A stretch of DNA of 64,000 bases from Chloroflexota bacterium (GTDB lineage: Bacteria > Chloroflexota > Anaerolineae > Aggregatilineales > Phototrophicaceae). Positions 1 through 64,000 of the stretch are shown here, one piece after another. How positions within the stretch are numbered: the first letter of the stretch is position 1; every line of letters begins with the position of its first letter. The stretch covers positions 1 to 64,000 of the forward strand of contig JAPOSR010000006.1 in the NCBI GenBank assembly GCA_026709625.1. Reading direction: 5' to 3'. The translations under genes were made by a program, and so were the position numbers. The notes under the pieces are model-generated. The model made no database searches, was not told the origin of the DNA, and worked only from the letters and a program-made list of their open reading frames with translations.

Positions 1-2
1 GA

Positions 3-278
3 ATCACCGCGCAGCAAGGCAGTCTGGACAGCGTAAGGGCGGCGGCGCGGCGCTTCGATGTGATCATCGTCAATATCTTGGCGCGCGTGATCATCCAGTT
101 GGCGGCGCAGGGCTTGGGCGAAATCCTGCGTCCGGGCGGGGCGGCGCTCTTCACCGGCATCATAGCCGAACAACCCGACGAAGTGGCGGCGGCCCTGGAC
201 CGCCCGGGGCTCCAGATTGTGGCGCGACAGCAGCAGAGCGATTGGCTGCTCTTTGAAACGCGGCGGTCGGCGGATTAA
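3..278 (+). CDS. prmA: Ribosomal protein L11 methyltransferase, C-terminal part (5' end outside window)
   Basis: The open frame enters from the left edge (first full codon at base 3) and ends with TAA. The visible 91 residues match the end of the class I SAM-dependent methyltransferase PrmA, which trimethylates ribosomal protein L11. The key stretch is FDVIIVNILARVI, the family's version of the NPP-like substrate-amine motif (here N-I-L-A), followed by a C-terminal beta hairpin ending in DWLLFE. The start, the SAM-binding loop and the L11-recognition domain are not in the window. menG starts 4 bases downstream on the same strand, so the two are probably co-transcribed. The family call is fairly secure; what is inferred is only that the missing N-terminus is normal. 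Confidence 0.85.
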   Translation: MTAQQGSLDSVRAAARRFDVIIVNILARVIIQLAAQGLGEILRPGGAALFTGIIAEQPDEVAAALDRPGLQIVARQQQSDWLLFETRRSAD

Positions 279-282
279 GCCT

Positions 283-993
283 ATGGCACAGCTGCAAGGG
301 CAAGCGCGCGCCGACTATGTGCGCGGCATGTTCGACCGAATCGCCAGGCGCTATGACCTGATGAATCGGCTCATTACCGGCGGCCAAGATCACAAGTGGC
401 GGCGTTTCGCTGTCCAGGTGGCAGATTTGCCGGCGCGGGGCAGGCTGCTAGATATCGCCACGGGGACAGGTGACATCGCCCGAGAGGCTCTGAAGCAACA
501 GCCAGAAGCCCGCGTGCATGGCGCTGATTTCGCCTTGGAAATGATGCGCGTAGGCCAAAGCCGACACCACGGAAGCCGTATCGCCTGGGCGGGGGCGGAT
601 GCGCTGCGCCTGCCTTATGCCGATGCCAGCTTTGATGCCGTGGTCTCGGCTTATCTGCTGCGCAATGTCGTTGATATTCCACAAGCGCTAGCAGAACAAC
701 GGCGCGTCTTGCGCAGTGGCGGGCGCATCGTCATTCTGGATACCTCGCCGCCACCGAACAGCCCACTGAAGCCCTTGATCAACTTGCATCTGCAAGTGGG
801 CATCCCCCTGCTGGGGCGGCTGGTGGCTGGCAAAGCCGCGGCCGATGCCTATCGATACCTGCCCGAGTCGACGGCGCTTTTCAAGACACCGCAAGAATTG
901 TCGCAACTGGTCGCAGCAGCTGGCTTCTGCGATGTGCGCTGGCAGACATTTATGCTGGGCACGATGGCGGCGCACTGGGCGCGGAAAGCATAA
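283..993 (+). CDS. menG: Demethylmenaquinone methyltransferase
   Basis: This 236-residue class I SAM methyltransferase catalyses the last step of menaquinone synthesis, C-methylation of demethylmenaquinone (UbiE/MenG family). The N-terminal family signature is present (MFDRIARRYDLMNRL followed by W-R), as is the SAM-binding loop LLDIATGTGDIA and a later YLLRNVVD segment. An upstream in-frame ATG at 217 would overlap prmA and add residues unlike the family, so the ATG at 283, 4 bases after the prmA stop, is preferred. It supports a menaquinone-based respiratory chain, consistent with the nuo operon and the membrane Fe-S oxidoreductase at 58.6 kb. UbiE and MenG cannot be told apart from sequence alone; menaquinone is inferred from the rest of the window. 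Confidence 0.9.
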   Translation: MAQLQGQARADYVRGMFDRIARRYDLMNRLITGGQDHKWRRFAVQVADLPARGRLLDIATGTGDIAREALKQQPEARVHGADFALEMMRVGQSRHHGSRIAWAGADALRLPYADASFDAVVSAYLLRNVVDIPQALAEQRRVLRSGGRIVILDTSPPPNSPLKPLINLHLQVGIPLLGRLVAGKAAADAYRYLPESTALFKTPQELSQLVAAAGFCDVRWQTFMLGTMAAHWARKA

Positions 994-1049
994 CGAGCCA
1001 TCGCCGCGACGACCCGTTTTGATGCAAATGCAAAATGGACGGCAGGAGC

Positions 1050-1286
1050 TCAGGCGCGCACATTGTCCTTGTGGCGATAAATGATGCGACCGCGATTCAT
1101 ATCGTAGGGCGACATCTCTACCTTGACGCGGTCTCCCAACAAAATACGGATGTAAAATTTGCGCATCTTGCCCGAGAGATAGGCAAGCAAACGGTGCCCG
1201 TTTTCCAATTCAACCATGAATTGCGTATTTGGCAACGCCTCGACGACCGTACCTTCTACTTCAATCTTCTCTTCTTTCTTTGCCAT
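1050..1286 (-). CDS. infA: Translation initiation factor IF-1
   Basis: The 78-residue product is a single OB-fold S1-like protein that binds the A site of the 30S subunit during initiation. It carries the standard family string: [30 protein letters not shown], then [16 protein letters not shown]. The ATG at 1286 is preceded by a strong AGGAGG, and the family normally begins MAKKE; the longer TTG-started frame to 1304 would swallow this ribosome-binding site. It lies downstream of rpsU on the same strand, separated by 172 bases. No clear terminator is visible after it in the 56 bases before the convergent menG stop. Confidence 0.96.
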
Positions 1287-1458
1287 GTGCCTCCTGCCAT
1301 ACAATTCTCAACCGCTTGACAATGGTGCGACTTGCTGCAAGCGCAACAAATCGCGGTACGCTATGCAAAGAGTTTCGGCAGCCAGCGCGCGGGCTGCGTC
1401 GCCTATCTTTCGGCTGATGCGCGGACGACCTACGGGCAGCCCAACACAGAGTCTATTC

Positions 1459-1650
1459 TCAGTTGCGACGCATGCGCCGGCGCGACCGGCGAATAGCCTT
1501 TTTCTTTTCGATGCGGCGCAGCTCGCTCTTGGAGATATGCCAGCGCTTGCGGCGCACAGTGCTCAAGATACCGGCGTTGGTCACGCGCTTGCGGAAGCGG
1601 CGCAGAAGCTGCTCTTGACTTTCGCCTGGCTTGAGTTTTACAGAAGCCAT
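1459..1650 (-). CDS. rpsU: 30S ribosomal protein S21
   Basis: This small basic protein (63 residues) has the bS21 features: a KPGESQEQLLRRFRK start, a central RRKRWHISKSELRR segment, and an Arg/Lys-rich C-terminal helix. S21 sits near the mRNA exit of the 30S platform and helps base pairing with the Shine-Dalgarno sequence. The frame extends upstream to 1809, but the added residues are low-complexity and overlap the 3' end of the S1-like gene, so the ATG at 1650 (MASVKLKPGE) is chosen. It lies 65 bases downstream of the S1-like gene and upstream of infA, forming a translation-initiation cluster. Confidence 0.93.
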   Translation of the reverse strand: MASVKLKPGESQEQLLRRFRKRVTNAGILSTVRRKRWHISKSELRRIEKKKAIRRSRRRMRRN

Positions 1651-1715
1651 TCTTTTCTCACCACCTTCACCATACTCGAGTCGTCCCGCATACAGTGTAC
1701 ACGACATTGCGCGCC

Positions 1716-2933
1716 TTATACAGGCTGATTCTCGCCAGTCTCCTGCGTTTGCTCGGCTTCTGCCTCTTGCTGGGCGGCGGCGACCAGTTCCAGTTGGCGT
1801 TCTTCCCATTGGGCTTTTTCGGTCTCGGTCACCTCGCTCAAGCTCAAACCCAGCCGCTGTCGCTCCGATTCAATGCTGATGATGCGCATGAGCAGCTTCT
1901 GGCCTTCATAGAGGTGGCGTTGTGGGTTGTCATCGGGATTGCGAGACATCTGACTCACGTGCAGCAAAGCCTCTATGCCGGGGTCGAGGCTGATAAATGC
2001 GCCGAAGGCCTCCAGGCGGCTGATGACGCCTTCGACCAGTTGGCCGATGTGATAGATGCCATCGACCAGCGTCCAGGGGTTGGGCTGCAGCCGCTTCAAG
2101 CTCAAGCCGATGCGCTTGCCTTGCGCGTCCAAATTCAGCACGAAGACATCGATCCTGTCGCCCACCGCCAAGACCTGGCTTGGGTGCCGGACGCGGCGCC
2201 AGGCCAGCTCGGAGATATGGACCAAACCATCCGCTCCACCGAGGTCGACAAATGCGCCAAAGTCGCACAAGCCGCTGACCACGCCGCTGCGGGATGTGCC
2301 TTCTTGCAGCTCGAGCAGCAGTTTTTCTTTGCGGGCGGCGCGATTCTCATGCTCGGCTTCCAGCTGGCTGAAGACCAGGCGGCGGCGTTTGCGATTGACC
2401 TCGATGACCTTGACTGTGATTTCGTTGCCGATCAAGCTCTGCAAATGGGTGATGCGGTCGTCTTCTTTCAAGCCACGCGGCAAATCGACAACATGGCTGG
2501 CTGGCACAAAACCGCGCAGATGTCCGAAGCTGACGATGATGCCGCCTTTGTTGGAATCAGTGATTTCGCCGCTGTAGAGGGTTTCGGCATTCATCATTTC
2601 TTCTGCGCGCAGCCAGTCCTCATTTTGACGCGCCTGAGCTGCGGACAATATGAGATTGCCGTCGTTGTCATTAAGGTTGACAACCGCCACGGCGATCTGC
2701 GCATTGATTTCAAAGTCGCGCGTGCTCATGCCCATACGCTCAATATCGCCGCGCGTGACGATGCCATCTTGCTTCCAGCCGACATCCACAATCAGCCCTT
2801 GGCTGTCGATGCCCATCACTGTGCCGCTGACGATGTCGCCGCGTTCAATGCTGCTTGCCGCCAGCGATTCTTCGAGCAAGGCTGCAAAGTCCATCTCTTC
2901 CACCGATGTATCTACTGCGATTTGTGCCTGCAT
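1716..2933 (-). CDS. rpsA: Ribosomal protein S1-like RNA-binding protein (first of two tandem paralogs)
   Basis: The 405-residue product has four S1 RNA-binding domains at about residues 31-98, 118-190, 212-281 and 296-368. The third is the most canonical (CDFGAFVDLGGADGLVHISEL). The N-terminal domain has the KQDGIVT form seen in bacterial S1 proteins. It probably tethers mRNA to the 30S subunit. The ATG at 2933 is chosen over an upstream TTG at 2999 because a GGGGAG lies about 13 bases before it. It has its own strong promoter and operator-like palindrome (3105-3144). A close paralog lies directly upstream (3156-4331). The acidic, Glu/Gln-rich C-terminus is unlike the paralog's tail. Which of the two is the housekeeping S1 cannot be decided here. 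Confidence 0.88.
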   Translation of the reverse strand: MQAQIAVDTSVEEMDFAALLEESLAASSIERGDIVSGTVMGIDSQGLIVDVGWKQDGIVTRGDIERMGMSTRDFEINAQIAVAVVNLNDNDGNLILSAAQARQNEDWLRAEEMMNAETLYSGEITDSNKGGIIVSFGHLRGFVPASHVVDLPRGLKEDDRITHLQSLIGNEITVKVIEVNRKRRRLVFSQLEAEHENRAARKEKLLLELQEGTSRSGVVSGLCDFGAFVDLGGADGLVHISELAWRRVRHPSQVLAVGDRIDVFVLNLDAQGKRIGLSLKRLQPNPWTLVDGIYHIGQLVEGVISRLEAFGAFISLDPGIEALLHVSQMSRNPDDNPQRHLYEGQKLLMRIISIESERQRLGLSLSEVTETEKAQWEERQLELVAAAQQEAEAEQTQETGENQPV

Positions 2934-3104
2934 ATCCAAAACCACGCTCCCCGAACGATTGACTTGCGGGTTTGCGGCGAGGCTGACGCGCGCAGGCAAA
3001 ATAAAACCTGGCTACAGCCATGCTGCATGACCAGGCTCAGGTACATGTGCCTGCAAACTGAGCAACCCTACACGACAGATCTGACCTCGCCAACAATCGG
3101 CGAC

Positions 3105-3133
3105 ATTGTACAAAGGCGGCTGCCCAGTGTCAA
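3105..3133 (-). promoter_or_regulatory. Sigma-70-type promoter of the first S1-like gene
   Basis: On the minus strand TTGACA (3133-3128) is followed after exactly 17 bases by TACAAT (3110-3105), near the vegetative consensus. Transcription would start near 3098, giving a leader of about 165 bases before the ATG at 2933. The -35 box lies inside the palindrome at 3129-3144. Confidence 0.7.
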
Positions 3134-3144
3134 CCGCGGTTGAC
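3129..3144. promoter_or_regulatory. 16-bp perfect palindrome, candidate operator
   Basis: GTCAACCGCGGTTGAC is a perfect inverted repeat with no spacer. It covers five bases of the -35 hexamer of the S1-like gene, where a bound dimeric repressor would block RNA polymerase. It lies 11 bases beyond the stop of the upstream S1 paralog. The binding protein is unknown. Confidence 0.6.
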
Positions 3145-3155
3145 AAGCAATCCGT

Positions 3156-4331
3156 CTATTCGTCCGGAAGCGAAGCGGCGGGCAACTCGGCGTCGTCATC
3201 TTGACGCGACTCTTCAGCTTGGCCGGAAGCTGTGCCCCAGCGCTGCGTAAAGCCAACGCGGCGCTTTTCTGGCTCCAGATGGCTGATGCGCAAAGACATG
3301 TGGTCGCCCTTTTGCACATACGAATAGGGTTCTTTCAGCGCGCCATCACCCATCTCGCTGAGGTGAAGCAAGCCTTCCAAGCCATCTCCCAACGCGACAA
3401 AAGCGCCAAAGTCGACCACATTGGTAACATAACCTTCCACCAGCTGGCCCTCGTGATAGCGAAGCTGCGCGTCGTCCCAGGGGTCGCTGAGCAGGCGTTT
3501 GCGGCTGAGGGCGATTCGGTTGGTCTGCCGGTCGAGGTTGAGCACGAAGACCTCGATTTCTTGGCCGATCTGCAAGATATCGCGCGGGTGATCGACGCGA
3601 TGCCAAGCCAGCTCGCTGACATGAATCAAGCCGTCTGCGCCGCCGATATTGACAAATGCGCCGAAGTCGCGGATGCCAGTGACCACGCCTTTGACGACAT
3701 CGCCCACGCTAAGCTCGGCCAACAGCTGGGCTTTGCGGCGAGCACGCCATTCGCGCTGCGCTTCTCGTTCGCTGAAGATCAGTCGGCGGCGGTCTTGATC
3801 AACCTCGATGATCTTGACACCCAAGGTATTGCCGATCAGTTCGCTCATCGCTTCGCGGCGGTCGGCGGACAAGCGAACCGAAACGAGGTGCGAGCCGGGG
3901 ATAAAGCCTTCCAGTCGGTTCCAGCGGACGAGCGCGCCGCCTTTGTTATAGCCGCTGACCTTGACATCGACCGCATCCTGCGATTTGAGCAGCTCGCGCG
4001 CTTTTTCCCAGTCATAGCGCTGCAATCCCATATTGATCGAAACGATGAGATTGTCGTGTTGGTCGCGCGGATTGACGATGTACACAGGCACGCTGGTGCC
4101 CGACTCGAGGCTGGCTCGAAAGTCGTCGTCCATGCGCTCCAGGTCTTGCGAGGGCACGATGCCATCTTGCTTCGCGCCCAAGTCGACAATGATCTCGCGC
4201 TCATCAATTTGCAAGATAGTCGCTTCGCGGATTTCGCCGCGCCGCGGGGGTGTAAAGGTGAAATCGAAAGACGAGGCCAACAGCTCCTCGAAGTTCTCGT
4301 CTTCGCTGCCGATTGCTGTATATTCGCTCAT
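3156..4331 (-). CDS. rpsA: Ribosomal protein S1-like RNA-binding protein (second tandem paralog)
   Basis: The 391-residue protein has four S1 domains at about residues 30-101, 120-189, 209-278 and 295-365. The third is canonical (RDFGAFVNIGGADGLIHVSEL) and the fourth retains DFGAFVALGDGLEGLLHLSEM. It begins with an acidic region and ends in an acidic tail (about 25 residues with QDDDAELP), as in many S1 proteins. The ATG at 4331 has AGGAGG 13 bases upstream; the frame runs on to 4364 without added support. A possible promoter is TATACT at 4531-4526 with a TTGCGC 19 bases upstream. Domain order and length match the neighbour at 1716-2933, so the pair looks like a duplication. Confidence 0.88.
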   Translation of the reverse strand: MSEYTAIGSEDENFEELLASSFDFTFTPPRRGEIREATILQIDEREIIVDLGAKQDGIVPSQDLERMDDDFRASLESGTSVPVYIVNPRDQHDNLIVSINMGLQRYDWEKARELLKSQDAVDVKVSGYNKGGALVRWNRLEGFIPGSHLVSVRLSADRREAMSELIGNTLGVKIIEVDQDRRRLIFSEREAQREWRARRKAQLLAELSVGDVVKGVVTGIRDFGAFVNIGGADGLIHVSELAWHRVDHPRDILQIGQEIEVFVLNLDRQTNRIALSRKRLLSDPWDDAQLRYHEGQLVEGYVTNVVDFGAFVALGDGLEGLLHLSEMGDGALKEPYSYVQKGDHMSLRISHLEPEKRRVGFTQRWGTASGQAEESRQDDDAELPAASLPDE

Positions 4332-4580
4332 GGGTTTGGCAAAACCTCCTGCTGTGCAGGTCATTGTCGCGTCGCAGCTTGTCTGCGCATTGGCGCAGAG
4401 TCAATTCGAGCGCGCGCGATTCTTGCCGTCAATCGCCGCTCTGCGCCTACTCTACCATGAATAGGCGAGTTTGCGCACAAAATGACCAGGCGCTGCTGTC
4501 CGCGCGCCGAGTGACAGCTTCATTCAGTATAGCCCAAATTGCCGCGCAAGGCGCAAGGTCGCGGGCATTGCGCCAGCGCC

Positions 4581-5111
4581 TCAATTTTGCGGCGGCGCGT
4601 CGACATAATCGCGCCCCAGCAAACCACGGTCGATCTCCCAAGGATAGACAACATATACATCGGTCACATCACCATACAAATCGGGCTTGGCATCGGAAAA
4701 CAGGCTGCGATAAGGATGGTAGTGCAGCACGCAGCTGACGGGCCTGCCGCCAGCCGCGCTGACCCGGTCGCGCACGGCAATGCTGGTGCGCCCGCTGCCC
4801 CAGACATCATCGACCACCAGGGTGCGGCGTCCACGCAGCAGATCGGGATCAGGAAATTGCAAGAAGCTGGGCCAAGCCATCATGCTGGCGCGCGCAGCCG
4901 CCACAAAGTCCACCGATGCCGCCAGCAGGTGCTGGATGCTCAGCGCCTCTGCCAGCAAGCCGCCCGGGACGACTCCGCCACGCGTAATCATGACCATCGC
5001 GCCAAAGGGACCTAAGAGCTGAATGCGCGGTATCAGCCCGTCGATCAACTCATCGACCTCATCCCAGCTGATCAACCGCGGTGGTCCGGAATCTTCCGGG
5101 CGCATCAGCAT
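4581..5111 (-). CDS. Phosphoribosyltransferase family protein
   Basis: The 176-residue protein has the type I phosphoribosyltransferase fold: MVMITRGGVVPGGLLAEAL (PPi loop region) and the PRPP-binding motif RTLVVDDVWGSGRT, with two acidic residues followed by the G-S-G-R-T loop. It resembles the xanthine/hypoxanthine-guanine PRTase-like group rather than a named purine enzyme, so the substrate is not assigned. The frame is open to 5192, but ATG 5111 (or 5105) after GGAAAGGA is preferred because the extension overlaps the upstream gene. It is the last gene of a probable four-gene operon from 7366 to 4581, 52 bases after the THUMP-like methyltransferase. Confidence 0.72.
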   Translation of the reverse strand: MLMRPEDSGPPRLISWDEVDELIDGLIPRIQLLGPFGAMVMITRGGVVPGGLLAEALSIQHLLAASVDFVAAARASMMAWPSFLQFPDPDLLRGRRTLVVDDVWGSGRTSIAVRDRVSAAGGRPVSCVLHYHPYRSLFSDAKPDLYGDVTDVYVVYPWEIDRGLLGRDYVDAPPQN

Positions 5112-5163
5112 ACTGCCGTCCTTTCCTTCGCGAGGGCTGCGCAAATAAGCGGCGCTGCTGCCA

Positions 5164-6363
5164 TTATAGTGAGAGTCGCGGCGCTTGCCCAAGTTTGGGT
5201 TCGTCGCAAACGATGGCGATGGGCTTGCCGCGGCAGCGAGTCATGACCAGCACACAGGAATTGCCTTCGCCACGCAGCCGCAAGCGAGCGATGAGCTCAT
5301 CGGGACTCATAGCAAAGCCGCGTTTTTTGATGGTAACGCGCCCGATGCCTCGCGCGAGCAAATGACGCCGCAGCCGCTTCAGCTGAAAAGGCAGCCACTC
5401 GCGGATTTTCCAGCAGCGCGCCCAAGGCGTCGGCGCAGGCTGGTCGACCGTCAAGTAGGCAATGCGCTCATCCAGCATAGATGCCTGGAGGTGCCGCCCC
5501 AGGGTCTGCACCAATCCAGCGCGCAGCACAGCCGGATCGGGCTCGAGCAGCCAGCCCCGCGGCGCAGTGACAGCCATGTCAGCCTCGCCATCGTCCTCCA
5601 TGTGCAGGACATCCGCTTTTCGCAGCAGGGTGGCGAAGGGCTGGACGGGGTCACGATGCAGCCACAGCAGCGCCTCGCTCAGGCGTCCCTGCACAGAAAT
5701 GAACTCCAGCGCGCCGCCATAGGCTTCGACCTGACGCAAGTCGAGGCTCGGCGACAGCTTCACAGCGATTTCACGCGCGCGCCATTGCCGCGTCAGTGAT
5801 AGCTGCGGCAGATAAGCCTCGACATGATGGATGCGTCTGCCCCTGTCATCGCGGCGGGCGGGGTCGAAGAATATCGCATCGTAACCGCTGGGTATGCCCT
5901 GACGAATGTCGCGCACCGCGAATTGCGCTGGCAGCTGCAGCGCAGAGCTGTTGTGGCGGGCGATGGCGATGTGAACGGGGTCGATGTCCAAACCGAGCGC
6001 CTCGCGATTCGCCGCGGCAAAAGCCAGGCTGTCCGCGCCGATGCCACAACACAGATCCAGCAATCGGCTCGCTTCAAACTGGCGCGCGCGATATTGGCGT
6101 GCCAGAAGGCCGCTGGCTTGCTGCAAGCCGGCCTCGGTGAAGAGCATGCGCTCGCCATGCGCAGGGAACTTGGCGATGGCTTTTTTTCGCAGCCGCAGCA
6201 TGGTCAGCACAGTCCCAGCCTCGCGGGCTGTCAGCGATCGGCGCAGCTGGCTGAGCAAAGGCAGTGTACTGGCATCGGACAGGTCGGCATTGGCAAGCGA
6301 GACCAGGCGCTTTTGGGCGCGCTCGCTTTGCAAGAAGGCGATGTCGACCAGGCTAAGCGGCAT
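5164..6363 (-). CDS. Class I SAM-dependent methyltransferase with THUMP-like C-terminal domain
   Basis: The 399-residue protein has a helical N-terminus, then a methyltransferase domain with the SAM loop LLDLCCGIGADSLAFA (about residue 100), the acidic LDIDP that binds the ribose, and the motif FFDPARRDDRGRR in the catalytic position. DPARR is typical of a bacterial group related to trimethylguanosine synthase, whose C-terminal 80 residues (THUMP-like domain) probably bind RNA. Here that domain includes IGRVTIKKRG and a basic RLRLRG. An RNA substrate is likely but unproven. It begins 8 bases after the preceding methyltransferase-like gene, in one operon. Confidence 0.75.
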   Translation of the reverse strand: MPLSLVDIAFLQSERAQKRLVSLANADLSDASTLPLLSQLRRSLTAREAGTVLTMLRLRKKAIAKFPAHGERMLFTEAGLQQASGLLARQYRARQFEASRLLDLCCGIGADSLAFAAANREALGLDIDPVHIAIARHNSSALQLPAQFAVRDIRQGIPSGYDAIFFDPARRDDRGRRIHHVEAYLPQLSLTRQWRAREIAVKLSPSLDLRQVEAYGGALEFISVQGRLSEALLWLHRDPVQPFATLLRKADVLHMEDDGEADMAVTAPRGWLLEPDPAVLRAGLVQTLGRHLQASMLDERIAYLTVDQPAPTPWARCWKIREWLPFQLKRLRRHLLARGIGRVTIKKRGFAMSPDELIARLRLRGEGNSCVLVMTRCRGKPIAIVCDEPKLGQAPRLSL

Positions 6364-6371
6364 CGAGCCGG

Positions 6372-7181
6372 CTACTCGTCAGGCGCTTCGGCAGATGCGG
6401 GGTCGATATCGATGTAGACGAGCCTTTCGCCATGCAGCGACTCCAATGTCGGATTGATGCGCAGCCCAAACACCCAGGTTTGCGCGGTTTCACGACTGAA
6501 TTTGCCGACCTTGTTCACATCGCGGACGATGCCAGCGAGCACAGCGGGCTGCATGAAACCGACCGCTTTGGGCAAGCTGCTGAATGCCAGCAGAATCGGC
6601 TGTGGAAGCGCTGCGATGGCGGCGGCGCGCCAGCTGATTGTGTCTTCGGCGGTTCGCGCCCAGGCGGGCCGATTGGGCTGCTGCTGGATCAACAGGTGCA
6701 GATAGCGACCGCGGAAGCGCTGCATATCCAGCGAGTCGGCTTCTGTGCGGGCGACGGTTTGGATGCGCTTTTGTGCTTCGCGGGTCCTGTGCGGTTTTTC
6801 GCCGCGCATCAACACGCCCAGTCCATCAAGCGCGGGCTCGACCAATATGCGCACAAAACCGCAGTCGGACAAGAACTCGCCAAGCTGTTGGCTGACCCGG
6901 CGCCGCGGCTGCACAGCGATAAAACGTCCGCCTTCCCGCAGCAGCCCGCGCGCTTCGTCCAGCAATTCGCTTGTCAGGGGCAGATCGTAAGCGACAATGG
7001 CGTCGAGGCTGTTGGGTTGGCAGGCTGTTCGTGGCAAGGGCTGCAAATCTGCGCGCGCCTCGGACAAGATAGCGGCTGAGCCACCATCCAGATCCAACAG
7101 CCGCAAGCTGGCGGAACTGGGCGGCAGCTGCTTTGCCATCGCCAAGACAAAATGCCGCCGCAGTCGCAGCGCCGTCATCAA
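6372..7181 (-). CDS. Degenerate methyltransferase-fold protein, function unknown
   Basis: The 269-residue protein starts like a class I methyltransferase (RLLDLDGGSAAILSEA, then LDAIVAYDLPLTSELLDEARGLLREGGRFI), but the SAM loop is L-D-G-G rather than G-x-G-x-G and the N-terminus is short. Its second half has no family I recognise. It includes a tryptophan-containing TISWRAAAIAAL segment and an ordered C-terminal strand region. It overlaps the 62-residue gene before it by 4 bases (7178-7181) and sits 8 bases before the THUMP-like methyltransferase, which suggests linked function and translational coupling. Loss or change of SAM binding is inferred from the motif only. Confidence 0.6.
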   Translation of the reverse strand: MMTALRLRRHFVLAMAKQLPPSSASLRLLDLDGGSAAILSEARADLQPLPRTACQPNSLDAIVAYDLPLTSELLDEARGLLREGGRFIAVQPRRRVSQQLGEFLSDCGFVRILVEPALDGLGVLMRGEKPHRTREAQKRIQTVARTEADSLDMQRFRGRYLHLLIQQQPNRPAWARTAEDTISWRAAAIAALPQPILLAFSSLPKAVGFMQPAVLAGIVRDVNKVGKFSRETAQTWVFGLRINPTLESLHGERLVYIDIDPASAEAPDE

Positions 7182-7366
7182 CTGTTGCTCGCCGCCACCT
7201 TAATCAGCTGCAGAAATTCTTCCCATTCTTCGCGGAAGAAGTGCAAAGTAACCGCGCCCAGCTCGACATGATAAGTCAGTTCATCATCGGGCTCGCGCAC
7301 TTCCCAGACCAGGTAATTGTCGGTCTCGGCGAGGGCGTTATTGTCTCTGCTATTCGTATCGGCCAT
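7178..7366 (-). CDS. Small acidic conserved-looking protein of unknown function
   Basis: A 62-residue acidic protein (YLVWEVREPDDELTYHVELGAVTLHFFREEWEEFLQLI). The middle looks like two beta strands followed by a helix, the shape of a small alpha/beta adaptor. It opens a four-gene operon and overlaps the next gene by 4 bases, the normal arrangement of a real small gene. No family is recognised. Related small proteins often sit upstream of methyltransferase genes, but that is an impression, not a search result. Confidence 0.6.
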   Translation of the reverse strand: MADTNSRDNNALAETDNYLVWEVREPDDELTYHVELGAVTLHFFREEWEEFLQLIKVAASNS

Positions 7367-7418
7367 CTCGATTCGCAGCTATCTACTTGTTCGCCGCGGC
7401 GGTATAAGCCTGCGCTTG

Positions 7419-9674
7419 TCAGCGGCGATTGCGCTCGCCACCGCTTCGATTGCCATCGCGGCGCGGGCCGCGACGGTCGCCCTCACGCCGGGAACCACGC
7501 CGGTCGCCACCCCCGCGGCGTCCACCCCCGCGCGAACCAGCGGCATCGCGACGTTGGGCTTCTTCGACATCCCAGCCTTCCAAGACAGCCTGACGGCTGA
7601 GGCGCACCCGGCCCGTGCCATCGATATTGATGACCATGACCATGATTTCATCGCCCACGCTGACTTCGTCCTCGACGCTTTTGACATGATAATCCGCCAA
7701 CTGCGAGACATGCACCATGCCTTCCGAGCCAGGCAGAAACTCCACGAAAGCGCCGTAATTTTCGGTGCGCGTTACCTTGCCGGTGTAGATATGTCCCAGT
7801 TCTGGTTCCTGGACCATAGCTTTGATTTTCTCGATCGCCCGGTCGACTTCCGCGCCAGAATCGCCAGCCACATAGATCAAGCCGTCTTCCTGAATATCGA
7901 CCTTGACCTGGTGATCGTCCTGCAGCGCGCGCACATTCTTGCCGCCAGGCCCAATAACCGCGCCGATCTTGTCGACAGCGATTTTGAAGCTCTCCATGCG
8001 CGGGGCGAAGTCGCTGAGCTTGGCGCGCCGCTGTGGCATAGCAGCCTGGATGACAGCGAGGATTTCCAGGCGAGCGTCTTTTGCCTGCGCCAGCGCCTGC
8101 CCCATAATGTCGCGCGTTACACCGGCGATCTTGATGTCCATTTGCAGCGCGGTGATGCCAGCCGCCGTGCCCGCGACCTTGAAGTCCATATCGCCGAGAT
8201 GATCTTCCATGCCCTGGATGTCGGTCAAAACAGCGACCTTGTCGCCTTCTTTGATCAAACCCATGGCGATGCCGCCAACCGGGTTTTTGATGGGCACGCC
8301 AGCATCGAGCAGCGCCAAGGTGCTCCCGCAGACGCTCGCCATAGAAGTGCTGCCGTTGGAGCTCATCACCTCGCTGACGAGGCGCAAGACATACGGAAAC
8401 TCCTCAGCCGGCGGAATCATCGCCAACAGGGCTTTTTCCGCCAGCGCGCCATGCCCGATCTCGCGGCGGCGTGGACCACGCATCGGATAGGTTTCGCCGG
8501 TGCTGTAAGGCGGGAAGTTGTAGTGGTGCATATAACGCTTGTCGTCTTCGGGGCTTAAGCCATCGAGAAATTGCGAGTCGCGCGGAGTGCCCAGCGTGGC
8601 GATGGTCAAGACCTGAGTTTCGCCGCGCATGAACATGCCCGAGCCGTGAACCCGCGGCACGAGTCCAACTTCGGCAGCCAAGGCTCGGATGCTGGCGTGG
8701 TCGCGGCCATCGGGGCGGATGCCTTCATTGACGATGCGCTGGCGCACAACTTTTTTCAACACCGAGTCATAGGCGCGCTCGACATGCTTGAGATTGATGT
8801 CGGCCTCGCCGGCTTCGTGGCGAGCGTTGTATTCCGCCACAAGTTCATCCTGAATATCGCGCAGGGGTTGGCGGCGGGCGGCGCGGTCGCTGTGCGTCGA
8901 CATGATTTCGCGTATCGGCGCTTCGACCTTGGCGGCAACATCGGCTTGCAGCGCAGCGCTGATGTCGTCGACAGAGGGCGCTTGTTTGTCTTTGCCGATC
9001 TCGGCGCGGATGCGCTGTTGCAGGGCGATGATGTCTTGCGCCGAGTCGTGCGCCAAAAACAGCGCTTCCAGCATGGTGGCTTCGTCGACCTGGTCGGCAT
9101 TGCATTCCACCATGTTGATGGCTTCAGCTGTGCCCGAGACACGCAGGTCGAGCGCACTGCCGACCATGTCGCTGTACGTCGGGTTGACGACCAGTTCGCC
9201 AGCGACCAAGCCGACGCGCGCGCCAGCCACCGGACCATTCCAAGGGATATCGGAGATCATCAGCGCCGTGCTGGCGGCAATGATGCCCAGCATATCGACA
9301 TGATGTTCTTTGTCATGCGCAAGCGACATCAAGATGACCTGTACATCATTGCGCATATTTTTCGGGAAGAGCGGACGCAATGTGCGGTCGATGACGCGCG
9401 AAGTGAGGATGGCGCCTTCGGACGGTCGGCCTTCGCGGCGAAAGAACCCGCCCGGCACACGCCCGCCAGCATACATCTTCTCTTCGTAATCGACGCTGAG
9501 CGGGAAGAAGTCCAGCCCCGGGCGTGGCGAGCCCATGGTTGCCGAACAAAAAAGCATCGTATCGCCCATGCGCACAGTCACTGCGCCGCCAGCCTGCTGG
9601 GCAAAACGTCCCGTCTCGATGATGACTTCTTTGCCGCCCACATGGCAGCGGTATTCGCGTATATCTAGTGTCAT
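7419..9674 (-). CDS. pnp: Polyribonucleotide nucleotidyltransferase (PNPase)
   Basis: The 751-residue enzyme degrades RNA 3' to 5' using phosphate. Order: first RNase PH domain, a linking helical domain, second RNase PH domain (MASVCGSTLALLDAG, then MDFKVAGT with the catalytic acidic residues), a KH domain (KIAVDKIGAVIGPGGKNVRAL) and an S1 domain (NYGAFVEFLPGSEGMVHVSQL). The C-terminus is an unusual Arg/Gly-rich tail of about 40 residues (repeats of RGG and GDRRG) that could bind RNA or RNase partners. The ATG at 9674 has GGAG 6 bases upstream; a second ATG at 9686 has none. It follows rpsO, the arrangement known from many bacteria, where PNPase controls its own mRNA. Confidence 0.96.
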   Translation of the reverse strand: MTLDIREYRCHVGGKEVIIETGRFAQQAGGAVTVRMGDTMLFCSATMGSPRPGLDFFPLSVDYEEKMYAGGRVPGGFFRREGRPSEGAILTSRVIDRTLRPLFPKNMRNDVQVILMSLAHDKEHHVDMLGIIAASTALMISDIPWNGPVAGARVGLVAGELVVNPTYSDMVGSALDLRVSGTAEAINMVECNADQVDEATMLEALFLAHDSAQDIIALQQRIRAEIGKDKQAPSVDDISAALQADVAAKVEAPIREIMSTHSDRAARRQPLRDIQDELVAEYNARHEAGEADINLKHVERAYDSVLKKVVRQRIVNEGIRPDGRDHASIRALAAEVGLVPRVHGSGMFMRGETQVLTIATLGTPRDSQFLDGLSPEDDKRYMHHYNFPPYSTGETYPMRGPRRREIGHGALAEKALLAMIPPAEEFPYVLRLVSEVMSSNGSTSMASVCGSTLALLDAGVPIKNPVGGIAMGLIKEGDKVAVLTDIQGMEDHLGDMDFKVAGTAAGITALQMDIKIAGVTRDIMGQALAQAKDARLEILAVIQAAMPQRRAKLSDFAPRMESFKIAVDKIGAVIGPGGKNVRALQDDHQVKVDIQEDGLIYVAGDSGAEVDRAIEKIKAMVQEPELGHIYTGKVTRTENYGAFVEFLPGSEGMVHVSQLADYHVKSVEDEVSVGDEIMVMVINIDGTGRVRLSRQAVLEGWDVEEAQRRDAAGSRGGGRRGGGDRRGSRREGDRRGPRRDGNRSGGERNRR

Positions 9675-9726
9675 ACAGGTCTCCATTGCTTAAAGGCGCG
9701 GGCGCTGCTTGCGCGCAAACGCCTGA

Positions 9727-9777
9727 CGTCTATTGTCGTAGACGCATTGGTTTTGGGTTGATGATTGCCTTTCGGCA
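9727..9777 (-). other. Two hairpins in the rpsO-pnp spacer
   Basis: In the 136-base spacer, 9727-9744 has CGTCTA and TAGACG arms with a 6-base loop. 9766-9777 has TGCC and GGCA arms closed by a GAAA tetraloop on the transcribed strand. Hairpins at this place are known in enterobacteria as RNase III sites used in pnp autoregulation. The same role here is inference. Confidence 0.4.
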
Positions 9778-9810
9778 TTGTTGGAATGCGGCGCGGGGCA
9801 AACTGGTTCA

Positions 9811-10080
9811 TCAGCGGCGCAAGCCAAGCCGCGCCAGCAACTCACGATAAACGTCCGGCTTTTTGCGCGCGATGTACTTCAGGTGGCGGCGGCGCTGTCC
9901 GACCAGCTTCAACAAACCGCGCCGGGAATGTTCATCGTGGCTGTGGATCTTCAAGTGCTCGGTTAATTGCAAGATTCGATGGGTGAGCAGCGCGATCTGC
10001 ACCTCGGGCGAGCCGGTGTCGCCGTCTTCCCGAGCATAGTCTTTGATGATCTGTGTCTTTGTCGCTTTATCCAATGGCAT
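9811..10080 (-). CDS. rpsO: 30S ribosomal protein S15
   Basis: The 89-residue product is uS15, which binds the three-way junction of 16S rRNA early in 30S assembly. The usual family segments are present: [37 protein letters not shown], and [11 protein letters not shown]. The ATG at 10080 (MPLDKAT) matches the family start; the longer frame to 10137 runs through the leader hairpin. Its promoter is at 10152-10180 and its leader has a stem-loop at 10108-10131. pnp follows. Confidence 0.96.
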
Positions 10081-10107
10081 GCGTTCCGTCCCTTCGCTAA
10101 GCCACCA

Positions 10108-10131
10108 GACAGGCAGGAGCGGTTGCCTGTC
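10108..10131 (-). promoter_or_regulatory. rpsO leader stem-loop, possible S15 autoregulatory element
   Basis: GACAGGCA and TGCCTGTC form a perfect 8-bp stem with an 8-base loop, 28 bases upstream of the rpsO start codon and inside the leader predicted from the promoter at 10152-10180. S15 is known to repress its own mRNA in several phyla using unrelated RNA structures. Similar control is plausible, but the fold does not match one I recognise. Confidence 0.45.
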
Positions 10132-10151
10132 GGTCAACGATAAACGGGGCG

Positions 10152-10180
10152 ATTGTAGCAGTCGCGCTTATGAACGACAA
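10152..10180 (-). promoter_or_regulatory. rpsO: Promoter of rpsO-pnp
   Basis: Minus-strand TTGTCG (10180-10175) and TACAAT (10157-10152) are separated by 17 bases. The predicted transcript starts near 10145, about 65 bases before the rpsO start codon. The site lies just past the stop of the NYN gene. Confidence 0.55.
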
Positions 10181-10187
10181 GGGCCAG

Positions 10188-12338
10188 CTAGCCAGCGATT
10201 TCCTGGGGATCGACAACTTCGTCATTGGCGACGATCTTCACCGTATGATGTGTGCGAAACAAGCTGAATTGGTCGGCTCTGCCCGGCATCAGATTCAGCA
10301 CATTCTCGCTGCGCATGATCGACAGCCACAGACCGACATCCCAGTCGCTGTTGAGCTGCATCGCGACCGCCTCGTGCGTGATTCCGTCATTGTTGCGATA
10401 CATCGTCAACAGCACGCGGACAAATTCGTCGCGCTCGGCCAACAGCGCCGCCACATACGAATTGCTCTCGTTCAGCTCGATGCCCTTGGTGTTGTAGTCA
10501 CTGCGCGGATTGGCATATTCGTTGACGCGAACCATTTCGTTGACCAGCAAGTATTCCACGGCATGTTGAAAAGCCATGCCGCCATCGTGCTCGCGCAGCC
10601 GTTTGTGCAGGCTGCCCAGTGGACACCAGGCGAAATTGCGGAAGCTGGTAAATTGCTGGACGCTTATGACAATGCGGGTGACCATGCGCGCGACATCGCT
10701 GTCGCTGTCGACCATCTGGTGTGGCGGCACGCCTTTCCATTTCTGCGCGCTGATGTCGATACTGACTGGTTCTGTCTCTGGCTGCGACAAGGGGAGCGAA
10801 TCGCGTGTTTCGGGTAGGCGGATGACGGGAACGAGGTCGTCCGGATTGTGGCGATGCGGAACAAGATCGCGCTGCAAGAGGCGTTCGCGCACCAGGCAGT
10901 CGATCCAATGCGAGCGCCATTGGTCGCTGTCGTTCATGCCCGGGCGGTCGAGGTCGCGCTCCATGGCGATGCCCTTAAGCAGGAAACCGTAGTTGACATA
11001 TTCCCAGCTGCGCGTGGACAGCGTGTTGGCGACGCGGCGCGCCAGTCGATTGGCAATCAGCAATGTCTTGTCGACGACAGGGTGCTGAAAGTTCAAGCCA
11101 ATAGCGCCCGGCGCGTCTTGCTCCGTCAATATGCCCAGAGCCGTCGCTTGCGAAACCAGATCTTGCCCGCGCTCTTGAGAAATGACATCGCCGACATTGT
11201 TAAGCTGGGCGATGAGATCGTCGATTGTGATGATTGCTTGCGGGTTTGCGGCGCTCAGGCGAAAGTGTTGGATGACAACGCTGGACCACTGCGACGGGAT
11301 GAAGCTTTCGGTATCATGCTCGGTCTCGACAACGCTGAGCGATTGATGGGTGCGCAGATCGGTGAAGTCATCGATATAATCGAGCCGCAGCGATGGGTGG
11401 TCTTGCAGCAAGCGCCCTGTGCTGCCGCGCACGCCCCAGACGACCACGGTTTTGCGCTTTTGCAAGAGCGTGTTGATGACATCGTTGAAATCGCGGTCGC
11501 CAGTCGCCAGGATAATGACATCGCCCGATTCGGGATAATCGGCATCTGCCAAGACATCGCGGGCAATGCGGATATCAGCGCTTTGCTTGCCGGGCAGGTG
11601 AAAGACGGGGTCGATATTCGACTTCATCAGCCGCGACGGAGCATCATCCGCCACTTCGCGTCCGCCACTATCGACCAGCGGCGGCAGCGCCCCACGCTGA
11701 CCCCAGGGCGCATAAGCCGCTGTCTTGACCAGTTGTCCATGCGCCTGAGCCTGCGAGACCATGCGGTCGATAAGATGATCCAGGTTGACCACATAGCCCT
11801 GCTCGTTGAGGCTGATTGAGATATTTTCGAAGTCGATGTAAACCGCGACATTCTTGATCTTTTGGATGCCAACCAGCGAATCGAGCCGTTGAACGACAAC
11901 GCGGTCGCCCAGCGGACCAAAATCCAGCGCGGCATCATTAATCCCCCACAGTCGAATGCGCGAAGTGGCTGAGAAGTTGATCTGTGGCAGCAGCGCCAGC
12001 AATTCTTTGCGCGTGGTCGCCAGGATGAGCCAGCTCACTGGCATGTGCTCGGGCGGGAAGAACCTGGCTTGCAAACTCTCGTTGACGCGCGCCGGTTCTG
12101 CGATGTCAAAAATTTCGTAGCCAGCAGTCTGAAAGATGGCTAATGTTTCTTTGGGCAGGCTGGCATTTTCCCCACTCCAGTTGCCAAAGGCGATCGCCCG
12201 CAAAAGGTTCGATTCAATCAAACCAGCCACCATAATCGCGTTGGCGCGGATCGCGACCGCCAGTTCCTGCAAGTTGACCTGGCGGTTGTCGGCGCAGGCA
12301 TGCAGGTCATCTACATCGACGAGCAAGTAAGCATTCAT
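10188..12338 (-). CDS. Large NYN-domain (PIN-like) putative ribonuclease with an inactive N-terminal copy
   Basis: The 716-residue protein has an active-looking NYN domain at about 160-325: AVYIDFENIS (D169, E171), SADIRIARDV (D255) and ILATGDRDFNDVI (D281, D283), the acidic set that binds metal in NYN/LabA nucleases. The first 140 residues appear to be a second copy: LLVDVDDLHACAD parallels the first motif, AIAFGNWSG parallels AAYAPWGQR, and WLILATTRKELLALL parallels the GDRDF strand with the acidic residues lost. The C-terminal 390 residues are largely helical, possibly with winged-helix modules that bind RNA. It is preceded by a strong sigma-70 promoter and is probably monocistronic. RNA cleavage is inferred from family; the substrate is unknown. 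Confidence 0.72.
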   Translation of the reverse strand: MNAYLLVDVDDLHACADNRQVNLQELAVAIRANAIMVAGLIESNLLRAIAFGNWSGENASLPKETLAIFQTAGYEIFDIAEPARVNESLQARFFPPEHMPVSWLILATTRKELLALLPQINFSATSRIRLWGINDAALDFGPLGDRVVVQRLDSLVGIQKIKNVAVYIDFENISISLNEQGYVVNLDHLIDRMVSQAQAHGQLVKTAAYAPWGQRGALPPLVDSGGREVADDAPSRLMKSNIDPVFHLPGKQSADIRIARDVLADADYPESGDVIILATGDRDFNDVINTLLQKRKTVVVWGVRGSTGRLLQDHPSLRLDYIDDFTDLRTHQSLSVVETEHDTESFIPSQWSSVVIQHFRLSAANPQAIITIDDLIAQLNNVGDVISQERGQDLVSQATALGILTEQDAPGAIGLNFQHPVVDKTLLIANRLARRVANTLSTRSWEYVNYGFLLKGIAMERDLDRPGMNDSDQWRSHWIDCLVRERLLQRDLVPHRHNPDDLVPVIRLPETRDSLPLSQPETEPVSIDISAQKWKGVPPHQMVDSDSDVARMVTRIVISVQQFTSFRNFAWCPLGSLHKRLREHDGGMAFQHAVEYLLVNEMVRVNEYANPRSDYNTKGIELNESNSYVAALLAERDEFVRVLLTMYRNNDGITHEAVAMQLNSDWDVGLWLSIMRSENVLNLMPGRADQFSLFRTHHTVKIVANDEVVDPQEIAG

Positions 12339-12503
12339 CTTCTTTTTCCAAAAATCACGAATCGGCGATGCCGCGATGGAACATCAGCAGAAAATCCGCT
12401 GTTTTCCGGTGGCGGCGCAGAAATTCTGTTTGCGATATGACGGCGACAGAATAGCATCTCACCCTAACAATAAAATCAGATTCCTTGTTTGGACTCCAAC
12501 TAT

Positions 12504-12532
12504 AGATTACAGTAGGCTCTTGATTGTGTCAA
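12504..12532 (-). promoter_or_regulatory. Strong sigma-70-type promoter for the NYN gene
   Basis: Minus-strand TTGACA (12532-12527), a 17-base spacer, and TAATCT (12509-12504). The surrounding 170 bases are much more AT-rich than the coding DNA. The leader would be about 160 bases. Nothing else coding is seen in the 12339-12587 gap. Confidence 0.65.
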
Positions 12533-12587
12533 ATTTCACAATAGCAAAAGCCTTAGAAATCCGTTAGTGTTTCGCGCAGCGGCATGG

Positions 12588-14030
12588 TCAATAGGCTTTG
12601 GCGAACAAAGCCACTTTGTCGGCGCTTTCGCCTGTTGCGATGCATTTACCCACCCGCTCTGGCTGATCAAATGGAAAGCAGCGAATGGTCGCGCCCGTCT
12701 CGTCCTTGACTCGCTGTTCATCAATATCGCTGCCCGCCCAGGCTGCCCGCGCCCACTCGCCCGCCGCGACCGCATCGCAAAGCTGCGCATAATCGGCGAC
12801 ATCGACAATATGCGAATCGCGAAAAGCGCGAGCATCATCCAGCAGGCTGCGCTGGATATCGGCGAGCAAGTCGCGCACGACATCTGTTATACTCGCTTGG
12901 GAGACAAATTGCTTACCAGCCCGGCCCGGCACATCGCGCCGCGCAAGCACCGCATTGCCGTTCTCGACATCTTTGGGGCCAATCTCCATGCGCACCGGCA
13001 CGCCGCGCATCTCCCAATCATTGAACTTGAAGCCGGGCGATTGCCCATCGCGCCGATCAACATGAACACGAATGTCGGCCGCCATCAATGTTGCGCGCAG
13101 CCGTTCGACCGTGTCCATGACAGCGCTGCGCTGGGTATCGCGGCGGACGATCGGCACGATGACCACTTGATAAGGCGCAAGCTTGGGCGGCAGTCGCAAG
13201 CCTTTGTCATCGCCGTGCGCCATAACAACCGCGCCAACCATGCGCGTGCTCATCCCCCAGCTGGTCGTCCAGCAATAGGCCTGCACATTGTTCTCGGATA
13301 AATAGTCGATCGCAAACGCTTTGGCGAAGTTCTGCCCCAGATTGTGGCTGGTGGCCGATTGCAAGGCTCGCTTGTCGCGCATCATGGCTTCGATGGTGTA
13401 CGTGCGCAAGGCACCCGCGAAGCGCTCCAGGCGGCTCTTTTCGCCTTTGATCACCGGTATCGCCGCGTCGTCCATGGCGAAATCGGCATAGATATCCAGC
13501 ATCTGGCGCGTTTCCGCTTCGGCTTCCGCAGCCGTGGCATGGGCGGTGTGTCCTTCTTGCCACAAAAACTCGGCGGTGCGCAGGAAAGGGCGCGTGCGCA
13601 ATTCCCAGCGGACGACATTTGCCCATTGGTTGATCAGCAGTGGCAGGTCGCGATAAGACTGGATCCAGTCGCTGAAGGCCTCGCCAATGACTGTCTCTGA
13701 TGTCGGGCGGACGACTAGCGGCTCTTCCAGTTTTTTGCCGCCAGCGTGGGTCACGACCGCCAGCTCGGGGCTGAAGCCTTCGACATGCTCCGCCTCGCGC
13801 TTGATATAGCTCTCCGGGATAAAGAGCGGAAAATAGGCATTCTGATGCCCCGTGGCTCGAAAGCGTCTGTCCAGCCCAGCTTTGATGCCTTCCCAGATTT
13901 CATAGCCATAGGGCTTGATGATGACGCAGCCGCGCACCGGCGACGGAGCAGCCAGATCGGCACGGTAGACGATCTCGTTGTACCAGCGCGAAAAGTCTTC
14001 GCTCTGCGCGGTTACAGCTTGTTCAGCCAT
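12588..14030 (-). CDS. proS: Prolyl-tRNA synthetase, archaeal/eukaryotic type
   Basis: The 480-residue class II synthetase charges tRNA-Pro. It is the short ProRS form without the large INS editing insertion of classical bacterial ProRS: motif 1 area GYEIWEGIKAGLD, motif 2 RPTSETVIGEAFSDWI with RWELRTRPFLRTAEFLWQEGHTAHAT, and motif 3 region SWGMSTRMVGAVVMAHGDD. The anticodon domain follows and the protein ends in AKAY, the common tail of this type. Many Chloroflexota and Firmicutes carry this form. The ATG at 14030 is well placed and no second gene overlaps it. Confidence 0.95.
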   Translation of the reverse strand: MAEQAVTAQSEDFSRWYNEIVYRADLAAPSPVRGCVIIKPYGYEIWEGIKAGLDRRFRATGHQNAYFPLFIPESYIKREAEHVEGFSPELAVVTHAGGKKLEEPLVVRPTSETVIGEAFSDWIQSYRDLPLLINQWANVVRWELRTRPFLRTAEFLWQEGHTAHATAAEAEAETRQMLDIYADFAMDDAAIPVIKGEKSRLERFAGALRTYTIEAMMRDKRALQSATSHNLGQNFAKAFAIDYLSENNVQAYCWTTSWGMSTRMVGAVVMAHGDDKGLRLPPKLAPYQVVIVPIVRRDTQRSAVMDTVERLRATLMAADIRVHVDRRDGQSPGFKFNDWEMRGVPVRMEIGPKDVENGNAVLARRDVPGRAGKQFVSQASITDVVRDLLADIQRSLLDDARAFRDSHIVDVADYAQLCDAVAAGEWARAAWAGSDIDEQRVKDETGATIRCFPFDQPERVGKCIATGESADKVALFAKAY

Positions 14031-14086
14031 GCGTTTCCTTCCCGAAATACAGCGCCGCCTGTCATTGTACAGGCTGCGGGCATAAT

Positions 14087-14419
14087 TTACAGACTCGAAG
14101 GCGCGTCATCTGGGGCGGACGCTGCCCAGTCGCGCGCGCGATTTTTGCGCAGTTTTCGCATCGTCGCCTCGCCCAGATCAATGCCGTTGAGGCTCGCCAA
14201 CTGCAATAGATAGAGCAGGACATCAGCCAGTTCTTCAGCCAGAGCCTCAGGCTGCTGCGCTTCTTCGCTCCATTGGAAGTGCTCCAGCACTTCGCTGGCC
14301 TCCAGCGCCAGCGAGATAGCCAAGCTGCGCGGAGTCTGGCGCTTTGGCGAATCACCATCCAGCCAGCCTTTGCTTTCGACAAAGGCATACATCTCGCTGG
14401 TCAACGTGTCCAGGTCCAT
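14087..14419 (-). CDS. MazG-like nucleotide pyrophosphohydrolase
   Basis: The 110-residue all-alpha protein has the MazG-like pattern SLALEASEVLEHFQW followed by LAEELADVLLYLLQLA, the E-x-x-E...E-x-x-D metal-binding set. It probably hydrolyses (deoxy)nucleoside triphosphates to monophosphates, as dCTPase/RS21-C6-type house-cleaning enzymes do. The ATG at 14419 lies 7 bases after the stop of the sugar transferase gene; the longer frame to 14572 runs antisense inside that gene and lacks conservation signals. It is the last gene of the polysaccharide operon, which may be chance. Confidence 0.8.
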   Translation of the reverse strand: MDLDTLTSEMYAFVESKGWLDGDSPKRQTPRSLAISLALEASEVLEHFQWSEEAQQPEALAEELADVLLYLLQLASLNGIDLGEATMRKLRKNRARDWAASAPDDAPSSL

Positions 14420-14426
14420 ATCAGCG

Positions 14427-15899
14427 TCAATAGGCGTTGCGATTGGAGCGCGTGATGGTCTGCCAGATGGTGCGGATGATGATGACGATATCCAGCCACA
14501 AGGACCAGTTTTCGACATAGTGGCGGTCGAATTCAGTGCGCAGGGCGATCGAGGTATCGCCGCGCAGGCCATTGACCTGCGCCCAACCAGTCATGCCGGC
14601 TTTCTCGCGGTGGCGCATCATATAATCGGGGATCTGCCGGCCAAACTCCTGCACATACATCGGTCGCTCCGGGCGCGGGCCGACCAGGCTCATCTGGCCG
14701 AGCAGCACATTAATCAACTGAGGGATCTCGTCCCAGTTGTTGTTGCGCATGAAGCGCCCCAGGCGGGTGACCCGTTCGTCATTTTCGACCGTCCAGGTGC
14801 GGCCGTTGGTCTCGGCATCGGCGCGCATCGAGCGAAATTTAATCATCGCGAAGGGGCGTCCATCCAAGCCCATGCGAACCTGCGAGTAAAAGACCGACCC
14901 GCGCGACTCCAGGCGGATCAACAGCGCCGTCAGCAGCATCAGCGGCGACAACAGGACCAAGCCCAGCCCAGCGCCAAGCAAGTCCATGGCGCGCTTGAGG
15001 CTCAGCTTCCAGCCACGCAGCGCAATATCGCGCACAGTCAGCAGCGCCATACCGCCCAGGTCATCGACATTCAAGTCGCCCACGACATAGGAAAACATAT
15101 CCGGAAAGACCTTGATATCGACCTTGCCGCGCTGACACAGCTCAATCAAGTCCAACACCTCGCCGCGCCGGTAGTCGGTCAGCGCGACGATCACCTGCTC
15201 GACTTCCAGGTCATCAATCAGGCGCGGAATATCGGCATACGCGCCGATGAACGGATAGCCCAGCATGTCGCCCTGTTTTGGCTCGGCGGTGACAATGCCC
15301 ACGATGACATAACCGAGCTCCGAATTGTTGCGGATGTGGCTGATGATGTCATGGGCAAAGCGACCATCGCCGACGATGAGCAGGTTATCGCGAACGACGC
15401 CGCGCCGCCGCAGCAACGTCCACAGCCGGCGGTGTACCTCGCGCCCGAAGACTGTGAAAACCACGCTGAAGAACCAGACATAAAACAGCAGGCTGCGCGG
15501 ATAGGCTGTTTCCAGCGATGTGTTTTGCAGCAAAAATTCTTGCATGCCGCTGGCGAAGAGCGTGCCGAGCGTGACCGTGCCGACGACGCTGCGCAGTTGG
15601 TCGATGCGGCTAAAAGCGCGCTTGAGATGATACAGCTGGGAGAAGTAAAACATCGCCAGCACAGTCGCGGTATGCAGAATGATGGTGGGCAGGTATTGCA
15701 ATGGCGCGGGCTGGTCTTGCGGGCGCGTAAAGAAAGGCAGATCTTCGCGGGCTTCATAGCCGACAAGAAACGCCACCACCAGCATAAGGACATCTGTCAG
15801 CAACAGCGTGACTGTCGAGAGCGCCTTGAGGTGGTCCTTGCTCAGCCTGAGCAAACGAGGGCTTATGGTGTTGAAGTCGGCTGGCGAATTTCCCGCCAT
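14427..15899 (-). CDS. Undecaprenyl-phosphate sugar phosphotransferase (polyprenyl glycosylphosphotransferase)
   Basis: The 490-residue membrane enzyme starts the lipid-linked repeat unit of an exopolysaccharide by moving a sugar-1-phosphate to undecaprenyl phosphate. Four to five N-terminal membrane helices are followed by a CoA-binding-like domain (NLLIVGDGRFAHDIISHI). The C-terminal catalytic domain has FYSQVRMGLDGRPFAMIKFRSM, then DEIPQLINVLLGQMSLVGPRPERP. The ATG at 15899 is preceded by GGGAGG at 9 bases and overlaps the glycosyltransferase gene by 37 bases, supporting translational coupling. The sugar specificity is not visible. Confidence 0.88.
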   Translation of the reverse strand: MAGNSPADFNTISPRLLRLSKDHLKALSTVTLLLTDVLMLVVAFLVGYEAREDLPFFTRPQDQPAPLQYLPTIILHTATVLAMFYFSQLYHLKRAFSRIDQLRSVVGTVTLGTLFASGMQEFLLQNTSLETAYPRSLLFYVWFFSVVFTVFGREVHRRLWTLLRRRGVVRDNLLIVGDGRFAHDIISHIRNNSELGYVIVGIVTAEPKQGDMLGYPFIGAYADIPRLIDDLEVEQVIVALTDYRRGEVLDLIELCQRGKVDIKVFPDMFSYVVGDLNVDDLGGMALLTVRDIALRGWKLSLKRAMDLLGAGLGLVLLSPLMLLTALLIRLESRGSVFYSQVRMGLDGRPFAMIKFRSMRADAETNGRTWTVENDERVTRLGRFMRNNNWDEIPQLINVLLGQMSLVGPRPERPMYVQEFGRQIPDYMMRHREKAGMTGWAQVNGLRGDTSIALRTEFDRHYVENWSLWLDIVIIIRTIWQTITRSNRNAY

Positions 15900-16768
15900 A
15901 AGCCAAGACCTCCCTTGTACAGCAGCGCAGCCAAGATAAGCAGGTGGATGGGCAGCCAGGTGTCGCGGCGAAAGTGCTTGCGATAAAAAATCAGCATCGC
16001 CCGCCAAAACTCAAATTGCGCGCGCGGACTCTGGCGGCTGGCAGCTCGCTTGACATGCATGACCGTGACAGCCGCATGATACCAGATTTTGTAGCCAGCC
16101 GCCTTGATTCGAAACGCCCAGTCCAGGTCTTCGCCATACATAAAGAAGGCTTCGTCCAACAAGCCGACGCGCTCGATAGCTTCGCGGCGCACTTGCATAA
16201 ACGCGCCCACCACCGAGTCGACTTCGATGTCCTGATTTTCATCAGCGAAGGTCATATTGTAGTATCCAAAGCGGCGACTGCGCGGGAAGAGCCTGGCCAA
16301 GCCAGCATAGTGATAGAAGCTGACCAAGGGACTTGGAAAACCGCGGCGGCAAGCTTTGTCCAGGCTGCCATCAGACAAGACCAGCTTTGGTCCCGCAGCG
16401 CCGATATCCAGGCGCGAATCCATGAATGCCAGCATGGTCGCCAGCGCGGTGGGCGGCAGCTCGGTATCGGGGTTCAGCAGCAGGGCATAACGGGGCGCGT
16501 CGGCAGCGATTGCGCCTTTTGCCTGGAATCCCAAACGCCGCAAGCCGAGATTGTTGGCGCGGGGATAGCCCAGGTTATCGCTTTGGGCGATCAAATCAAC
16601 CTGTGGGAAGCAGTCGGCAACCATGTCTGCGCTGCCGTCGCCGGAGCCGTTGTCGACCACCACCACGCGCATGCGCAAGTCGCCCTGGCTAGCAAAGACC
16701 GTCTCCAAGCAGCGCCGCAGCAAGGCGCAGGTATTCCAGTTGACGATGACGATGCCAATATCGCGCAC
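15863..16768 (-). CDS. Family 2 glycosyltransferase
   Basis: The 301-residue GT-A enzyme opens with IGIVIVNWNTCALLRRCLE and VVVVDNGSGDGS (nucleotide-sugar binding), has LLNPDTELPPTAL (DXD-like acidic motif), EDLDWAFRIKAAGYKI in the acceptor region, and a C-terminal hydrophobic helix. It resembles rhamnosyltransferase-type GT2 proteins. The frame has a TTG at 16783, but the GTG at 16768 has GAGAGG 5 bases upstream and is preferred. It lies upstream of the sugar transferase and is probably co-transcribed for surface polysaccharide assembly. Confidence 0.88.
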   Translation of the reverse strand: MRDIGIVIVNWNTCALLRRCLETVFASQGDLRMRVVVVDNGSGDGSADMVADCFPQVDLIAQSDNLGYPRANNLGLRRLGFQAKGAIAADAPRYALLLNPDTELPPTALATMLAFMDSRLDIGAAGPKLVLSDGSLDKACRRGFPSPLVSFYHYAGLARLFPRSRRFGYYNMTFADENQDIEVDSVVGAFMQVRREAIERVGLLDEAFFMYGEDLDWAFRIKAAGYKIWYHAAVTVMHVKRAASRQSPRAQFEFWRAMLIFYRKHFRRDTWLPIHLLILAALLYKGGLGLWREIRQPTSTP

Positions 16769-16815
16769 GAGCGCCTCTCGCAAAATCTACACAAAGCGCA
16801 TGCTAGCATACAGCG

Positions 16816-16836
16816 CCTGCGCCGTATGCGCGCGCA
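16816..16836. other. Hairpin between two glycosyltransferase genes
   Basis: CCTGCGC and GCGCAGG form a perfect 7-bp stem with a 7-base loop in the 97-base gap. There is no following T-run for minus-strand transcription, so it is not a standard terminator. A 10-bp palindrome, ATGCTAGCAT, lies next to it. Confidence 0.35.
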
Positions 16837-16865
16837 GGAAAACGCGCATTCGCAAGTTGCGGGCG

Positions 16866-18542
16866 TTATTGCATGGCTGCGCAAGCCGCCTCGTTCAGGC
16901 AGTACAGAACCAGACCAGGATTGTGATAATAAGAGGCGGTATTCATCATGGCTTGGCTGCCCAGCCACGTCGGACGCGCAATGCTGTGTACGCGCGTGTA
17001 TGCCGCATCATGCGCCGCCAAGATATCGCGCTGCTGGCGAATAACCGATGGCGGAACGATCTGCCACGAGCGCAGGATGTCAAAAGCGATCGCGTCTGAA
17101 TAGACGAGGTAATCATACTCATCGCCCTTGGGCATCTCCGGCGCATAAACGACAAACTGCTGGGTATAGGGATACAGCGCTTCGTCCAGAGGCAGGTTGC
17201 GCGGACCATTCAAGAAAAAGCGCGCGCCTGGCTCGATATGCGCATGCACAAAATCCAGCATAGTATGACGAGTATCGGGCTGCGTGAACACGAACATGGT
17301 CGCGAGAGACAAAGCCAGCGGCTGGGCGACCATCAGCAGCAAGACACAAGCTCGGGCAACTTGTTTTTGCAGCGGCAGCCGCTCGACCAGCCACTGCGCG
17401 CCGACCGCCGCCAGCACCGCCAAGAATGGCACAATCAGCATAGCCAGGTTGTCGCTGTGGCCCGGCCGCAGTGTGCGCATCGCCACCAGCGCGTAGGCAA
17501 TTATCATAGTGGCGATTAGCAAGCCACAAATCCGCGTGTTGCTGGCCAGGCGCGCGCCACGCCAACATAGCCCGATTGCCAGCCCGGCCAGACACATCGC
17601 GGCGATGCCGATTTGGTACAGAAAAATGTATAAGATTAAATAAGCCAAGCCCGTCATGTGGTCGACCAAAAAGTGATCGGGCACATTTGCGCCAGTCGTT
17701 GTGTATTGGCCTATGATGTACAAGAAGTCACGCCAAAATGCTGCGAAATCACGCAGGATGTATGGGCTGCCCGCCAAGAATACCAGAGGAATCGCCAGCC
17801 AGGCACCGAGCGCCCCGCGCCATCCCGCCCACGAGCGCTGCCGCCACAGCAGGATTAAGCCCGCGCCACCGACCAGCAAACCGACAGCCGCCGCATTGTA
17901 GCGGGTCGTCGCCGCCAAGCCGGTTGCGACACATGCCAGCAGATACAGCCGCCAGCGCGTCCGCGAGCCAGTCGCATGCAAAGCGGCCAGCGCCGCCCAA
18001 GCCGCCAGCATCATCCAGCCCAGCGCCAACGGGCCGGGCTTCATGTAGTGCCCATGCTGCACCAAAGTGTAGCTGACCGCGATCAGCAAACCACAGCAGA
18101 GCGCGGCGTAGCGACCCGACAGCAGCCGAGCCATGGCATAGCCGCAAGCCACTTGCAGCATGCCGCCCGCCAGCGACCATATCCGCGCCATCACAAACAG
18201 TCTGTGCTCCGCGTATACCCGCAGCGACCGCCCATCGCGAGCCTCCAGCGAATAGCCATCCAGCGAACCGGTGAGTTGAAACATGACCAAATTGGCATTG
18301 ATGATGAAGGACGGATATTCGAAAAAGTTGGGGTCGAGCCAGTTGCGCAGCGCCATGTTGACCGGCGTCGCCACCATCACATAGGCGTCGGGGTGGATGG
18401 GCAGTTGATCGTGCGCCATGCCTTGCGGGGCATAAGACGGAAAATAATCGGGATTCACGCCACCATAGCTGATGCCGATGATGCGCAGCGCCGCGGCAAA
18501 CAGCAGCAGCAGCGTGACCGCCAGCCAGTCAATGCGCCGCAT
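16866..18542 (-). CDS. GT-C-type membrane glycosyltransferase
   Basis: The 558-residue polytopic protein has about 11 hydrophobic helices and a C-terminal soluble part. The first loop carries acidic and histidine residues (NPDYFPSYAPQG and HPDAY), as expected for GT39-like enzymes using polyprenyl-linked sugars. The ATG at 18542 overlaps the end of murE by 14 bases, so the two are probably translated together. The frame continues upstream to 18770 inside murE but without support. It probably adds a sugar to a surface polymer or protein; donor and acceptor are unknown. Confidence 0.72.
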   Translation of the reverse strand: MRRIDWLAVTLLLLFAAALRIIGISYGGVNPDYFPSYAPQGMAHDQLPIHPDAYVMVATPVNMALRNWLDPNFFEYPSFIINANLVMFQLTGSLDGYSLEARDGRSLRVYAEHRLFVMARIWSLAGGMLQVACGYAMARLLSGRYAALCCGLLIAVSYTLVQHGHYMKPGPLALGWMMLAAWAALAALHATGSRTRWRLYLLACVATGLAATTRYNAAAVGLLVGGAGLILLWRQRSWAGWRGALGAWLAIPLVFLAGSPYILRDFAAFWRDFLYIIGQYTTTGANVPDHFLVDHMTGLAYLILYIFLYQIGIAAMCLAGLAIGLCWRGARLASNTRICGLLIATMIIAYALVAMRTLRPGHSDNLAMLIVPFLAVLAAVGAQWLVERLPLQKQVARACVLLLMVAQPLALSLATMFVFTQPDTRHTMLDFVHAHIEPGARFFLNGPRNLPLDEALYPYTQQFVVYAPEMPKGDEYDYLVYSDAIAFDILRSWQIVPPSVIRQQRDILAAHDAAYTRVHSIARPTWLGSQAMMNTASYYHNPGLVLYCLNEAACAAMQ

Positions 18543-20082
18543 AGGTCGGTTTGTCCGCTGTGGGCAAGGTGTCCAGCGGCGCGCCAGCCAGCGCCGAGCG
18601 CAATGCCTCGCGGTCGTCCCAAGGGAACTCGGTCGCGCCGAAACACATGCTCTGCTCGTGCCCCTTGCCACAGACGATGACCAAATCGCCCGCTCGCGCC
18701 AACTGACAGGCTTGGTATATTGCCCAGCCACGATCGGGTATGCGCCAGAATGTCTCGCCTTCGCTGCCACCCTGCGCGCGACAGCCTTGCGCCATCGCCT
18801 CTAGAATGTCCGCCAGCGACTCCGTGCGCGGGTCTTCGGCAGTGAGAATAGAGAAATCCGCCAGCTGAGCCGCAGTCTCAGCCATCAGGCGGCGCTTCTG
18901 TACATCGCGCAGGCCCGCGCTGCCCATTACAGCGATGAGGCGGCCGCCATCAGCCAGCATGCGCCGACAGGCAGTCAGCGCGCTCTTTAGAGCATTTGGC
19001 GTATGCGCGAAATCGACCATGGCGATGAAATCTTGCCCAGCGACGATGCGTTCCATGCGCCCAGATATCAAGTTGACAGCGAAGAGGCCCCGCTCTATCG
19101 CGTCCCACTCGACACCGAGGGCGCGCGCCGCAGCGATGGCTGCCAAAGCATTGGCGATGTTGAAGCCGCCGGGCAGACGCAGCTGCAGCGTATGCCCACA
19201 GACTCGAAACCGGCTACCTGCCGCCTCGCGCTGGATGTCGCTGGCTCGGAAATCAGCCTCGCGCTGGATGCCATAGCGCAAGACGCGGCTTGCCGGGAGC
19301 GCGGCAAAGTAATCTGCCGATGGGTCATCGATATTGACGATTGAGGTTTTGGGCATATTTGGCTTGCGCCAAGAATCGGCGAGCATGCGAAACATGATGG
19401 CTTTGGCATCGCGATAAGCTGCCCAACTGCCATGATAATCAAGATGCTCGTGCTGGACATTGGTCAGCGCCGCCAGGTCGATATCAACCCCGTTCAGCCG
19501 CCCCTGCGCTAGTCCATGACTGGTCATCTCCAGGATGCAATGCGTGAGGCGCGCCTTGACCATTTTGGCAAGGTTGGCTTGAACCTGGGGAGCGCTCGGC
19601 GTGGTCACATGCAAACCAGTTGGCGCGGTCGCATCGCCAAAGTCGGCTGCGATTGTGCTGATGTAGCCGGGGCGCATGTTGTCGGCGCGCGTTAGGATGC
19701 TGTGCAGCAGGTGGCAGGTGGTGGTCTTGCCATCGGTGCCAGTCACGCCAATGACAGCCAGCTTGCGAGACGGGAATCCATAATATGCCGCCGCCAGTTT
19801 GCCGACAGCCTGCTGGGCGTTGCGAACGCGAATGTAGGGGACGGGCAACGAAGCCATGTCTGCCTCGCCCACGATTGCCGCAGCGCCAGCCGCGATGGCA
19901 GCGCCGATGAAGTTATGGCCATCCGTGGACATGCCCCCGCGCGCCACAAATACACCGCCCGGCTGGATATCGTGGCTGGAATCGACTACCGGCGCGCCCA
20001 TGGGCGTGGTCAAATCGCCAGCGCTGGCGACAATGTCTGAGACGGGTATGGCGGCGAGCAAGTCGCGCAGGGTTTTTGCCAT
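18529..20082 (-). CDS. murE: UDP-N-acetylmuramoyl-tripeptide synthetase (MurE family)
   Basis: The 517-residue Mur ligase adds the third amino acid to the peptidoglycan precursor. It shows the UDP-binding N-terminal domain (DSSHDIQPGGVFVA), the ATP loop VTGTDGKTTT, the central YISTIAADFG and HEHLDYHG motifs, and a C-terminal domain. The specificity motif is EDPRTES rather than the DNPR of diaminopimelate-adding enzymes: the Pro-Arg is kept and the Asp-Asn is changed to Glu-Asp. That makes the third residue uncertain. The ATG at 20082 (MAKTLRD) is chosen over a frame to 20163. It lies just downstream of the ATP synthase Fo genes, an unusual place for murE. Confidence 0.9.
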   Translation of the reverse strand: MAKTLRDLLAAIPVSDIVASAGDLTTPMGAPVVDSSHDIQPGGVFVARGGMSTDGHNFIGAAIAAGAAAIVGEADMASLPVPYIRVRNAQQAVGKLAAAYYGFPSRKLAVIGVTGTDGKTTTCHLLHSILTRADNMRPGYISTIAADFGDATAPTGLHVTTPSAPQVQANLAKMVKARLTHCILEMTSHGLAQGRLNGVDIDLAALTNVQHEHLDYHGSWAAYRDAKAIMFRMLADSWRKPNMPKTSIVNIDDPSADYFAALPASRVLRYGIQREADFRASDIQREAAGSRFRVCGHTLQLRLPGGFNIANALAAIAAARALGVEWDAIERGLFAVNLISGRMERIVAGQDFIAMVDFAHTPNALKSALTACRRMLADGGRLIAVMGSAGLRDVQKRRLMAETAAQLADFSILTAEDPRTESLADILEAMAQGCRAQGGSEGETFWRIPDRGWAIYQACQLARAGDLVIVCGKGHEQSMCFGATEFPWDDREALRSALAGAPLDTLPTADKPTYAAH

Positions 20083-20207
20083 GACGCAGCATTCCCGAGT
20101 TTGGCGCGTCAGTTTCAAGCGAGATTGCGCGGGTTTGACAAACACAAACGCGCCGGAATGCACTCCAGCGCGTCAACTTGTTGGCAGGCAAACTGCGGAT
20201 CGCTGGC

Positions 20208-20909
20208 TTAATTCAAATTGCGCGCCATCTGGCTCAGTTGCGAGCGCACGCTGCCATCGACCATACCGCCCGACCAGCGGACGATCAAGCCGCCCAGAAT
20301 GGCTGGATCGACGCTGAAGCTGGCATCGGACGCGCCGACTTCGCCGGTGATCTGCGCTCGCTCTTCGACCGTCAACGGCATGGCGCTGACGACTTCTATG
20401 CTGCCGCCCAGTCCACGCGCCTCGACTGGCAGCGCGGCGATGAAGCTGTTGACCAGCGACTGTTGCTTTGCCGCGTCGATGGTTTCGCCCAAGATGCGGC
20501 TGGCCACCGCGACCGAAATCTGCAGAACCTGCTCGCGCAGGTTGCCCAGCTCGGCATTGCGCGTGGCGACTGCTTCGGTCTGGGCATCGTATTGGATCTT
20601 GGCGGCAGTTTGACGCGCTTCTTGCTCGATGCCACTGGCGACATCTTCGCCACGGCCACGCGCTTCGTCAATGACCTTTTGCGCTTCGCTGCGCGCCTGC
20701 GCCAGGATCTTCTCGGCTTCGGCTTCGGCATTTTGCCGGGCTGCAGCCGCGGCCGCGGCATCATCCAGGCCTTTGGCGATGCGGGTGCGCCGCTCGTTTA
20801 GCACATTGGTCAGCGGGTCATAGATAAAGCGCGTCAGCAGCACATAGAGCATGATGAAGGCGATTAGCCAAATGAGCATCAGACCGGGGTTAATTCCCAG
20901 CGCTTCCAT
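20208..20909 (-). CDS. atpF: ATP synthase subunit b fused to a delta C-terminal domain
   Basis: Residues 1-160 are subunit b of Fo: one N-terminal membrane helix (GLMLIWLIAFIMLYVLLTRF), then a long Ala/Glu/Arg-rich coiled coil, the outer stalk. Residues about 169-233 match the C-terminal domain of subunit delta (IEVVSAMPLT, then DPAILGGLIVRWSGG and DGSVRSQL). The delta N-terminal helical domain, which caps subunit alpha, is not present here. Mycobacteria fuse b and delta in another way (b plus full delta). It lies downstream of atpE, 27 bases away, and is the last atp gene; murE follows after 125 bases. F1 genes are not nearby. Confidence 0.86.
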   Translation of the reverse strand: MEALGINPGLMLIWLIAFIMLYVLLTRFIYDPLTNVLNERRTRIAKGLDDAAAAAAARQNAEAEAEKILAQARSEAQKVIDEARGRGEDVASGIEQEARQTAAKIQYDAQTEAVATRNAELGNLREQVLQISVAVASRILGETIDAAKQQSLVNSFIAALPVEARGLGGSIEVVSAMPLTVEERAQITGEVGASDASFSVDPAILGGLIVRWSGGMVDGSVRSQLSQMARNLN

Positions 20910-20936
20910 AGTGTCCTCCTGTTGTGCGCGCGGCGC

Positions 20937-21179
20937 CTAGCTAAGTACGAACAGGATAATCAGCGACACAACCAAGGCATAGATAGCGACCGCTTCGGCA
21001 AATGCCACACCAAGGATCATGTTGGTCTGGATAGTCGCTGTATGGTCGGGGTTGCGCCCCATCGCCATTACCGCGCCGCCGACCGAAATCCCGATGCCGA
21101 TGCCGCCGCCAGCCGCGCCAATCATCGCCAAGCCTGCGCCAATCGCTTTACCCAGAACTATCGTTGCTTGTGCATCCAT
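20937..21179 (-). CDS. atpE: ATP synthase subunit c
   Basis: The 80-residue hairpin forms the rotor ring of Fo. The glycine-rich first helix (GGGIGIGISVGG) pairs with a second helix carrying the ion-binding E62 in VAFAEAVAIYALV. The R-N-P loop (R42 N43 P44) is standard. The residue after E62 is Ala rather than the Ser/Thr typical of Na+-binding rings, which together with the lack of a Gln32 partner points to H+ coupling. The number of rotor copies cannot be read from sequence. Confidence 0.96.
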   Translation of the reverse strand: MDAQATIVLGKAIGAGLAMIGAAGGGIGIGISVGGAVMAMGRNPDHTATIQTNMILGVAFAEAVAIYALVVSLIILFVLS

Positions 21180-21229
21180 CGATGTTTCCTCCAGTTTGTT
21201 TTCGCTATGCGCGATTTGCGTGACTAAAC

Positions 21230-22633
21230 TTAATGGTCATCGTCATGATCATCATCATGATGATGGCTGATCGTCGCCAGATTCATGAATATCGCCGTCA
21301 ACAGCGCGAACACCAGCGCTTGGATGGCACCAACGAAGAACTCCAGGATAAAGAAGGGCCACGGCAGAATCGGCACCAGGAAGCTCATGACGAAGAGCAA
21401 GATCGCCCCCGCGAACATAGCGCCCAAGAGGCGGAAGCTGAATGAGAGAATCTTGGCGAAATCGCCGATCAGCTCCAGCAAGCCGACCGCCACATCAATG
21501 CCGCCCAGCGGCGACTTGAAGAGCGTGCCAAAGTTGAAGAACTTGGTCAGATAGCCGATGCCCAGCGCCTTGAAACCGATGTATTGAGTCATGACCACAG
21601 AAATAATCGCCAGAGTCAAGGTCATGTTCAAATCGGTCGAAGCGACGCGCACCAACGGCAAGACGACCCAGGGCACCCGTTTCGCCTCTTCGCTGCTGGG
21701 GTCGGGATGCAGCGGAATGGGTTTTTTCTTGGCATCCTTGTCGTCGCTATAGCCATCCTGCCAGGGAGCGAGCGCCACGCCGGTGTAGCAGCCGCGGTTG
21801 GCGCGGGCTTGCTTCTCGGCGATGCGCGCCGCCAGGACTTCATCATCCATAGCGGTGGCGGCAGATTCGACAGCCTCCTCGCCATGGCTGTCTTCGCCGT
21901 GGTCGCCGCCGGCTTCGTCAGTATGCTCGCTCGCGCCGTGCTCGCCGTGCGCCGCTTGATAGCGCGCATAAGCGGCATCTTCGATCTGCGTCTGTTGAGC
22001 GGCAAGTCCAGCCGCTTCCGCCTCGGCCAGCGCCGCTTGATCCGCCGCCGCTTCATCCGCCGGGCTGATCCAGTCGCATTGTCCGTTGACATAGGAGATG
22101 CCCAGGAAGCCCTGATAGATCTCAAAGCCATCGGTGGTGATGACCTTGTATTCCTCAGTTTCGGGGTCAAATTTCTCTTTGGTGTGCGGGTGGATGAAGC
22201 CGACAGTGTCGATGCCAGGCACGAGCGACATCCAGTTTGAGAGGAGAACGATGAGGAAGATGGTCATGAACATGTTGAAGATCAAACGGAAATGCGCGCC
22301 GCCAGCGATGCCGCCGATGAAGCCCATCAAGCCCTCATAAAGCGCTTCGAACATGTTGTAGAAGCCGCCGGGCGGGACTTCGCCACCGTCACTGGGGCGC
22401 CGCCGCGCAATGTAGACAGTGAAGAGCAGCAGCAAAATCCATACAATCACCGCCGCCACAAATGTGTTGGTTATGCGTATATCCGTGAAGGGGATGTCGT
22501 ATCCTGACGGGAGATTTTCGCCAGCCAACTGGATGAACGGGATGACTGGCGGCACGACCAGCGCGACAAATACGCCTGCCAAGAACAGCAGCAAAGCGAT
22601 ATAGCGGCGTTTTCCGTTCCAAAAGCTATTCAC
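21230..22633 (-). CDS. atpB: ATP synthase subunit a with a long extracellular insertion
   Basis: The 467-residue protein is the Fo stator subunit. R401 in FSFRLLGAMFAG is the essential arginine facing the c-ring carboxylate, and PLVRVASTDLNMTLTLA plus the final helices are typical. An insertion of about 185 residues (141-325) follows LSNWMSLVPG; by the known topology of subunit a this loop is on the outer face. The insertion is acidic and His-rich, with a coiled alanine stretch and cysteines at 186 and 282 near its ends. The C-terminus ends in a His/Asp run (HHHDDDHDDDH). Its start overlaps atpI by 8 bases. Usual length is about 250-350. Confidence 0.92.
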   Translation of the reverse strand: MNSFWNGKRRYIALLLFLAGVFVALVVPPVIPFIQLAGENLPSGYDIPFTDIRITNTFVAAVIVWILLLLFTVYIARRRPSDGGEVPPGGFYNMFEALYEGLMGFIGGIAGGAHFRLIFNMFMTIFLIVLLSNWMSLVPGIDTVGFIHPHTKEKFDPETEEYKVITTDGFEIYQGFLGISYVNGQCDWISPADEAAADQAALAEAEAAGLAAQQTQIEDAAYARYQAAHGEHGASEHTDEAGGDHGEDSHGEEAVESAATAMDDEVLAARIAEKQARANRGCYTGVALAPWQDGYSDDKDAKKKPIPLHPDPSSEEAKRVPWVVLPLVRVASTDLNMTLTLAIISVVMTQYIGFKALGIGYLTKFFNFGTLFKSPLGGIDVAVGLLELIGDFAKILSFSFRLLGAMFAGAILLFVMSFLVPILPWPFFILEFFVGAIQALVFALLTAIFMNLATISHHHDDDHDDDH

Positions 22634-22895
22634 TTAACCCTTCCTCCTTCTGTCTGGCAGCGCCCAGCAATTGCCTGGATTTGTAGCGCGTATACCAGAA
22701 AATAGCCCCAATACTGACGGGCACGCTCGCCACAAGCATGACAAACACAAATGTGGGGCGCGTCCCCAGCGCCTCGTCCAAAGCCAAGCCAAGCAAGAAT
22801 GTCCCCAAAATCACCAGCAGGAGCAGGCAGCCTACCTGCCCGACCACCCCCGCGACCAGTCCATATGTCGAAAAGGGGCTATTATTTGGTTTCAT
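22626..22895 (-). CDS. AtpZ/AtpI-like membrane protein
   Basis: An 89-residue protein with two membrane helices (GLVAGVVGQVGCLLLLVILGTFLLG and a second hydrophobic segment) in the AtpI/AtpZ position at the head of the atp genes. Members assist c-ring assembly or import Mg2+. The second helix is followed by a basic segment. It starts the atp run and is separated from nuoN by 99 bases with a regulatory-like site. Assignment as AtpI or AtpZ is by context and shape only. Confidence 0.7.
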   Translation of the reverse strand: MKPNNSPFSTYGLVAGVVGQVGCLLLLVILGTFLLGLALDEALGTRPTFVFVMLVASVPVSIGAIFWYTRYKSRQLLGAARQKEEGLSE

Positions 22896-22931
22896 CTATC
22901 GCTTGTCGCCGCATGTTGCCCATGTCCGCCC

Positions 22932-22969
22932 ACAATATCATTCGAGCCGACTGCGTGAAGTTTATCACA
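22932..22969 (-). promoter_or_regulatory. Possible atp promoter with CRP/FNR-like palindrome
   Basis: On the minus strand TGTGA-N6-TCACG (22969-22954) matches the CRP half-site pattern, and TATTGT (22937-22932) is a possible -10. The centre of the site would lie about 36 bases before transcription start, near the class II activator position. No -35 box is seen, which fits an activated promoter. This could let atp be expressed apart from nuo. Confidence 0.4.
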
Positions 22970-22994
22970 ATCGCCCACCCCTGCCTACAGCAAT

Positions 22995-24488
22995 TTACAA
23001 TCCGGCCGCGCCCAATATCGCCCAGTCATAAATGGGCGTTACAGCGATCGTGCCCAGCAATATCACCACCAGCGCGGTGATGCCCAGCGACCAGCCATAC
23101 ACGCGCGGAATGCCTATCGCAACATCATCGTCAGGCCCCACATCAACATACATCACCTTGATGACAACCAGATAATAGTACAGCGCGATGATGGCATTGG
23201 TAACCGCGATCAGCGCCAAGCCAACCAAGTTGGCATTGACTGCCGCCTGGAACAAAAAGAATTTGCCAAAGAAACCGGCTGTCGGTGGAATGCCGCCCAG
23301 CGAAAGCAAACCAATGGTCAAGAAAAGCGCCAGCCAGGGACTGCGCCGATTCAAGCCCGCCAGGTCGCTGATCTCCTCGCTATCCGTCTTGTCGATGAAG
23401 AGGATCGCGCCGCCAAAAACCAGCAGATTGGTAAAGATATACATGAACATGTAGAAGCTGACCGACGCCACAGCCAGACCAGGCTCCGCCCCTTGCAGCG
23501 CCGCCACGCCGATAAGCGTATAACCAGCTTGCGCGATGGACGAGTAAGCCAGCAGCCGCTTGATATTGGTCTGCCGCAGGGCGACGATATTGCCGAGGGT
23601 CATGCTGAGGATGGAAATGACCACCAGCAAATTGATCCAGAAATCGTGAATGGCCACGCCAGCGATAACCAGGTCGGCGGGGAAGACCGCGGTCATAAAG
23701 CGCAGCAGCAACGCAAAACTGGCGGCTTTGCTGGACACACTGACAAAGGCGGTCACCGGCGTTGGCGCGCCCTCATAGACATCAGGCGTCCAAAAGTGAA
23801 AGGGCACCGCGCCGATCTTGAACCCGAAGCCGAGCACCACCATCACCAGCGCCGCCATCACCACCAGCAGCCCATCGCCCAGACTGTTCAGCGAATCGGC
23901 GATTGCGGCCAGGTTTGTCGCGCCAGTGAATCCGTAGAGCAAGCTGAAGCCAAAGAGCATAATGGCTGAGGCGAATGCGCCATACAGGAAGTATTTCATG
24001 CCGCTTTCGGCAGAGCGGGCATCACCCCGGCGAAAGCTCGCCAGCATATAGAGCGGAATAGACAAGGTCTCGAGGGCGACAAAAACCAGAATCAAGTCGC
24101 TGGCGCTGGACATCATCATGCCGCCAAGCGTGGCGATGATGACGATGAGATAGAATTCGCCTTTGTCGCCGACGCCTCTGTCGCCAGCCGCCAGCACACA
24201 GGTAACCGCGCCGCCGAGCAGCAGCATCACCTTGAATATCTGCGCAAGCGGGTCATAATTGACCATGCCGCCCCAAAGCAGCGCGCCATTTTCATAAAGC
24301 GCGGGGTCGGGCAGCCAGATAAGCGGCACCAGCGCCAGCAGCGCCATCGCCAAAGCAGAGATATACACGACATTGCGCCGCGTGGCTTGCGAGCCATAAC
24401 AATCGGCGAAGAGCACGACGACTGCCAGCGCCGTCACGCCGATCTCGGGCAAGACCGAAGGCAGTTGCGCCCAGAGGTCAAATTCCAT
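22995..24488 (-). CDS. nuoN: NADH-quinone oxidoreductase subunit N
   Basis: A 497-residue antiporter-like subunit of the complex I membrane arm with 13-14 hydrophobic helices. It has the proton-channel features shared by NuoL/M/N: an ALETLSIPLYMLA helix with a Glu, a broken helix near KIGAVPFHFWTPDVYEGAPTPVTAF with a Lys, and RLLAYSSIAQAGY. Its ATG lies next to the stop of the upstream nuoM (one base between), so it is co-translated. It is the last nuo gene before the atp genes. Confidence 0.95.
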   Translation of the reverse strand: MEFDLWAQLPSVLPEIGVTALAVVVLFADCYGSQATRRNVVYISALAMALLALVPLIWLPDPALYENGALLWGGMVNYDPLAQIFKVMLLLGGAVTCVLAAGDRGVGDKGEFYLIVIIATLGGMMMSSASDLILVFVALETLSIPLYMLASFRRGDARSAESGMKYFLYGAFASAIMLFGFSLLYGFTGATNLAAIADSLNSLGDGLLVVMAALVMVVLGFGFKIGAVPFHFWTPDVYEGAPTPVTAFVSVSSKAASFALLLRFMTAVFPADLVIAGVAIHDFWINLLVVISILSMTLGNIVALRQTNIKRLLAYSSIAQAGYTLIGVAALQGAEPGLAVASVSFYMFMYIFTNLLVFGGAILFIDKTDSEEISDLAGLNRRSPWLALFLTIGLLSLGGIPPTAGFFGKFFLFQAAVNANLVGLALIAVTNAIIALYYYLVVIKVMYVDVGPDDDVAIGIPRVYGWSLGITALVVILLGTIAVTPIYDWAILGAAGL

Positions 24489-26210
24489 CTAGCCACCTCC
24501 CAGCAGGGCGATTAGCGGTCGGATGCCGCTTTCGATCATCGGTGCCATGATGGGCGGATACAGCCCCAGAATGATCAGCGGCGCGCCCAGAATGATGAGA
24601 ATGATGCGGTCGGTCATTTCGATATTGCCGACATCGTGAAAGCGATCGGCGTCAAACTCGCCGAAGAATACCTGCCCCGCCACCCGCAGCACATAAGCCG
24701 CCGTAATGACGATGCCCAGCGCCGCGATGACCACCAGCACGCTATAGTAATTGCTTAATTCGAAGACACCCAACTGCAACGTAATCTGCTCCGAAGCCGC
24801 CCACATGCCTTGGAAGATCGGAAACTCTGCGATGAAGCCGCTCAAGCCGGGCATGCCCATGCTGGTCAGACCGCCGATGACAAAGGCGATGCCGACCCAG
24901 GGCATCACTGTCATGAATCCGCCCAGGCTGGGAATATCGCGGGTATGCGCGCGGTCATAGACCATGCCGACCACCCCGAAGAAGAGCGCCGTCATCGCGC
25001 CATGGCTGAACATCTGGATGCCTGCACCAGTCATCCCGGTCAGATTCATGGTCGCCCAGCCCATGCTGACCAAGCCCATGTGACTAACAGACGAAAACCC
25101 AATGACATATTTGAAGTCGCGCTGGCGAAAAGCGATCAACGCGCCATAGACGACATTGATGAGCGTGAGGAAAATCATCCAGGGCAGATGCACATCCGCG
25201 CCTTCTGGCAAAAGCTGCATCCCCGCGCGCAAGGCGGCGAATGCGCCGACTTTCATCAGCACGCCCGCATGAATCATGGACACCGCAGTGGGCGCGGCCA
25301 CATGACCATCGGGCGACCAGTTGTGAAACGGAAACACGCCCGCCAGCACGCCGAAGCCCATAAACATAAAAGGGAACCAGAACTTGGCGAAGCTGAGCCC
25401 TTCAATGCCCAGGATGTCGACAGCATACGCGCCATTCTCCGCAGCCAGGGTCAGCTGCACGATATTCCAGCTGTATGCGCCGCTGTCGGCTGGCAAGATG
25501 CCGCTTGCGACCGCAGCCTGAAATACCTCGACGCCGGGCCCGCTGAAATAGTTGCCAGCTGTAAAGTACATCGCCACTGCGCCAACCAGGGCAAAGACCG
25601 AGCCGACCAGAATGTAGAGCGTGAGCTTCATCGCGGCGTATTCGCGCAGCTTGACCCATCCCCAGCCCGCGATCAGCAAGTACATGGGAAAGATCGCCAA
25701 TTCATAAAAGAAGAAGAGCATGAACAGGTCGACGGCGATGAAAACGCCAAAAACGCCCGCCACCAGGAACATGAAAAAAGCCATGAACTCGCGCAGGCGG
25801 TCGGTGATATGCCAAGAAATCAGCACGCCAGCCACCGCGACCATGCCCGTCAGCAGCACCATGGGCGCGCTTACGCCATCCACGCCGACATGATAGGCGA
25901 TGCCCAGCGACTCGACCCAGACGACGCGCTGTTCAAAAGCCAGCGCATCCGCAAACATCTGCGCCCCGCTCAGCTGCCCGCCAGTCGCCAGCATAGCCAT
26001 CTGCTGATCGACCAAGCCGCCGGATGCCTTGACATAATTGTCATAGCCAAAGAAGACCGCCAGCGACAAAGCCAGCACCGCGGAAGCCGCCGTGATGCCC
26101 ACGCCGCGCACCAGGTCACGATTTTTGCCGTCCAAAAACAGGATGACCACGCCCGCAATGATAGGTATGGCGATGATGGCAGTCAGAATGGAGAAGCCAG
26201 TCGCTTCCAT
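24489..26210 (-). CDS. nuoM: NADH-quinone oxidoreductase subunit M, divergent second copy
   Basis: A 573-residue antiporter-like subunit. The proton-channel Glu is in FFYELAIFPMYLL and the Lys in GVLMKVGAFAALR. The stretch normally WLPDAHxEAPTAGS reads WSPDGHVAAPTAVSMIHAG here, so this copy departs from the usual NuoM towards the NuoL-like pattern. The protein starts MEATGFSILTAI. It follows a more canonical NuoM by 10 bases. Two NuoM in one operon are known in several bacteria with an enlarged membrane arm. Which copy sits next to NuoL cannot be told without structural modelling. Confidence 0.93.
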   Translation of the reverse strand: MEATGFSILTAIIAIPIIAGVVILFLDGKNRDLVRGVGITAASAVLALSLAVFFGYDNYVKASGGLVDQQMAMLATGGQLSGAQMFADALAFEQRVVWVESLGIAYHVGVDGVSAPMVLLTGMVAVAGVLISWHITDRLREFMAFFMFLVAGVFGVFIAVDLFMLFFFYELAIFPMYLLIAGWGWVKLREYAAMKLTLYILVGSVFALVGAVAMYFTAGNYFSGPGVEVFQAAVASGILPADSGAYSWNIVQLTLAAENGAYAVDILGIEGLSFAKFWFPFMFMGFGVLAGVFPFHNWSPDGHVAAPTAVSMIHAGVLMKVGAFAALRAGMQLLPEGADVHLPWMIFLTLINVVYGALIAFRQRDFKYVIGFSSVSHMGLVSMGWATMNLTGMTGAGIQMFSHGAMTALFFGVVGMVYDRAHTRDIPSLGGFMTVMPWVGIAFVIGGLTSMGMPGLSGFIAEFPIFQGMWAASEQITLQLGVFELSNYYSVLVVIAALGIVITAAYVLRVAGQVFFGEFDADRFHDVGNIEMTDRIILIILGAPLIILGLYPPIMAPMIESGIRPLIALLGGG

Positions 26211-26220
26211 AATGGCAGTC

Positions 26221-27855
26221 CTAGCTCGCCAAGCCGGCGAAAATGGTCGAGACTGTGGTATTGATCATGGGCAAGATCCAATTTGGATACAAGCCAGTAA
26301 GCAACATCAGCCCAATCAGCGGCAGCATGGCGATCAACTCGGCGCGCGTCAATTCCAGGTTGGTATCACGCCAGCGCAGGTTGAATGGTCCGTGCAGCGC
26401 CGCGCGAATGCCTTTCAAAATATAGCCGCCGGTGAAGAGCAAACCGAGCATGGCGATAGCCGTCAAGGCGGTATAGGTCGTCCAGCTGCCGCGCACAATC
26501 AAGAATTCGCTAACGAAGCCGTTCAAACCCGGCAAGCCCAAACTGGCAAAACTGGTGAACAGCAGGATCGCGCCCATCACCGGCGCTTTGACCCAAAGCC
26601 CGCCATAATCCGCCAGCTCGCGGGTGTGCGTTTTGTAATAGAGCGCGCCCGCCAGCAAAAACATGCCAGCCGAGCTGAGCCCGTGGTTGAACATCTGCAA
26701 TACCGTCCCGTTGGCGGCGATGATGGCCGATTGCACATCCGCAGCCGGGTTCGCGCCCGTCCACAGCTGGGAATAGGTCTGCGCCAGCACGGCGATGCCA
26801 ATGCCCACAAAACCCATGTGGTTGACCGAGCTGTAGGCGACCAGCCGCTTGATGTCTGTTTGTCCAAAGGCGGCGAATGCGCCCAGCACGATGCCCACGA
26901 CCGACAGAATGGCAAAAAGCGTGGCTACATTCACGCCGATGACCGCCACTTCTGTCAGCCAGACATCCGGGAAGAGCGGGATGACCAGGCGGATGAAGCC
27001 ATAGGCGCCCAGCTTCAGCATCACCCCAGCCAGCAGCATGGAGCCGGCTGTCGGCGCCTCGCCATGCGCATCGGGCAGCCATGTATGAAAGGGCCAGATC
27101 GGCACTTTGATGCCAAATGCCACCAAAAAGCCGATGAATGCCAGCGCCTTGACCGCGCCAACCTCAATGCCCAGCAGCGCCTGGCCCTCGCGGAAGGCGG
27201 GCCACGCCTCGACCAGGGCCGGAATGCTGTAGCTGCCAGCCGACCAGCCGATCAGTTGCGTCGCCAGCAGCATGCCCAATGTGCCGCCGAACGAATAGAT
27301 CATGAACTTGGTCGAAGCGTAAAAACGGCCCGAATACTTTACGCCCGATTTGGGCATGCTGCCCCACTGGTTGATGAGGAAATACATCGGCACCAGCGTC
27401 AGCTCGTAGAACAGGAAGAAGACCATCAAATCCATCGCCGCGAAGACACCCATGCTGCCAGTCTCAAACAGCAGCAGCAGCGCCATGTGCATGTTCGCGC
27501 GGTCGTCAATCTGCCAACTCGCCAAGATAGCCAGCGGCGTCAAAATGCCCGTGAGCAAAATCATCACGGCGCTGATGCCGTCTATGCCCAGCGTCCAGCG
27601 CGCGCCGAGCGCCTCGAACCAGACTGAATCTTGCGTGACGATGAATGGCTCGTCGCCGATTGCCAGCCCAGCCGCCTGATAATCAAAGAAAACCTGGACG
27701 CTCAACAGCGCGATCAGCAGCGACAGCAGCAGCGCTGTCCAGCGGCCAATCGCCTTGCTGGGGACGAGCGATGCCAAAGACGCCACCAACAAAGCGCTGA
27801 GCGCCGGGGCAAAGACCAGGACAGAAAGCGCGTCGATGCCAAAGATGTCTACCAT
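26221..27855 (-). CDS. nuoM: NADH-quinone oxidoreductase subunit M, canonical copy
   Basis: The 544-residue protein has the standard NuoM core: FLFYELTLVPMYFLI with the membrane Glu, FHTWLPDAHGEAPTAGSMLLAGVMLKLGAYGF with the Lys, and RLVAYSSVNHMGFV. It lies between nuoL and the divergent nuoM copy and is separated from each by 10-12 bases. It pumps protons in the membrane arm. It ends close to the next gene's start (26210), suggesting tight coupling. Confidence 0.95.
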   Translation of the reverse strand: MVDIFGIDALSVLVFAPALSALLVASLASLVPSKAIGRWTALLLSLLIALLSVQVFFDYQAAGLAIGDEPFIVTQDSVWFEALGARWTLGIDGISAVMILLTGILTPLAILASWQIDDRANMHMALLLLFETGSMGVFAAMDLMVFFLFYELTLVPMYFLINQWGSMPKSGVKYSGRFYASTKFMIYSFGGTLGMLLATQLIGWSAGSYSIPALVEAWPAFREGQALLGIEVGAVKALAFIGFLVAFGIKVPIWPFHTWLPDAHGEAPTAGSMLLAGVMLKLGAYGFIRLVIPLFPDVWLTEVAVIGVNVATLFAILSVVGIVLGAFAAFGQTDIKRLVAYSSVNHMGFVGIGIAVLAQTYSQLWTGANPAADVQSAIIAANGTVLQMFNHGLSSAGMFLLAGALYYKTHTRELADYGGLWVKAPVMGAILLFTSFASLGLPGLNGFVSEFLIVRGSWTTYTALTAIAMLGLLFTGGYILKGIRAALHGPFNLRWRDTNLELTRAELIAMLPLIGLMLLTGLYPNWILPMINTTVSTIFAGLAS

Positions 27856-27867
27856 GGTTGCGCCCCC

Positions 27868-30210
27868 TTATTGCGCAAGCGCCGCGCCCGACGACAGCGC
27901 CAGCACAATGCCGATTGCCACCGCCGCCGCCAGAATCAAGAGCATATACTGTTGGATGCGCCCGCTCTGCATCCGCCGCAGCCAGCCGCCAACGTTGAAT
28001 ATGGCGATCGGGATGCCATCGCCAACGCCGTCTATCAGCCACAGGTTCAAAACCTTGACCAGATCGCCCAGCCAGGTGAACAGCCGGGCGATGATGTGCA
28101 GCAGCGCATCAATGATGCCGCGGTCGAGGAAGCTGATAATCTGCGCGCTCAGCCATTGTGACGGCGCAACAAAAAGGCGTCCATAGATAGCATCCAGGTA
28201 ATAGCGATTCTGCAGCACGGGGTGCAGCGGACCGAGGAAGGTTTCCATAGGGTCGCGCTGACCGGCTTTGAGCGGCTTGCGCCAATACACCAACCAGCCC
28301 AGCCACAGCCCCAGCAAAGCCACAAGCACGGAAGTCCCCACGGGGATAATGTTGAAGGGTGGCGCTTTGGCATGATAATCAGGCAGCGCGGCAAAGGCGG
28401 CAGTCGCTTCGGAAGGCGGCAGCGATTCAATCATCAAGTGCTTGAAGTTATTGTATTCAGGCGAAAAGATGGCGCCGAGCAACGGGAAATCGCTGGGGAC
28501 GCCAACAAAGCCAGCGCCAATCGCAAAGACAGCCAGGACGATCAACGGCAGCGTCATCGTAATGCTGACGACGCCTTGCCCCAGGTTGGCATGTTTGGCC
28601 GCTTCTGTGCGCGCCTCGCCGCCGAAGGTCAGGGCGATCTGACGCATGGTATAGAAAGCGGTCATAAAGGCGGCGACAGCCAGCACAATAAAGACCATCC
28701 CGTGAGCGCCACTGCCATAGCCTTCCAATACCAGCCAAGCATCAGCCAAAATCTCGTCCTTCGACCAAAAGCCAGCGGTAATGATAGGCAAACCCGAAAG
28801 CGACAGGCCGCCGATCAGAAATGTCCAGAAGGTGACCGGCATGGTCTTGCGCAAGCCGCCCATATTGCGCATATCCTGCGGGTCGAAATGGCTATGGCGC
28901 ACCTCCGAAGGATCATGATGGTGATCATGGCCCTGCTCGTGGACATGGTGCTCGCCATGTTCCATGCCATGGATGACGCTGCCAGCCGCCATAAAGAGCA
29001 GCGCTTTGAAGAAAGCGTGCGTGATTAAATGAAAAGCAGCCGCGATGTATGCGCCGATGCCCAGCGCCGCCATCATGAAGCCTAGCTGCGAGATGGTCGA
29101 ATACGCCAGCACAGCTTTAACATCGTTTTGCGCCACCGCCATGGTTGCCGCAAGCAGCGCCGTGAACGCGCCGACCACCGCCATGAAAGCCAGCGGCTCG
29201 GTAAGAATGCCATGATGCGGGTCGCCGCCGGCTGCAAACAGCGGGTACAGGCGGATCAGCGAGAAGATGCCCGCCGACACCATCGCCGCCGCATGGATCA
29301 TCGCGCTGACTGGCGTGGGGCCTTCCATGGCATCCGGCAGCCAAACATGCAGCGGAAATTGCGCCGATTTGCCGACTGTGCCGATGATGAGAAAGATGCC
29401 GATGATGCTGGCGGCGCTGACTGTCCAGCCGCCAAATATGATCGGGGCTGTGGTCGCCAGCATATCCAGCGTCTCGGGATTGTACATGATGTCGCGATAG
29501 TTGAGCGTGCCGGTCAAGCTATAGAGATAGACGATGCCCAGCAGCATGACGACATCGGCGATGCGTGTGGTTGTGAAGGCTTTGATAGCGGCTTTGTAGG
29601 CGCTTTCTTTCTCAAACCAGAAGCCGATGAGCATATAGGAACAAACGCCCATGACCTCCCAGCCGACGAAGAGCAGCAGCACATTGTCCGCCACCACCAA
29701 AGTCAGCATGGCGCCCGCAAACAGCGAAATCAAGGCGAAGAAGCGCGCCTGGCGAGGGTCCTGCGCCATATAGCCGATGGAATAAATGAAAATCATCAGC
29801 ACAGCGATGGGCACCATGACCAACATGATGACCGTGGCTGGGTCGACGAGCACGCCCATCGTAAACGCGGTCTCGCCGGTGTCCATCCAGGCGATGCTGC
29901 TGGCCAAGACATCTTCGCCGAGATGATGCAACTGCGAGGCATTGTATAAGGTGACCCAACTGATGATGAGCGCGGCGACGACGCCGCTTATGCCCACGAC
30001 AATGCTGATAAAGCGGCTGTAGCGCGCCACGACCGGCACCAGCATGCCGTCATAATCTGGGTGATGGCCGCCATATTCATGATGGTCGCTGGCTGGCACG
30101 AGCTTCGATCTGTTGGTCAGCAGCGTGATGATGAGGAAAGCCAGCAGGGGACCAGCGGGAATCAGCCAGGGCAGCGCGTTGGGATCGTTGAGGAAGTCCA
30201 TAGCGGTCAT
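27868..30210 (-). CDS. nuoL: NADH-quinone oxidoreductase subunit L, long form
   Basis: The 780-residue subunit ends the membrane arm and has the long lateral helix that couples the pumps. Canonical parts are WEVMGVCSYMLIGFWFE, PLHVWLPDAMEGPTPVSAMIHAAAMVSAG and AYSTISQLGFM. It is about 130-170 residues longer than most NuoL. Part of the extra length is a His-rich loop at about residues 413-440 (EHHVHEQGHDHHHD). The rest lies before the final amphipathic and terminal helices. A longer lateral element would be needed to span an additional NuoM, as two are encoded here. It overlaps nuoK by one base. Confidence 0.95.
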   Translation of the reverse strand: MTAMDFLNDPNALPWLIPAGPLLAFLIITLLTNRSKLVPASDHHEYGGHHPDYDGMLVPVVARYSRFISIVVGISGVVAALIISWVTLYNASQLHHLGEDVLASSIAWMDTGETAFTMGVLVDPATVIMLVMVPIAVLMIFIYSIGYMAQDPRQARFFALISLFAGAMLTLVVADNVLLLFVGWEVMGVCSYMLIGFWFEKESAYKAAIKAFTTTRIADVVMLLGIVYLYSLTGTLNYRDIMYNPETLDMLATTAPIIFGGWTVSAASIIGIFLIIGTVGKSAQFPLHVWLPDAMEGPTPVSAMIHAAAMVSAGIFSLIRLYPLFAAGGDPHHGILTEPLAFMAVVGAFTALLAATMAVAQNDVKAVLAYSTISQLGFMMAALGIGAYIAAAFHLITHAFFKALLFMAAGSVIHGMEHGEHHVHEQGHDHHHDPSEVRHSHFDPQDMRNMGGLRKTMPVTFWTFLIGGLSLSGLPIITAGFWSKDEILADAWLVLEGYGSGAHGMVFIVLAVAAFMTAFYTMRQIALTFGGEARTEAAKHANLGQGVVSITMTLPLIVLAVFAIGAGFVGVPSDFPLLGAIFSPEYNNFKHLMIESLPPSEATAAFAALPDYHAKAPPFNIIPVGTSVLVALLGLWLGWLVYWRKPLKAGQRDPMETFLGPLHPVLQNRYYLDAIYGRLFVAPSQWLSAQIISFLDRGIIDALLHIIARLFTWLGDLVKVLNLWLIDGVGDGIPIAIFNVGGWLRRMQSGRIQQYMLLILAAAVAIGIVLALSSGAALAQ

Positions 30211-30527
30211 TATCCTTTCAGCGCCGCCGCTTCTTCGGGGATCACCGAGCGCCGATTGCGATATACCGTGATGATAATCGCCAAGCCAACCGCCGCTTCC
30301 GCCGCCGCCACAATCAGCACAAAGGCTGTGAACGCATAGCCATTAAGCAGCAGGTCGGTGCTGGTTTCGCTGTAGCGCCAGAATGCCACCAAGTTGATAT
30401 TGACCGCGTTGAGCATCAATTCCACGCTCATCAGCACAGCCACCGCGTTGCGCCGCGAAAGCGCGCCAAAGACACCCAGCGAAAAGAGCGCCGCAGCCAC
30501 CGCCAGATACATCCAGAGAGGCACCAT
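30210..30527 (-). CDS. nuoK: NADH-quinone oxidoreductase subunit K
   Basis: A 105-residue, three-helix subunit with the two membrane glutamates expected in NuoK (VLMSVELMLNAVN and AAAEAAVGLAI). It lies between NuoJ and NuoL, and its stop overlaps the nuoL start by one base. It forms the E-channel region together with NuoA and NuoJ. Confidence 0.95.
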   Translation of the reverse strand: MVPLWMYLAVAAALFSLGVFGALSRRNAVAVLMSVELMLNAVNINLVAFWRYSETSTDLLLNGYAFTAFVLIVAAAEAAVGLAIIITVYRNRRSVIPEEAAALKG

Positions 30528-30541
30528 GGTTCGTTTCCTCC

Positions 30542-31054
30542 CTATGCCGTGTCGTCGCGGGCGATGAAGATCGCGCCGATCATGGCACCGGTCAGCAAGA
30601 CCGATGCCAGCAAGAACGGCACAACATAACCATTTTCGTCCACCAGCGCCGCCCCAAGATCACGCGTGGAAGCGACTGTCACAGGCGCAATATCGGGCGA
30701 TATCTCGCCAAAGACGGGCACAGCGATGCCCAGCAGCAGAATCAGAAAGAGCGCGAAAGAAGCCAGCAGGCTGGGCACGAGGCGGATATAGCGCGCCTTG
30801 ACGCGGGTGACGCTGCGCGTGAGCATGACAGCAAAGGTGATCAAAATGGCGATCGCGCCAATGTAGACCAATATCTGCACCGCCGCCAGAAAGGGCGCGC
30901 TCAACAGCACAAAATAGCCCGCCACGCCAAATAGACTGACCATCAGCCAGATCGTGCCTTGGAAGAGGTTGCGGGTGGTAACGACGCCGACGCCGCCGCC
31001 GAGCGTGAAGATCGTAAACACCACAAAACCGATTGAAATCGCGTTGAGTTCCAC
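30542..31054 (-). CDS. nuoJ: NADH-quinone oxidoreductase subunit J
   Basis: A 170-residue, five-helix subunit with the typical NuoJ segments LSAPFLAAVQILVYIGAIAILITFAVMLT and the pi-bulge-like region. It is placed directly after nuoH with 12 bases between. In most operons nuoI lies between H and J, but there is no nuoI here, so its gene must be elsewhere or lost. Confidence 0.94.
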   Translation of the reverse strand: MELNAISIGFVVFTIFTLGGGVGVVTTRNLFQGTIWLMVSLFGVAGYFVLLSAPFLAAVQILVYIGAIAILITFAVMLTRSVTRVKARYIRLVPSLLASFALFLILLLGIAVPVFGEISPDIAPVTVASTRDLGAALVDENGYVVPFLLASVLLTGAMIGAIFIARDDTA

Positions 31055-31066
31055 AGGTCGCCCTCC

Positions 31067-32284
31067 CTAGTCGGCTGTTGCGCGCGCGAACTGCATCGGG
31101 GCGGCTTGGGCTTCGCGGCGGGCTTCTTGGCCACGGCGGCGCAGTATGCCCAGCAGGTAAATAGCCAGCGCGCCGTTGATGACCAGCAGCGTGATGGTCG
31201 CCGGCAGCATGTCAACAAAGCTGGCGCCGATCAACTGCCGCGGCACCAGGTTGAGCTCTTGCAAAGCCTTCAGCGCCAAGGAAACCAGCACGATATTGGC
31301 GATAGACAGGGGCACCAGACACTTCCAGTTGAATGCCATGATCTGGTCGATGCGCAGGCGCGGCACAGTATTGCGCAGCCAAAGGGTCGTCAAATAGATG
31401 ATGCCGCCCTTTGCGCCCAGCCAGGCAAAGGCGAGCAAAGGCGATTCATAATAGAGCGGGCCCATCCAGCCGCCGAAGAAGAGCAGCGCCATCAAGATGC
31501 CATTGGTAAAAACATGCAAAAACTCAGCCGCGAAGAACATGCCAAACTTCATGCCGGAATACTCGATATTGAAGCCAGCCACCAGCTCCGACTCGGCTTC
31601 GATGAGGTCAAAAGGCGCGCGCCCGGTCTCTGCCTGCGAAGAAATATAAAAGATGACGAATGCCAGCGGCGACAGCACGACAAACCACATGCCGCTCTGG
31701 GCGTTGACGATATCCAGCATGCTCATGCTGCCGGCCAGCATCACCGGTGCCAGCAGGGCGAATACCAGCGGCACCTCGTAGCTCACCAGCAGCGACACCA
31801 CGCGAAATGCGCCCAGCAGCGCGTATTTGTTGTTGCTTGCCCAGCCGGCCACCATGATCGCCAGCGTGCCAAACGAGGCGACCGCCACAAAGAAAAGCGC
31901 GCCGATCTCGAGGTCGACGCCATAGTGAAACGGCGTAAACGGCACAATCGCCCAGATCAACACGACCGACGCGAACGACACCAGTGGCGCGACATTGTAG
32001 AGCAGGCGGTCGGCCGCGGTTGGGGTGATATCTTCTTTGCCCAGCAGTTTCAGCAGGTCGGCAAAGGTCTGCATGAGCCCGATGGGGCCAACTCGGTTGG
32101 GGCCGATACGGTCTTGGATGCGCGCGGCGACCTTGCGCTCGATCCATATTAGCAAGATGACTGTGAGCAGCGGCACACCGCTGACCAGCAAGACGCCGAC
32201 CAGCAAAGAGACAAACTGCGCGAGGCCAGGCTCCGCGCCAGAATCGACCATCAAGCGGCACAAGCCCGTACAGATTTCGTCCAT
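31067..32284 (-). CDS. nuoH: NADH-quinone oxidoreductase subunit H
   Basis: The 405-residue subunit forms the quinone-entry chamber. It has ERKVAARIQDRIGPNRVGP, the Glu-rich loop FDLIEAESELVAGFNIEYSGM, and LRIDQIMAFNWKCLVPLS. It carries a longer-than-usual N-terminal region before the first helix. The ATG at 32284 (MDEICTG) is preferred; the frame extends to 32401 inside nuoA without support. It follows nuoA by 28 bases. Confidence 0.95.
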   Translation of the reverse strand: MDEICTGLCRLMVDSGAEPGLAQFVSLLVGVLLVSGVPLLTVILLIWIERKVAARIQDRIGPNRVGPIGLMQTFADLLKLLGKEDITPTAADRLLYNVAPLVSFASVVLIWAIVPFTPFHYGVDLEIGALFFVAVASFGTLAIMVAGWASNNKYALLGAFRVVSLLVSYEVPLVFALLAPVMLAGSMSMLDIVNAQSGMWFVVLSPLAFVIFYISSQAETGRAPFDLIEAESELVAGFNIEYSGMKFGMFFAAEFLHVFTNGILMALLFFGGWMGPLYYESPLLAFAWLGAKGGIIYLTTLWLRNTVPRLRIDQIMAFNWKCLVPLSIANIVLVSLALKALQELNLVPRQLIGASFVDMLPATITLLVINGALAIYLLGILRRRGQEARREAQAAPMQFARATAD

Positions 32285-32312
32285 CGTCGCCTCCAGGTCG
32301 TCCAGCCGGCGG

Positions 32313-32675
32313 CTATTTCCATTCAAGCGCGTTTTTCTGCCAAGCGTAGAAAAGCGCGTCCGTAAGCAAAAAGATGAACAGGAAGCCGGCCACAAAGCCA
32401 AACAGGCTCATCTCGTTATAGGCGACAGCCCATGGAAAAAGAAAGACCATTTCCACATCAAAGACCAAGAAAATCAGCCCATAGATGTAGTATTGCACGC
32501 GGAATTGCACCCAGGTGTCGCCGATAGTTTCCACGCCGCATTCATATGTGGAGCTCTTCAATACATTGGGCTTGCGCGGACGGAACAGCCAGGCGATCAC
32601 GATTGGCAGCGCCGGAAAGACGGGCGCCATCACAGCAAACACGCCAATAAAAGCCCATTCGTTCAGTACATCCAT
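32313..32675 (-). CDS. nuoA: NADH-quinone oxidoreductase subunit A
   Basis: A 120-residue subunit with three helices and the family cysteine motif in STYECGVETIG, the loop near the quinone site. It also has VDVEMVFLFPWA with the conserved Asp/Glu. It is the first gene of the nuoAHJKLMMN run and begins after the promoter at 32796-32824. nuoB, C, D, E, F, G and I are not nearby. Confidence 0.94.
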   Translation of the reverse strand: MDVLNEWAFIGVFAVMAPVFPALPIVIAWLFRPRKPNVLKSSTYECGVETIGDTWVQFRVQYYIYGLIFLVFDVEMVFLFPWAVAYNEMSLFGFVAGFLFIFLLTDALFYAWQKNALEWK

Positions 32676-32795
32676 CGCCGGTTACCCTGCCATCGGTCGC
32701 ATCTGCTGCGGCTGTCGCAAACCAGTGTCGCCCAAAACGCCCGGCAATTCCAGACCACGCCCGACATATTTGCGCCATTTATCACAAGCGCGGCA

Positions 32796-32824
32796 AGTAT
32801 ATCAGCGCGGCTGCGCGAATGCAA
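32796..32824 (-). promoter_or_regulatory. nuoA: Promoter of the nuo membrane-arm operon
   Basis: Minus-strand TTGCAT (32824-32819), a 17-base spacer and TATACT (32801-32796). The start would be near 32789, giving a leader of about 115 bases before nuoA. The 312-base gap 32676-32987 is a divergent promoter region; nothing coding is seen in it. Confidence 0.6.
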
Positions 32825-32924
32825 CCGATGATTGCCAGCGATAATCGGATTGAGTTGAACAAGTTTCACATGGTTGGGGCGGTCGCAGACTCTGTATCAA
32901 GAGGCTGTGTCTATGTTTGCGCTG

Positions 32925-32933
32925 TGCTAGAAT
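32925..32933 (+). promoter_or_regulatory. Extended -10 promoter for the FemAB pair
   Basis: TGCTAGAAT is an extended -10 (TGn plus TAGAAT) with no clear -35. It would start transcription near 32940, about 48 bases before the chosen ATG at 32988. Confidence 0.45.
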
Positions 32934-32987
32934 CGCGTGGGTACGCGCGGCTCAATGCGCAATATCGAATTCGAAGAGGAACCTGCC

Positions 32988-34046
32988 ATGTCCCAGCGCC
33001 GCAAAGCGCGCCGAAGCCAGCCGGCTTTGAAGACGATACCGCCAGGCAAGTGGGCGGAGTTCGTAGCCAGGCAGCCGCGCGCGCATATCTTGCAGCTGAT
33101 GGAATGGGGCAAGCTCAAGGATCGCTTCGACTGGGATGCCTACGAAATTGCCTTCGCCGATTTGGACGGCATTCAGACATCGGCGCTGACGCTGGTGAAA
33201 GACCTGCCCATGCGCCTGGGCAAAATGGCTTATGTGCCCATGGGTCCGTATGCCGAAGACGGGGTGTATTGCGATGCGCTGTGGTTTGATATCCGCAGAG
33301 AAACCGGGGCGGCCTTCCTCAAGGTCGAACCAGGCCACCTTGCCGCGAGCGAAACGTTGGATCTGCGCAGCATGGGCTTTCGCCCCAGCCCACAGACGAT
33401 ACAGCCGCCGCGCACCATCATCATCGACATCGGCAAGGGCAAAGACGCGCTATTGGCGGGCATGAACCAGAGCACGCGCCGCAAAATCCGCAAGAGCCTG
33501 GCCAGCGATCTGCGCATCCGCACAGGAACACAGCGCGATCTGCGGGCTTTTTGCCAGTTGATGCAAGAAACAAGCGAGCGCAACAGCTTCGGCGTGCACA
33601 GCGCTGCTTACTACGAAATGGTCTTCGCCCTATTTATGCCCCGTTATGGAACATTGCTGCTGGCGGAGCTGGCTGGCGAGCTGCTGGCTGGCGTGATGGT
33701 CTTCGCGCTGGGCGGCACAGCCTGGTATCTGTACGGCGCATCGGCGCGCGCGCGCAGCCAAGTCTATGCGAGTTATGGCTTGCAATGGGCGGCTATCAAC
33801 TGGGCAAAAAGCCGTCGCTGTCACAGCTATGACATGTGGGGCGTGCCTGATTATGACAAAGCGACTCTGGAAGCGCAATTCCGCGACCGCCGCGATGGCT
33901 TGTGGGGCGTTTATGGCTTCAAGCGCGGCTGGGGGGGCGAAGTTCGGCGAACGATGGGCGCGTGGGATCTGCCCTTCAGCCGGCCCGTCTACGCGGCGTA
34001 TCAAGCGGCGCTGCGAGCCAGAAAGATCGGCTTCTTCAGCCCCTAA
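32988..34046 (+). CDS. FemAB-family peptidyltransferase (peptidoglycan cross-bridge type)
   Basis: The 352-residue protein has the double-GNAT fold of FemX/FemAB enzymes, which pass an amino acid from aminoacyl-tRNA to the peptide stem of lipid II. Recognisable segments are HILQLMEWGKLKD near the start, INWAKSRRCHSYDMWGVPD, and FKRGWGG. The ATG at 32988 has AGAGGA 7 bases upstream, better than ATG 32937 or 32955. A second FemAB gene follows. Which residue each adds cannot be read from sequence. Confidence 0.82.
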   Translation: MSQRRKARRSQPALKTIPPGKWAEFVARQPRAHILQLMEWGKLKDRFDWDAYEIAFADLDGIQTSALTLVKDLPMRLGKMAYVPMGPYAEDGVYCDALWFDIRRETGAAFLKVEPGHLAASETLDLRSMGFRPSPQTIQPPRTIIIDIGKGKDALLAGMNQSTRRKIRKSLASDLRIRTGTQRDLRAFCQLMQETSERNSFGVHSAAYYEMVFALFMPRYGTLLLAELAGELLAGVMVFALGGTAWYLYGASARARSQVYASYGLQWAAINWAKSRRCHSYDMWGVPDYDKATLEAQFRDRRDGLWGVYGFKRGWGGEVRRTMGAWDLPFSRPVYAAYQAALRARKIGFFSP

Positions 34047-34121
34047 AAAGCCAGCGAGCTGCTTGCGCATTGCGCTAGACTGCTGCGCGACGAATACAAA
34101 CGATAGGGGCAAGTCGACAAA

Positions 34122-35210
34122 TTGTTAACTGTTGCGGAAATTAACGAGCGCGGGCGTTGGAATGACCTGCTGCGCGAGCTGCCCGGCGCGCATGTGCTTC
34201 AGACTTGGGATTGGGGCGCGTTTAAGCAGGCGACTGGCGGCTGGCAGCCTACGCGGCTGGCTTTTCAACACGGCAGGCAAATCGTGGCGCTGGCCAGCCT
34301 GGCGACGCGGCGCGTCGGACCGCTGACAGTCATGATGGTCAGCAAAGGTCCGGCGCTGGATTACCGCGATGTAGACCTGGCGGAGGCGGCGCTGGCGAAA
34401 CTGGAGAAACGCGCCCGACGGCTGGGCAATGTCTGGCTGAAGATCGACCCCGATGTCATCGCAGCGACTGGCTTGCCCGGAGAAGAAGGCGAGCGCCGCG
34501 ACGCGCTGGGCGGGCAGTTTATGGAGATGCTGTCGGCGCGTGGCTGGCGCTTTTCTGCCTCGCAGGTGCAATTCCGCAATACACTGACCATCGATTTGCA
34601 GCGCCCGCTGGATGATATATTGATGTCCTTCAGCGGCAATACGCGGCGCAAAGTGCGTGCCGCAGCCAAGAAAGGCGTAACCGTCCGCGCGGCCACGCTG
34701 GATGACCTGCCTCTGCTTTATCAGCTATATCAAGTTACGGGGGCGCGAGACCAATTTTTGATCCGCCCGTTTGCCTATTATCAACGCGCCTGGCGGGATT
34801 TTATGCGCGCTGGCTTGGCGCATGCCTTAATCGCTGAATTTGCGAACAGAGCCATCGCCCATGTCATCTTGTTTCGCTTTGGGCGAGTTTGCTGGTATTT
34901 TTATGGGGCATCTGCCAACGAAGAGCGTGCGCGCATGCCCAATTATGCGCTGCAATGGGCGGCGCTGCAGTGGGCAAAGGCGCAGGGCTGCGCGACTTAT
35001 GATATGTGGGGCGCGCCAGATGTGTTTGCCAAAAGCGACCCGCTTTGGGGCGTGTACCAGTTCAAGCGCGGTTTTCGGGGAAACCTGGTGCGGCATATCG
35101 GCGCTTGGGACTTTGCGCCCCAGCCCTGGCTTTACCGCGCTTATGAGACGGTCATGCCGCGCCTGCTGGAGCGCATGAAGAATCAGGAGAACCCCGATGA
35201 ACCAACATGA
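34122..35210 (+). CDS. Second FemAB-family peptidyltransferase
   Basis: The 362-residue paralog of the preceding gene has the same markers (HVLQTWDWGAFKQATGG, QWAKAQGCATYDMWGAPD, YQFKRGFRGNLVRHIG). The frame begins with TTG at 34122, after a GGGG motif about 11 bases upstream. It lies 75 bases after the first copy and overlaps the PhyH gene by 14 bases, so the three are probably one operon. Two FemAB genes in tandem usually add successive residues of a cross-bridge (as FemA and FemB do), but here that is inference. Confidence 0.8.
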   Translation: MLTVAEINERGRWNDLLRELPGAHVLQTWDWGAFKQATGGWQPTRLAFQHGRQIVALASLATRRVGPLTVMMVSKGPALDYRDVDLAEAALAKLEKRARRLGNVWLKIDPDVIAATGLPGEEGERRDALGGQFMEMLSARGWRFSASQVQFRNTLTIDLQRPLDDILMSFSGNTRRKVRAAAKKGVTVRAATLDDLPLLYQLYQVTGARDQFLIRPFAYYQRAWRDFMRAGLAHALIAEFANRAIAHVILFRFGRVCWYFYGASANEERARMPNYALQWAALQWAKAQGCATYDMWGAPDVFAKSDPLWGVYQFKRGFRGNLVRHIGAWDFAPQPWLYRAYETVMPRLLERMKNQENPDEPT

Positions 35211-36024
35211 GCTGGCGCAGCATTTTCAGTCCGAGGGCTTTGTCGTCGTGCCGGGCTTGTTTGCCGCAAGCGAGATCGACCACATCAAGGCGCATTTCAT
35301 GCAGCTCAACGCGCAAGGGCATGGCTATGCAGGCGACCGCCCTGCCCTGCTGGGCGATGACGATCCGCTGGCAGCCTATCCGCGCCTGGTGCACCCGCAT
35401 CGCTTCGACAAACTTTCGCTGGATTGGCTGCTGGACGAGCGGCTGCGGCATTGGACGACGGCGCTGCTGGCCAGGCAGCCATACGCCGCCCAGACGATGT
35501 TTTATTTCAAGCCGCCCGGCGCGCGCGGACAAGCCCTGCACCAAGACCAGAGGTCGCTGCGTGTGCGACCGGGCACCTGCCTGGCCGCCTGGATGGCTGT
35601 GGATGATTGCGATGAAGAAAATGGCTGCATGCAGATCGTGCCGCGCACACAAGACCTGCCGCAGCTGTGTTTGATCGCCGCCGATTTATCACAAAGTTTC
35701 AGCAGCAAGATGGTGCCGATCCCGCCGGGCAACGCGCCAAAGTCCGTGCCTATGCGCGCCGGCGATGTGCTGTTTTTTAATGGGCAGGTGATCCACGGCA
35801 GCTACCCCAACCGCAGCCGGTCGCGTTTTCGCCGCTCGCTCATCGGACATTATGTGGTTGGCGAGGCGCGGCAGGTGGCGGAGTTTTATCACCCGCTGCT
35901 GACATTTGCCGGCGATACAGTCGCGCTGGCAGACAGCGATGACGGCGGACCCTGCGGCATCTTCGGCGATGATGACACAGCGCCAGCCCTTATGATGGTC
36001 GCGGAACAAGCTCTCAATCCGTGA
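35197..36024 (+). CDS. Phytanoyl-CoA dioxygenase (PhyH) family protein
   Basis: The 275-residue Fe(II)/2-oxoglutarate oxygenase has the metal triad in LHQDQ (H, D) and VIHGSYPN (H), and FRRSLIGHY supplies the 2-oxoglutarate arginine. It is similar in length to family members that hydroxylate small molecules or lipids. The ATG at 35197 has AGGAG 7 bases upstream and overlaps the FemAB stop. Its 3' end overlaps the convergent alpha-2-macroglobulin gene by 11 bases. The substrate is unknown. Confidence 0.82.
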   Translation: MNQHELAQHFQSEGFVVVPGLFAASEIDHIKAHFMQLNAQGHGYAGDRPALLGDDDPLAAYPRLVHPHRFDKLSLDWLLDERLRHWTTALLARQPYAAQTMFYFKPPGARGQALHQDQRSLRVRPGTCLAAWMAVDDCDEENGCMQIVPRTQDLPQLCLIAADLSQSFSSKMVPIPPGNAPKSVPMRAGDVLFFNGQVIHGSYPNRSRSRFRRSLIGHYVVGEARQVAEFYHPLLTFAGDTVALADSDDGGPCGIFGDDDTAPALMMVAEQALNP

Positions 36025-39000
36025 TGCGGAAGCGCCGGCCCGCGCCCCGTCCATAGACTTCCGGGAAGTTCATCTCCTGCGCAGTGGGCGGGATAACATG
36101 AAACTCGCCCGCGACAGAGGGCCGCAGCGCATACACATATTCATAGACGCCGCGCGGCAGATGGCTGGCGTAGATGCTGACCTTTTCGTCGCGAAATTCA
36201 ACAGCGTCGAAATGCCACCAGCCCCAGCCATCCGCTTGGTCGATGCGTTCGCCGCCGGGCATTGTGCCGATCTGTTGGCTGGTCGCCAGCGCGGGATCAA
36301 TGGCTTCTGCGCCAGCCGGGAAAGGGTCTTCTATGACAACATAGCGCAGCGCATTGGGCACGACGATCCGCAAACGAACCTGCAACGTTTCCCCGACTGC
36401 GGCGCTCTGTACAGGCGTCTTCGTTTCATCGCCCAAGAGCGTGTACAGGCGCGAAATTTCAAGCCCATGGCTGGTCGGCTGCAAGGCGGGCACGGGCAGG
36501 TCGGCATTCAGGCGCGCGCTGTAATACAATGTCCCGGTGCCATCGCCACGGCGAAATGCCAGCATGTTGGTCGCATCTTGCAGCAGTTGATCGAGCTCGA
36601 CGCGCAGCGTCGCTTCCCGCGGCGCGGCGCCAGGCATGGCGGCATTGGCAAGCAGTTGTTCATCGTTGATCGTGGCGCTGTAGATGAAGTCGGCAGCCTG
36701 CTCGCCGCTGTGCAGCAGCCAGTTGGTCAATGCGATGATCGACCAGGTCGTCTGCTGCATAGAGCGCCAGTGTCCGCTGCCTGCGCGCGCAGCGACCAGA
36801 TGCCGCACGATATTTGGCAGCAGCTCGCTTTGCGGACGCAGCAGCAACAGCGCATCCAAAGCCAGCGCGGCGCTGCGGATATCCGACGACCAATTCCGCC
36901 GATCAACATAGCTCTCTTCAAAGAAAATGCCGGTGGCGCGGACGACAGCGCGATTGAGAAGCTGCTGAGCCAGCGCGTCCAGACGCTTTCCGTCTTGTGG
37001 ATCAATGCGGTGCAGCGTCTGCGCCAAAAAAGCGACCGCGTCCAGGCTCAGGCGCTGTCGGCTCTGGAAAAGCGTGTTGCTGTGGTCGATAGCTGGCGCG
37101 CCGGACATGGCCAGCGCATACAGCATAAAAGCCTGCCGGTTCAGTCGCCAGGCTTCGTCCGCCAGCGAAGGGTTGATCAGGGCGCGCCGCAGGTAATTCT
37201 GGGCGCGATTGACCATCGCGGTATCAACGCGATAACCTTGCTGCCGAGCGATTGCCAAGCCATAAAGCGCATAAGCGCTAGTCGTGATGTCGCTGGCATC
37301 CCCGCCGCACCAAGCCCAGCCGCCGTCGACCAGCTGCTGCTCAGCCAGTTCTGGCAAAGACTCGGCGATCAGCCCGTCCAAAGCGGCTTTCAGCGCGACA
37401 TCCGCCACCCCCAACTGCTCAAGCGCTCGGTAGCTGGCGATATTGGGCACAAAGCGGCTGACCAGGCTGGCTGCGCAATCTGGGTAGCGCGCTGATTCTG
37501 CCTCGAGGTAGGTCAAGCTCTCGGTCAACATGCCCGTCAGCGATGTTTGCAGGCGGATATCCAGGCTGCCCTGTCGCAGATCAAGTCCGCCGGGCAGACG
37601 CAGCGCTTCCAGACGCGTCCCCGCCGCGCGCAGCAGCCCAGCTGTGCCCACTGTTTCCGCAGCGGCAAAGCGATGCACGGGCAAGCGGCCTTCATCATCA
37701 CTGCTGACCGGAGAGATGCTGGCGTCGCTGAAGGCGCCATCATCGCTGCGCACAGCAAAAATTGGCGCGACCGCCTCGACATCGCCAACTTCAATCTGCC
37801 AGGCGACGCGCTGCCCTCCGCCAGCCGGGATGCGGAGGCGCTGCTGGCTGGACTCGCCTTCTGCCAACTTCAGCCCAGCCAGATTGCGTATAGACACGTT
37901 AGCGCTTAGATCCGATTGGCTGTTGTTGTTGACGATGGCGGCCAGCTGGACGCGGTCGCCGACAACGAAAAAGCGCGGCGTAATCGGGCGGATTAGCAAG
38001 GGGCGCGCGCTGCGCAGGTCTGCTGTGTTTTCGCCCAGCAGCAGCTCGCCAGCGGGCGACTTGGTCCAGGCGCGGGCATCGAGACGCCAGGTCGTCAGGT
38101 TGTCGGGCAGGCGCGTGTGGAAGCTCGCTTTGCCAGCCGAGTCGGTCACAAGCAGCGGATTCCAATAGGGTGTATCGATAAATTCGCTGCGGAGATCGAA
38201 AACAGCTTCGTCAGACAATCCGCCGCCAACGCCTGCCGCATCAGCCATGGCTGCCGATTCGATAAGCGCGCGGGCTTGAGTCGCTTGCATGAACAGCGGG
38301 CTGGAAGTCTGCACGCCGAGCGCCTGGCTGGCATAAAAATGCTCCAGCAGAGACGGGGTTGCCCGCTCGCCCAGCGCAAGCGCCGCCAGGTCGGTCAAAG
38401 CCACGCCTAGCTCTGCCACAACCGGTTCGCCGCGATAATCGCTGACCTGCACCTGCCAACTGACTGTGTCTTTAGGAGCGGCGCTGCGGCTTTCGGGGTG
38501 GATGTCGACTGTCAGCGCCTTGCGTTCGCTGTTGACATGCAGCTGCGTCATGCCGATTCGCCAACTGGCGGGCTGATTGTTTGCGCCGGCGGGCTGCACG
38601 ATGAAGACACTGACATAGATGTTTGGCGCATGCTCGGGCAGGACTTCAAATTCGTATAGATGCGAATTGCCGCGCAGCGTCAAGACTTCTGTGCTGAGCG
38701 TCTCGCCGCGCTCGATAGCAACCAGCGCCTGCGCTTCGGCTTGGAATGGCGAGGTGATGAGCACCTTGGCTGTTTCGCCGATTCGATAGTTGCTGCGAGC
38801 AGGCGCCAGCTCGATGACGCGGTCGTTTTGCGCGCGCCAGGGGATGTAGTCATCGCCAGCCACCCAGTTGCTTGTCGAGGTGCGGATCGCGTTGCCAGCC
38901 GCATCACTGGCAGTGGCAGTGATTGCATAGATGCCCCCTGTCGGCGGCTGATAGACAAATGCCGCTTTGCCACTGGCATCCGTGAGCAGGCTGCCGCTGT

Positions 39001-41938
39001 CGACAGGGATTTCAGCGACTTCCCAGTTCGTGATGACAGTCCCGCTGATTGGGTCTTGCGATTGCGCTCGGCGCCAGCGGCGTTCGACAACTTCAATGTC
39101 AATGGGCTGGTTGGCGACCGGCTGGCTGTCCCAGTCGACGGCGATGAGCTGGATGCGGCTGTCTTCACCCGCCCGCAGGACGGCGCTTTCGGCACGCGCG
39201 CCAATATATAAGAAACCCTGATGCACGATCAAACTGGACTGCTCATAGATGGCCTGCCCCGACTCGGCGCTGATTGATGCTTCGATCAACCACCGTTGGC
39301 TCACCTCGCCCGCGTCCAGGTCGCCGACCAGTTGGAAGCGAGCCTTGCCAAGCGCGTCGGTGCGCAGCTCGCCTTGGGCAACCAAACTCTCGTCAATGTA
39401 GAATGCGCGCTCGGCCGCGGCATACCGGTCGTGTTCGCCGAATTGGTAGTCGCCAGCGCCTGTATAGGCAAAGGCGTATGGCGCGGCCAAGACGTTGTAA
39501 TCGGCTTTTGCCTGCGAAACTGCGCCACCGAAAAAGTACTCGCCAGCCAGTTCGATTTCGACTTTGTCGCCAGACACGATTTGCCGTGGCTCGGCGCGCA
39601 GCGACACTTGGAATTCCGGCAAGCGGTATTCCGCCACCAAGAAGCTGAACCAGCCGCTGGCTTCTCGATAGCCATCGTCCGCTGGCAGGGCGACCGAGAC
39701 ATAGTAGTGTCCGGGCGCGGCATCGGCTGGCAGGTCGAATTGGCCATGAAAACTGCCGTGATCGCTGAGTGGCAGCGCTCGCTCATAGACAACCTGGCCA
39801 CGCGAATCGCCGATGACGACCATTGCGCTGGCAAGCTGGGGCGGCGGGTAGCGCACATCGTCTTTGGCGCGCGCCAGGCCGCGAAAATAAACGGGCTGGC
39901 CGCCGCGGTAAACAGCCCGGTCGGTATAGACATAAACCTGGTGATCGCTGGGATAAAAGTCCGCTTCGATGCCAAATTCCCAGGCAGCCGCGCCGTCCGT
40001 CCAGCCGGTGAAGCCGATGCCAAAATGCCCGCCGCCATCCAGCACAGCCGCGTAGTCTGCATAGCGCTCGCTTGTGGGCGGCAGGTTGACCTGCGCGATG
40101 CCCCGCTCGTCGCTTGCCGCACTGGCAATTTCTATTGCATCGCGACCATAGACGTGGATGCGCTGGCCGCTCACTGGCGCGCCGCTGCTGGCATCCAGCG
40201 CCCAGATCGTCAGTTGACTCGCGGACTGTTTTATCGTCAGCGCGGCATTGGCCACAGTCAGGAAGCGCTTGGTCGGCGCCCAGCGCAGATCCAACCCCGG
40301 CGCCTTCAATTCAGCGAAATAAATGCCGGGGGTCAAGCCGTTCTCTGCCAGAGTCACCGTCTCGGTCTGGCGAGATTTCGCTACTGCGCCAGGGATGCGC
40401 CAGCTTTGCAGCAAACTCGATTCGGCTGGACGATAGCCCTCGGCGAGAGAATAAATTTGCGGGTCGGTCAGGCGAGCGACGAAACGCTCCCGCGAAAGCC
40501 TGTACAGCGCCAGGTCGACATGCTCGACGCCGCGATGATAGACCTGCAGCTGAGTCGGCGGCTGGGCGTCGATAAAACCAATATCGCCAGGCGCGACAAA
40601 GCCGACTTCGGGCGGACGCGGCTCGGTCTGGTATAGAAAAGTCAGCGGTTCAGCAATGGCGTTGCCATAAATGTCCCGCATGCCCGCAGCGACTGTGACG
40701 CGATAGCGAGTATCTGGCAGGGCATCAAATGACACAACATAGCGATTGTTCCAGTCGCTGTAATAGGCAATCGGCGCTTCAGCAGGCGCTGGCTCGATGC
40801 GCACCTTGCCATCCAGCGATTCGATGTCCATTGGCGATGCGAAGTAAAGCGACAGCCCGTGCGTGTAGGCATCGCGCTCGCCATCGCGCGGCTCGGTATC
40901 GATAATCCGCGGCGCGCCGACTGTGGTGTACCGCCAGCTGGGCGCTTGTGAGGTGTCAGCCCTGCGCAGGCTCGGCAGCAGCTCGCTGTCAAAACTGGCT
41001 GCATACGCCGTGTCCAGTGCCAACTGCCGCTCGGGAACATAAACGAAACCCAGGCCGTCGTCCGCCCATTCAAATGCGCCACCGTCCTTGGCACCGCTGC
41101 TGTTGGGCTGCGCCTGAAAGCGGAAGGCGCGCTCGACCAGGCTTTGCGGAAGCGGCTGATCAAAGCGGATCTGGATGCGTGGATTCAAAATGAGGTTCTT
41201 TGTGCCCGGCGGTGGATCGATGCTGACGATGGTGGGCGGCGCTGTCTTGAACGCCCAGCTTGCCGCGCGAGCCATGACCGAGCCATCAACCGCAGCCAGG
41301 TTGGCGGCAATCGTCACCGTGTATTCTGTAGCGCCGGCCAGCGGCTGAGATGGCGTATAGACATAAACAGCGCTGCTGACCCATTCGCCAGCGCCGTCCA
41401 CAGCGGGCGACAAGCGCAGCGGCTGCGGCAGAGCTGCTTGGTCTGGCGACAAGGCAAGGGGAACAACTGGCGCGTCAAATGCCACGGTGATGGCGGAATC
41501 GACTGGCGCAAGCGAGCTGCCCGGCAGCGGAAAAGCATCCGCGATCGTCAGGAAGCCGACAGTGGAAAAAACAGCTTCGAACGGATCGAGCAAAGGCGCG
41601 CCATCTTTGGCGGCCAGCGGCGTATGCAGGCGAAAGCTGTAGCGCTGACCTCGCTGAAGAGCGCCAACTGGCGCGAAGCCAAGCGAGTATTCACCACAGC
41701 TCAGCTCCCCGCGCGTTGCCGGCTGCCAGGAAAATGCCGCTTTTGCAGCCGCGCAATCCACCCGGCGATTGAACCAGACGGTGACGGTGTCTTCCAAACC
41801 CAGCTGGCCAGCGGGCGACGGCTGAACATCGATAACCGCCAGGTCGGCGGCTTGATTCACCTGCGCGGCGGCTTGGAGCGCGCCAGCCAGCAGCAATAAA
41901 TTGAACAAGGCAAATGCAAGACCGATCGATCTGCGCAT
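36014..41938 (-). CDS. Alpha-2-macroglobulin family protein lacking the thioester
   Basis: The 1974-residue secreted or membrane-exposed protein begins with a signal peptide (hydrophobic LAFALFNLLLLAGALQAAA, no lipobox cysteine). Ig-like (Big_5) domains come next, at about 30-440, then MG-type domains, an A2M central region and a C-terminal alpha/alpha toroid (thioester domain) plus receptor-binding-like end. The usual CxEQ at the toroid start is replaced: C1488 is followed by A-A-S in YPDCAASLVSRF, so the Glu and Gln of the thioester are absent. The family traps proteases in the periplasm or outside the cell; this member would need a non-covalent mechanism. GGGAG precedes the ATG by 8 bases. 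It is probably a single-gene unit. Confidence 0.88.
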   Translation of the reverse strand: MRRSIGLAFALFNLLLLAGALQAAAQVNQAADLAVIDVQPSPAGQLGLEDTVTVWFNRRVDCAAAKAAFSWQPATRGELSCGEYSLGFAPVGALQRGQRYSFRLHTPLAAKDGAPLLDPFEAVFSTVGFLTIADAFPLPGSSLAPVDSAITVAFDAPVVPLALSPDQAALPQPLRLSPAVDGAGEWVSSAVYVYTPSQPLAGATEYTVTIAANLAAVDGSVMARAASWAFKTAPPTIVSIDPPPGTKNLILNPRIQIRFDQPLPQSLVERAFRFQAQPNSSGAKDGGAFEWADDGLGFVYVPERQLALDTAYAASFDSELLPSLRRADTSQAPSWRYTTVGAPRIIDTEPRDGERDAYTHGLSLYFASPMDIESLDGKVRIEPAPAEAPIAYYSDWNNRYVVSFDALPDTRYRVTVAAGMRDIYGNAIAEPLTFLYQTEPRPPEVGFVAPGDIGFIDAQPPTQLQVYHRGVEHVDLALYRLSRERFVARLTDPQIYSLAEGYRPAESSLLQSWRIPGAVAKSRQTETVTLAENGLTPGIYFAELKAPGLDLRWAPTKRFLTVANAALTIKQSASQLTIWALDASSGAPVSGQRIHVYGRDAIEIASAASDERGIAQVNLPPTSERYADYAAVLDGGGHFGIGFTGWTDGAAAWEFGIEADFYPSDHQVYVYTDRAVYRGGQPVYFRGLARAKDDVRYPPPQLASAMVVIGDSRGQVVYERALPLSDHGSFHGQFDLPADAAPGHYYVSVALPADDGYREASGWFSFLVAEYRLPEFQVSLRAEPRQIVSGDKVEIELAGEYFFGGAVSQAKADYNVLAAPYAFAYTGAGDYQFGEHDRYAAAERAFYIDESLVAQGELRTDALGKARFQLVGDLDAGEVSQRWLIEASISAESGQAIYEQSSLIVHQGFLYIGARAESAVLRAGEDSRIQLIAVDWDSQPVANQPIDIEVVERRWRRAQSQDPISGTVITNWEVAEIPVDSGSLLTDASGKAAFVYQPPTGGIYAITATASDAAGNAIRTSTSNWVAGDDYIPWRAQNDRVIELAPARSNYRIGETAKVLITSPFQAEAQALVAIERGETLSTEVLTLRGNSHLYEFEVLPEHAPNIYVSVFIVQPAGANNQPASWRIGMTQLHVNSERKALTVDIHPESRSAAPKDTVSWQVQVSDYRGEPVVAELGVALTDLAALALGERATPSLLEHFYASQALGVQTSSPLFMQATQARALIESAAMADAAGVGGGLSDEAVFDLRSEFIDTPYWNPLLVTDSAGKASFHTRLPDNLTTWRLDARAWTKSPAGELLLGENTADLRSARPLLIRPITPRFFVVGDRVQLAAIVNNNSQSDLSANVSIRNLAGLKLAEGESSQQRLRIPAGGGQRVAWQIEVGDVEAVAPIFAVRSDDGAFSDASISPVSSDDEGRLPVHRFAAAETVGTAGLLRAAGTRLEALRLPGGLDLRQGSLDIRLQTSLTGMLTESLTYLEAESARYPDCAASLVSRFVPNIASYRALEQLGVADVALKAALDGLIAESLPELAEQQLVDGGWAWCGGDASDITTSAYALYGLAIARQQGYRVDTAMVNRAQNYLRRALINPSLADEAWRLNRQAFMLYALAMSGAPAIDHSNTLFQSRQRLSLDAVAFLAQTLHRIDPQDGKRLDALAQQLLNRAVVRATGIFFEESYVDRRNWSSDIRSAALALDALLLLRPQSELLPNIVRHLVAARAGSGHWRSMQQTTWSIIALTNWLLHSGEQAADFIYSATINDEQLLANAAMPGAAPREATLRVELDQLLQDATNMLAFRRGDGTGTLYYSARLNADLPVPALQPTSHGLEISRLYTLLGDETKTPVQSAAVGETLQVRLRIVVPNALRYVVIEDPFPAGAEAIDPALATSQQIGTMPGGERIDQADGWGWWHFDAVEFRDEKVSIYASHLPRGVYEYVYALRPSVAGEFHVIPPTAQEMNFPEVYGRGAGRRFRITD

Positions 41939-42001
41939 GGGTTTGTCTCCCGAATGACTGCAACAAGTATACTGGATGGTGGCAGCGTAGCTTGAGCCTA
42001 G

Positions 42002-43003
42002 CTAGGAGATGCGGGCGAAGGCTTCGTGGGCTCGCTGGACAACATCGCCGGGCGCGAAGAGCTTCGCGAACTCCCGCAGTGCCAGCGCCAGATCCTCTTC
42101 GCCGAGGTCGCTGGCGCAGAAGACGCGCTCGCCATAATCGGCAAATTCTTGCAGTGTCCAATCATAGCGATAATAGGCGGTCGCGGCGTGGTTGATGGGG
42201 CGGTCGCCATAACCAGTCAAGAAAGCGGCTTCGTTCTGCAACGCGTGTCCATCGCCCAGGAAGAACATCAGGTCGCGCTCTATGGGCGCGAGCAGCGTCT
42301 CGTCCCAGTCGACAATGTGTATGGAAGCGGCGTCGGCGACGATGATGTTGGCGGTGTGGATGTCGGCATGGCAGATGACAAAAGGCGGCGCTTGCTTATG
42401 TAGCTGCTCTCCCAAAGCGCGGAAACGCGCTTTGCACAGAGCGATCGCATCCGCTTGTTCGCGCCAGATATTCGCAACCTGCCGCGCGGCTTCGTGTTTG
42501 AATGCGCCGGCTTCCATAGCGCGCTCCACCCGGGCGATGCCGGGCAGCCACTTCAAGCCGAAGACCTCGCGCTCGATCATTTGCGCCAGCTGGCTGCCCA
42601 CCGGCGCGTCATGGATGGCGCGCACGATTTTTCCCCAGTCTCGCCACTGCGCGAGCGGCAACTGCATACCCCAAGCCGACCTGCCCGCCACAAAGGGATA
42701 CAGGATCAGCGAAAACTCTGCGTTGACCGGCGCGGACATGCCGCCTGTTTGGGTCGCCAGCGGCGCGACAACCGCCTCGATGCCCAGTCTCCGCAGGTGA
42801 TGCGGCACATAGAGAACCGCTGGTTTCAGCTGCCCGCGGCGCAGCTTTGCGAAGTATTGAGTTGTTTCAGCTTCGACCCGGTAGGACCAGGCGCGCGAGT
42901 CGTTGCCGATCGGCAGAAATTCCAGCGCGGTCGGCGTGATGCCATAGGCAGCGATGAGCGTATTCTTCAGACATTGGTCGGGCAGGTCGGGTTTGTTCAG
43001 CAT
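42002..43003 (-). CDS. Aminoglycoside phosphotransferase (APH) family kinase-like protein
   Basis: The 333-residue protein has the APH/ChoK kinase fold: VICHADIHTANII (catalytic Asp and the Asn that binds metal) and IHIVDWDETLLAP (second metal Asp). The N-lobe has YFAKLRRGQL. The substrate is not known; such proteins often phosphorylate small molecules or confer resistance. ATG 43003 is chosen over a frame to 43048. It lies divergent from the HNH gene and 63 bases before the alpha-2-macroglobulin gene on the same strand. Confidence 0.78.
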   Translation of the reverse strand: MLNKPDLPDQCLKNTLIAAYGITPTALEFLPIGNDSRAWSYRVEAETTQYFAKLRRGQLKPAVLYVPHHLRRLGIEAVVAPLATQTGGMSAPVNAEFSLILYPFVAGRSAWGMQLPLAQWRDWGKIVRAIHDAPVGSQLAQMIEREVFGLKWLPGIARVERAMEAGAFKHEAARQVANIWREQADAIALCKARFRALGEQLHKQAPPFVICHADIHTANIIVADAASIHIVDWDETLLAPIERDLMFFLGDGHALQNEAAFLTGYGDRPINHAATAYYRYDWTLQEFADYGERVFCASDLGEEDLALALREFAKLFAPGDVVQRAHEAFARIS

Positions 43004-43116
43004 ACTGGCGATTCCTACCACAGGGGAGCGAGCGGGTAAAGCGGGCAAGCGCGCCGCTTTTGGATTAAGCAGCGGTTAGAGGATCCAGCTTGCGCTCGGC
43101 AAACCCGCGTGAACCT

Positions 43117-43125
43117 TGCTATACT
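43117..43125 (+). promoter_or_regulatory. Extended -10 promoter for the HNH gene
   Basis: TGCTATACT gives a TGn extended -10 and TATACT hexamer; no consensus -35 is seen. The start would be near 43132. This supports using ATG 43179 or later rather than 43116, which would lie in the promoter. Confidence 0.45.
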
Positions 43126-43178
43126 CATCGATAGTATCCACGATAGATTTCACAAGCGGCGAAGAGGCGATCCAAGGG

Positions 43179-43727
43179 ATGTCTGGGGCAAGCGTTATGC
43201 AGATGCGGGTGCTGCTGTTGAACGGTAGCACCTGGGAGCCCTTGTCTGTTATCACGGTGCCGCGCGCGATGAACCTGCTGCTGGCGGGCAAAGCCATCGC
43301 GGTGGAACAGACGGGCCAATACCTGAATACAGTGCGCGCCAAGTTTGCCGTGCCGTCGGTCATCGCTTTGCGGTCCTATGTCAATGTGCCGCGCCGCAAA
43401 TCGCACTGGAGCCGCAAGGGCGTGCTGGTGCGAGACGGCTACACATGCATCTACTGCGGCGTCCAGTTGGGCTCGCAGTCGCAGGGGCGCGTCATGACGA
43501 AGCGCGACTTCACGATTGACCACATCATCCCGCGCTGTCAGGGCGGCAAAGATACCTGGTCGAACACAGCTTGCGCCTGCGCGCGCTGCAACCACCGCAA
43601 AGGCAATCGTCTGCACAATGTCGCTGGCATGCGCCTGTTGTGGGAACCCAAGATGCCGCGCACCAGCTATCTGGTCATCGCCCTGGGGTCGGGACCCGAA
43701 GTGTGGAAGCGCTATGTAGAGATCTAG
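43179..43727 (+). CDS. HNH endonuclease family protein
   Basis: The 182-residue protein has an HNH nuclease domain with a zinc finger: CIYCGVQLG (first CxxC), FTIDHIIPRCQGG (the His metal site) and CACARCNHRKGN (second CxxC and His). The N-terminus reads VLLLNGSTWEPLSVI, as in a common, single-gene HNH family of unknown function. The exact start is uncertain: ATG 43179 has AGAGG at 11 bases, while 43197 and 43203 are possible and closer to the usual MxMRVLLLN start. A repeat element begins 9 bases beyond its stop. Confidence 0.85.
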   Translation: MSGASVMQMRVLLLNGSTWEPLSVITVPRAMNLLLAGKAIAVEQTGQYLNTVRAKFAVPSVIALRSYVNVPRRKSHWSRKGVLVRDGYTCIYCGVQLGSQSQGRVMTKRDFTIDHIIPRCQGGKDTWSNTACACARCNHRKGNRLHNVAGMRLLWEPKMPRTSYLVIALGSGPEVWKRYVEI

Positions 43728-43736
43728 CCGCGACCC

Positions 43737-43877
43737 GCCCCCCGAAACTCCTTCCCCAAAATGAGGGGGCTACCATGCTGCGGAAGCGCAGGCAAAACTC
43801 CCCTTCCCTCGTTCTGGGGGGGGCAAGGGGCCGGGGATGGGGGCTTGGTCGCCATATCCACGCAAATAGCCACTCCC
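43737..43877. mobile_element. GGGAGTGG-family repeat, copy A (one end lost)
   Basis: About 141 bp matching the interior and right end of the complete copy at 50308. It has the shared CCCTTCCCTCGTTCTGGGG core and ends in GCCACTCCC, the terminal inverted repeat. The left terminal repeat is absent, so the element was truncated. It starts 9 bases beyond the HNH stop codon. Orientation is opposite to copies C-E. Confidence 0.75.
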
Positions 43878-43891
43878 GGCAGGCCAGTTTC

Positions 43892-43920
43892 TTGACAAGA
43901 TAGAATATATGTTCTATTTT
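43892..43920 (+). promoter_or_regulatory. Promoter with LexA-like box in the spacer
   Basis: TTGACA (43892-43897), 17 bases, TATTTT (43915-43920). The spacer holds TAGAATATATGTTCTA (43901-43916), whose inner 12 bases match the Gram-positive-type LexA consensus GAAC-ATAT-GTTC except one base. A repressor bound here would block the promoter. It lies 15 bases beyond repeat copy A. Confidence 0.5.
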
Positions 43921-43998
43921 GGGCTGCGTGAATGCCTCCGCAGGGCAGCCTGGTCGATTTCGCCGAGCTTGCCTATGCCGGGCGAAAAGCGGGCTCTG

Positions 43999-44187
43999 AT
44001 GCAGGTGAATAGCGAGTTGACATGTGGCGCGGTTGTGCGCTTGACGATGCCCTACCGAGAGGCGGCGCGCGGCAGCTACATCATCGTGTATATCTATCGC
44101 AATGGCTGGCTGGGCGTGGTCTCCCGGCGCGACGGGCGCAGATACAACGTGCCCGCTTACATCTGCCGCGTGATAGCCAGCGTCTAG
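43999..44187 (+). CDS. Small protein of unknown function
   Basis: A 62-residue frame, MQVNSELTCGAVVRLTMPYR then SYIIVYIYRNGWLGVV and RRYNVPAYICRVIASV, looks like a small beta-rich barrel. It is downstream of a good promoter at 43892-43920. ATG 43975 (70 residues) is another possible start; neither has a clear ribosome-binding site. Its TAG overlaps the TAG of the convergent LysE gene in a shared CTAG (44184-44187). Reality as a gene is supported by promoter and codon pattern only. Confidence 0.5.
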   Translation: MQVNSELTCGAVVRLTMPYREAARGSYIIVYIYRNGWLGVVSRRDGRRYNVPAYICRVIASV

Positions 44188-44819
44188 GCGAAGTGCGCCA
44201 GGCTCATGCGCGCCGTCTGGGCGAGCAGCGATACGCCCATGCCGGCCAGAAAAACTGCGCAGGCCAGGTTTATCCAGCGAAAGAGGCGCTGGCTGAGCAG
44301 GCGGCGGCCAAATTCGACCAGCGTGGCAAAGAAAAAACACCAGCAAACCTGGGCGATCATGAAACCGGCAAAAAACACGAGCAGATGAATCGGCTGTGGG
44401 TCGAGGAAGCCGATGCCGATGATCGTGCCGCTCATGCCCACCCAAAAGGTGATATTCTGCGGATTGGACAGGGAAAGCATCGCGCCAGCCAGCAGATGAT
44501 TCGCTTGTTCATCGCCCGCGCCAGCCATCTCGACATCCGCCCGCGCGGCTCGCCAGGCATCCCAAGCGAAGCGCAGCAACAAGACGCAGCCGAATGCGCC
44601 CAGCAGCAGGGTTACCAAGCGATTTTGGAAGAGGAGCGAAGCGCCCAGCAATGCGATGATCGCCCAAATGCCATCGCCCAGCAGCGATCCCAATTCCACA
44701 TGCAGCGCCGCTGTCCAGCCATGCGAGACGCCGCGCCGCAGCGCCTCGAAACCAATGACGCCAGGTTGGACGGCAAATGCCAGCGACATGGCGAATGCGG
44801 AGAAAAACAGAGCTTCCAA
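44184..44819 (-). CDS. LysE/RhtB-family exporter
   Basis: The 211-residue membrane protein has six hydrophobic helices and the family start SLAFAVQPGVIGFEALRRG, corresponding to the PGP motif (here P-G-V), then the GWTAALHVELGSLLGD segment. Members export amino acids such as lysine or homoserine. The substrate is not visible. It converges with the small gene at 43999. Confidence 0.82.
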   Translation of the reverse strand: MEALFFSAFAMSLAFAVQPGVIGFEALRRGVSHGWTAALHVELGSLLGDGIWAIIALLGASLLFQNRLVTLLLGAFGCVLLLRFAWDAWRAARADVEMAGAGDEQANHLLAGAMLSLSNPQNITFWVGMSGTIIGIGFLDPQPIHLLVFFAGFMIAQVCWCFFFATLVEFGRRLLSQRLFRWINLACAVFLAGMGVSLLAQTARMSLAHFA

Positions 44820-44950
44820 GGCGGCGTCCCCGGAGCGGCTGAGCAGTCACCTCATAATAGCTGCCCCAAGCGCCAAGCCGCCTTGCGCATTTCCACCAAG
44901 ATGAGCCCAGGCATTTTGTGCGAAACTGATAGCGCCGCGCTTTGACCTGC

Positions 44951-45859
44951 CTACTTCTGCCAGACATTCTCCTGCGTGTCGTAGTACCACCCGCCCATAG
45001 CATAGGGGCGGCAGGAAGAATCGCGTTTTGGCGTTGAGCGCTGCTTTTCGAAAACGACTTTCACCGGCTTGCCAGTGATGTTGCGAACGAATTCGCCGAG
45101 GATCAGTTCGCTCTGGTCAGCGGCATCTCTGTGCAAACCGCGCTCCTGCGCTTGCTTGACAAAATCTCGCATCACCTGCACTTCGGCGAGCCGCCGGGCG
45201 CGATCCCAATCCGGATTGCAGATGCTGAAAGAGTTCTTGACCAGTCGGATTGATTCGATGCGGCAGCTGGTGAACTCGGTCGCGGGCAGCTTCAAAGTAT
45301 AGCTTTGGCTGGCTGAGTCATAGGTAACGCTGTCTGCATCAATTTCATCGAAATCGATACCTGCTTCGATGACGCCGTGAGCAACATAATCGCCGCCGTG
45401 GCTGCACAGACCGTCGTTTACGCCGACATGGAAATTGCGGTTGATCAACTCTTCCTTCACCACCACCAATTGCGCCTGCGATTCCATTTGCTGGATGATG
45501 AACGCGGGCGGAATCGGCGTGGGCGTGGGTGTGCTAGTTGGAGTCGGGGTGCTAGTTGGCGTTGGGGTGTTGGTGGCTGTCGGGAATGGCGTGTATGTTG
45601 GACGAGGGGTCAGCGTTGGCAAGGGTGTGAAGGATGGCAATGGCGTATATGTCGGCAGCCGGAAGCTTTCTTCTTCTTGCAAGACATCTCTCAGCACAGC
45701 GAAATAAGCCGACTCATTGGCTTGTCGGCTCACAGCCAGGAATGCCCGGCTGAGCCAAGGCGAGAGAAAGTAAAGCAACAGAGCCCCAGCCACAATCCAG
45801 CCGAGCCAGAATAACTTGCCGCGCCCGGCCGGTCTGAAGTTTTTCCGTTTTTCCGCCAA
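44951..45859 (-). CDS. Membrane-anchored DUF4230 protein with Thr-Pro linker
   Basis: About 302 residues: a short basic N-terminus, one membrane helix (LFWLGWIVAGALLLYFL), a spacer, a 50-residue Thr/Pro-rich linker (repeated TPTPT and YTPLPS units), and a C-terminal DUF4230-like region (LVVVKEELINRNFHVG, GIDFDEIDADSV, KLPATEF). The globular part would sit outside the membrane. The frame runs from TTG 45880, but TTG 45859 has AGGA 7 bases upstream. Thr-Pro linkers of this kind are common in Anaerolineae surface proteins. Confidence 0.68.
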   Translation of the reverse strand: MAEKRKNFRPAGRGKLFWLGWIVAGALLLYFLSPWLSRAFLAVSRQANESAYFAVLRDVLQEEESFRLPTYTPLPSFTPLPTLTPRPTYTPFPTATNTPTPTSTPTPTSTPTPTPIPPAFIIQQMESQAQLVVVKEELINRNFHVGVNDGLCSHGGDYVAHGVIEAGIDFDEIDADSVTYDSASQSYTLKLPATEFTSCRIESIRLVKNSFSICNPDWDRARRLAEVQVMRDFVKQAQERGLHRDAADQSELILGEFVRNITGKPVKVVFEKQRSTPKRDSSCRPYAMGGWYYDTQENVWQK

Positions 45860-45950
45860 GAGATTATCCTGCCTGTTCAAGATGAGAACGATTAATGTGG
45901 CACCGCAAGTGTAGCCATTTCAGCTTGGCAAGGCAATCTACTCGCCCAGC

Positions 45951-46090
45951 GGGAGTGGTGATTTTGGTGGGTACGCGTTGCTTTGCCCCCACCCCAAACA
46001 ATGAGGAAGGGGCTACCGCACTGGACCCCCTTCCCTCGTCCTGGGGGCAAGGGGCCGGGGGATGGGAAGCATCCACGCATTCACCACCCC
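45951..46090. mobile_element. GGGAGTGG-family repeat, copy B with 8-bp target duplication
   Basis: 140 bp, starting GGGAGTGGTGAT and ending TCACCACCCC (one T lost from the TIR end). It is flanked by CGCCCAGC at 45943-45950 and 46091-46098. The right duplication lies 2 bases from the stop of the M20 peptidase gene (46101). The interior shows the GAGGAAGGGG and CCCTTCCCTCGTC core. Confidence 0.8.
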
Positions 46091-46100
46091 CGCCCAGCCG

Positions 46101-47225
46101 CTACCAGTCCAGCAAAATTGCCGCGACCACCGCGGCTTGGCGAGGCAGGCTGTCGATGATGATGTGCTCGTCTAGGGTATGCGCGCCATCGCCGTGCGCT
46201 CCCAAGCCATCCAAGGTCGGGATACCCAAGGCGGCGGTGAAGTTGCCATCGGAGCCGCCGCCGCTCGCGCCTTCTTCCAGGGTGATGCCGTGCCGGGCAG
46301 CGATCTTTGCCGCGCGCTCGAAGATGCCGGCTTGCCGCTCCATAGGCGGGCGAAAGCCGAGCCGCTGGCAGCGAACTTTCGCGCCGGGCATCTTGGGGTA
46401 GAGGCTGGCGAGCGCCCGCTCGACGCGCTGCATTTCCGCGCTGGTAATGGCGCGCGCGTCGATATGCGCCTGCGCCTGCGCCGGGATGACATTGCCCGCG
46501 CTGCCGCCAGTCACCTGCGTAACCGAAACCGAGGTGCCATATTTGAGGTTGTTCAGCGCATTGATGTCCAGCGCCTGCCGGGCAAGCTCAATAATGGCGT
46601 TGATGCCCAGCTGGGGGGCGATGCCGGCATGAGCGGGCCGGCCTTCGATGGTCAACGTGAATGTTGCGCAGCCTTTGCGCGCCGTTTTGAGCGCGCCTTC
46701 GGGGGTGGCTGGCTCCAGCGCCAGCGCCAGTCCGGCCTCGGCAGCCTCAGCCTCGATGACGGAGCGGCTGTGCGGACTGCCAATTTCTTCGTCGGTGGTT
46801 AGCAGCAGCTTGACAGGTCGCGCCAGTCGTTTCTGGCTATGCAGCGACTGCAAGGCAAACAAAGCGATAACCGCGCCAGCTTTCATGTCCAGCGCGCCCG
46901 GCGCATAAAAACGTGGTCCGTCTATGCGGGCGGGCGCTTTCTGCAATGTGCCGAGCGGATGCACGGTGTCGATGTGGCAAAGCGCGAGAACGGGCTGGCC
47001 AGGCGCGGTCGGATTCCATTCCGCCAGCAGAAAATCTGCGACTTCGGACTGTGGCAGCCGCCGCACGGTCTGCGCGCCAAACGAGCCCAGCGCGTCTTCC
47101 AGATAGTCGACCAACTGGTCCCCGTGGGTTTTATCGGCGGTGAAGGATTCGCGCCGCGTCAATTCGCCAAGCAAATCCAACATGGCGTCTGCGCGGGCGC
47201 GGAAGTGGGCGAGCAGGTCAGTCAT
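46101..47225 (-). CDS. M20-family metallopeptidase (carboxypeptidase G2-like)
   Basis: The 374-residue di-zinc hydrolase has LALCHIDTVHPLG (first His), GALDMKAGAV (bridging Asp), TTDEEIGSPHS (catalytic and metal Glu) and GAHGDGAHTLDEHI (last His), with a lid domain (GRPAHAGIAPQLGINAI). It probably cleaves an N-acyl or C-terminal amino acid, glutamate-like by analogy. ATG 47225 has AAGG at 7 bases; a GTG at 47240 is possible. Its start overlaps the upstream methyltransferase by 8 bases. Confidence 0.88.
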   Translation of the reverse strand: MTDLLAHFRARADAMLDLLGELTRRESFTADKTHGDQLVDYLEDALGSFGAQTVRRLPQSEVADFLLAEWNPTAPGQPVLALCHIDTVHPLGTLQKAPARIDGPRFYAPGALDMKAGAVIALFALQSLHSQKRLARPVKLLLTTDEEIGSPHSRSVIEAEAAEAGLALALEPATPEGALKTARKGCATFTLTIEGRPAHAGIAPQLGINAIIELARQALDINALNNLKYGTSVSVTQVTGGSAGNVIPAQAQAHIDARAITSAEMQRVERALASLYPKMPGAKVRCQRLGFRPPMERQAGIFERAAKIAARHGITLEEGASGGGSDGNFTAALGIPTLDGLGAHGDGAHTLDEHIIIDSLPRQAAVVAAILLDW

Positions 47226-47997
47226 GCGCAGCCTTTCCACTGGCGAACACGATCAGGCGCTCGCTTTCGTCATCATACTGACCGCCCGCATGATCGCCAT
47301 GCACAGCATCCACCTGGAAGCGGCAGTTGTCGAGCAGCAAACGCAACTCCGCCAAGAAGAAATAGCGCAATTCATGCGAAGCGATCAACCGGCGCAGGCG
47401 GCCGTCGCCATCGATCTCGTCATAAATCCAGTCGACGCGCAGCAACTGCGCCGCCCGGTCAAGCCAACTGACCGATTGCAGCATGACCAGATGCCCACTG
47501 GCGGGGTCGAGAAAATTGCGTTCCCAGGTCAACGCGTCGCTGTTTTCGTCGGCATAGGCGGGCGCGGGATTGGGCAGGTCGATAAGCAGCGCGCCACCCG
47601 CAGCCAGGCAAGAGCGCAGGTTCGCCAGCAGCGCCAATTGTGATGCCTGCGACTTGAAGTGCATCAGCGCGTTGTAACTGAGCAGAATGAGGCTGAACTG
47701 GCGGTCAAAGACGGCTGTTTGCGCGTCTGCCCGCACAAAAGACAGCCGCTCGCGCAAGTGTGGCTGGCTTTGAACTTTTTGCTCCAGCCGCTCCAGCATC
47801 CGCGGGTCCTTCTCTATGCCATGAATCGCGTGGCCTTCGTTCGCCAGGTGGATCAGCACCCGCCCCGTGCCACAGCCGACATCCAATATCGCGCCGGGAC
47901 GCTCGCGCGCCAGACGGCTGAACAAGGCGAGGTCGTCGGTCTTGTCGCCGGTCTCGGCATCATAGAAACGCGCCACGGCTGTATAAAATGCGGACAC
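47218..47997 (-). CDS. Class I SAM-dependent methyltransferase
   Basis: The 259-residue enzyme has the SAM loop ILDVGCGTGRVLIHLA, an acidic IEKDP, and FSLILLSYNALMHF. Starting with GTG 47997 it has GAGGT 5 bases upstream. Similar proteins methylate small molecules; the target is unknown. It overlaps the M20 gene by 8 bases and is likely co-transcribed with it. An inverted repeat lies upstream at 48020-48035. Confidence 0.82.
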   Translation of the reverse strand: MSAFYTAVARFYDAETGDKTDDLALFSRLARERPGAILDVGCGTGRVLIHLANEGHAIHGIEKDPRMLERLEQKVQSQPHLRERLSFVRADAQTAVFDRQFSLILLSYNALMHFKSQASQLALLANLRSCLAAGGALLIDLPNPAPAYADENSDALTWERNFLDPASGHLVMLQSVSWLDRAAQLLRVDWIYDEIDGDGRLRRLIASHELRYFFLAELRLLLDNCRFQVDAVHGDHAGGQYDDESERLIVFASGKAAHD

Positions 47998-48019
47998 CTG
48001 TTACCTCTTGGAATCACTC

Positions 48020-48035
48020 TGACACAAGCGTGTCA
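48020..48035. promoter_or_regulatory. Inverted repeat upstream of a methyltransferase gene
   Basis: TGACACAAGCGTGTCA has perfect 6-bp arms around a 4-base centre, in the 55-base gap before the methyltransferase GTG. It could be an operator; on the minus strand no T-run follows it. Confidence 0.4.
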
Positions 48036-48052
48036 TTTTCAAAGCGCCGCGG

Positions 48053-49147
48053 TTATTTTGATGATTTCTCGCGGTTGCAATTGCGGCAGAGCATCTGGCA
48101 ATTGCCTTCGACAGTCTTGCCTCCCTTAGACCAGGGCGTGATGTGGTCGGCTTCCATTTCGGCAAGGTCAAATTTGTTCTTGCAAACCGCGCAGATTCCA
48201 TCTTGCTTTCGGTAGACTCTGCGCTTCATACGGGCGTCAAAGGCGCGGAGATTTAGATGTCTTTGATCCCGCGTGAGAATATATGGATATATGCCCGATT
48301 CGCGCTGCACCTCTTCATCATCAAGCAAGTCTTCTACTTCGGCTTCAATCTCCACGGGGTCTTGCGGCTTGTCTTTGTAGGCGTTGTACAGGCTGCCCCA
48401 GTCCACGCCTTTCATTGATTTGCGATAGGTGGTAAAGGTCGATTCAATCCACTCGACTACCGAAAGAAAGTAATTCCAAAGCGGCTCAGCGTCATTCTTC
48501 TTATGATGCCTGCCCATATATTCGCGGATTCCTTCTTCATCATTTCTGCCGCTAGCCCACTTGATGACTGTTTCAAGGCACTTCTGCCGATTCACCTGTC
48601 CAAGCAAATAGCTGTTTTCAAGGTTGTCCGCGCCCTGCCTGGGCCGGCTGAAATATCGCTTGGCATCTGTAACCCAGGGTCCAGCATAAACCGCATTGCG
48701 CAATTCTTGCTTCTCTTGCACGACTCCAGCAATGTTAATCGTCTCGAACCAGTCCAGCCTTTCGCTATCCGTGCCGACACACAGATAGACTTGAAGCCCA
48801 TAGTCGAGAATCTGTTTCTGCTTGTCTTTTGGCTGATTTTGAAAATACAGCCCATTAAAGGCAAAAACTCGCGTTATATACTGCGCTATTGAGATGGTGC
48901 GCTGCTGTCCATCGATAATCTCATAAGTCCCATCGTCGCGGACTGACCAGTACATGACATTGAGCGGGAAGCCTTGCGTGACGGTATCAATGACTTTCTT
49001 GCGCTGTTTATTGTCATAGACAAAGGCGCGCTGATATGGTGGGCGAATATCAAGCTTGCCCCCATAACCGACTACGCCATCAGCCCCATCGTCATAGTAT
49101 CCCTCAACAAGGTCGCGGATGGAGATTTCGCGCAGTTCAATTTTCAT
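48053..49147 (-). CDS. DUF262-HNH nuclease, probable restriction component
   Basis: The 364-residue protein has a DUF262 (ParB-like/GmrS-type) N-terminal domain with the family motif DGQQRT at 79-84 after DIRPPYQRAFVYD, and a C-terminal HNH domain: C319-x2-C322, D334-H335, N349, C354-x2-C357. DUF262 domains occur in GmrSD and BrxU anti-phage nucleases, where this motif is used for NTP binding or hydrolysis. Here the partner domain is HNH rather than DUF1524. It overlaps the upstream EcoRI-type methyltransferase by 4 bases (ATGA), so the pair is translationally coupled. The gene pair is visibly AT-richer than its neighbours, suggesting transfer. Confidence 0.82.
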   Translation of the reverse strand: MKIELREISIRDLVEGYYDDGADGVVGYGGKLDIRPPYQRAFVYDNKQRKKVIDTVTQGFPLNVMYWSVRDDGTYEIIDGQQRTISIAQYITRVFAFNGLYFQNQPKDKQKQILDYGLQVYLCVGTDSERLDWFETINIAGVVQEKQELRNAVYAGPWVTDAKRYFSRPRQGADNLENSYLLGQVNRQKCLETVIKWASGRNDEEGIREYMGRHHKKNDAEPLWNYFLSVVEWIESTFTTYRKSMKGVDWGSLYNAYKDKPQDPVEIEAEVEDLLDDEEVQRESGIYPYILTRDQRHLNLRAFDARMKRRVYRKQDGICAVCKNKFDLAEMEADHITPWSKGGKTVEGNCQMLCRNCNREKSSK

Positions 49148-50268
49148 GGCTGAAGCCTCTTGTTGCGAATAAATATCCTGCTATAGGCGGATTGGATCAT
49201 TCGCCCTTCTTTGTTGACAAAATAATTTTTCCGCCCGTCATTGCCAACCAGATTCGCATTTTCATTTGTTTTGTTGCCGGACGAGCCAGTTTTTGTGCCA
49301 TCTTGTCGAACCTCCCAGTAATCGTTGTATTTTCTCGTGTCGGGAAAGTCGTCATGGCAACCTCTTTGAGTCGATCCAATAATCTCAAACTGCTCAGGGT
49401 TGTGCTTGTCCAAGAAAGTTATCGGAACACCCATTGCGCCAGAATAATCTCTTGGGATGTCTTTGGTCTTGGAAACCTCTATCGCATCATAATTGTCGTA
49501 CTTTGGATATTTCTCTGGAGAATATCGCTTAGTTAGAATCAGGTTCTCGTGACGCTTTTTGTGGTCAAGGTTTGTGAACCAAATACTCTGCGACCTGCCT
49601 TTCACGACCCCATCCACAATTTTGTAGGCGCTGCCCTCTTTCTTGGTCTCCTGCAATTCCTGCGCATAATCTGCGGGCAAATCAAATAGCAAATCTCTGC
49701 TCATCGGGGTAACGCCAACCCACAACTTGTTTTCCTTTATCAATGGAAAGATCTCCTTGTAGGTTATGGCATTCTTGTTGCCGATAATCAGAAATTTCTT
49801 GTCACATTCGATCAACTGCGCGACATACTCCCGAAACAGCGAAAACGGCGGATTCGTCACCACGATGTCGGCTTGCTTCAACAGCTCGATACATTCGGCG
49901 CTACGAAAATCACCGTTGCCCTCTAAATGGCGCACGCCAATGTCTTCGATGTTTGGCACGCCAGTTTCATTGTACGTACCGTCGTATTCTAACCAGATGG
50001 CTCGTTCAGAATCATTTTGACTGAACATGTCCGCTTGTTGATTCTTGTAGCAGGTTGCAATCAGTTTTTTGAGGCCGAGAGGTTCAAATTGCAATGAGAA
50101 GTAGCGAAAGAAATTACTGACTCTGGGATCATCGCAGTTGCAGTAGACAACTTTATCTCGGAAGTGATGCCAATAATGATAAAGTTCATTTTCGATATCC
50201 GACAGCTGTGTATAGAACTCGTCTTTCTTGTTGGACTTCGCTTTGTGCAGATTCCGATTCGCCGCCAT
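49144..50268 (-). CDS. EcoRI-type adenine-specific DNA methyltransferase
   Basis: The 374-residue protein matches the M.EcoRI family: the start NRNLHKAKSNKKDEFYTQL, VVYCNCDDPRVSNFF, and the catalytic NPPF at 139-142 in DIVVTNPPFSLFREYV. It would methylate adenine N6 in a specific site; the site is not predictable. ATG 50268 has GGAG 5 bases upstream. It is followed at once by the DUF262-HNH nuclease, implying a two-gene restriction-modification module. A repeat element starts 40 bases upstream. Confidence 0.88.
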   Translation of the reverse strand: MAANRNLHKAKSNKKDEFYTQLSDIENELYHYWHHFRDKVVYCNCDDPRVSNFFRYFSLQFEPLGLKKLIATCYKNQQADMFSQNDSERAIWLEYDGTYNETGVPNIEDIGVRHLEGNGDFRSAECIELLKQADIVVTNPPFSLFREYVAQLIECDKKFLIIGNKNAITYKEIFPLIKENKLWVGVTPMSRDLLFDLPADYAQELQETKKEGSAYKIVDGVVKGRSQSIWFTNLDHKKRHENLILTKRYSPEKYPKYDNYDAIEVSKTKDIPRDYSGAMGVPITFLDKHNPEQFEIIGSTQRGCHDDFPDTRKYNDYWEVRQDGTKTGSSGNKTNENANLVGNDGRKNYFVNKEGRMIQSAYSRIFIRNKRLQP

Positions 50269-50307
50269 AACTGCTCCGCTCCTGGATACTAAACGACGCG
50301 ATTCTCC

Positions 50308-50488
50308 GGGAGTGGTGAATGTATGGATATGGTAGCCAAGCCTCCCATCCCCCGTCCCCTTGCCCCCAGAACGAGGGAAGGGGAGTTTTCCCAGCGCTTG
50401 CGCAGCATGGCAGCTCCTCCCTCATTGTTGGGGGAGGGGTTTGGGGTGGGGGGCAAAGCAACGCGCATCCACAAAAATCGCCACTCCC
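50308..50488. mobile_element. GGGAGTGG-family repeat, copy C (complete, with 8-bp target duplication)
   Basis: 181 bp with terminal inverted repeats GGGAGTGGTGAAT and, at the other end, ATCGCCACTCCC. It is flanked by perfect direct repeats GATTCTCC at 50300-50307 and 50489-50496. It holds no open frame of its own. The right duplication abuts the TGA of the thiolase gene (50497). This is the reference copy of the family. Confidence 0.85.
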
Positions 50489-50496
50489 GATTCTCC

Positions 50497-51681
<1,185 letters not shown>

Positions 51682-51810
51682 GGGTGGGGTCCTTTCTCGG
51701 GCAGTTCCGGCAATTCGCGCCCTGTTCGCAACCTGCCACAGCTCGCAGGGTTTGCACAGCCTGCCGCCCGTTTTGCTGGACAGAGATACGGGCGAGTTGG
51801 CAAAAACGCG

Positions 51811-54192
51811 CTAATTCCGCAGCGGCTTGTTTGTCTGCAGCATGTGCATGATGCGCGCCTGTGTCTTCGCTTGCATGATGAGCTGCAAAAACGCCTCGCG
51901 TTCCAGATCAAGCAGGTATGACTGGCTGACCCACTGCGCTTCCGCCAAGCTCGCGCCGCTCAAAATATGCGCCAGTTTGCGAGCGATGAAGGCATCATAC
52001 TCGCTGGCATAGCCCGCTTCTTGGAAGCCAGCCACCGCCAGCAGCAAAGCGGCATGGGCATCGCGCCCGGCGGCATAGACAGGCTCGGGCTGGCGCTGCT
52101 CATAGACTTCGCTCAATGCCAGCGCCAGCGCTTTCGCCTCGCCCAGCAAATGCGCGCGATTCATCACTATCTTGTCATGCTCGTTCAAAAAGCCCAGCGC
52201 CTTGGCTTCTTTGGCGCTGCCGCTGACTTTGGCTGTGGCGATTGTCTCAAACACGGTTTGCAAGCCGGCCAACGCGCTTTCCGCGCCGGTTCGCGCCAGC
52301 GGGTTGACCACCCGCCGCAGCAGTTCTTTGCAGCCGCCGCCAGCCGGCACCAAGCCGACGCCAACTTCCACCAAACCCATATACAGCTCGGCATGGGCGA
52401 CTACGGCTGTGCCCGCCATGACCAGCTCTGCCCCGCCACCCAGCGCCATATTGTGCGCGGCGACCACCACCGGCTTTTCGGCGTAACGCAGGGCTTGTGT
52501 CAAATCCTGCAAGTCGACCAGCGCCTTTTCAACGCCGGCCAAGCCGTCGGCGAGGGCGCTGGGGTCGAGGTCTGCGCCAACCGAGAATCGTTCGCCGTCA
52601 TTGCCGATGACCAGCGCCTTGTACCTGTCATCCGCCAGCAGCTCCAGGCCGCGCCAGCCGCTGGCGATCAATCCTGGCGTGATGCTGTTGCGCCTGGTTT
52701 GAAATGCCCAAAGCAGCGCGCCATCGCCCATATCGAACAAACTGCCATGGTCGTTGCCATAGACTTCTGCCGCGCCCAGCGCCGCGACAGTGATTTCGCG
52801 CCGATCTTTCTCCAGCGGCACATAGACTGCGCGCTGCGGACAGTAGCAGCTCGTGATATTGCCGCCAGCATCACGCGCATAGAAAGTCGCGTTGCCGTCC
52901 GCCAGCATAGTTTTGACCCAGTTGGCGACCGGGTAGCCATCGGCTTCGAAGCGGGCGACAGTCTCGGCCACGCCGATGGCATCCCATATCTCGAAAGGAC
53001 CCATCTGGTGATTGAAACCCCACTTGTGGGCGTTATCGACATGGATGATGCTGTTGGTGATTTCGGGAACGCGCTGGGACGCGTAAGCCAGCAGGAATCC
53101 GTGCAAGTGATACAGAAAGCGTCCGCCGCGGTCGTCGGCATGCAGCAGCAGGCGGATGCGCTCGCCCAGCGGCTCGACCGCGCGCAGTTGCGTCACGCTG
53201 TCGAAGCGCGGTTGGCTGGGCGGCTCATATTCCAAAGTATTCAGGTTGAGCGCCCACAGCGTTTTCGCGCCGCCTTCGCGCCGCATGTGATAAAAACCGC
53301 GGCCGGTTTTGCGGCCCAGCCAGCGTCGTTCCAGCAGCGCGTCAGAAAGCGCCGTATTGCCAGGGTGCGTCAGCAATTCGCGGGCCGGGTCATCAGGGAT
53401 GGCGGGGTGCAGGTTGCGAGCGACGCCCACAGCGATGTCAAAGCCGACCAGATCATTCAGGTTGAACGTGGCGGTCTTTGGGCGGCCAATAAGCGGGCCA
53501 GTCAGCAGATCGACCTCTTCGACGCTATAGGCATGATCCAGCGCATAATTGATAATTTGCATGCCCGACATAGACATGAAGCGATTGCCAATGAAATTGG
53601 GGCTATCGTTGCAAAGCGCCGTGCCTTTGCCCAGCACCTCGCTGCCAAAGCGCAGCATAAAGGCGACGATTTCTGGGTCAGTCTCGGCGTGGGGGATGAT
53701 CTCCAGCAAGCGCAGATAACGCGGTGGATTGAAGAAGTGCGTGCCCAGAAAACGCCGCGCAAATCCAACTGGCAGCCCGGCGGCAATGCTGCCGATGGGC
53801 AAGCCAGAAGTATTGCTGCTGATGATGGCGTCTGCGCTGACGACATCCACCAAACGCGCGAACAAAGCTCGCTTGACAGCCAGGTCCTCGACCACCGCTT
53901 CAATCACCCAGTCGGCATGAGCGGCTTGCTCCAGATCATCATCAATGTTGCCGATGCGGATGTTGTCGAGGTCGGACGGGCTGTAGAACTGTGGCGGGCG
54001 CGCCCTGCGCAAAGCCTTGAGGTTGGCGGCGACGATCGCATTGCGGGTGGCGCTGCCGTCGGCCGGGGCGCTGTCACGCGGCGGGATATCCAGCAGCAGC
54101 GTTTTGATGCCACAGCCAGCCAACAGCGCCGCGATGCCGCCGCCCATGGCGCCGCTGCCGATGACCACAGCCGTCTTGATTTTATCGGTCAT
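51811..54192 (-). CDS. fadN: 3-Hydroxyacyl-CoA dehydrogenase/enoyl-CoA hydratase fusion (FadN-like)
   Basis: The 793-residue two-function enzyme starts with the NAD-binding VVIGSGAMGGGIAALLAGCG and FLGTHFFNPPRYLRLLEIIPH, the dehydrogenase domain. The dehydrogenase C-domain follows. The crotonase domain comes last (about residue 490 on), with RYAEKPVVVAAHNMALGGGAELVMAG (oxyanion hole and catalytic Glu) and GLVEVGVGLVPAGGG (second Glu). This domain order is that of FadN, opposite to E. coli FadB. ATG 54192 is preferred (MTDKIKTAVVIG); the frame runs to 54222. Confidence 0.92.
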   Translation of the reverse strand: MTDKIKTAVVIGSGAMGGGIAALLAGCGIKTLLLDIPPRDSAPADGSATRNAIVAANLKALRRARPPQFYSPSDLDNIRIGNIDDDLEQAAHADWVIEAVVEDLAVKRALFARLVDVVSADAIISSNTSGLPIGSIAAGLPVGFARRFLGTHFFNPPRYLRLLEIIPHAETDPEIVAFMLRFGSEVLGKGTALCNDSPNFIGNRFMSMSGMQIINYALDHAYSVEEVDLLTGPLIGRPKTATFNLNDLVGFDIAVGVARNLHPAIPDDPARELLTHPGNTALSDALLERRWLGRKTGRGFYHMRREGGAKTLWALNLNTLEYEPPSQPRFDSVTQLRAVEPLGERIRLLLHADDRGGRFLYHLHGFLLAYASQRVPEITNSIIHVDNAHKWGFNHQMGPFEIWDAIGVAETVARFEADGYPVANWVKTMLADGNATFYARDAGGNITSCYCPQRAVYVPLEKDRREITVAALGAAEVYGNDHGSLFDMGDGALLWAFQTRRNSITPGLIASGWRGLELLADDRYKALVIGNDGERFSVGADLDPSALADGLAGVEKALVDLQDLTQALRYAEKPVVVAAHNMALGGGAELVMAGTAVVAHAELYMGLVEVGVGLVPAGGGCKELLRRVVNPLARTGAESALAGLQTVFETIATAKVSGSAKEAKALGFLNEHDKIVMNRAHLLGEAKALALALSEVYEQRQPEPVYAAGRDAHAALLLAVAGFQEAGYASEYDAFIARKLAHILSGASLAEAQWVSQSYLLDLEREAFLQLIMQAKTQARIMHMLQTNKPLRN

Positions 54193-54260
54193 CTGTCGCT
54201 TCGCCTTTCGCCATTGCCGCAATCATTTGTCTCGGTAGATGTCAGTTCGTCATGCGAATA

Positions 54261-54342
54261 CAGCCCCCTATCGCCCAGTCCCTTGCCCCAGAACGAGGGA
54301 AGGGGAGTTTTCCCCGCGCTTCCGCAGCATGTCAGCCCCTCT
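54261..54342. mobile_element. GGGAGTGG-family repeat, copy D (degenerate)
   Basis: About 80 bp of clear similarity to the middle of copy C (AGAACGAGGGAAGGGGAG plus TTCCGCAGCATG), in the same orientation. The following 50 bases are not similar, and the far end keeps only ATTCACCA next to the SDR stop at 54392. No target duplication is seen. It is a decayed or rearranged copy. Confidence 0.6.
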
Positions 54343-54391
54343 GGTATTTTGCGCCGCGCAGACACAGGCGGTCGGATAGGGGGATGGGCAT

Positions 54392-55102
54392 TCACCAAGG
54401 CAATTCGCTGCTGTCATATTGATAGAACTTGCCCTTGTCATCAGGGGTCAATCCGCCGATCAACGCGCGCAGACCACTGCCCGATACCTCTGGATCGAGC
54501 GCGGCATTCGCGCCGCCCATATCGGTGCGCACCCAGCCAGGGTTGACTGTGACGGTCGTGATTCCGCCCATCGCCTCGTCAAATGCCAGCACGCGCGCCG
54601 CCATGTTCATCGCCGCTTTGCTCATGCGATAGGCATAGGAATCGCCACGCGCCCGCTGCATAGAGCCCATGCCCGATGAAATCATGACCACCCGCGGATT
54701 GTCGCCGGCACCCAGCAGCGCCCGGCAGGCCTGCGTCACGATTAGCGCGCCCACAGCGTTGGTGGTGATGACCTCGCTGACATCGGCGGCGAACAAATTG
54801 CCCATGCGACTCGATTGATGCGCGCCTCTGGGGTTGATGCCGGCGTTGTTGATGAGGATGTCCAGCGCGCCGGCTCGGGCGGCGATTCGCTCGGTCGCGG
54901 CGGTTATGGACTGCGCATCGTTGACATCCAGCTGCGTGATAACGAGCCGGTCGCCCGCCTGCTCCGCCAGCTCATTCAAGGCTGCGGCGTCTGCGGGCTT
55001 GCGACAGCCAGCGAAGACCAGCGCATCGCCAGCGGCGGCATATTGCCTTGCCAGCTCAAAGCCGATGCCGCGATTCGCGCCTGTGATGAAGATTCTTGGC
55101 AT
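54392..55102 (-). CDS. Short-chain dehydrogenase/reductase
   Basis: The 236-residue classical SDR has IFITGANRGIGFELA, LINNAGINPRG, the catalytic Ser in VVMISSGMGSMQ and YAYRMSK (Tyr and Lys). It ends FYQYDSSELPW, common in SDRs of the CsgA/C-factor-like group. The substrate is unknown. ATG 55102 is preferred over a frame to 55186. The stop codon overlaps the remnant end of repeat copy D. Confidence 0.88.
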   Translation of the reverse strand: MPRIFITGANRGIGFELARQYAAAGDALVFAGCRKPADAAALNELAEQAGDRLVITQLDVNDAQSITAATERIAARAGALDILINNAGINPRGAHQSSRMGNLFAADVSEVITTNAVGALIVTQACRALLGAGDNPRVVMISSGMGSMQRARGDSYAYRMSKAAMNMAARVLAFDEAMGGITTVTVNPGWVRTDMGGANAALDPEVSGSGLRALIGGLTPDDKGKFYQYDSSELPW

Positions 55103-55240
55103 GATTGCAACCCTCCTCTGCTGCGGAATTGACGCGCATGATAGTGGAAGCGGGCGCTGCATTCCAGCCCAAGCGCGCAATACCATTTCGCGCGGCGGGC
55201 ACTATACTACGGCTCAGCGACTGGCGAGGGACCGGACACG

Positions 55241-56092
55241 ATGCGCGAGACATGGCGCGGCTGCGATTTGATCTTTTTCGATTGCGACAGCACGTTGTCC
55301 AAGATCGAAGGCATAGACGAACTGGCGCGGCTGAAAGGCAAGGCGGCGCGGGTCGGCTTGCTGACCAACAAAGCGATGGATGGCGAGCTCGACCTGGCGG
55401 ATGTCTATGGCAAGCGCCTGCAAGCCATCCGACCCACCCGCGCGCAGCTCAAAGCCATCGAAGCACGTTATTGGGAAGCGCTGGTCGACGATGCGCCAGC
55501 CGTCATCGCGGCGCTGCACAACCTTGGCAAGCGAGTCTACATCATCAGTGGCGGGCTGACCGACGCCGTGCGCGGATTTGGCCGGCGGCTGGGCGTCCCG
55601 CCCGAGCAGATCCGCGCGGTCGAACTGGAATACAACGAATTGTCTGGCGACTGGTGGCGCTATCACGAGCCGGGCGCTCAGCAAGCCAAGACCTACCTGG
55701 CTTATGACCGAGGCCCGCTGACTATTTCCGATGGCAAGGCGCGCATCATCGCCGAATTGGCGAGCGGACAGACCGGGCGGCGGATGATGATTGGCGATGG
55801 ATCATCCGACCTGGCAGCCAGCGGCGCGGTGGATGTCTTTGTGGGCTTTGGCGGCGTGGTGACGCGCGAACGGGTCCAGACCGAGTCAGAGCTATTCTTG
55901 CGGTCAAAGTCACTCGCGGCGGTGCTGGCATTGGCGGGCGGCTGGCGTGGTTGGCGCATGACGCAAGGGGGGCGCTTCGAAGCGGTTTATCGCAAGGGCA
56001 TAACGCAGGCGCGGGATGCGGGCTTGCTGCGCTTCCGCGATGAGCGCCGGCGCGAGCAATTCATCCATGAATTTAAGGACTTCAGCTGCTGA
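55241..56092 (+). CDS. HAD-family phosphatase, probable phosphoserine phosphatase
   Basis: The 283-residue protein has the SerB-type HAD motifs: LIFFDCDSTLSKIEGIDEL (nucleophile and acid Asp), YIISGGLTDAV (second motif), the Lys in SDGKARII and MIGDGSSDLAA (metal Asp). Its length is typical for SerB-like bacterial enzymes with an additional C-terminal part. It is followed by a HAD phosphatase and serA, so a role in serine synthesis is likely. A TATACT -10 box lies at 55203-55208. Confidence 0.8.
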   Translation: MRETWRGCDLIFFDCDSTLSKIEGIDELARLKGKAARVGLLTNKAMDGELDLADVYGKRLQAIRPTRAQLKAIEARYWEALVDDAPAVIAALHNLGKRVYIISGGLTDAVRGFGRRLGVPPEQIRAVELEYNELSGDWWRYHEPGAQQAKTYLAYDRGPLTISDGKARIIAELASGQTGRRMMIGDGSSDLAASGAVDVFVGFGGVVTRERVQTESELFLRSKSLAAVLALAGGWRGWRMTQGGRFEAVYRKGITQARDAGLLRFRDERRREQFIHEFKDFSC

Positions 56093-56760
56093 TGAGATTC
56101 GAAGCGATCTTGTTCGATATGGACGGCTTGCTGGTCGACTCTGAGCCAGTCTGGCACGAGGTCGAAACCGAGCTGATCGAGGCTTGCGGTTATCGCTATG
56201 CCGAAGAAGTGCGCGAACTGGGCGTCGGCTTGCGCGTGGACGAGTTCGCGGCTGTCTTGCAGGCGCATTATCCGAAACTCGGCGACTCGCCCGCGGCCAT
56301 CGAACACGCCATCACCGAGCGCATGCTGCAACTGCCCGCAGAGCGGATCCAAGCGCGCCCAGGCGCAGAAGCCATCATCCGCTATGCTGTCGACAAAGAC
56401 CTTCCACGCGCCATAGCCTCAAGCTCGTCGCAGGTCATCATCGAGCATTTTGTGGGCATGTTGGGCTGGGACGCGTGGCTCCCGCGGCGTTATTCCGCAG
56501 AATATGTGCCCCGCGGCAAACCAGCGCCGGATATCTACCTGCGCGCGGCTGGGCAGCTGGGCATCCGTCCAGAGCGCTGCCTGGCGCTGGAAGACAGCCG
56601 GGCTGGCACGATGGCGGCTATGGCAGCCGGCATGACCTGTTTCACCGTGCCCGACCTGTCGCATTCGACTCTGGACGACTTCGCTCATCTGAACCCGCAT
56701 GTATTTCGCAGCCTGAACGAAGCGCTGAATGAAATGATCGACAAGCGACTCTTCGCATGA
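56092..56760 (+). CDS. HAD hydrolase (beta-phosphoglucomutase/YniC-like)
   Basis: The 222-residue protein has LFDMDGLLVDSEPVW, the cap domain, AIASSSSQVI, PRGKPAPDIYLRAA (Lys) and LALEDSRAGTMAAMAAG. It is of the group that dephosphorylates sugar phosphates or isomerises them. It overlaps the preceding gene by one base (TGATG) and serA by 4 bases (ATGA), so it lies within the serine operon. A role as an alternative or repair phosphatase is possible. Confidence 0.8.
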   Translation: MRFEAILFDMDGLLVDSEPVWHEVETELIEACGYRYAEEVRELGVGLRVDEFAAVLQAHYPKLGDSPAAIEHAITERMLQLPAERIQARPGAEAIIRYAVDKDLPRAIASSSSQVIIEHFVGMLGWDAWLPRRYSAEYVPRGKPAPDIYLRAAGQLGIRPERCLALEDSRAGTMAAMAAGMTCFTVPDLSHSTLDDFAHLNPHVFRSLNEALNEMIDKRLFA

Positions 56761-58349
56761 CGACAAAGCGAGTCGTCATCGCCACTGATTTGACAGCCGA
56801 CAGCCTGGACCTGCTGAAGGCTGCCGATGGCATCGATGCCGTCATCGTGCCGCCAAAGACCGCCCAGGTGCGCGAGGCGCTCGCAGAAGCCAGCGCGATC
56901 ATCACGCGCTCGGACTTTCGGCTGGATGCGCCGCTGCTCGGCCATGCGCCGAAATTGAAGCTGATTGCGCGTATGTCGGCTGGTCTGACAGGCGTTGATA
57001 TCGACGCCGCCACCGCTCGCGGCATCCTGGTTATGAATGCGCCAGGTGGCAGCGCAATCGCCGCCGCCGAACATACGGTGACATTGATGCTGGCTTTAGC
57101 TCGCAACCTGCCAGCTGTGCACGAGAGCCTGCGCGAGGGCTGGTGGCTCTTCGACCGCAGCCAGCAAATTGGCAGGCAGCTGCACGGCAAAACTTGTGGA
57201 ATCGTCGGTTTGGGGCGCGTCGGCGGGCGAGTGGCGCAGCTGTGTCTGGCGCTGGGCATGCGCGCGCTGGCCTGCGACCCATACATCCACGAAGAACAGA
57301 TTCGGGATGCGCGCATCCAACTGGTGGGGCTGGACGAGCTCCTGCGCGAATCTGACTATATCAGCCTGCATGTGCCGGCCACGCGCGAAACGCAGAATCT
57401 GCTCACAGCCGAGTCGCTGACGCGCATCAAGCCGGGCGCTTGTTTCATTAATACGGCGCATGGCGGAATCGTCAGCGAAGCGCTGCTGGCAGACGCGTTG
57501 AAAGAGGGCCGGCTGGGCGGAGTCGCGCTGGATGTCTGGGACGAAGAGCCGCCATTTAACAGCCCGCTCATCGGCATGGACAACGTGATCCACACGCCGC
57601 ATATCGGCGACAACACAGCCGAGGCGCGCCAAGATTTGTCACTGCAAATCGCGCGGCAAGTCATCGACGCCCTCGCTGATCGCGACTATCGCAATGTGGT
57701 CAACATGCCGCTGCTGCCCGGTCTGAGCTATGACGAAATCCGCCCCTATATGCAGCTGGCGGAGGGCATTGGCACCTTGCAGCATGCCCTGGCGCGCAGC
57801 CCCATCCGCCGCATCGCCATCGAGATTATCGGCGAAGATATGAATGGGTTGATCAAAGCCATGACCGTGGGCATCCTGAAAGGCTTGCTCAGCCCCTTCC
57901 TTGGCGACCAGGTGAGCTATGTCAATGCGCCTTTGCTGGCGGCAGAGCGCGGCTGGCAGATCACGCAGGCCAAGGGCATCCAGATCAGCGAATACCGCAA
58001 TGTCATCACCTGCCAGATCACCATGGACGATAGCGAAGAAATCAGCATCGCCGGCGCTCTGTTCGACCAGCAGCCCATGATTGTGCAGATCAACGATTAT
58101 CGCGTGAACTTCGAGCCGCGCGGACACCTGCTGATTATGGGCAGCTATGACAAACCGGGCGTGATTGGCCGGGTGGGGACATTGATGGCGCAGCGGGACG
58201 TGAATATCGCCAGCTGGCACACCGGGCGCGCCGAGCCAGGCGGCAACACCTTGACAGCCCTCAGCTTTGATGAAGACCTGCCGGATGATGTCATGGAGAC
58301 GCTGCGGGCGCAGGACTTCATCCGCCATGTGCATCAGCTGCGGATATAA
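56757..58349 (+). CDS. serA: D-3-phosphoglycerate dehydrogenase
   Basis: The 530-residue enzyme oxidises 3-phosphoglycerate, the first committed step of serine synthesis. It has the NAD loop GIVGLGRVGGRVAQL, SLHVPATRETQNL (active Arg), and HTPHIGDNTAEARQDL (catalytic His). An intervening domain and a C-terminal ACT domain (HLLIMGSYDKPGVIGRVGTLMA) follow, giving the long form that is feedback regulated by serine. It is the last of three overlapping genes. A repeat copy lies 27 bases after its stop. Confidence 0.94.
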   Translation: MTTKRVVIATDLTADSLDLLKAADGIDAVIVPPKTAQVREALAEASAIITRSDFRLDAPLLGHAPKLKLIARMSAGLTGVDIDAATARGILVMNAPGGSAIAAAEHTVTLMLALARNLPAVHESLREGWWLFDRSQQIGRQLHGKTCGIVGLGRVGGRVAQLCLALGMRALACDPYIHEEQIRDARIQLVGLDELLRESDYISLHVPATRETQNLLTAESLTRIKPGACFINTAHGGIVSEALLADALKEGRLGGVALDVWDEEPPFNSPLIGMDNVIHTPHIGDNTAEARQDLSLQIARQVIDALADRDYRNVVNMPLLPGLSYDEIRPYMQLAEGIGTLQHALARSPIRRIAIEIIGEDMNGLIKAMTVGILKGLLSPFLGDQVSYVNAPLLAAERGWQITQAKGIQISEYRNVITCQITMDDSEEISIAGALFDQQPMIVQINDYRVNFEPRGHLLIMGSYDKPGVIGRVGTLMAQRDVNIASWHTGRAEPGGNTLTALSFDEDLPDDVMETLRAQDFIRHVHQLRI

Positions 58350-58376
58350 GCGCGAGCGACTGGCTGGGCAAGGCGG

Positions 58377-58521
58377 AAGAATGGCTATTTGCGTAGATAT
58401 GGCAACCAAGCCCCCAGAACGAGGGAAGGGGAGTTTTTCCTGCGCTTCCGCAGCATGGCAGCCCCTCTCTCTTTTTGGGGTGGGGGTAAAGCAACGCGTA
58501 TCCAGCCGATTCGCCACTCCC
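58377..58521. mobile_element. GGGAGTGG-family repeat, copy E
   Basis: About 145 bp. The right end is TCGCCACTCCC (intact terminal repeat), the left end reads AAGAATGGCTATTTGCG, a mutated terminal repeat. The interior core has AGAACGAGGGAAGGGGAG. No exact target duplication is visible. It starts 27 bases after the serA stop. Confidence 0.72.
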
Positions 58522-58536
58522 GGGCGCGGCGCGGCT

Positions 58537-58565
58537 TTGTATCTTGGCGATGTTTGTGGTTAAAT
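58537..58565 (+). promoter_or_regulatory. Promoter of the ETF-menaquinone oxidoreductase-like gene
   Basis: TTGTAT (58537-58542), 17 bases, TTAAAT (58560-58565), ahead of the ATG at 58606. The -35 starts 15 bases beyond the right end of repeat copy E. Confidence 0.45.
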
Positions 58566-58605
58566 CCTGTGCAGGGTCAATAATTCCGCGGAAGCGCGCA
58601 CCACT

Positions 58606-60627
58606 ATGCTGACCGATGCCGAAAAAATGCTGTTTGCCTTGCTGGCTCTGCTGTCTGTCGGCGCGGCGGCGGCTGGCTTCCGCGAAATGTGGCAGATTAT
58701 CCAGCGCGGCACAGGGCAGCTACATTTGGAGCGCGTCATCCCGCGAATGCTGCGAGCTTTGTCTATCTATCTTACACAGCGCACGACCCTGCAAACACGC
58801 CCTTTGACCAGCGTCATGCATTGGGGCGTCGTGCTGGGCTTTACCTACTACTTCCTCATTAACATCATCGACCTGCTGCAGGGATTCGTGAGCGATTTTG
58901 ATCGGTTGCTGGCGCGATTGGGCGGGATCTACGACATCTATAACCTGCTGGCTGATTCGCTGAGCGTGGTGGTGCTGGCGGGAATCGTCTACTTTCTGCT
59001 GCGGCGTTTTGCGCTGCCCAACCGCCAGGCTCTGCGCTTTCACGACAATATCCTGCTGCATCCCCAGGCGGCCAGCGGCGCGATCAACCACGATTCGCTG
59101 ATTGTGGCTGGCTTTATCCTGCTGCATGTCGGCGCGCGCTTCCTGGGCGAGTCGGTGGCGCTGGCGCAGCATGGGGCGGATGCGCATATGCCGTTTGCCT
59201 CGGCTGTCGCGGGGGTCTGGAGCGGGCTGAATGCCGATGCCCTGCAATTTGCGCGGCACTTTTTCTGGTGGCTGGCGCTGGGCGGCGTGCTGGTGTTTTT
59301 GCCCTACTTCCCTCAGAGCAAGCACGCCCATTTGTTCATGGCGCCGTTGAACTTTCTCACGCGTCCCCGGCGGCGCTCTATAGGGGCGTTGACGGCGCTG
59401 GACTTTGCAGACGAGTCGCTCGAACAATTCGGCGCGGGGCGGCTGGAAGATCTGTCGATGACGCAGCTGCTTGACGGTTTTGCTTGCATCATGTGCAACC
59501 GCTGTCAGGATGTCTGCCCAGCCTATGCAACTGGCAAAGAATTGTCGCCGGCCGCGCTGGAAGTCAACAAACGGTTTTATATGAAAGACAACTGGAGCGC
59601 GCTGGCGGGTGGCGCAGAGACCGAGCAGACGCTCGTGGGGGGGCTGCTCAGCGAATCAGCTTTGTGGGCATGCACGGCTTGCGGGGCGTGCATCGATATC
59701 TGCCCGGTCGGCAACGAGCCCATGTTCGACATCCTGGATATCCGCCGCGATTCTGTGCTGATGCAAGGCGAGTTCCCCGCCGAGCTGGGCGGCGCATTCA
59801 GCGGCATGGAAAGGCAAGGCAATCCCTGGCAGATCGCCGAGCCGCGCGACAACTGGACACGGGCGCTGGGCTTCGCGGTGCCGACAATCGCTGAAAAGCC
59901 CGATTGCGAGCTGCTGTATTGGACAGGCTGCGCCGTGAGTTACGACCCGCGCGCCCAAGCAACGGCTCGCGCGTTGGTCAAGCTGCTGCATGCCGCCGAT
60001 GTCGACTTCGCCATCCTGGGCGACCGCGAACGCTGCACGGGCGATGTCGCTCGGCGCGCCGGCAACGAATACCTCTACAGCGAAATGGCGGCGCTGAATG
60101 TTGCGGCGCTCGACGAAATCGCGCCCCGGCGCATCGTGGCGACTTGTCCCCATTGTCTGCACAATATCGGAAAGGAATACCCAGCTTTTGGCGGCGATTA
60201 TGAAATCGTTCATCACACCGAGCTAATCGCCGAGCTGATCGCCGCGGGCAAGCTGCCGGCGCGCGCCAACCCCGCCAGCTGGAGCAATGTGACATTTCAT
60301 GATCCCTGCTATCTGGGCCGGCACAACGATGTGCTGGATGCGCCTCGCGCAGTCCTGAGCGCCACTGCCATCCCGATGATCGAGATGCCGCGCAACCGCA
60401 AAAACTCATTCTGCTGTGGCGCTGGCGGCGCGCAATTCTGGAAAGAAGAAGAGCCCGGCGAGCGAAAGGTCAGCCTGGAACGGTATCAAGAAGCGATCGA
60501 GACCGGCGCGGAGGCTTTGGCGGTCGGCTGTCCGTTCTGCATGCGTATGTTTGAAGACGCCCGCAATGAGCTTGACGGCGGTCCGCGCGTTGTCGATATC
60601 GCCGAAGTCATGGCTGCGGAGCTATGA
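58606..60627 (+). CDS. Membrane Fe-S/CCG oxidoreductase, ETF:menaquinone oxidoreductase-like
   Basis: The 673-residue protein has five or six N-terminal membrane helices with histidines suited to b-heme ligation (H72, H174, H218). Two [4Fe-4S] motifs follow, C294/C297/C300/C304 and C356/C359/C362/C366. The C-terminal half has two HdrD-like CCG domains (FHDPCYLG and FCCGAGGAQFW). This arrangement is that of EMO, which passes electrons from electron-transfer flavoprotein to menaquinone in beta-oxidation. The nearby fadN/fadA and menG fit that role. EMO is the best guess; other HdrD-related quinone reductases are possible. Confidence 0.8.
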   Translation: MLTDAEKMLFALLALLSVGAAAAGFREMWQIIQRGTGQLHLERVIPRMLRALSIYLTQRTTLQTRPLTSVMHWGVVLGFTYYFLINIIDLLQGFVSDFDRLLARLGGIYDIYNLLADSLSVVVLAGIVYFLLRRFALPNRQALRFHDNILLHPQAASGAINHDSLIVAGFILLHVGARFLGESVALAQHGADAHMPFASAVAGVWSGLNADALQFARHFFWWLALGGVLVFLPYFPQSKHAHLFMAPLNFLTRPRRRSIGALTALDFADESLEQFGAGRLEDLSMTQLLDGFACIMCNRCQDVCPAYATGKELSPAALEVNKRFYMKDNWSALAGGAETEQTLVGGLLSESALWACTACGACIDICPVGNEPMFDILDIRRDSVLMQGEFPAELGGAFSGMERQGNPWQIAEPRDNWTRALGFAVPTIAEKPDCELLYWTGCAVSYDPRAQATARALVKLLHAADVDFAILGDRERCTGDVARRAGNEYLYSEMAALNVAALDEIAPRRIVATCPHCLHNIGKEYPAFGGDYEIVHHTELIAELIAAGKLPARANPASWSNVTFHDPCYLGRHNDVLDAPRAVLSATAIPMIEMPRNRKNSFCCGAGGAQFWKEEEPGERKVSLERYQEAIETGAEALAVGCPFCMRMFEDARNELDGGPRVVDIAEVMAAEL

Positions 60628-61226
60628 AGACCGCGCAGATGGCAGCCTTCGACTTCAGCGAAATTCCAATCTTGGAAACAGCGCGTCTGCGTCTGCGGCG
60701 CATCATGCGGGCTGATTGCGACGACTGGCTTTCGGCATTGCAGAGCCCGGGCGCAATCGACTGGCTGAGCGACTTTGAAAGCGCGCCGCGCCGCGAAGAA
60801 GTCCAGGGCATCATCGACTGGGCAGAGGCCATCTTCGCCGAGCGGACGGGCATACGTTGGGCGCTGACGCTCAAGCCAGACGACCGGCTGGTCGGCACTT
60901 GCGGCTTCCACTTGTATTCGCAGACGCGCCACTGTGCAGAGATCGGCTATGAGCTGCATTCAAGTTATTGGCGGCGCGGACTGATGAGCGAGGCGGCTGC
61001 GGCAGTCATGCGCTTTTGTTTTGACCGGCTGTGGCTGCATCGCCTGGCCGCGGATGCCACCGAGGGCAATGTGGCATCGGCGGCGCTGCTGCAAAAGCTG
61101 GGTTTTTCGCTGGAAGGCGTACTGCGCGAGCGCGTTTTCTGGCGGGGCGGGCACCACAATCTGTGGCTCTTCAGCCTGCTAGAGCCAGACTATCACGAGT
61201 TGGTCGCGGCGGGGCGGCTGGCGTGA
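60624..61226 (+). CDS. GNAT acetyltransferase (RimJ/RimL type)
   Basis: The 200-residue protein has LETARLRLRRIMRADCDDWL at the start, GIRWALTLKPDDRLVGTCGFH, EIGYELHSSYWRRGLMSEAA (acetyl-CoA loop) and NVASAALLQKLGFSLEGV. It belongs to the RimJ/L group that acetylates N-terminal amines of ribosomal or other proteins or small molecules. It overlaps both neighbours by 4 bases. Confidence 0.85.
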   Translation: MKTAQMAAFDFSEIPILETARLRLRRIMRADCDDWLSALQSPGAIDWLSDFESAPRREEVQGIIDWAEAIFAERTGIRWALTLKPDDRLVGTCGFHLYSQTRHCAEIGYELHSSYWRRGLMSEAAAAVMRFCFDRLWLHRLAADATEGNVASAALLQKLGFSLEGVLRERVFWRGGHHNLWLFSLLEPDYHELVAAGRLA

Positions 61227-63115
61227 AAGCCCGCAATCCCGCTTTTTTGGCTGCGCTGGTCTTGATTCTGCTGCTCGGCTTTGCGGCTGGCGCGGCGCAG
61301 TTGAATGCGGATGCGATTTGGACGGACGAACTGTATTCGCTGGCGAATATCGGCGCGTTTGACCCGCCCTACAGCCCGGCGCAGATCATCGACTCGCTGG
61401 CGCGCTACAGTCCCCAGCACACGCCGCTCTATTATTTCATCAGCGCGATTTGGGCGCAGTTGGCCGGCTGGTCGCAATTTTCCATGCGCATGCTCTCGCT
61501 CTTCGCCGGCAGCCTGTTTATCGCCTGGCTGTATAGGTTATGCGCTGATCTGTTTGGGCGCGGCGTTGGCGCGACCGGCGCTTGCCTGGCGGCGACATCG
61601 GCTTTCCTGCTGGTGTCTTTCCACGAGATTCGCATGTATAGCTTGATGCTGGCGCTGGCGGCCATGCACACAGTTTGTTATTGGAAGCTGGCGTATGGGC
61701 GCGCGCGAGGCAGAGGCGCGGCGCTGTGTTTTGTCATGACGGCGGCTGCCCTGCTCTACACACACATGTTTTCGACGATCACGCTGGCGGCGCTGAGCCT
61801 GCACCACCTGCTTTTTGCGCTGCGCCGCAAACATGGCTGGCGCATCGTCGCGGGCTGGCTGGCGGCGGGCGGCTTGTTCTTGCCCTATGTGCCGGTGGTC
61901 TATGCCGGCTTCCTGGAAGAAACGACCAAGCCATCGACCACCTCAGCCGCTTTTGCCGCGCCCGACCTGCTGTCGACGCTGGCGACCTTGCTCGGCAACG
62001 GATCGCTCTGGATTTGCGCGCTGCTGGGCTTGCTGCTGCTGTGGCGTCTGTGGCATCGGCAGAGTCGGGTCGCCCTGCGCTGGGCAGCTTTCGCGCTGCT
62101 GGCGCTGGCGCTGGCGCTGGTCTTCAACCAACAATTCCGCTTGATCGGTTTGTATCGGTCTCGCTATTTGCTGATATTGTGGCTGCCTATGCTGCCGCTC
62201 TTCGCCTATGCCATCAGCGCTGGCGCAAAGCCCCTGTTTGCCCTCGCGTGCCTGCTGCTGTGGGGCGCTGTCGGCTGGGGATTCCAGTGGTCGGATGACT
62301 TTCCTATCGATTTCAACGACTATGTGAGCGGGATGATCTTCGCCAGCCGCTATCCCAACTTGCAGCATGCGGTGACGGGCCTGCGCGACCATGTCCAGGA
62401 GCACGAAACGATTGTTGGGTTTACAGGCGCGGATTACATCAACAGCGACCGCAAACACGGCTTTAGCGCCGCCGATTATTACACCCAGGCGCAGCTGGGC
62501 ATCGATGGCGTGTTTATCCCCGAGCGGCTGAGCGGCGAGCCATTGCTCTCGGCGCTGGATGAAAAGATCGCCAATCATCCCTTTCTGGTGTTCGTGCATG
62601 AGCCGTATAACCTCCCCGAAAACCTGAACGAGACTCGCGACGCCATTGCGGTCGATTATCGTGCCTGCGCCGTCCTCGTCGACAGCGACCGGCTCTTTGC
62701 CCAGCGCTATATCAACAGCGCGCTCGACTGCGATCATGCTCGCCAGGAAATCAAGTACGAAAATGGCATCCGCATTGTAGACCGCTTCGTCCACCGCGAT
62801 GCCGCGAATGACCGGCTGCGCATCTTGACCGGCTGGGAGGTCCCCAGCGATGATTTGCTGGCGCTGTATAATGTCTCCTGGCAGGTCATCACGGCCGATG
62901 GGCGCAATATGGCGCAGCAAGACCGCCACCTCGATGCGGAACTTCTCAAGTGGCACGAGACTGAGTTGTCCACCAAAGGGATGGCGGACGGCGATTATCG
63001 CGTCTTTGTCATTGTCTACGAGCGCCAGACCATGCAGAAGGCCTCGGGTTTTGATGAAACAAGCGGGCAAACTGCCGACATGGTTCCGATTTACGAATTT
63101 AGCATTGAACGCTAG
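61223..63115 (+). CDS. GT-C-type (GT39-like) membrane glycosyltransferase
   Basis: The 630-residue polytopic protein begins with GTG overlapping the GNAT stop (GTGA). It has about ten membrane helices. The first extracytoplasmic loop carries the acidic catalytic motif IWTDELYSL, and HTPLYYFI follows, matching the GT-C pattern of ArnT/PMT-like enzymes. The last 200 residues are soluble (begins about DDFPIDFNDYVSG). A polyprenyl-linked sugar donor is expected. The next gene is a paralog. Confidence 0.8.
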   Translation: MKARNPAFLAALVLILLLGFAAGAAQLNADAIWTDELYSLANIGAFDPPYSPAQIIDSLARYSPQHTPLYYFISAIWAQLAGWSQFSMRMLSLFAGSLFIAWLYRLCADLFGRGVGATGACLAATSAFLLVSFHEIRMYSLMLALAAMHTVCYWKLAYGRARGRGAALCFVMTAAALLYTHMFSTITLAALSLHHLLFALRRKHGWRIVAGWLAAGGLFLPYVPVVYAGFLEETTKPSTTSAAFAAPDLLSTLATLLGNGSLWICALLGLLLLWRLWHRQSRVALRWAAFALLALALALVFNQQFRLIGLYRSRYLLILWLPMLPLFAYAISAGAKPLFALACLLLWGAVGWGFQWSDDFPIDFNDYVSGMIFASRYPNLQHAVTGLRDHVQEHETIVGFTGADYINSDRKHGFSAADYYTQAQLGIDGVFIPERLSGEPLLSALDEKIANHPFLVFVHEPYNLPENLNETRDAIAVDYRACAVLVDSDRLFAQRYINSALDCDHARQEIKYENGIRIVDRFVHRDAANDRLRILTGWEVPSDDLLALYNVSWQVITADGRNMAQQDRHLDAELLKWHETELSTKGMADGDYRVFVIVYERQTMQKASGFDETSGQTADMVPIYEFSIER

Positions 63116-64000
63116 ATGACAGTGTCCGCGCGCTGGATGCCTGTGTTGCTGCTGCTGACGCTGCTGCTGGCTGCGCCGGGCTTGAATGGCGACCTGATCT
63201 GGTTTGACGAGCTGACCTCGATCAGCCATGCCGGCGGCGTGAACGGACCCTTTTCTCCGCTGGAAATCGCCGAATCGGTGCAAAGGCACAGCCCCAAGCA
63301 TACGCCGCTGTTCTTTGAGATTCTGGCGCTGTGGGGCGCGTTGGCGGGCTGGCATCAGGTTGTGCTGCGCGCGCTGCCGCTCTTCTGCGGGCTGCTGGCT
63401 TTGGCTTGGATCTATCGCCTGGGCGCGGACTTCATCGATGCGCGGGCTGGGCTATACGCCTGTTTGCTGCTGGCGCTGAATGCTTTCTGGCTGGATTATT
63501 TTCACGAAATTCGCATGTATACCTTGCAATTCATGCTGCTGGCGGCGCTGGCTTGGCATTATCTGACCATCACGCGGGCGGCGGCGGCGCGGCGGCTTCA
63601 CTGGGCGGGCTTGATAGGCTGCGCGGCGCTGAGCCTGTACGCCCAGCCCTTTTCGATCTTTTTCTTGCTGGCGCTGGGGCTGTGGCATTTGCGCTGGCTG
63701 CGCCACCCACAGCGGTTCTGGGGGGTCGGGCTGGCTGTGCTGGTCGCAGCGCTGTTTTATTTGCCCTGGCTGCCGGTTACCTTGCATGGGCTGACTACCA
63801 AGTTCGATACCGCCGCCGATGCCATGCCCTTGCCGCAAGCCTTGTCAGTTTTTCTGCGCCTGCTGGGCAACGGCCAAGCCCTGCTGCTGCTGATCCCTTT
63901 TGCCGGACTGGTGATTGCCATGCGCGCATCATACATGCGCCGGTTGCTGCCTTTCCTTTTTTTGGCTGGCGCGAGCTTGTTGGCGCTGCTGGCTGCCAAT
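63116..64000 (+). CDS. GT-C-type (GT39-like) membrane glycosyltransferase, 3' end outside window
   Basis: The ATG directly follows the TAG of the preceding gene. The open frame has no stop to the window edge and reads MTVSARWMPVLLLLTLLLAA, DLIWFDELTSISHAGG, HSPKHTPLFFEILAL, then FHEIRMYTLQFML. The WFDEL and HTPLFF motifs match the preceding gene, so this is its tandem paralog. At least 295 residues are encoded here. Confidence 0.8.
   Translation, partial: MTVSARWMPVLLLLTLLLAAPGLNGDLIWFDELTSISHAGGVNGPFSPLEIAESVQRHSPKHTPLFFEILALWGALAGWHQVVLRALPLFCGLLALAWIYRLGADFIDARAGLYACLLLALNAFWLDYFHEIRMYTLQFMLLAALAWHYLTITRAAAARRLHWAGLIGCAALSLYAQPFSIFFLLALGLWHLRWLRHPQRFWGVGLAVLVAALFYLPWLPVTLHGLTTKFDTAADAMPLPQALSVFLRLLGNGQALLLLIPFAGLVIAMRASYMRRLLPFLFLAGASLLALLAAN

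Follow-up and report, generated by a model that had tools for sequence, protein, structure and literature searches.

In many genomes, a gene annotated as 'DUF262 domain-containing protein' lies beside an 'EcoRI family' methylase, and one such pair occurs in the window, the stretch of 64,000 nucleotides analyzed here. The pair raises the question of where its nuclease obtains its target: from its own contacts with DNA, from methylation as such, or from the methylase. An earlier note, made from the sequence alone, had described an EcoRI-type methyltransferase with an NPPF motif that overlaps the next gene by ATGA, and in that gene a DUF262 domain joined to an HNH nuclease with intact Cys4 and His/Asn residues. 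The catalytic motifs are all intact, and both descriptions were borne out, the first by coordinates, Pfam and sequence, the second by Pfam and a 52-sequence alignment (Table 1).

The methyltransferase (MT) scores 458 bits against PF13651 (cut-off 26.4) over profile positions 1-345, with NPPF present. In the nuclease (RE), residues D334, H335, N349 and N358, C319 and the DGQQR motif are invariant in the alignment, with C322 and C354 close to invariant. The TGA stop codon of MT and the ATG start codon of RE share the letters ATGA, an overlap that may couple their translation. Both genes are already covered by PADLOC under type II restriction-modification (R-M): model PDLC03418 (REase_II) matches RE residues 1-364 with 413 bits, and PDLC03297 (MTase_II) matches most of MT. 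The pair is thereby catalogued, but as plain type II and with its mechanism unstated. Our literature searches did not find the pair described, and what is new here is the reading of its mechanism.

Table 1. Coordinates of the gene pair, its motifs and the surrounding features.
Feature	Position	Strand	Basis
EcoRI-family (PF13651) adenine methyltransferase (MT), 374 aa	49144..50268	-	Pfam full-length, E=2.3e-137; PADLOC MTase_II
NPPF catalytic motif, MT residues 139-142	49843..49854	-	Invariant in 49 homologues
v1, putative first target-recognition segment, MT residues 184-231	49576..49719	-	Hypervariable where the partner is DUF262-HNH; conserved where it is R.EcoRI
v2, putative second target-recognition segment, MT residues 297-374	49147..49380	-	Same partner-dependent variability contrast as v1
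ATGA shared between the MT stop and the RE start	49144..49147	-	Sequence; commonest spacing among homologues
DUF262-HNH nuclease (RE), 364 aa	48053..49147	-	Pfam; PADLOC REase_II PDLC03418; AlphaFold model
DUF262/GmrSD_N domain, RE residues 34-154	48686..49048	-	Pfam E=1.4e-17; structural matches
DGQQR, RE residues 79-83	48899-48913	-	
HNH nuclease domain PF01844, RE residues 319-363	48059..48193	-	Pfam E=4.3e-14; Gme HNH 4h9d; invariant residues
Insert relative to empty site	47997..50496	.	Flanks 47996 and 50497 joined in two sister species
Dispersed non-coding repeat adjoining the pair	about 50306..50490	.	Four more copies, whole or partial, in the window
Cargo or stump loci, window genus	L037, L040-L046, L048-L050, L053-L058, L060-L065		

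The nuclease is partnered with an EcoRI-family methyltransferase in many phyla

We examined 80 RE loci, which were the best matches in one-genome-per-species data for a query alignment built from paired examples. An MT of PF13651 lies upstream on the same strand at 73 of them and downstream at one; five are truncated at the edge of a contig and a single locus (L131) has no MT, which leaves an MT at 74 of the 75 informative loci. ATGA is the commonest MT-RE spacing in this set, and the RE loci with an MT are spread over many phyla, archaea included. Elsewhere in the phylum, RE is present beside nine of nine intact MTs. The pairing is far beyond chance, and the pair is widespread rather than peculiar to the window genome. 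The earlier note had taken the two genes for a restriction-like pair and had asked how often the families are adjacent; they do not rarely co-occur, and these counts support its reading. A dedicated MT and nuclease gene pair, as in a type II R-M system, is what the loci hold.

The pair also occurs on plasmids and in a Flavobacterium phage. On viral contigs with an MT, RE is present in about two thirds, and some of the others keep only a stump of it. The first 23-41 RE codons are retained on four viral contigs with an MT but no RE (L172, L187, L205, L216), and because these codons from the RE start persist, the orphan methylases derive from complete pairs. A scan of viral contigs for R.EcoRI gave no matches. 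None of the loci scanned has MT and RE fused in a single frame; one candidate, the long methylase L260 from a Lactiplantibacillus plasmid, was rejected, being fused to an m5C methylase instead of RE. Two loci have unusual arrangements. L202 (4001-7269) carries two complete tandem MT genes ahead of a single RE, and in L131 (4421-8086) an m5C methyltransferase has an RE-start stump fused to it in frame; next in order come a phospholipase D-like nuclease and a full RE.

The close partnership bears on the idea that RE alone attacks modified phage DNA in the manner of Type IV enzymes, with MT being incidental or regulatory. This idea draws on the homology of DUF262 to GmrSD and BrxU, both of which, like RE, combine a DGQQR-containing DUF262 domain and a His-Me-finger nuclease in one protein. 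Yet the MT partnership is near-obligate and the start codons are coupled. Moreover, known GmrSD proteins combine DUF262 with DUF1524, whereas Pfam matched DUF262 but not DUF1524 in RE, which instead has a classical HNH domain (PF01844), a dedicated MT and a smaller size. We regard Type IV-like action as very unlikely.

Variability of two methyltransferase segments depends on the nuclease partner

MT contains two strongly variable segments, v1 and v2, while RE has no comparable variable region. We compared this pattern with that of six MTs partnered with R.EcoRI (from E. coli, two Klebsiella, Leuconostoc, Staphylococcus and Rhodococcus), which form 15 pairs that are not independent of one another. 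In all 15, identity is at least 0.63 in v1 and at least 0.62 in v2 at a core identity of 0.57-0.84 (means 0.79, 0.74 and 0.66 for v1, v2 and core), and the similarity of the segments is about at core level or above across three phyla. In contrast, MTs with DUF262-HNH partners have mean values of 0.30 for v1 and 0.24 for v2 at like core identity, and at a core identity of 0.6-0.7 both segments reach at least 0.6 in 0.1% of 2793 pairs.

The segments fall into discrete types, with 27 v1 clusters and 59 v2 clusters forming 96 combinations in 127 loci. The window v2 is of the 'TQRGCHD...KTNENANL' type, which is also found in distant hosts and in the Flavobacterium phage, and a second copy of the system in the window genome carries the window-type v1 together with an EcoRI-like v2. 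Based on the variability and on the contrast with R.EcoRI, we infer that v1 and v2 are target-recognition segments. The relation to the EcoRI system is a mixed one: the MT family is common to both, at about 55% identity to M.EcoRI, and a single v1 or v2 of the M.EcoRI type is found in DUF262-paired MTs; however, the gene for R.EcoRI precedes that of its MT and encodes an unrelated nuclease, and the segments are locked with R.EcoRI but free with DUF262-HNH.

If v1 and v2 were not target-recognition segments, one target might be common to all systems and the constancy of RE described below would be trivial. EcoRI, with its target GAATTC, is the only member of the MT family known to have a directly assayed target. 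Nevertheless, the segments are conserved at or above core level whenever the partner is R.EcoRI, in three phyla, they occur as discrete types, and M.EcoRI-like v1 and M.EcoRI-like v2 turn up separately in DUF262-paired MTs. A single shared target therefore seems to us extremely improbable.

The nuclease stays constant beside exchanged methyltransferase segments

We correlated RE identity with v1 and v2 identity given the MT core in 122 deduplicated loci, using a permutation test. The partial r was 0.034 for v1 (p=0.10) and 0.023 for v2 (p=0.20), neither being significant, and none of the 30-aa RE windows scanned in these loci tracks v1 or v2 strongly. As a positive control, MT residues 232-296 compared with RE given MT residues 16-178 yielded a partial r of 0.30, a value reached in 0 of 500 permutations.

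Individual locus pairs show the same independence. With RE at least 85% identical there are 35 pairs, 30 of which differ in at least one segment and 20 in both. MTs with unrelated segments adjoin REs that are 98-99% identical (4-6 residue differences) at a dN/dS of 0.01-0.04. In L134 and L141, which are both tightly coupled, 99 synonymous changes separate the RE genes, compared to 7 non-synonymous ones (dN/dS 0.011), and identity is 0.24 in v1 and 0.58 in v2; six other pairs gave a dN/dS of 0.016-0.046. Most loci, and most of the swapped pairs, are metagenome assemblies. Decay of near-identical REs beside unlike MTs was considered and rejected, dN/dS being 0.01-0.05, and by this measure RE is under strong purifying selection. 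Because of these low ratios and of near-identical REs beside unlike segments, RE appears to be kept functional and unchanged while the MT segments change.

In the pair L086/L089, MT codons of about 33-165 are 94-97% identical at the DNA level and codons 167-360 are unrelated; past MT, a Fic gene (98-100%) and RE (95-100%) are again identical at these levels in nearly all 100-nt windows. The intervening Fic-domain gene is near-identical in three rumen Paludibacteraceae loci (L079, L086 and L089, at 6021-6950) while the MT segments are replaced. Cargo of this kind separates MT and RE in some loci, and tightly coupled pairs show an equal swap pattern.

Since the MT segments vary independently of RE, RE is probably not reading sequence itself, and these data suggest that it takes its target from MT. 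They disfavour an ordinary type II system, in which RE would read the target of MT through its own DNA contacts. Such a system would fit the MT family shared with EcoRI and the PADLOC label of both genes, but RE has no hypervariable region, no RE window is strongly associated with v1 or v2, REs 4-6 residues apart (dN/dS 0.01-0.04) stand beside MTs with unrelated segments, and genuine EcoRI systems have locked segments. We consider this explanation improbable.

The main rival is context-blind methyl sensing, whereby RE would sense N6-methyladenine, or its absence, in any sequence and MT would only mark self, so that no complex would be needed. The mark would restrain or license RE, in a manner resembling the sensing of phosphorothioate by SspE. 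A constant RE beside varying MT segments would be accounted for in this way too; the DUF262 proteins GmrSD, BrxU and SspE are tied to modification sensing, and the DUF262 of Dazbog has been suggested to recognize methylated DNA. A general sensor of this mark would, however, be expected with any m6A MT family, whereas PF13651 is the family present at 74 of 75 informative loci, and the tracking of the MT core by RE identity (partial r 0.30) fits a specific partnership. The core-RE correlation and the near-exclusive partnership favour, without proving, a complex of MT with RE; a general methyl sensor is less favoured, and we judge it fairly unlikely.

A working model of a methylase-directed DUF262-HNH effector

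Based on these findings, we think it rather probable that the pair is a two-gene R-M system in which MT directs a sequence-blind, NTP-gated DUF262-HNH effector. According to this model, the horizontally gained pair would be functional in restriction. MT would methylate adenine within a target set by the exchangeable v1 and v2 segments. RE, having no sequence specificity of its own, would be directed by MT to unmethylated targets, most likely through a physical MT-RE complex formed at the conserved MT core, and nucleotide binding or hydrolysis by DUF262 would act as the switch that licenses the HNH nuclease, as in SspE.

The predicted structure of RE is compatible with such a switch. The AlphaFold model (pLDDT 85.6) has as neighbours in Foldseek BrxU (7p9k, the top match), ParB CTPase domains, the Gme HNH nuclease 4h9d and SspE, although whole-chain matches were weak for both the MT and RE models, with none at E<=0.001. 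A sequence search of solved structures returned no match for the MT family and only HNH domains for RE. Together, the intact DGQQR of DUF262 and the fold resemblance to BrxU and ParB suggest that RE uses NTP, and NTP gating may follow the 'recognize-hydrolyze-activate' switch of the DUF262-HNH protein SspE (PMC13251355). SspABCD-SspE likewise combines an epigenetic mark with a DUF262-HNH effector that has an NTP switch (PMC13251355), a switch that we predict for RE as well. In contrast to the pair, the Ssp mark is a phosphorothioate in a fixed motif and the marking genes are unrelated to MT. The neighbours in the window are M20 peptidase, SAM methyltransferase and fatty-acid oxidation genes, and no sspABCD adjoins RE as would be expected for SspE.

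Type III systems offer a parallel for the division of labour in our model, in that EcoPI and EcoP15I have nearly identical Res subunits and divergent Mod TRDs (PMC8259958). Variable methylase segments beside a near-constant restriction subunit are common to both (PMC8259958), as would be an NTPase and a nuclease within the restriction subunit if RE has the predicted NTPase role. Specificity set by the methylase together with a conserved restriction subunit is found here as a sequence signature only. RE, on the other hand, is a 364-aa protein in which Pfam detects only GmrSD_N and HNH, with neither an SF2 helicase nor PD-(D/E)xK, and MT has two separated variable segments where Mod has one central TRD. 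In our model, a ParB/Srx-type NTPase and an HNH nuclease would do the work that Res assigns to its helicase and PD-(D/E)xK nuclease. Because the helicase and PD-(D/E)xK are missing, the pair may work in a Type III-like way but does not belong to that class.

If the target of the nuclease comes from the methylase, these pairs would constitute a compact methylase-guided class and not ordinary type II. We give an even chance to the broader proposition that they form a distinct and widespread R-M class, in which the DUF262-HNH nuclease is blind to sequence, gated by NTP and steered by an EcoRI-type methylase whose two half-recognition segments can be swapped independently. Such a class would be a compact, helicase-free counterpart of Type III, with a target that is predictable and reprogrammable via v1 and v2 and, in some lineages, an MT-RE junction that serves as a slot for defence genes. 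Specificity would then change by exchange of two short segments, which would explain how it can do so without killing the host, and targets would become predictable. One methylase family with two kinds of nuclease partner also provides a natural comparison for how restriction is coupled to recognition.

Insertion site of the pair and genes between its two members

The two genes have a GC content of 0.45 and 0.49 (GC3 0.55 and 0.57), compared to 0.61-0.65 (GC3 0.73-0.80) in the flanking genes, and a repeat adjoins them, in keeping with the AT-rich block beside a mobile repeat noticed earlier. The repeat is G-rich and intergenic; elsewhere in the window it recurs, whole or in part, at 43734-43879, 45950-46067, 54262-54341 and 58410-58487, and copies are 82-95% identical. 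In two sister species (G003, G007), about 77-100 bp separate the two flanking genes. Because the flanks adjoin there, the window carries an insert, and the MT-RE block is a horizontally acquired one. The system occupies the same site in three other species of the genus (G013, G026, G027), and further species have a two-component regulator in its place. The window genome contains two further copies of the system, on contigs C61 and C70. In the closest relative (L039, from G027), RE is 91% identical and is interrupted after residue 38 by an in-frame TAG (2594-2596); either the assembly is in error here or the nuclease has been silenced.

In the window itself the pair is in its empty form, with no cargo between MT and RE. 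Among the 26 other scored loci of the window genus with both genes, five are likewise tightly joined, while 21 have 0.3-4 kb between MT and RE, encoding a HerA-like ATPase, an ApeA-like protein, TIR-YfbU, HNH, a PIN toxin, a NucC-like nuclease and others. Genes that appear defence-like by sequence accumulate between MT and RE in this genus. Stumps of the RE start, about 15-50 codons long, are scattered in the cargo arrays, with a maximum of six in L060. Random pseudogene debris was rejected as their origin, for RE fragments that stand alone come almost exclusively from the N-terminus, which gave 30 matches, whereas six internal segments gave none and the C-terminal segment gave 2. A junction from RE codon about 32 to the MT 3' end (GGCAAGCTC followed by GGCAGATTC) recurs in L040 (4918), L045 (about 3288), L050 (2380) and L057 (5866), which suggests tandem duplication of the interval from MT end to RE start at a short shared sequence.
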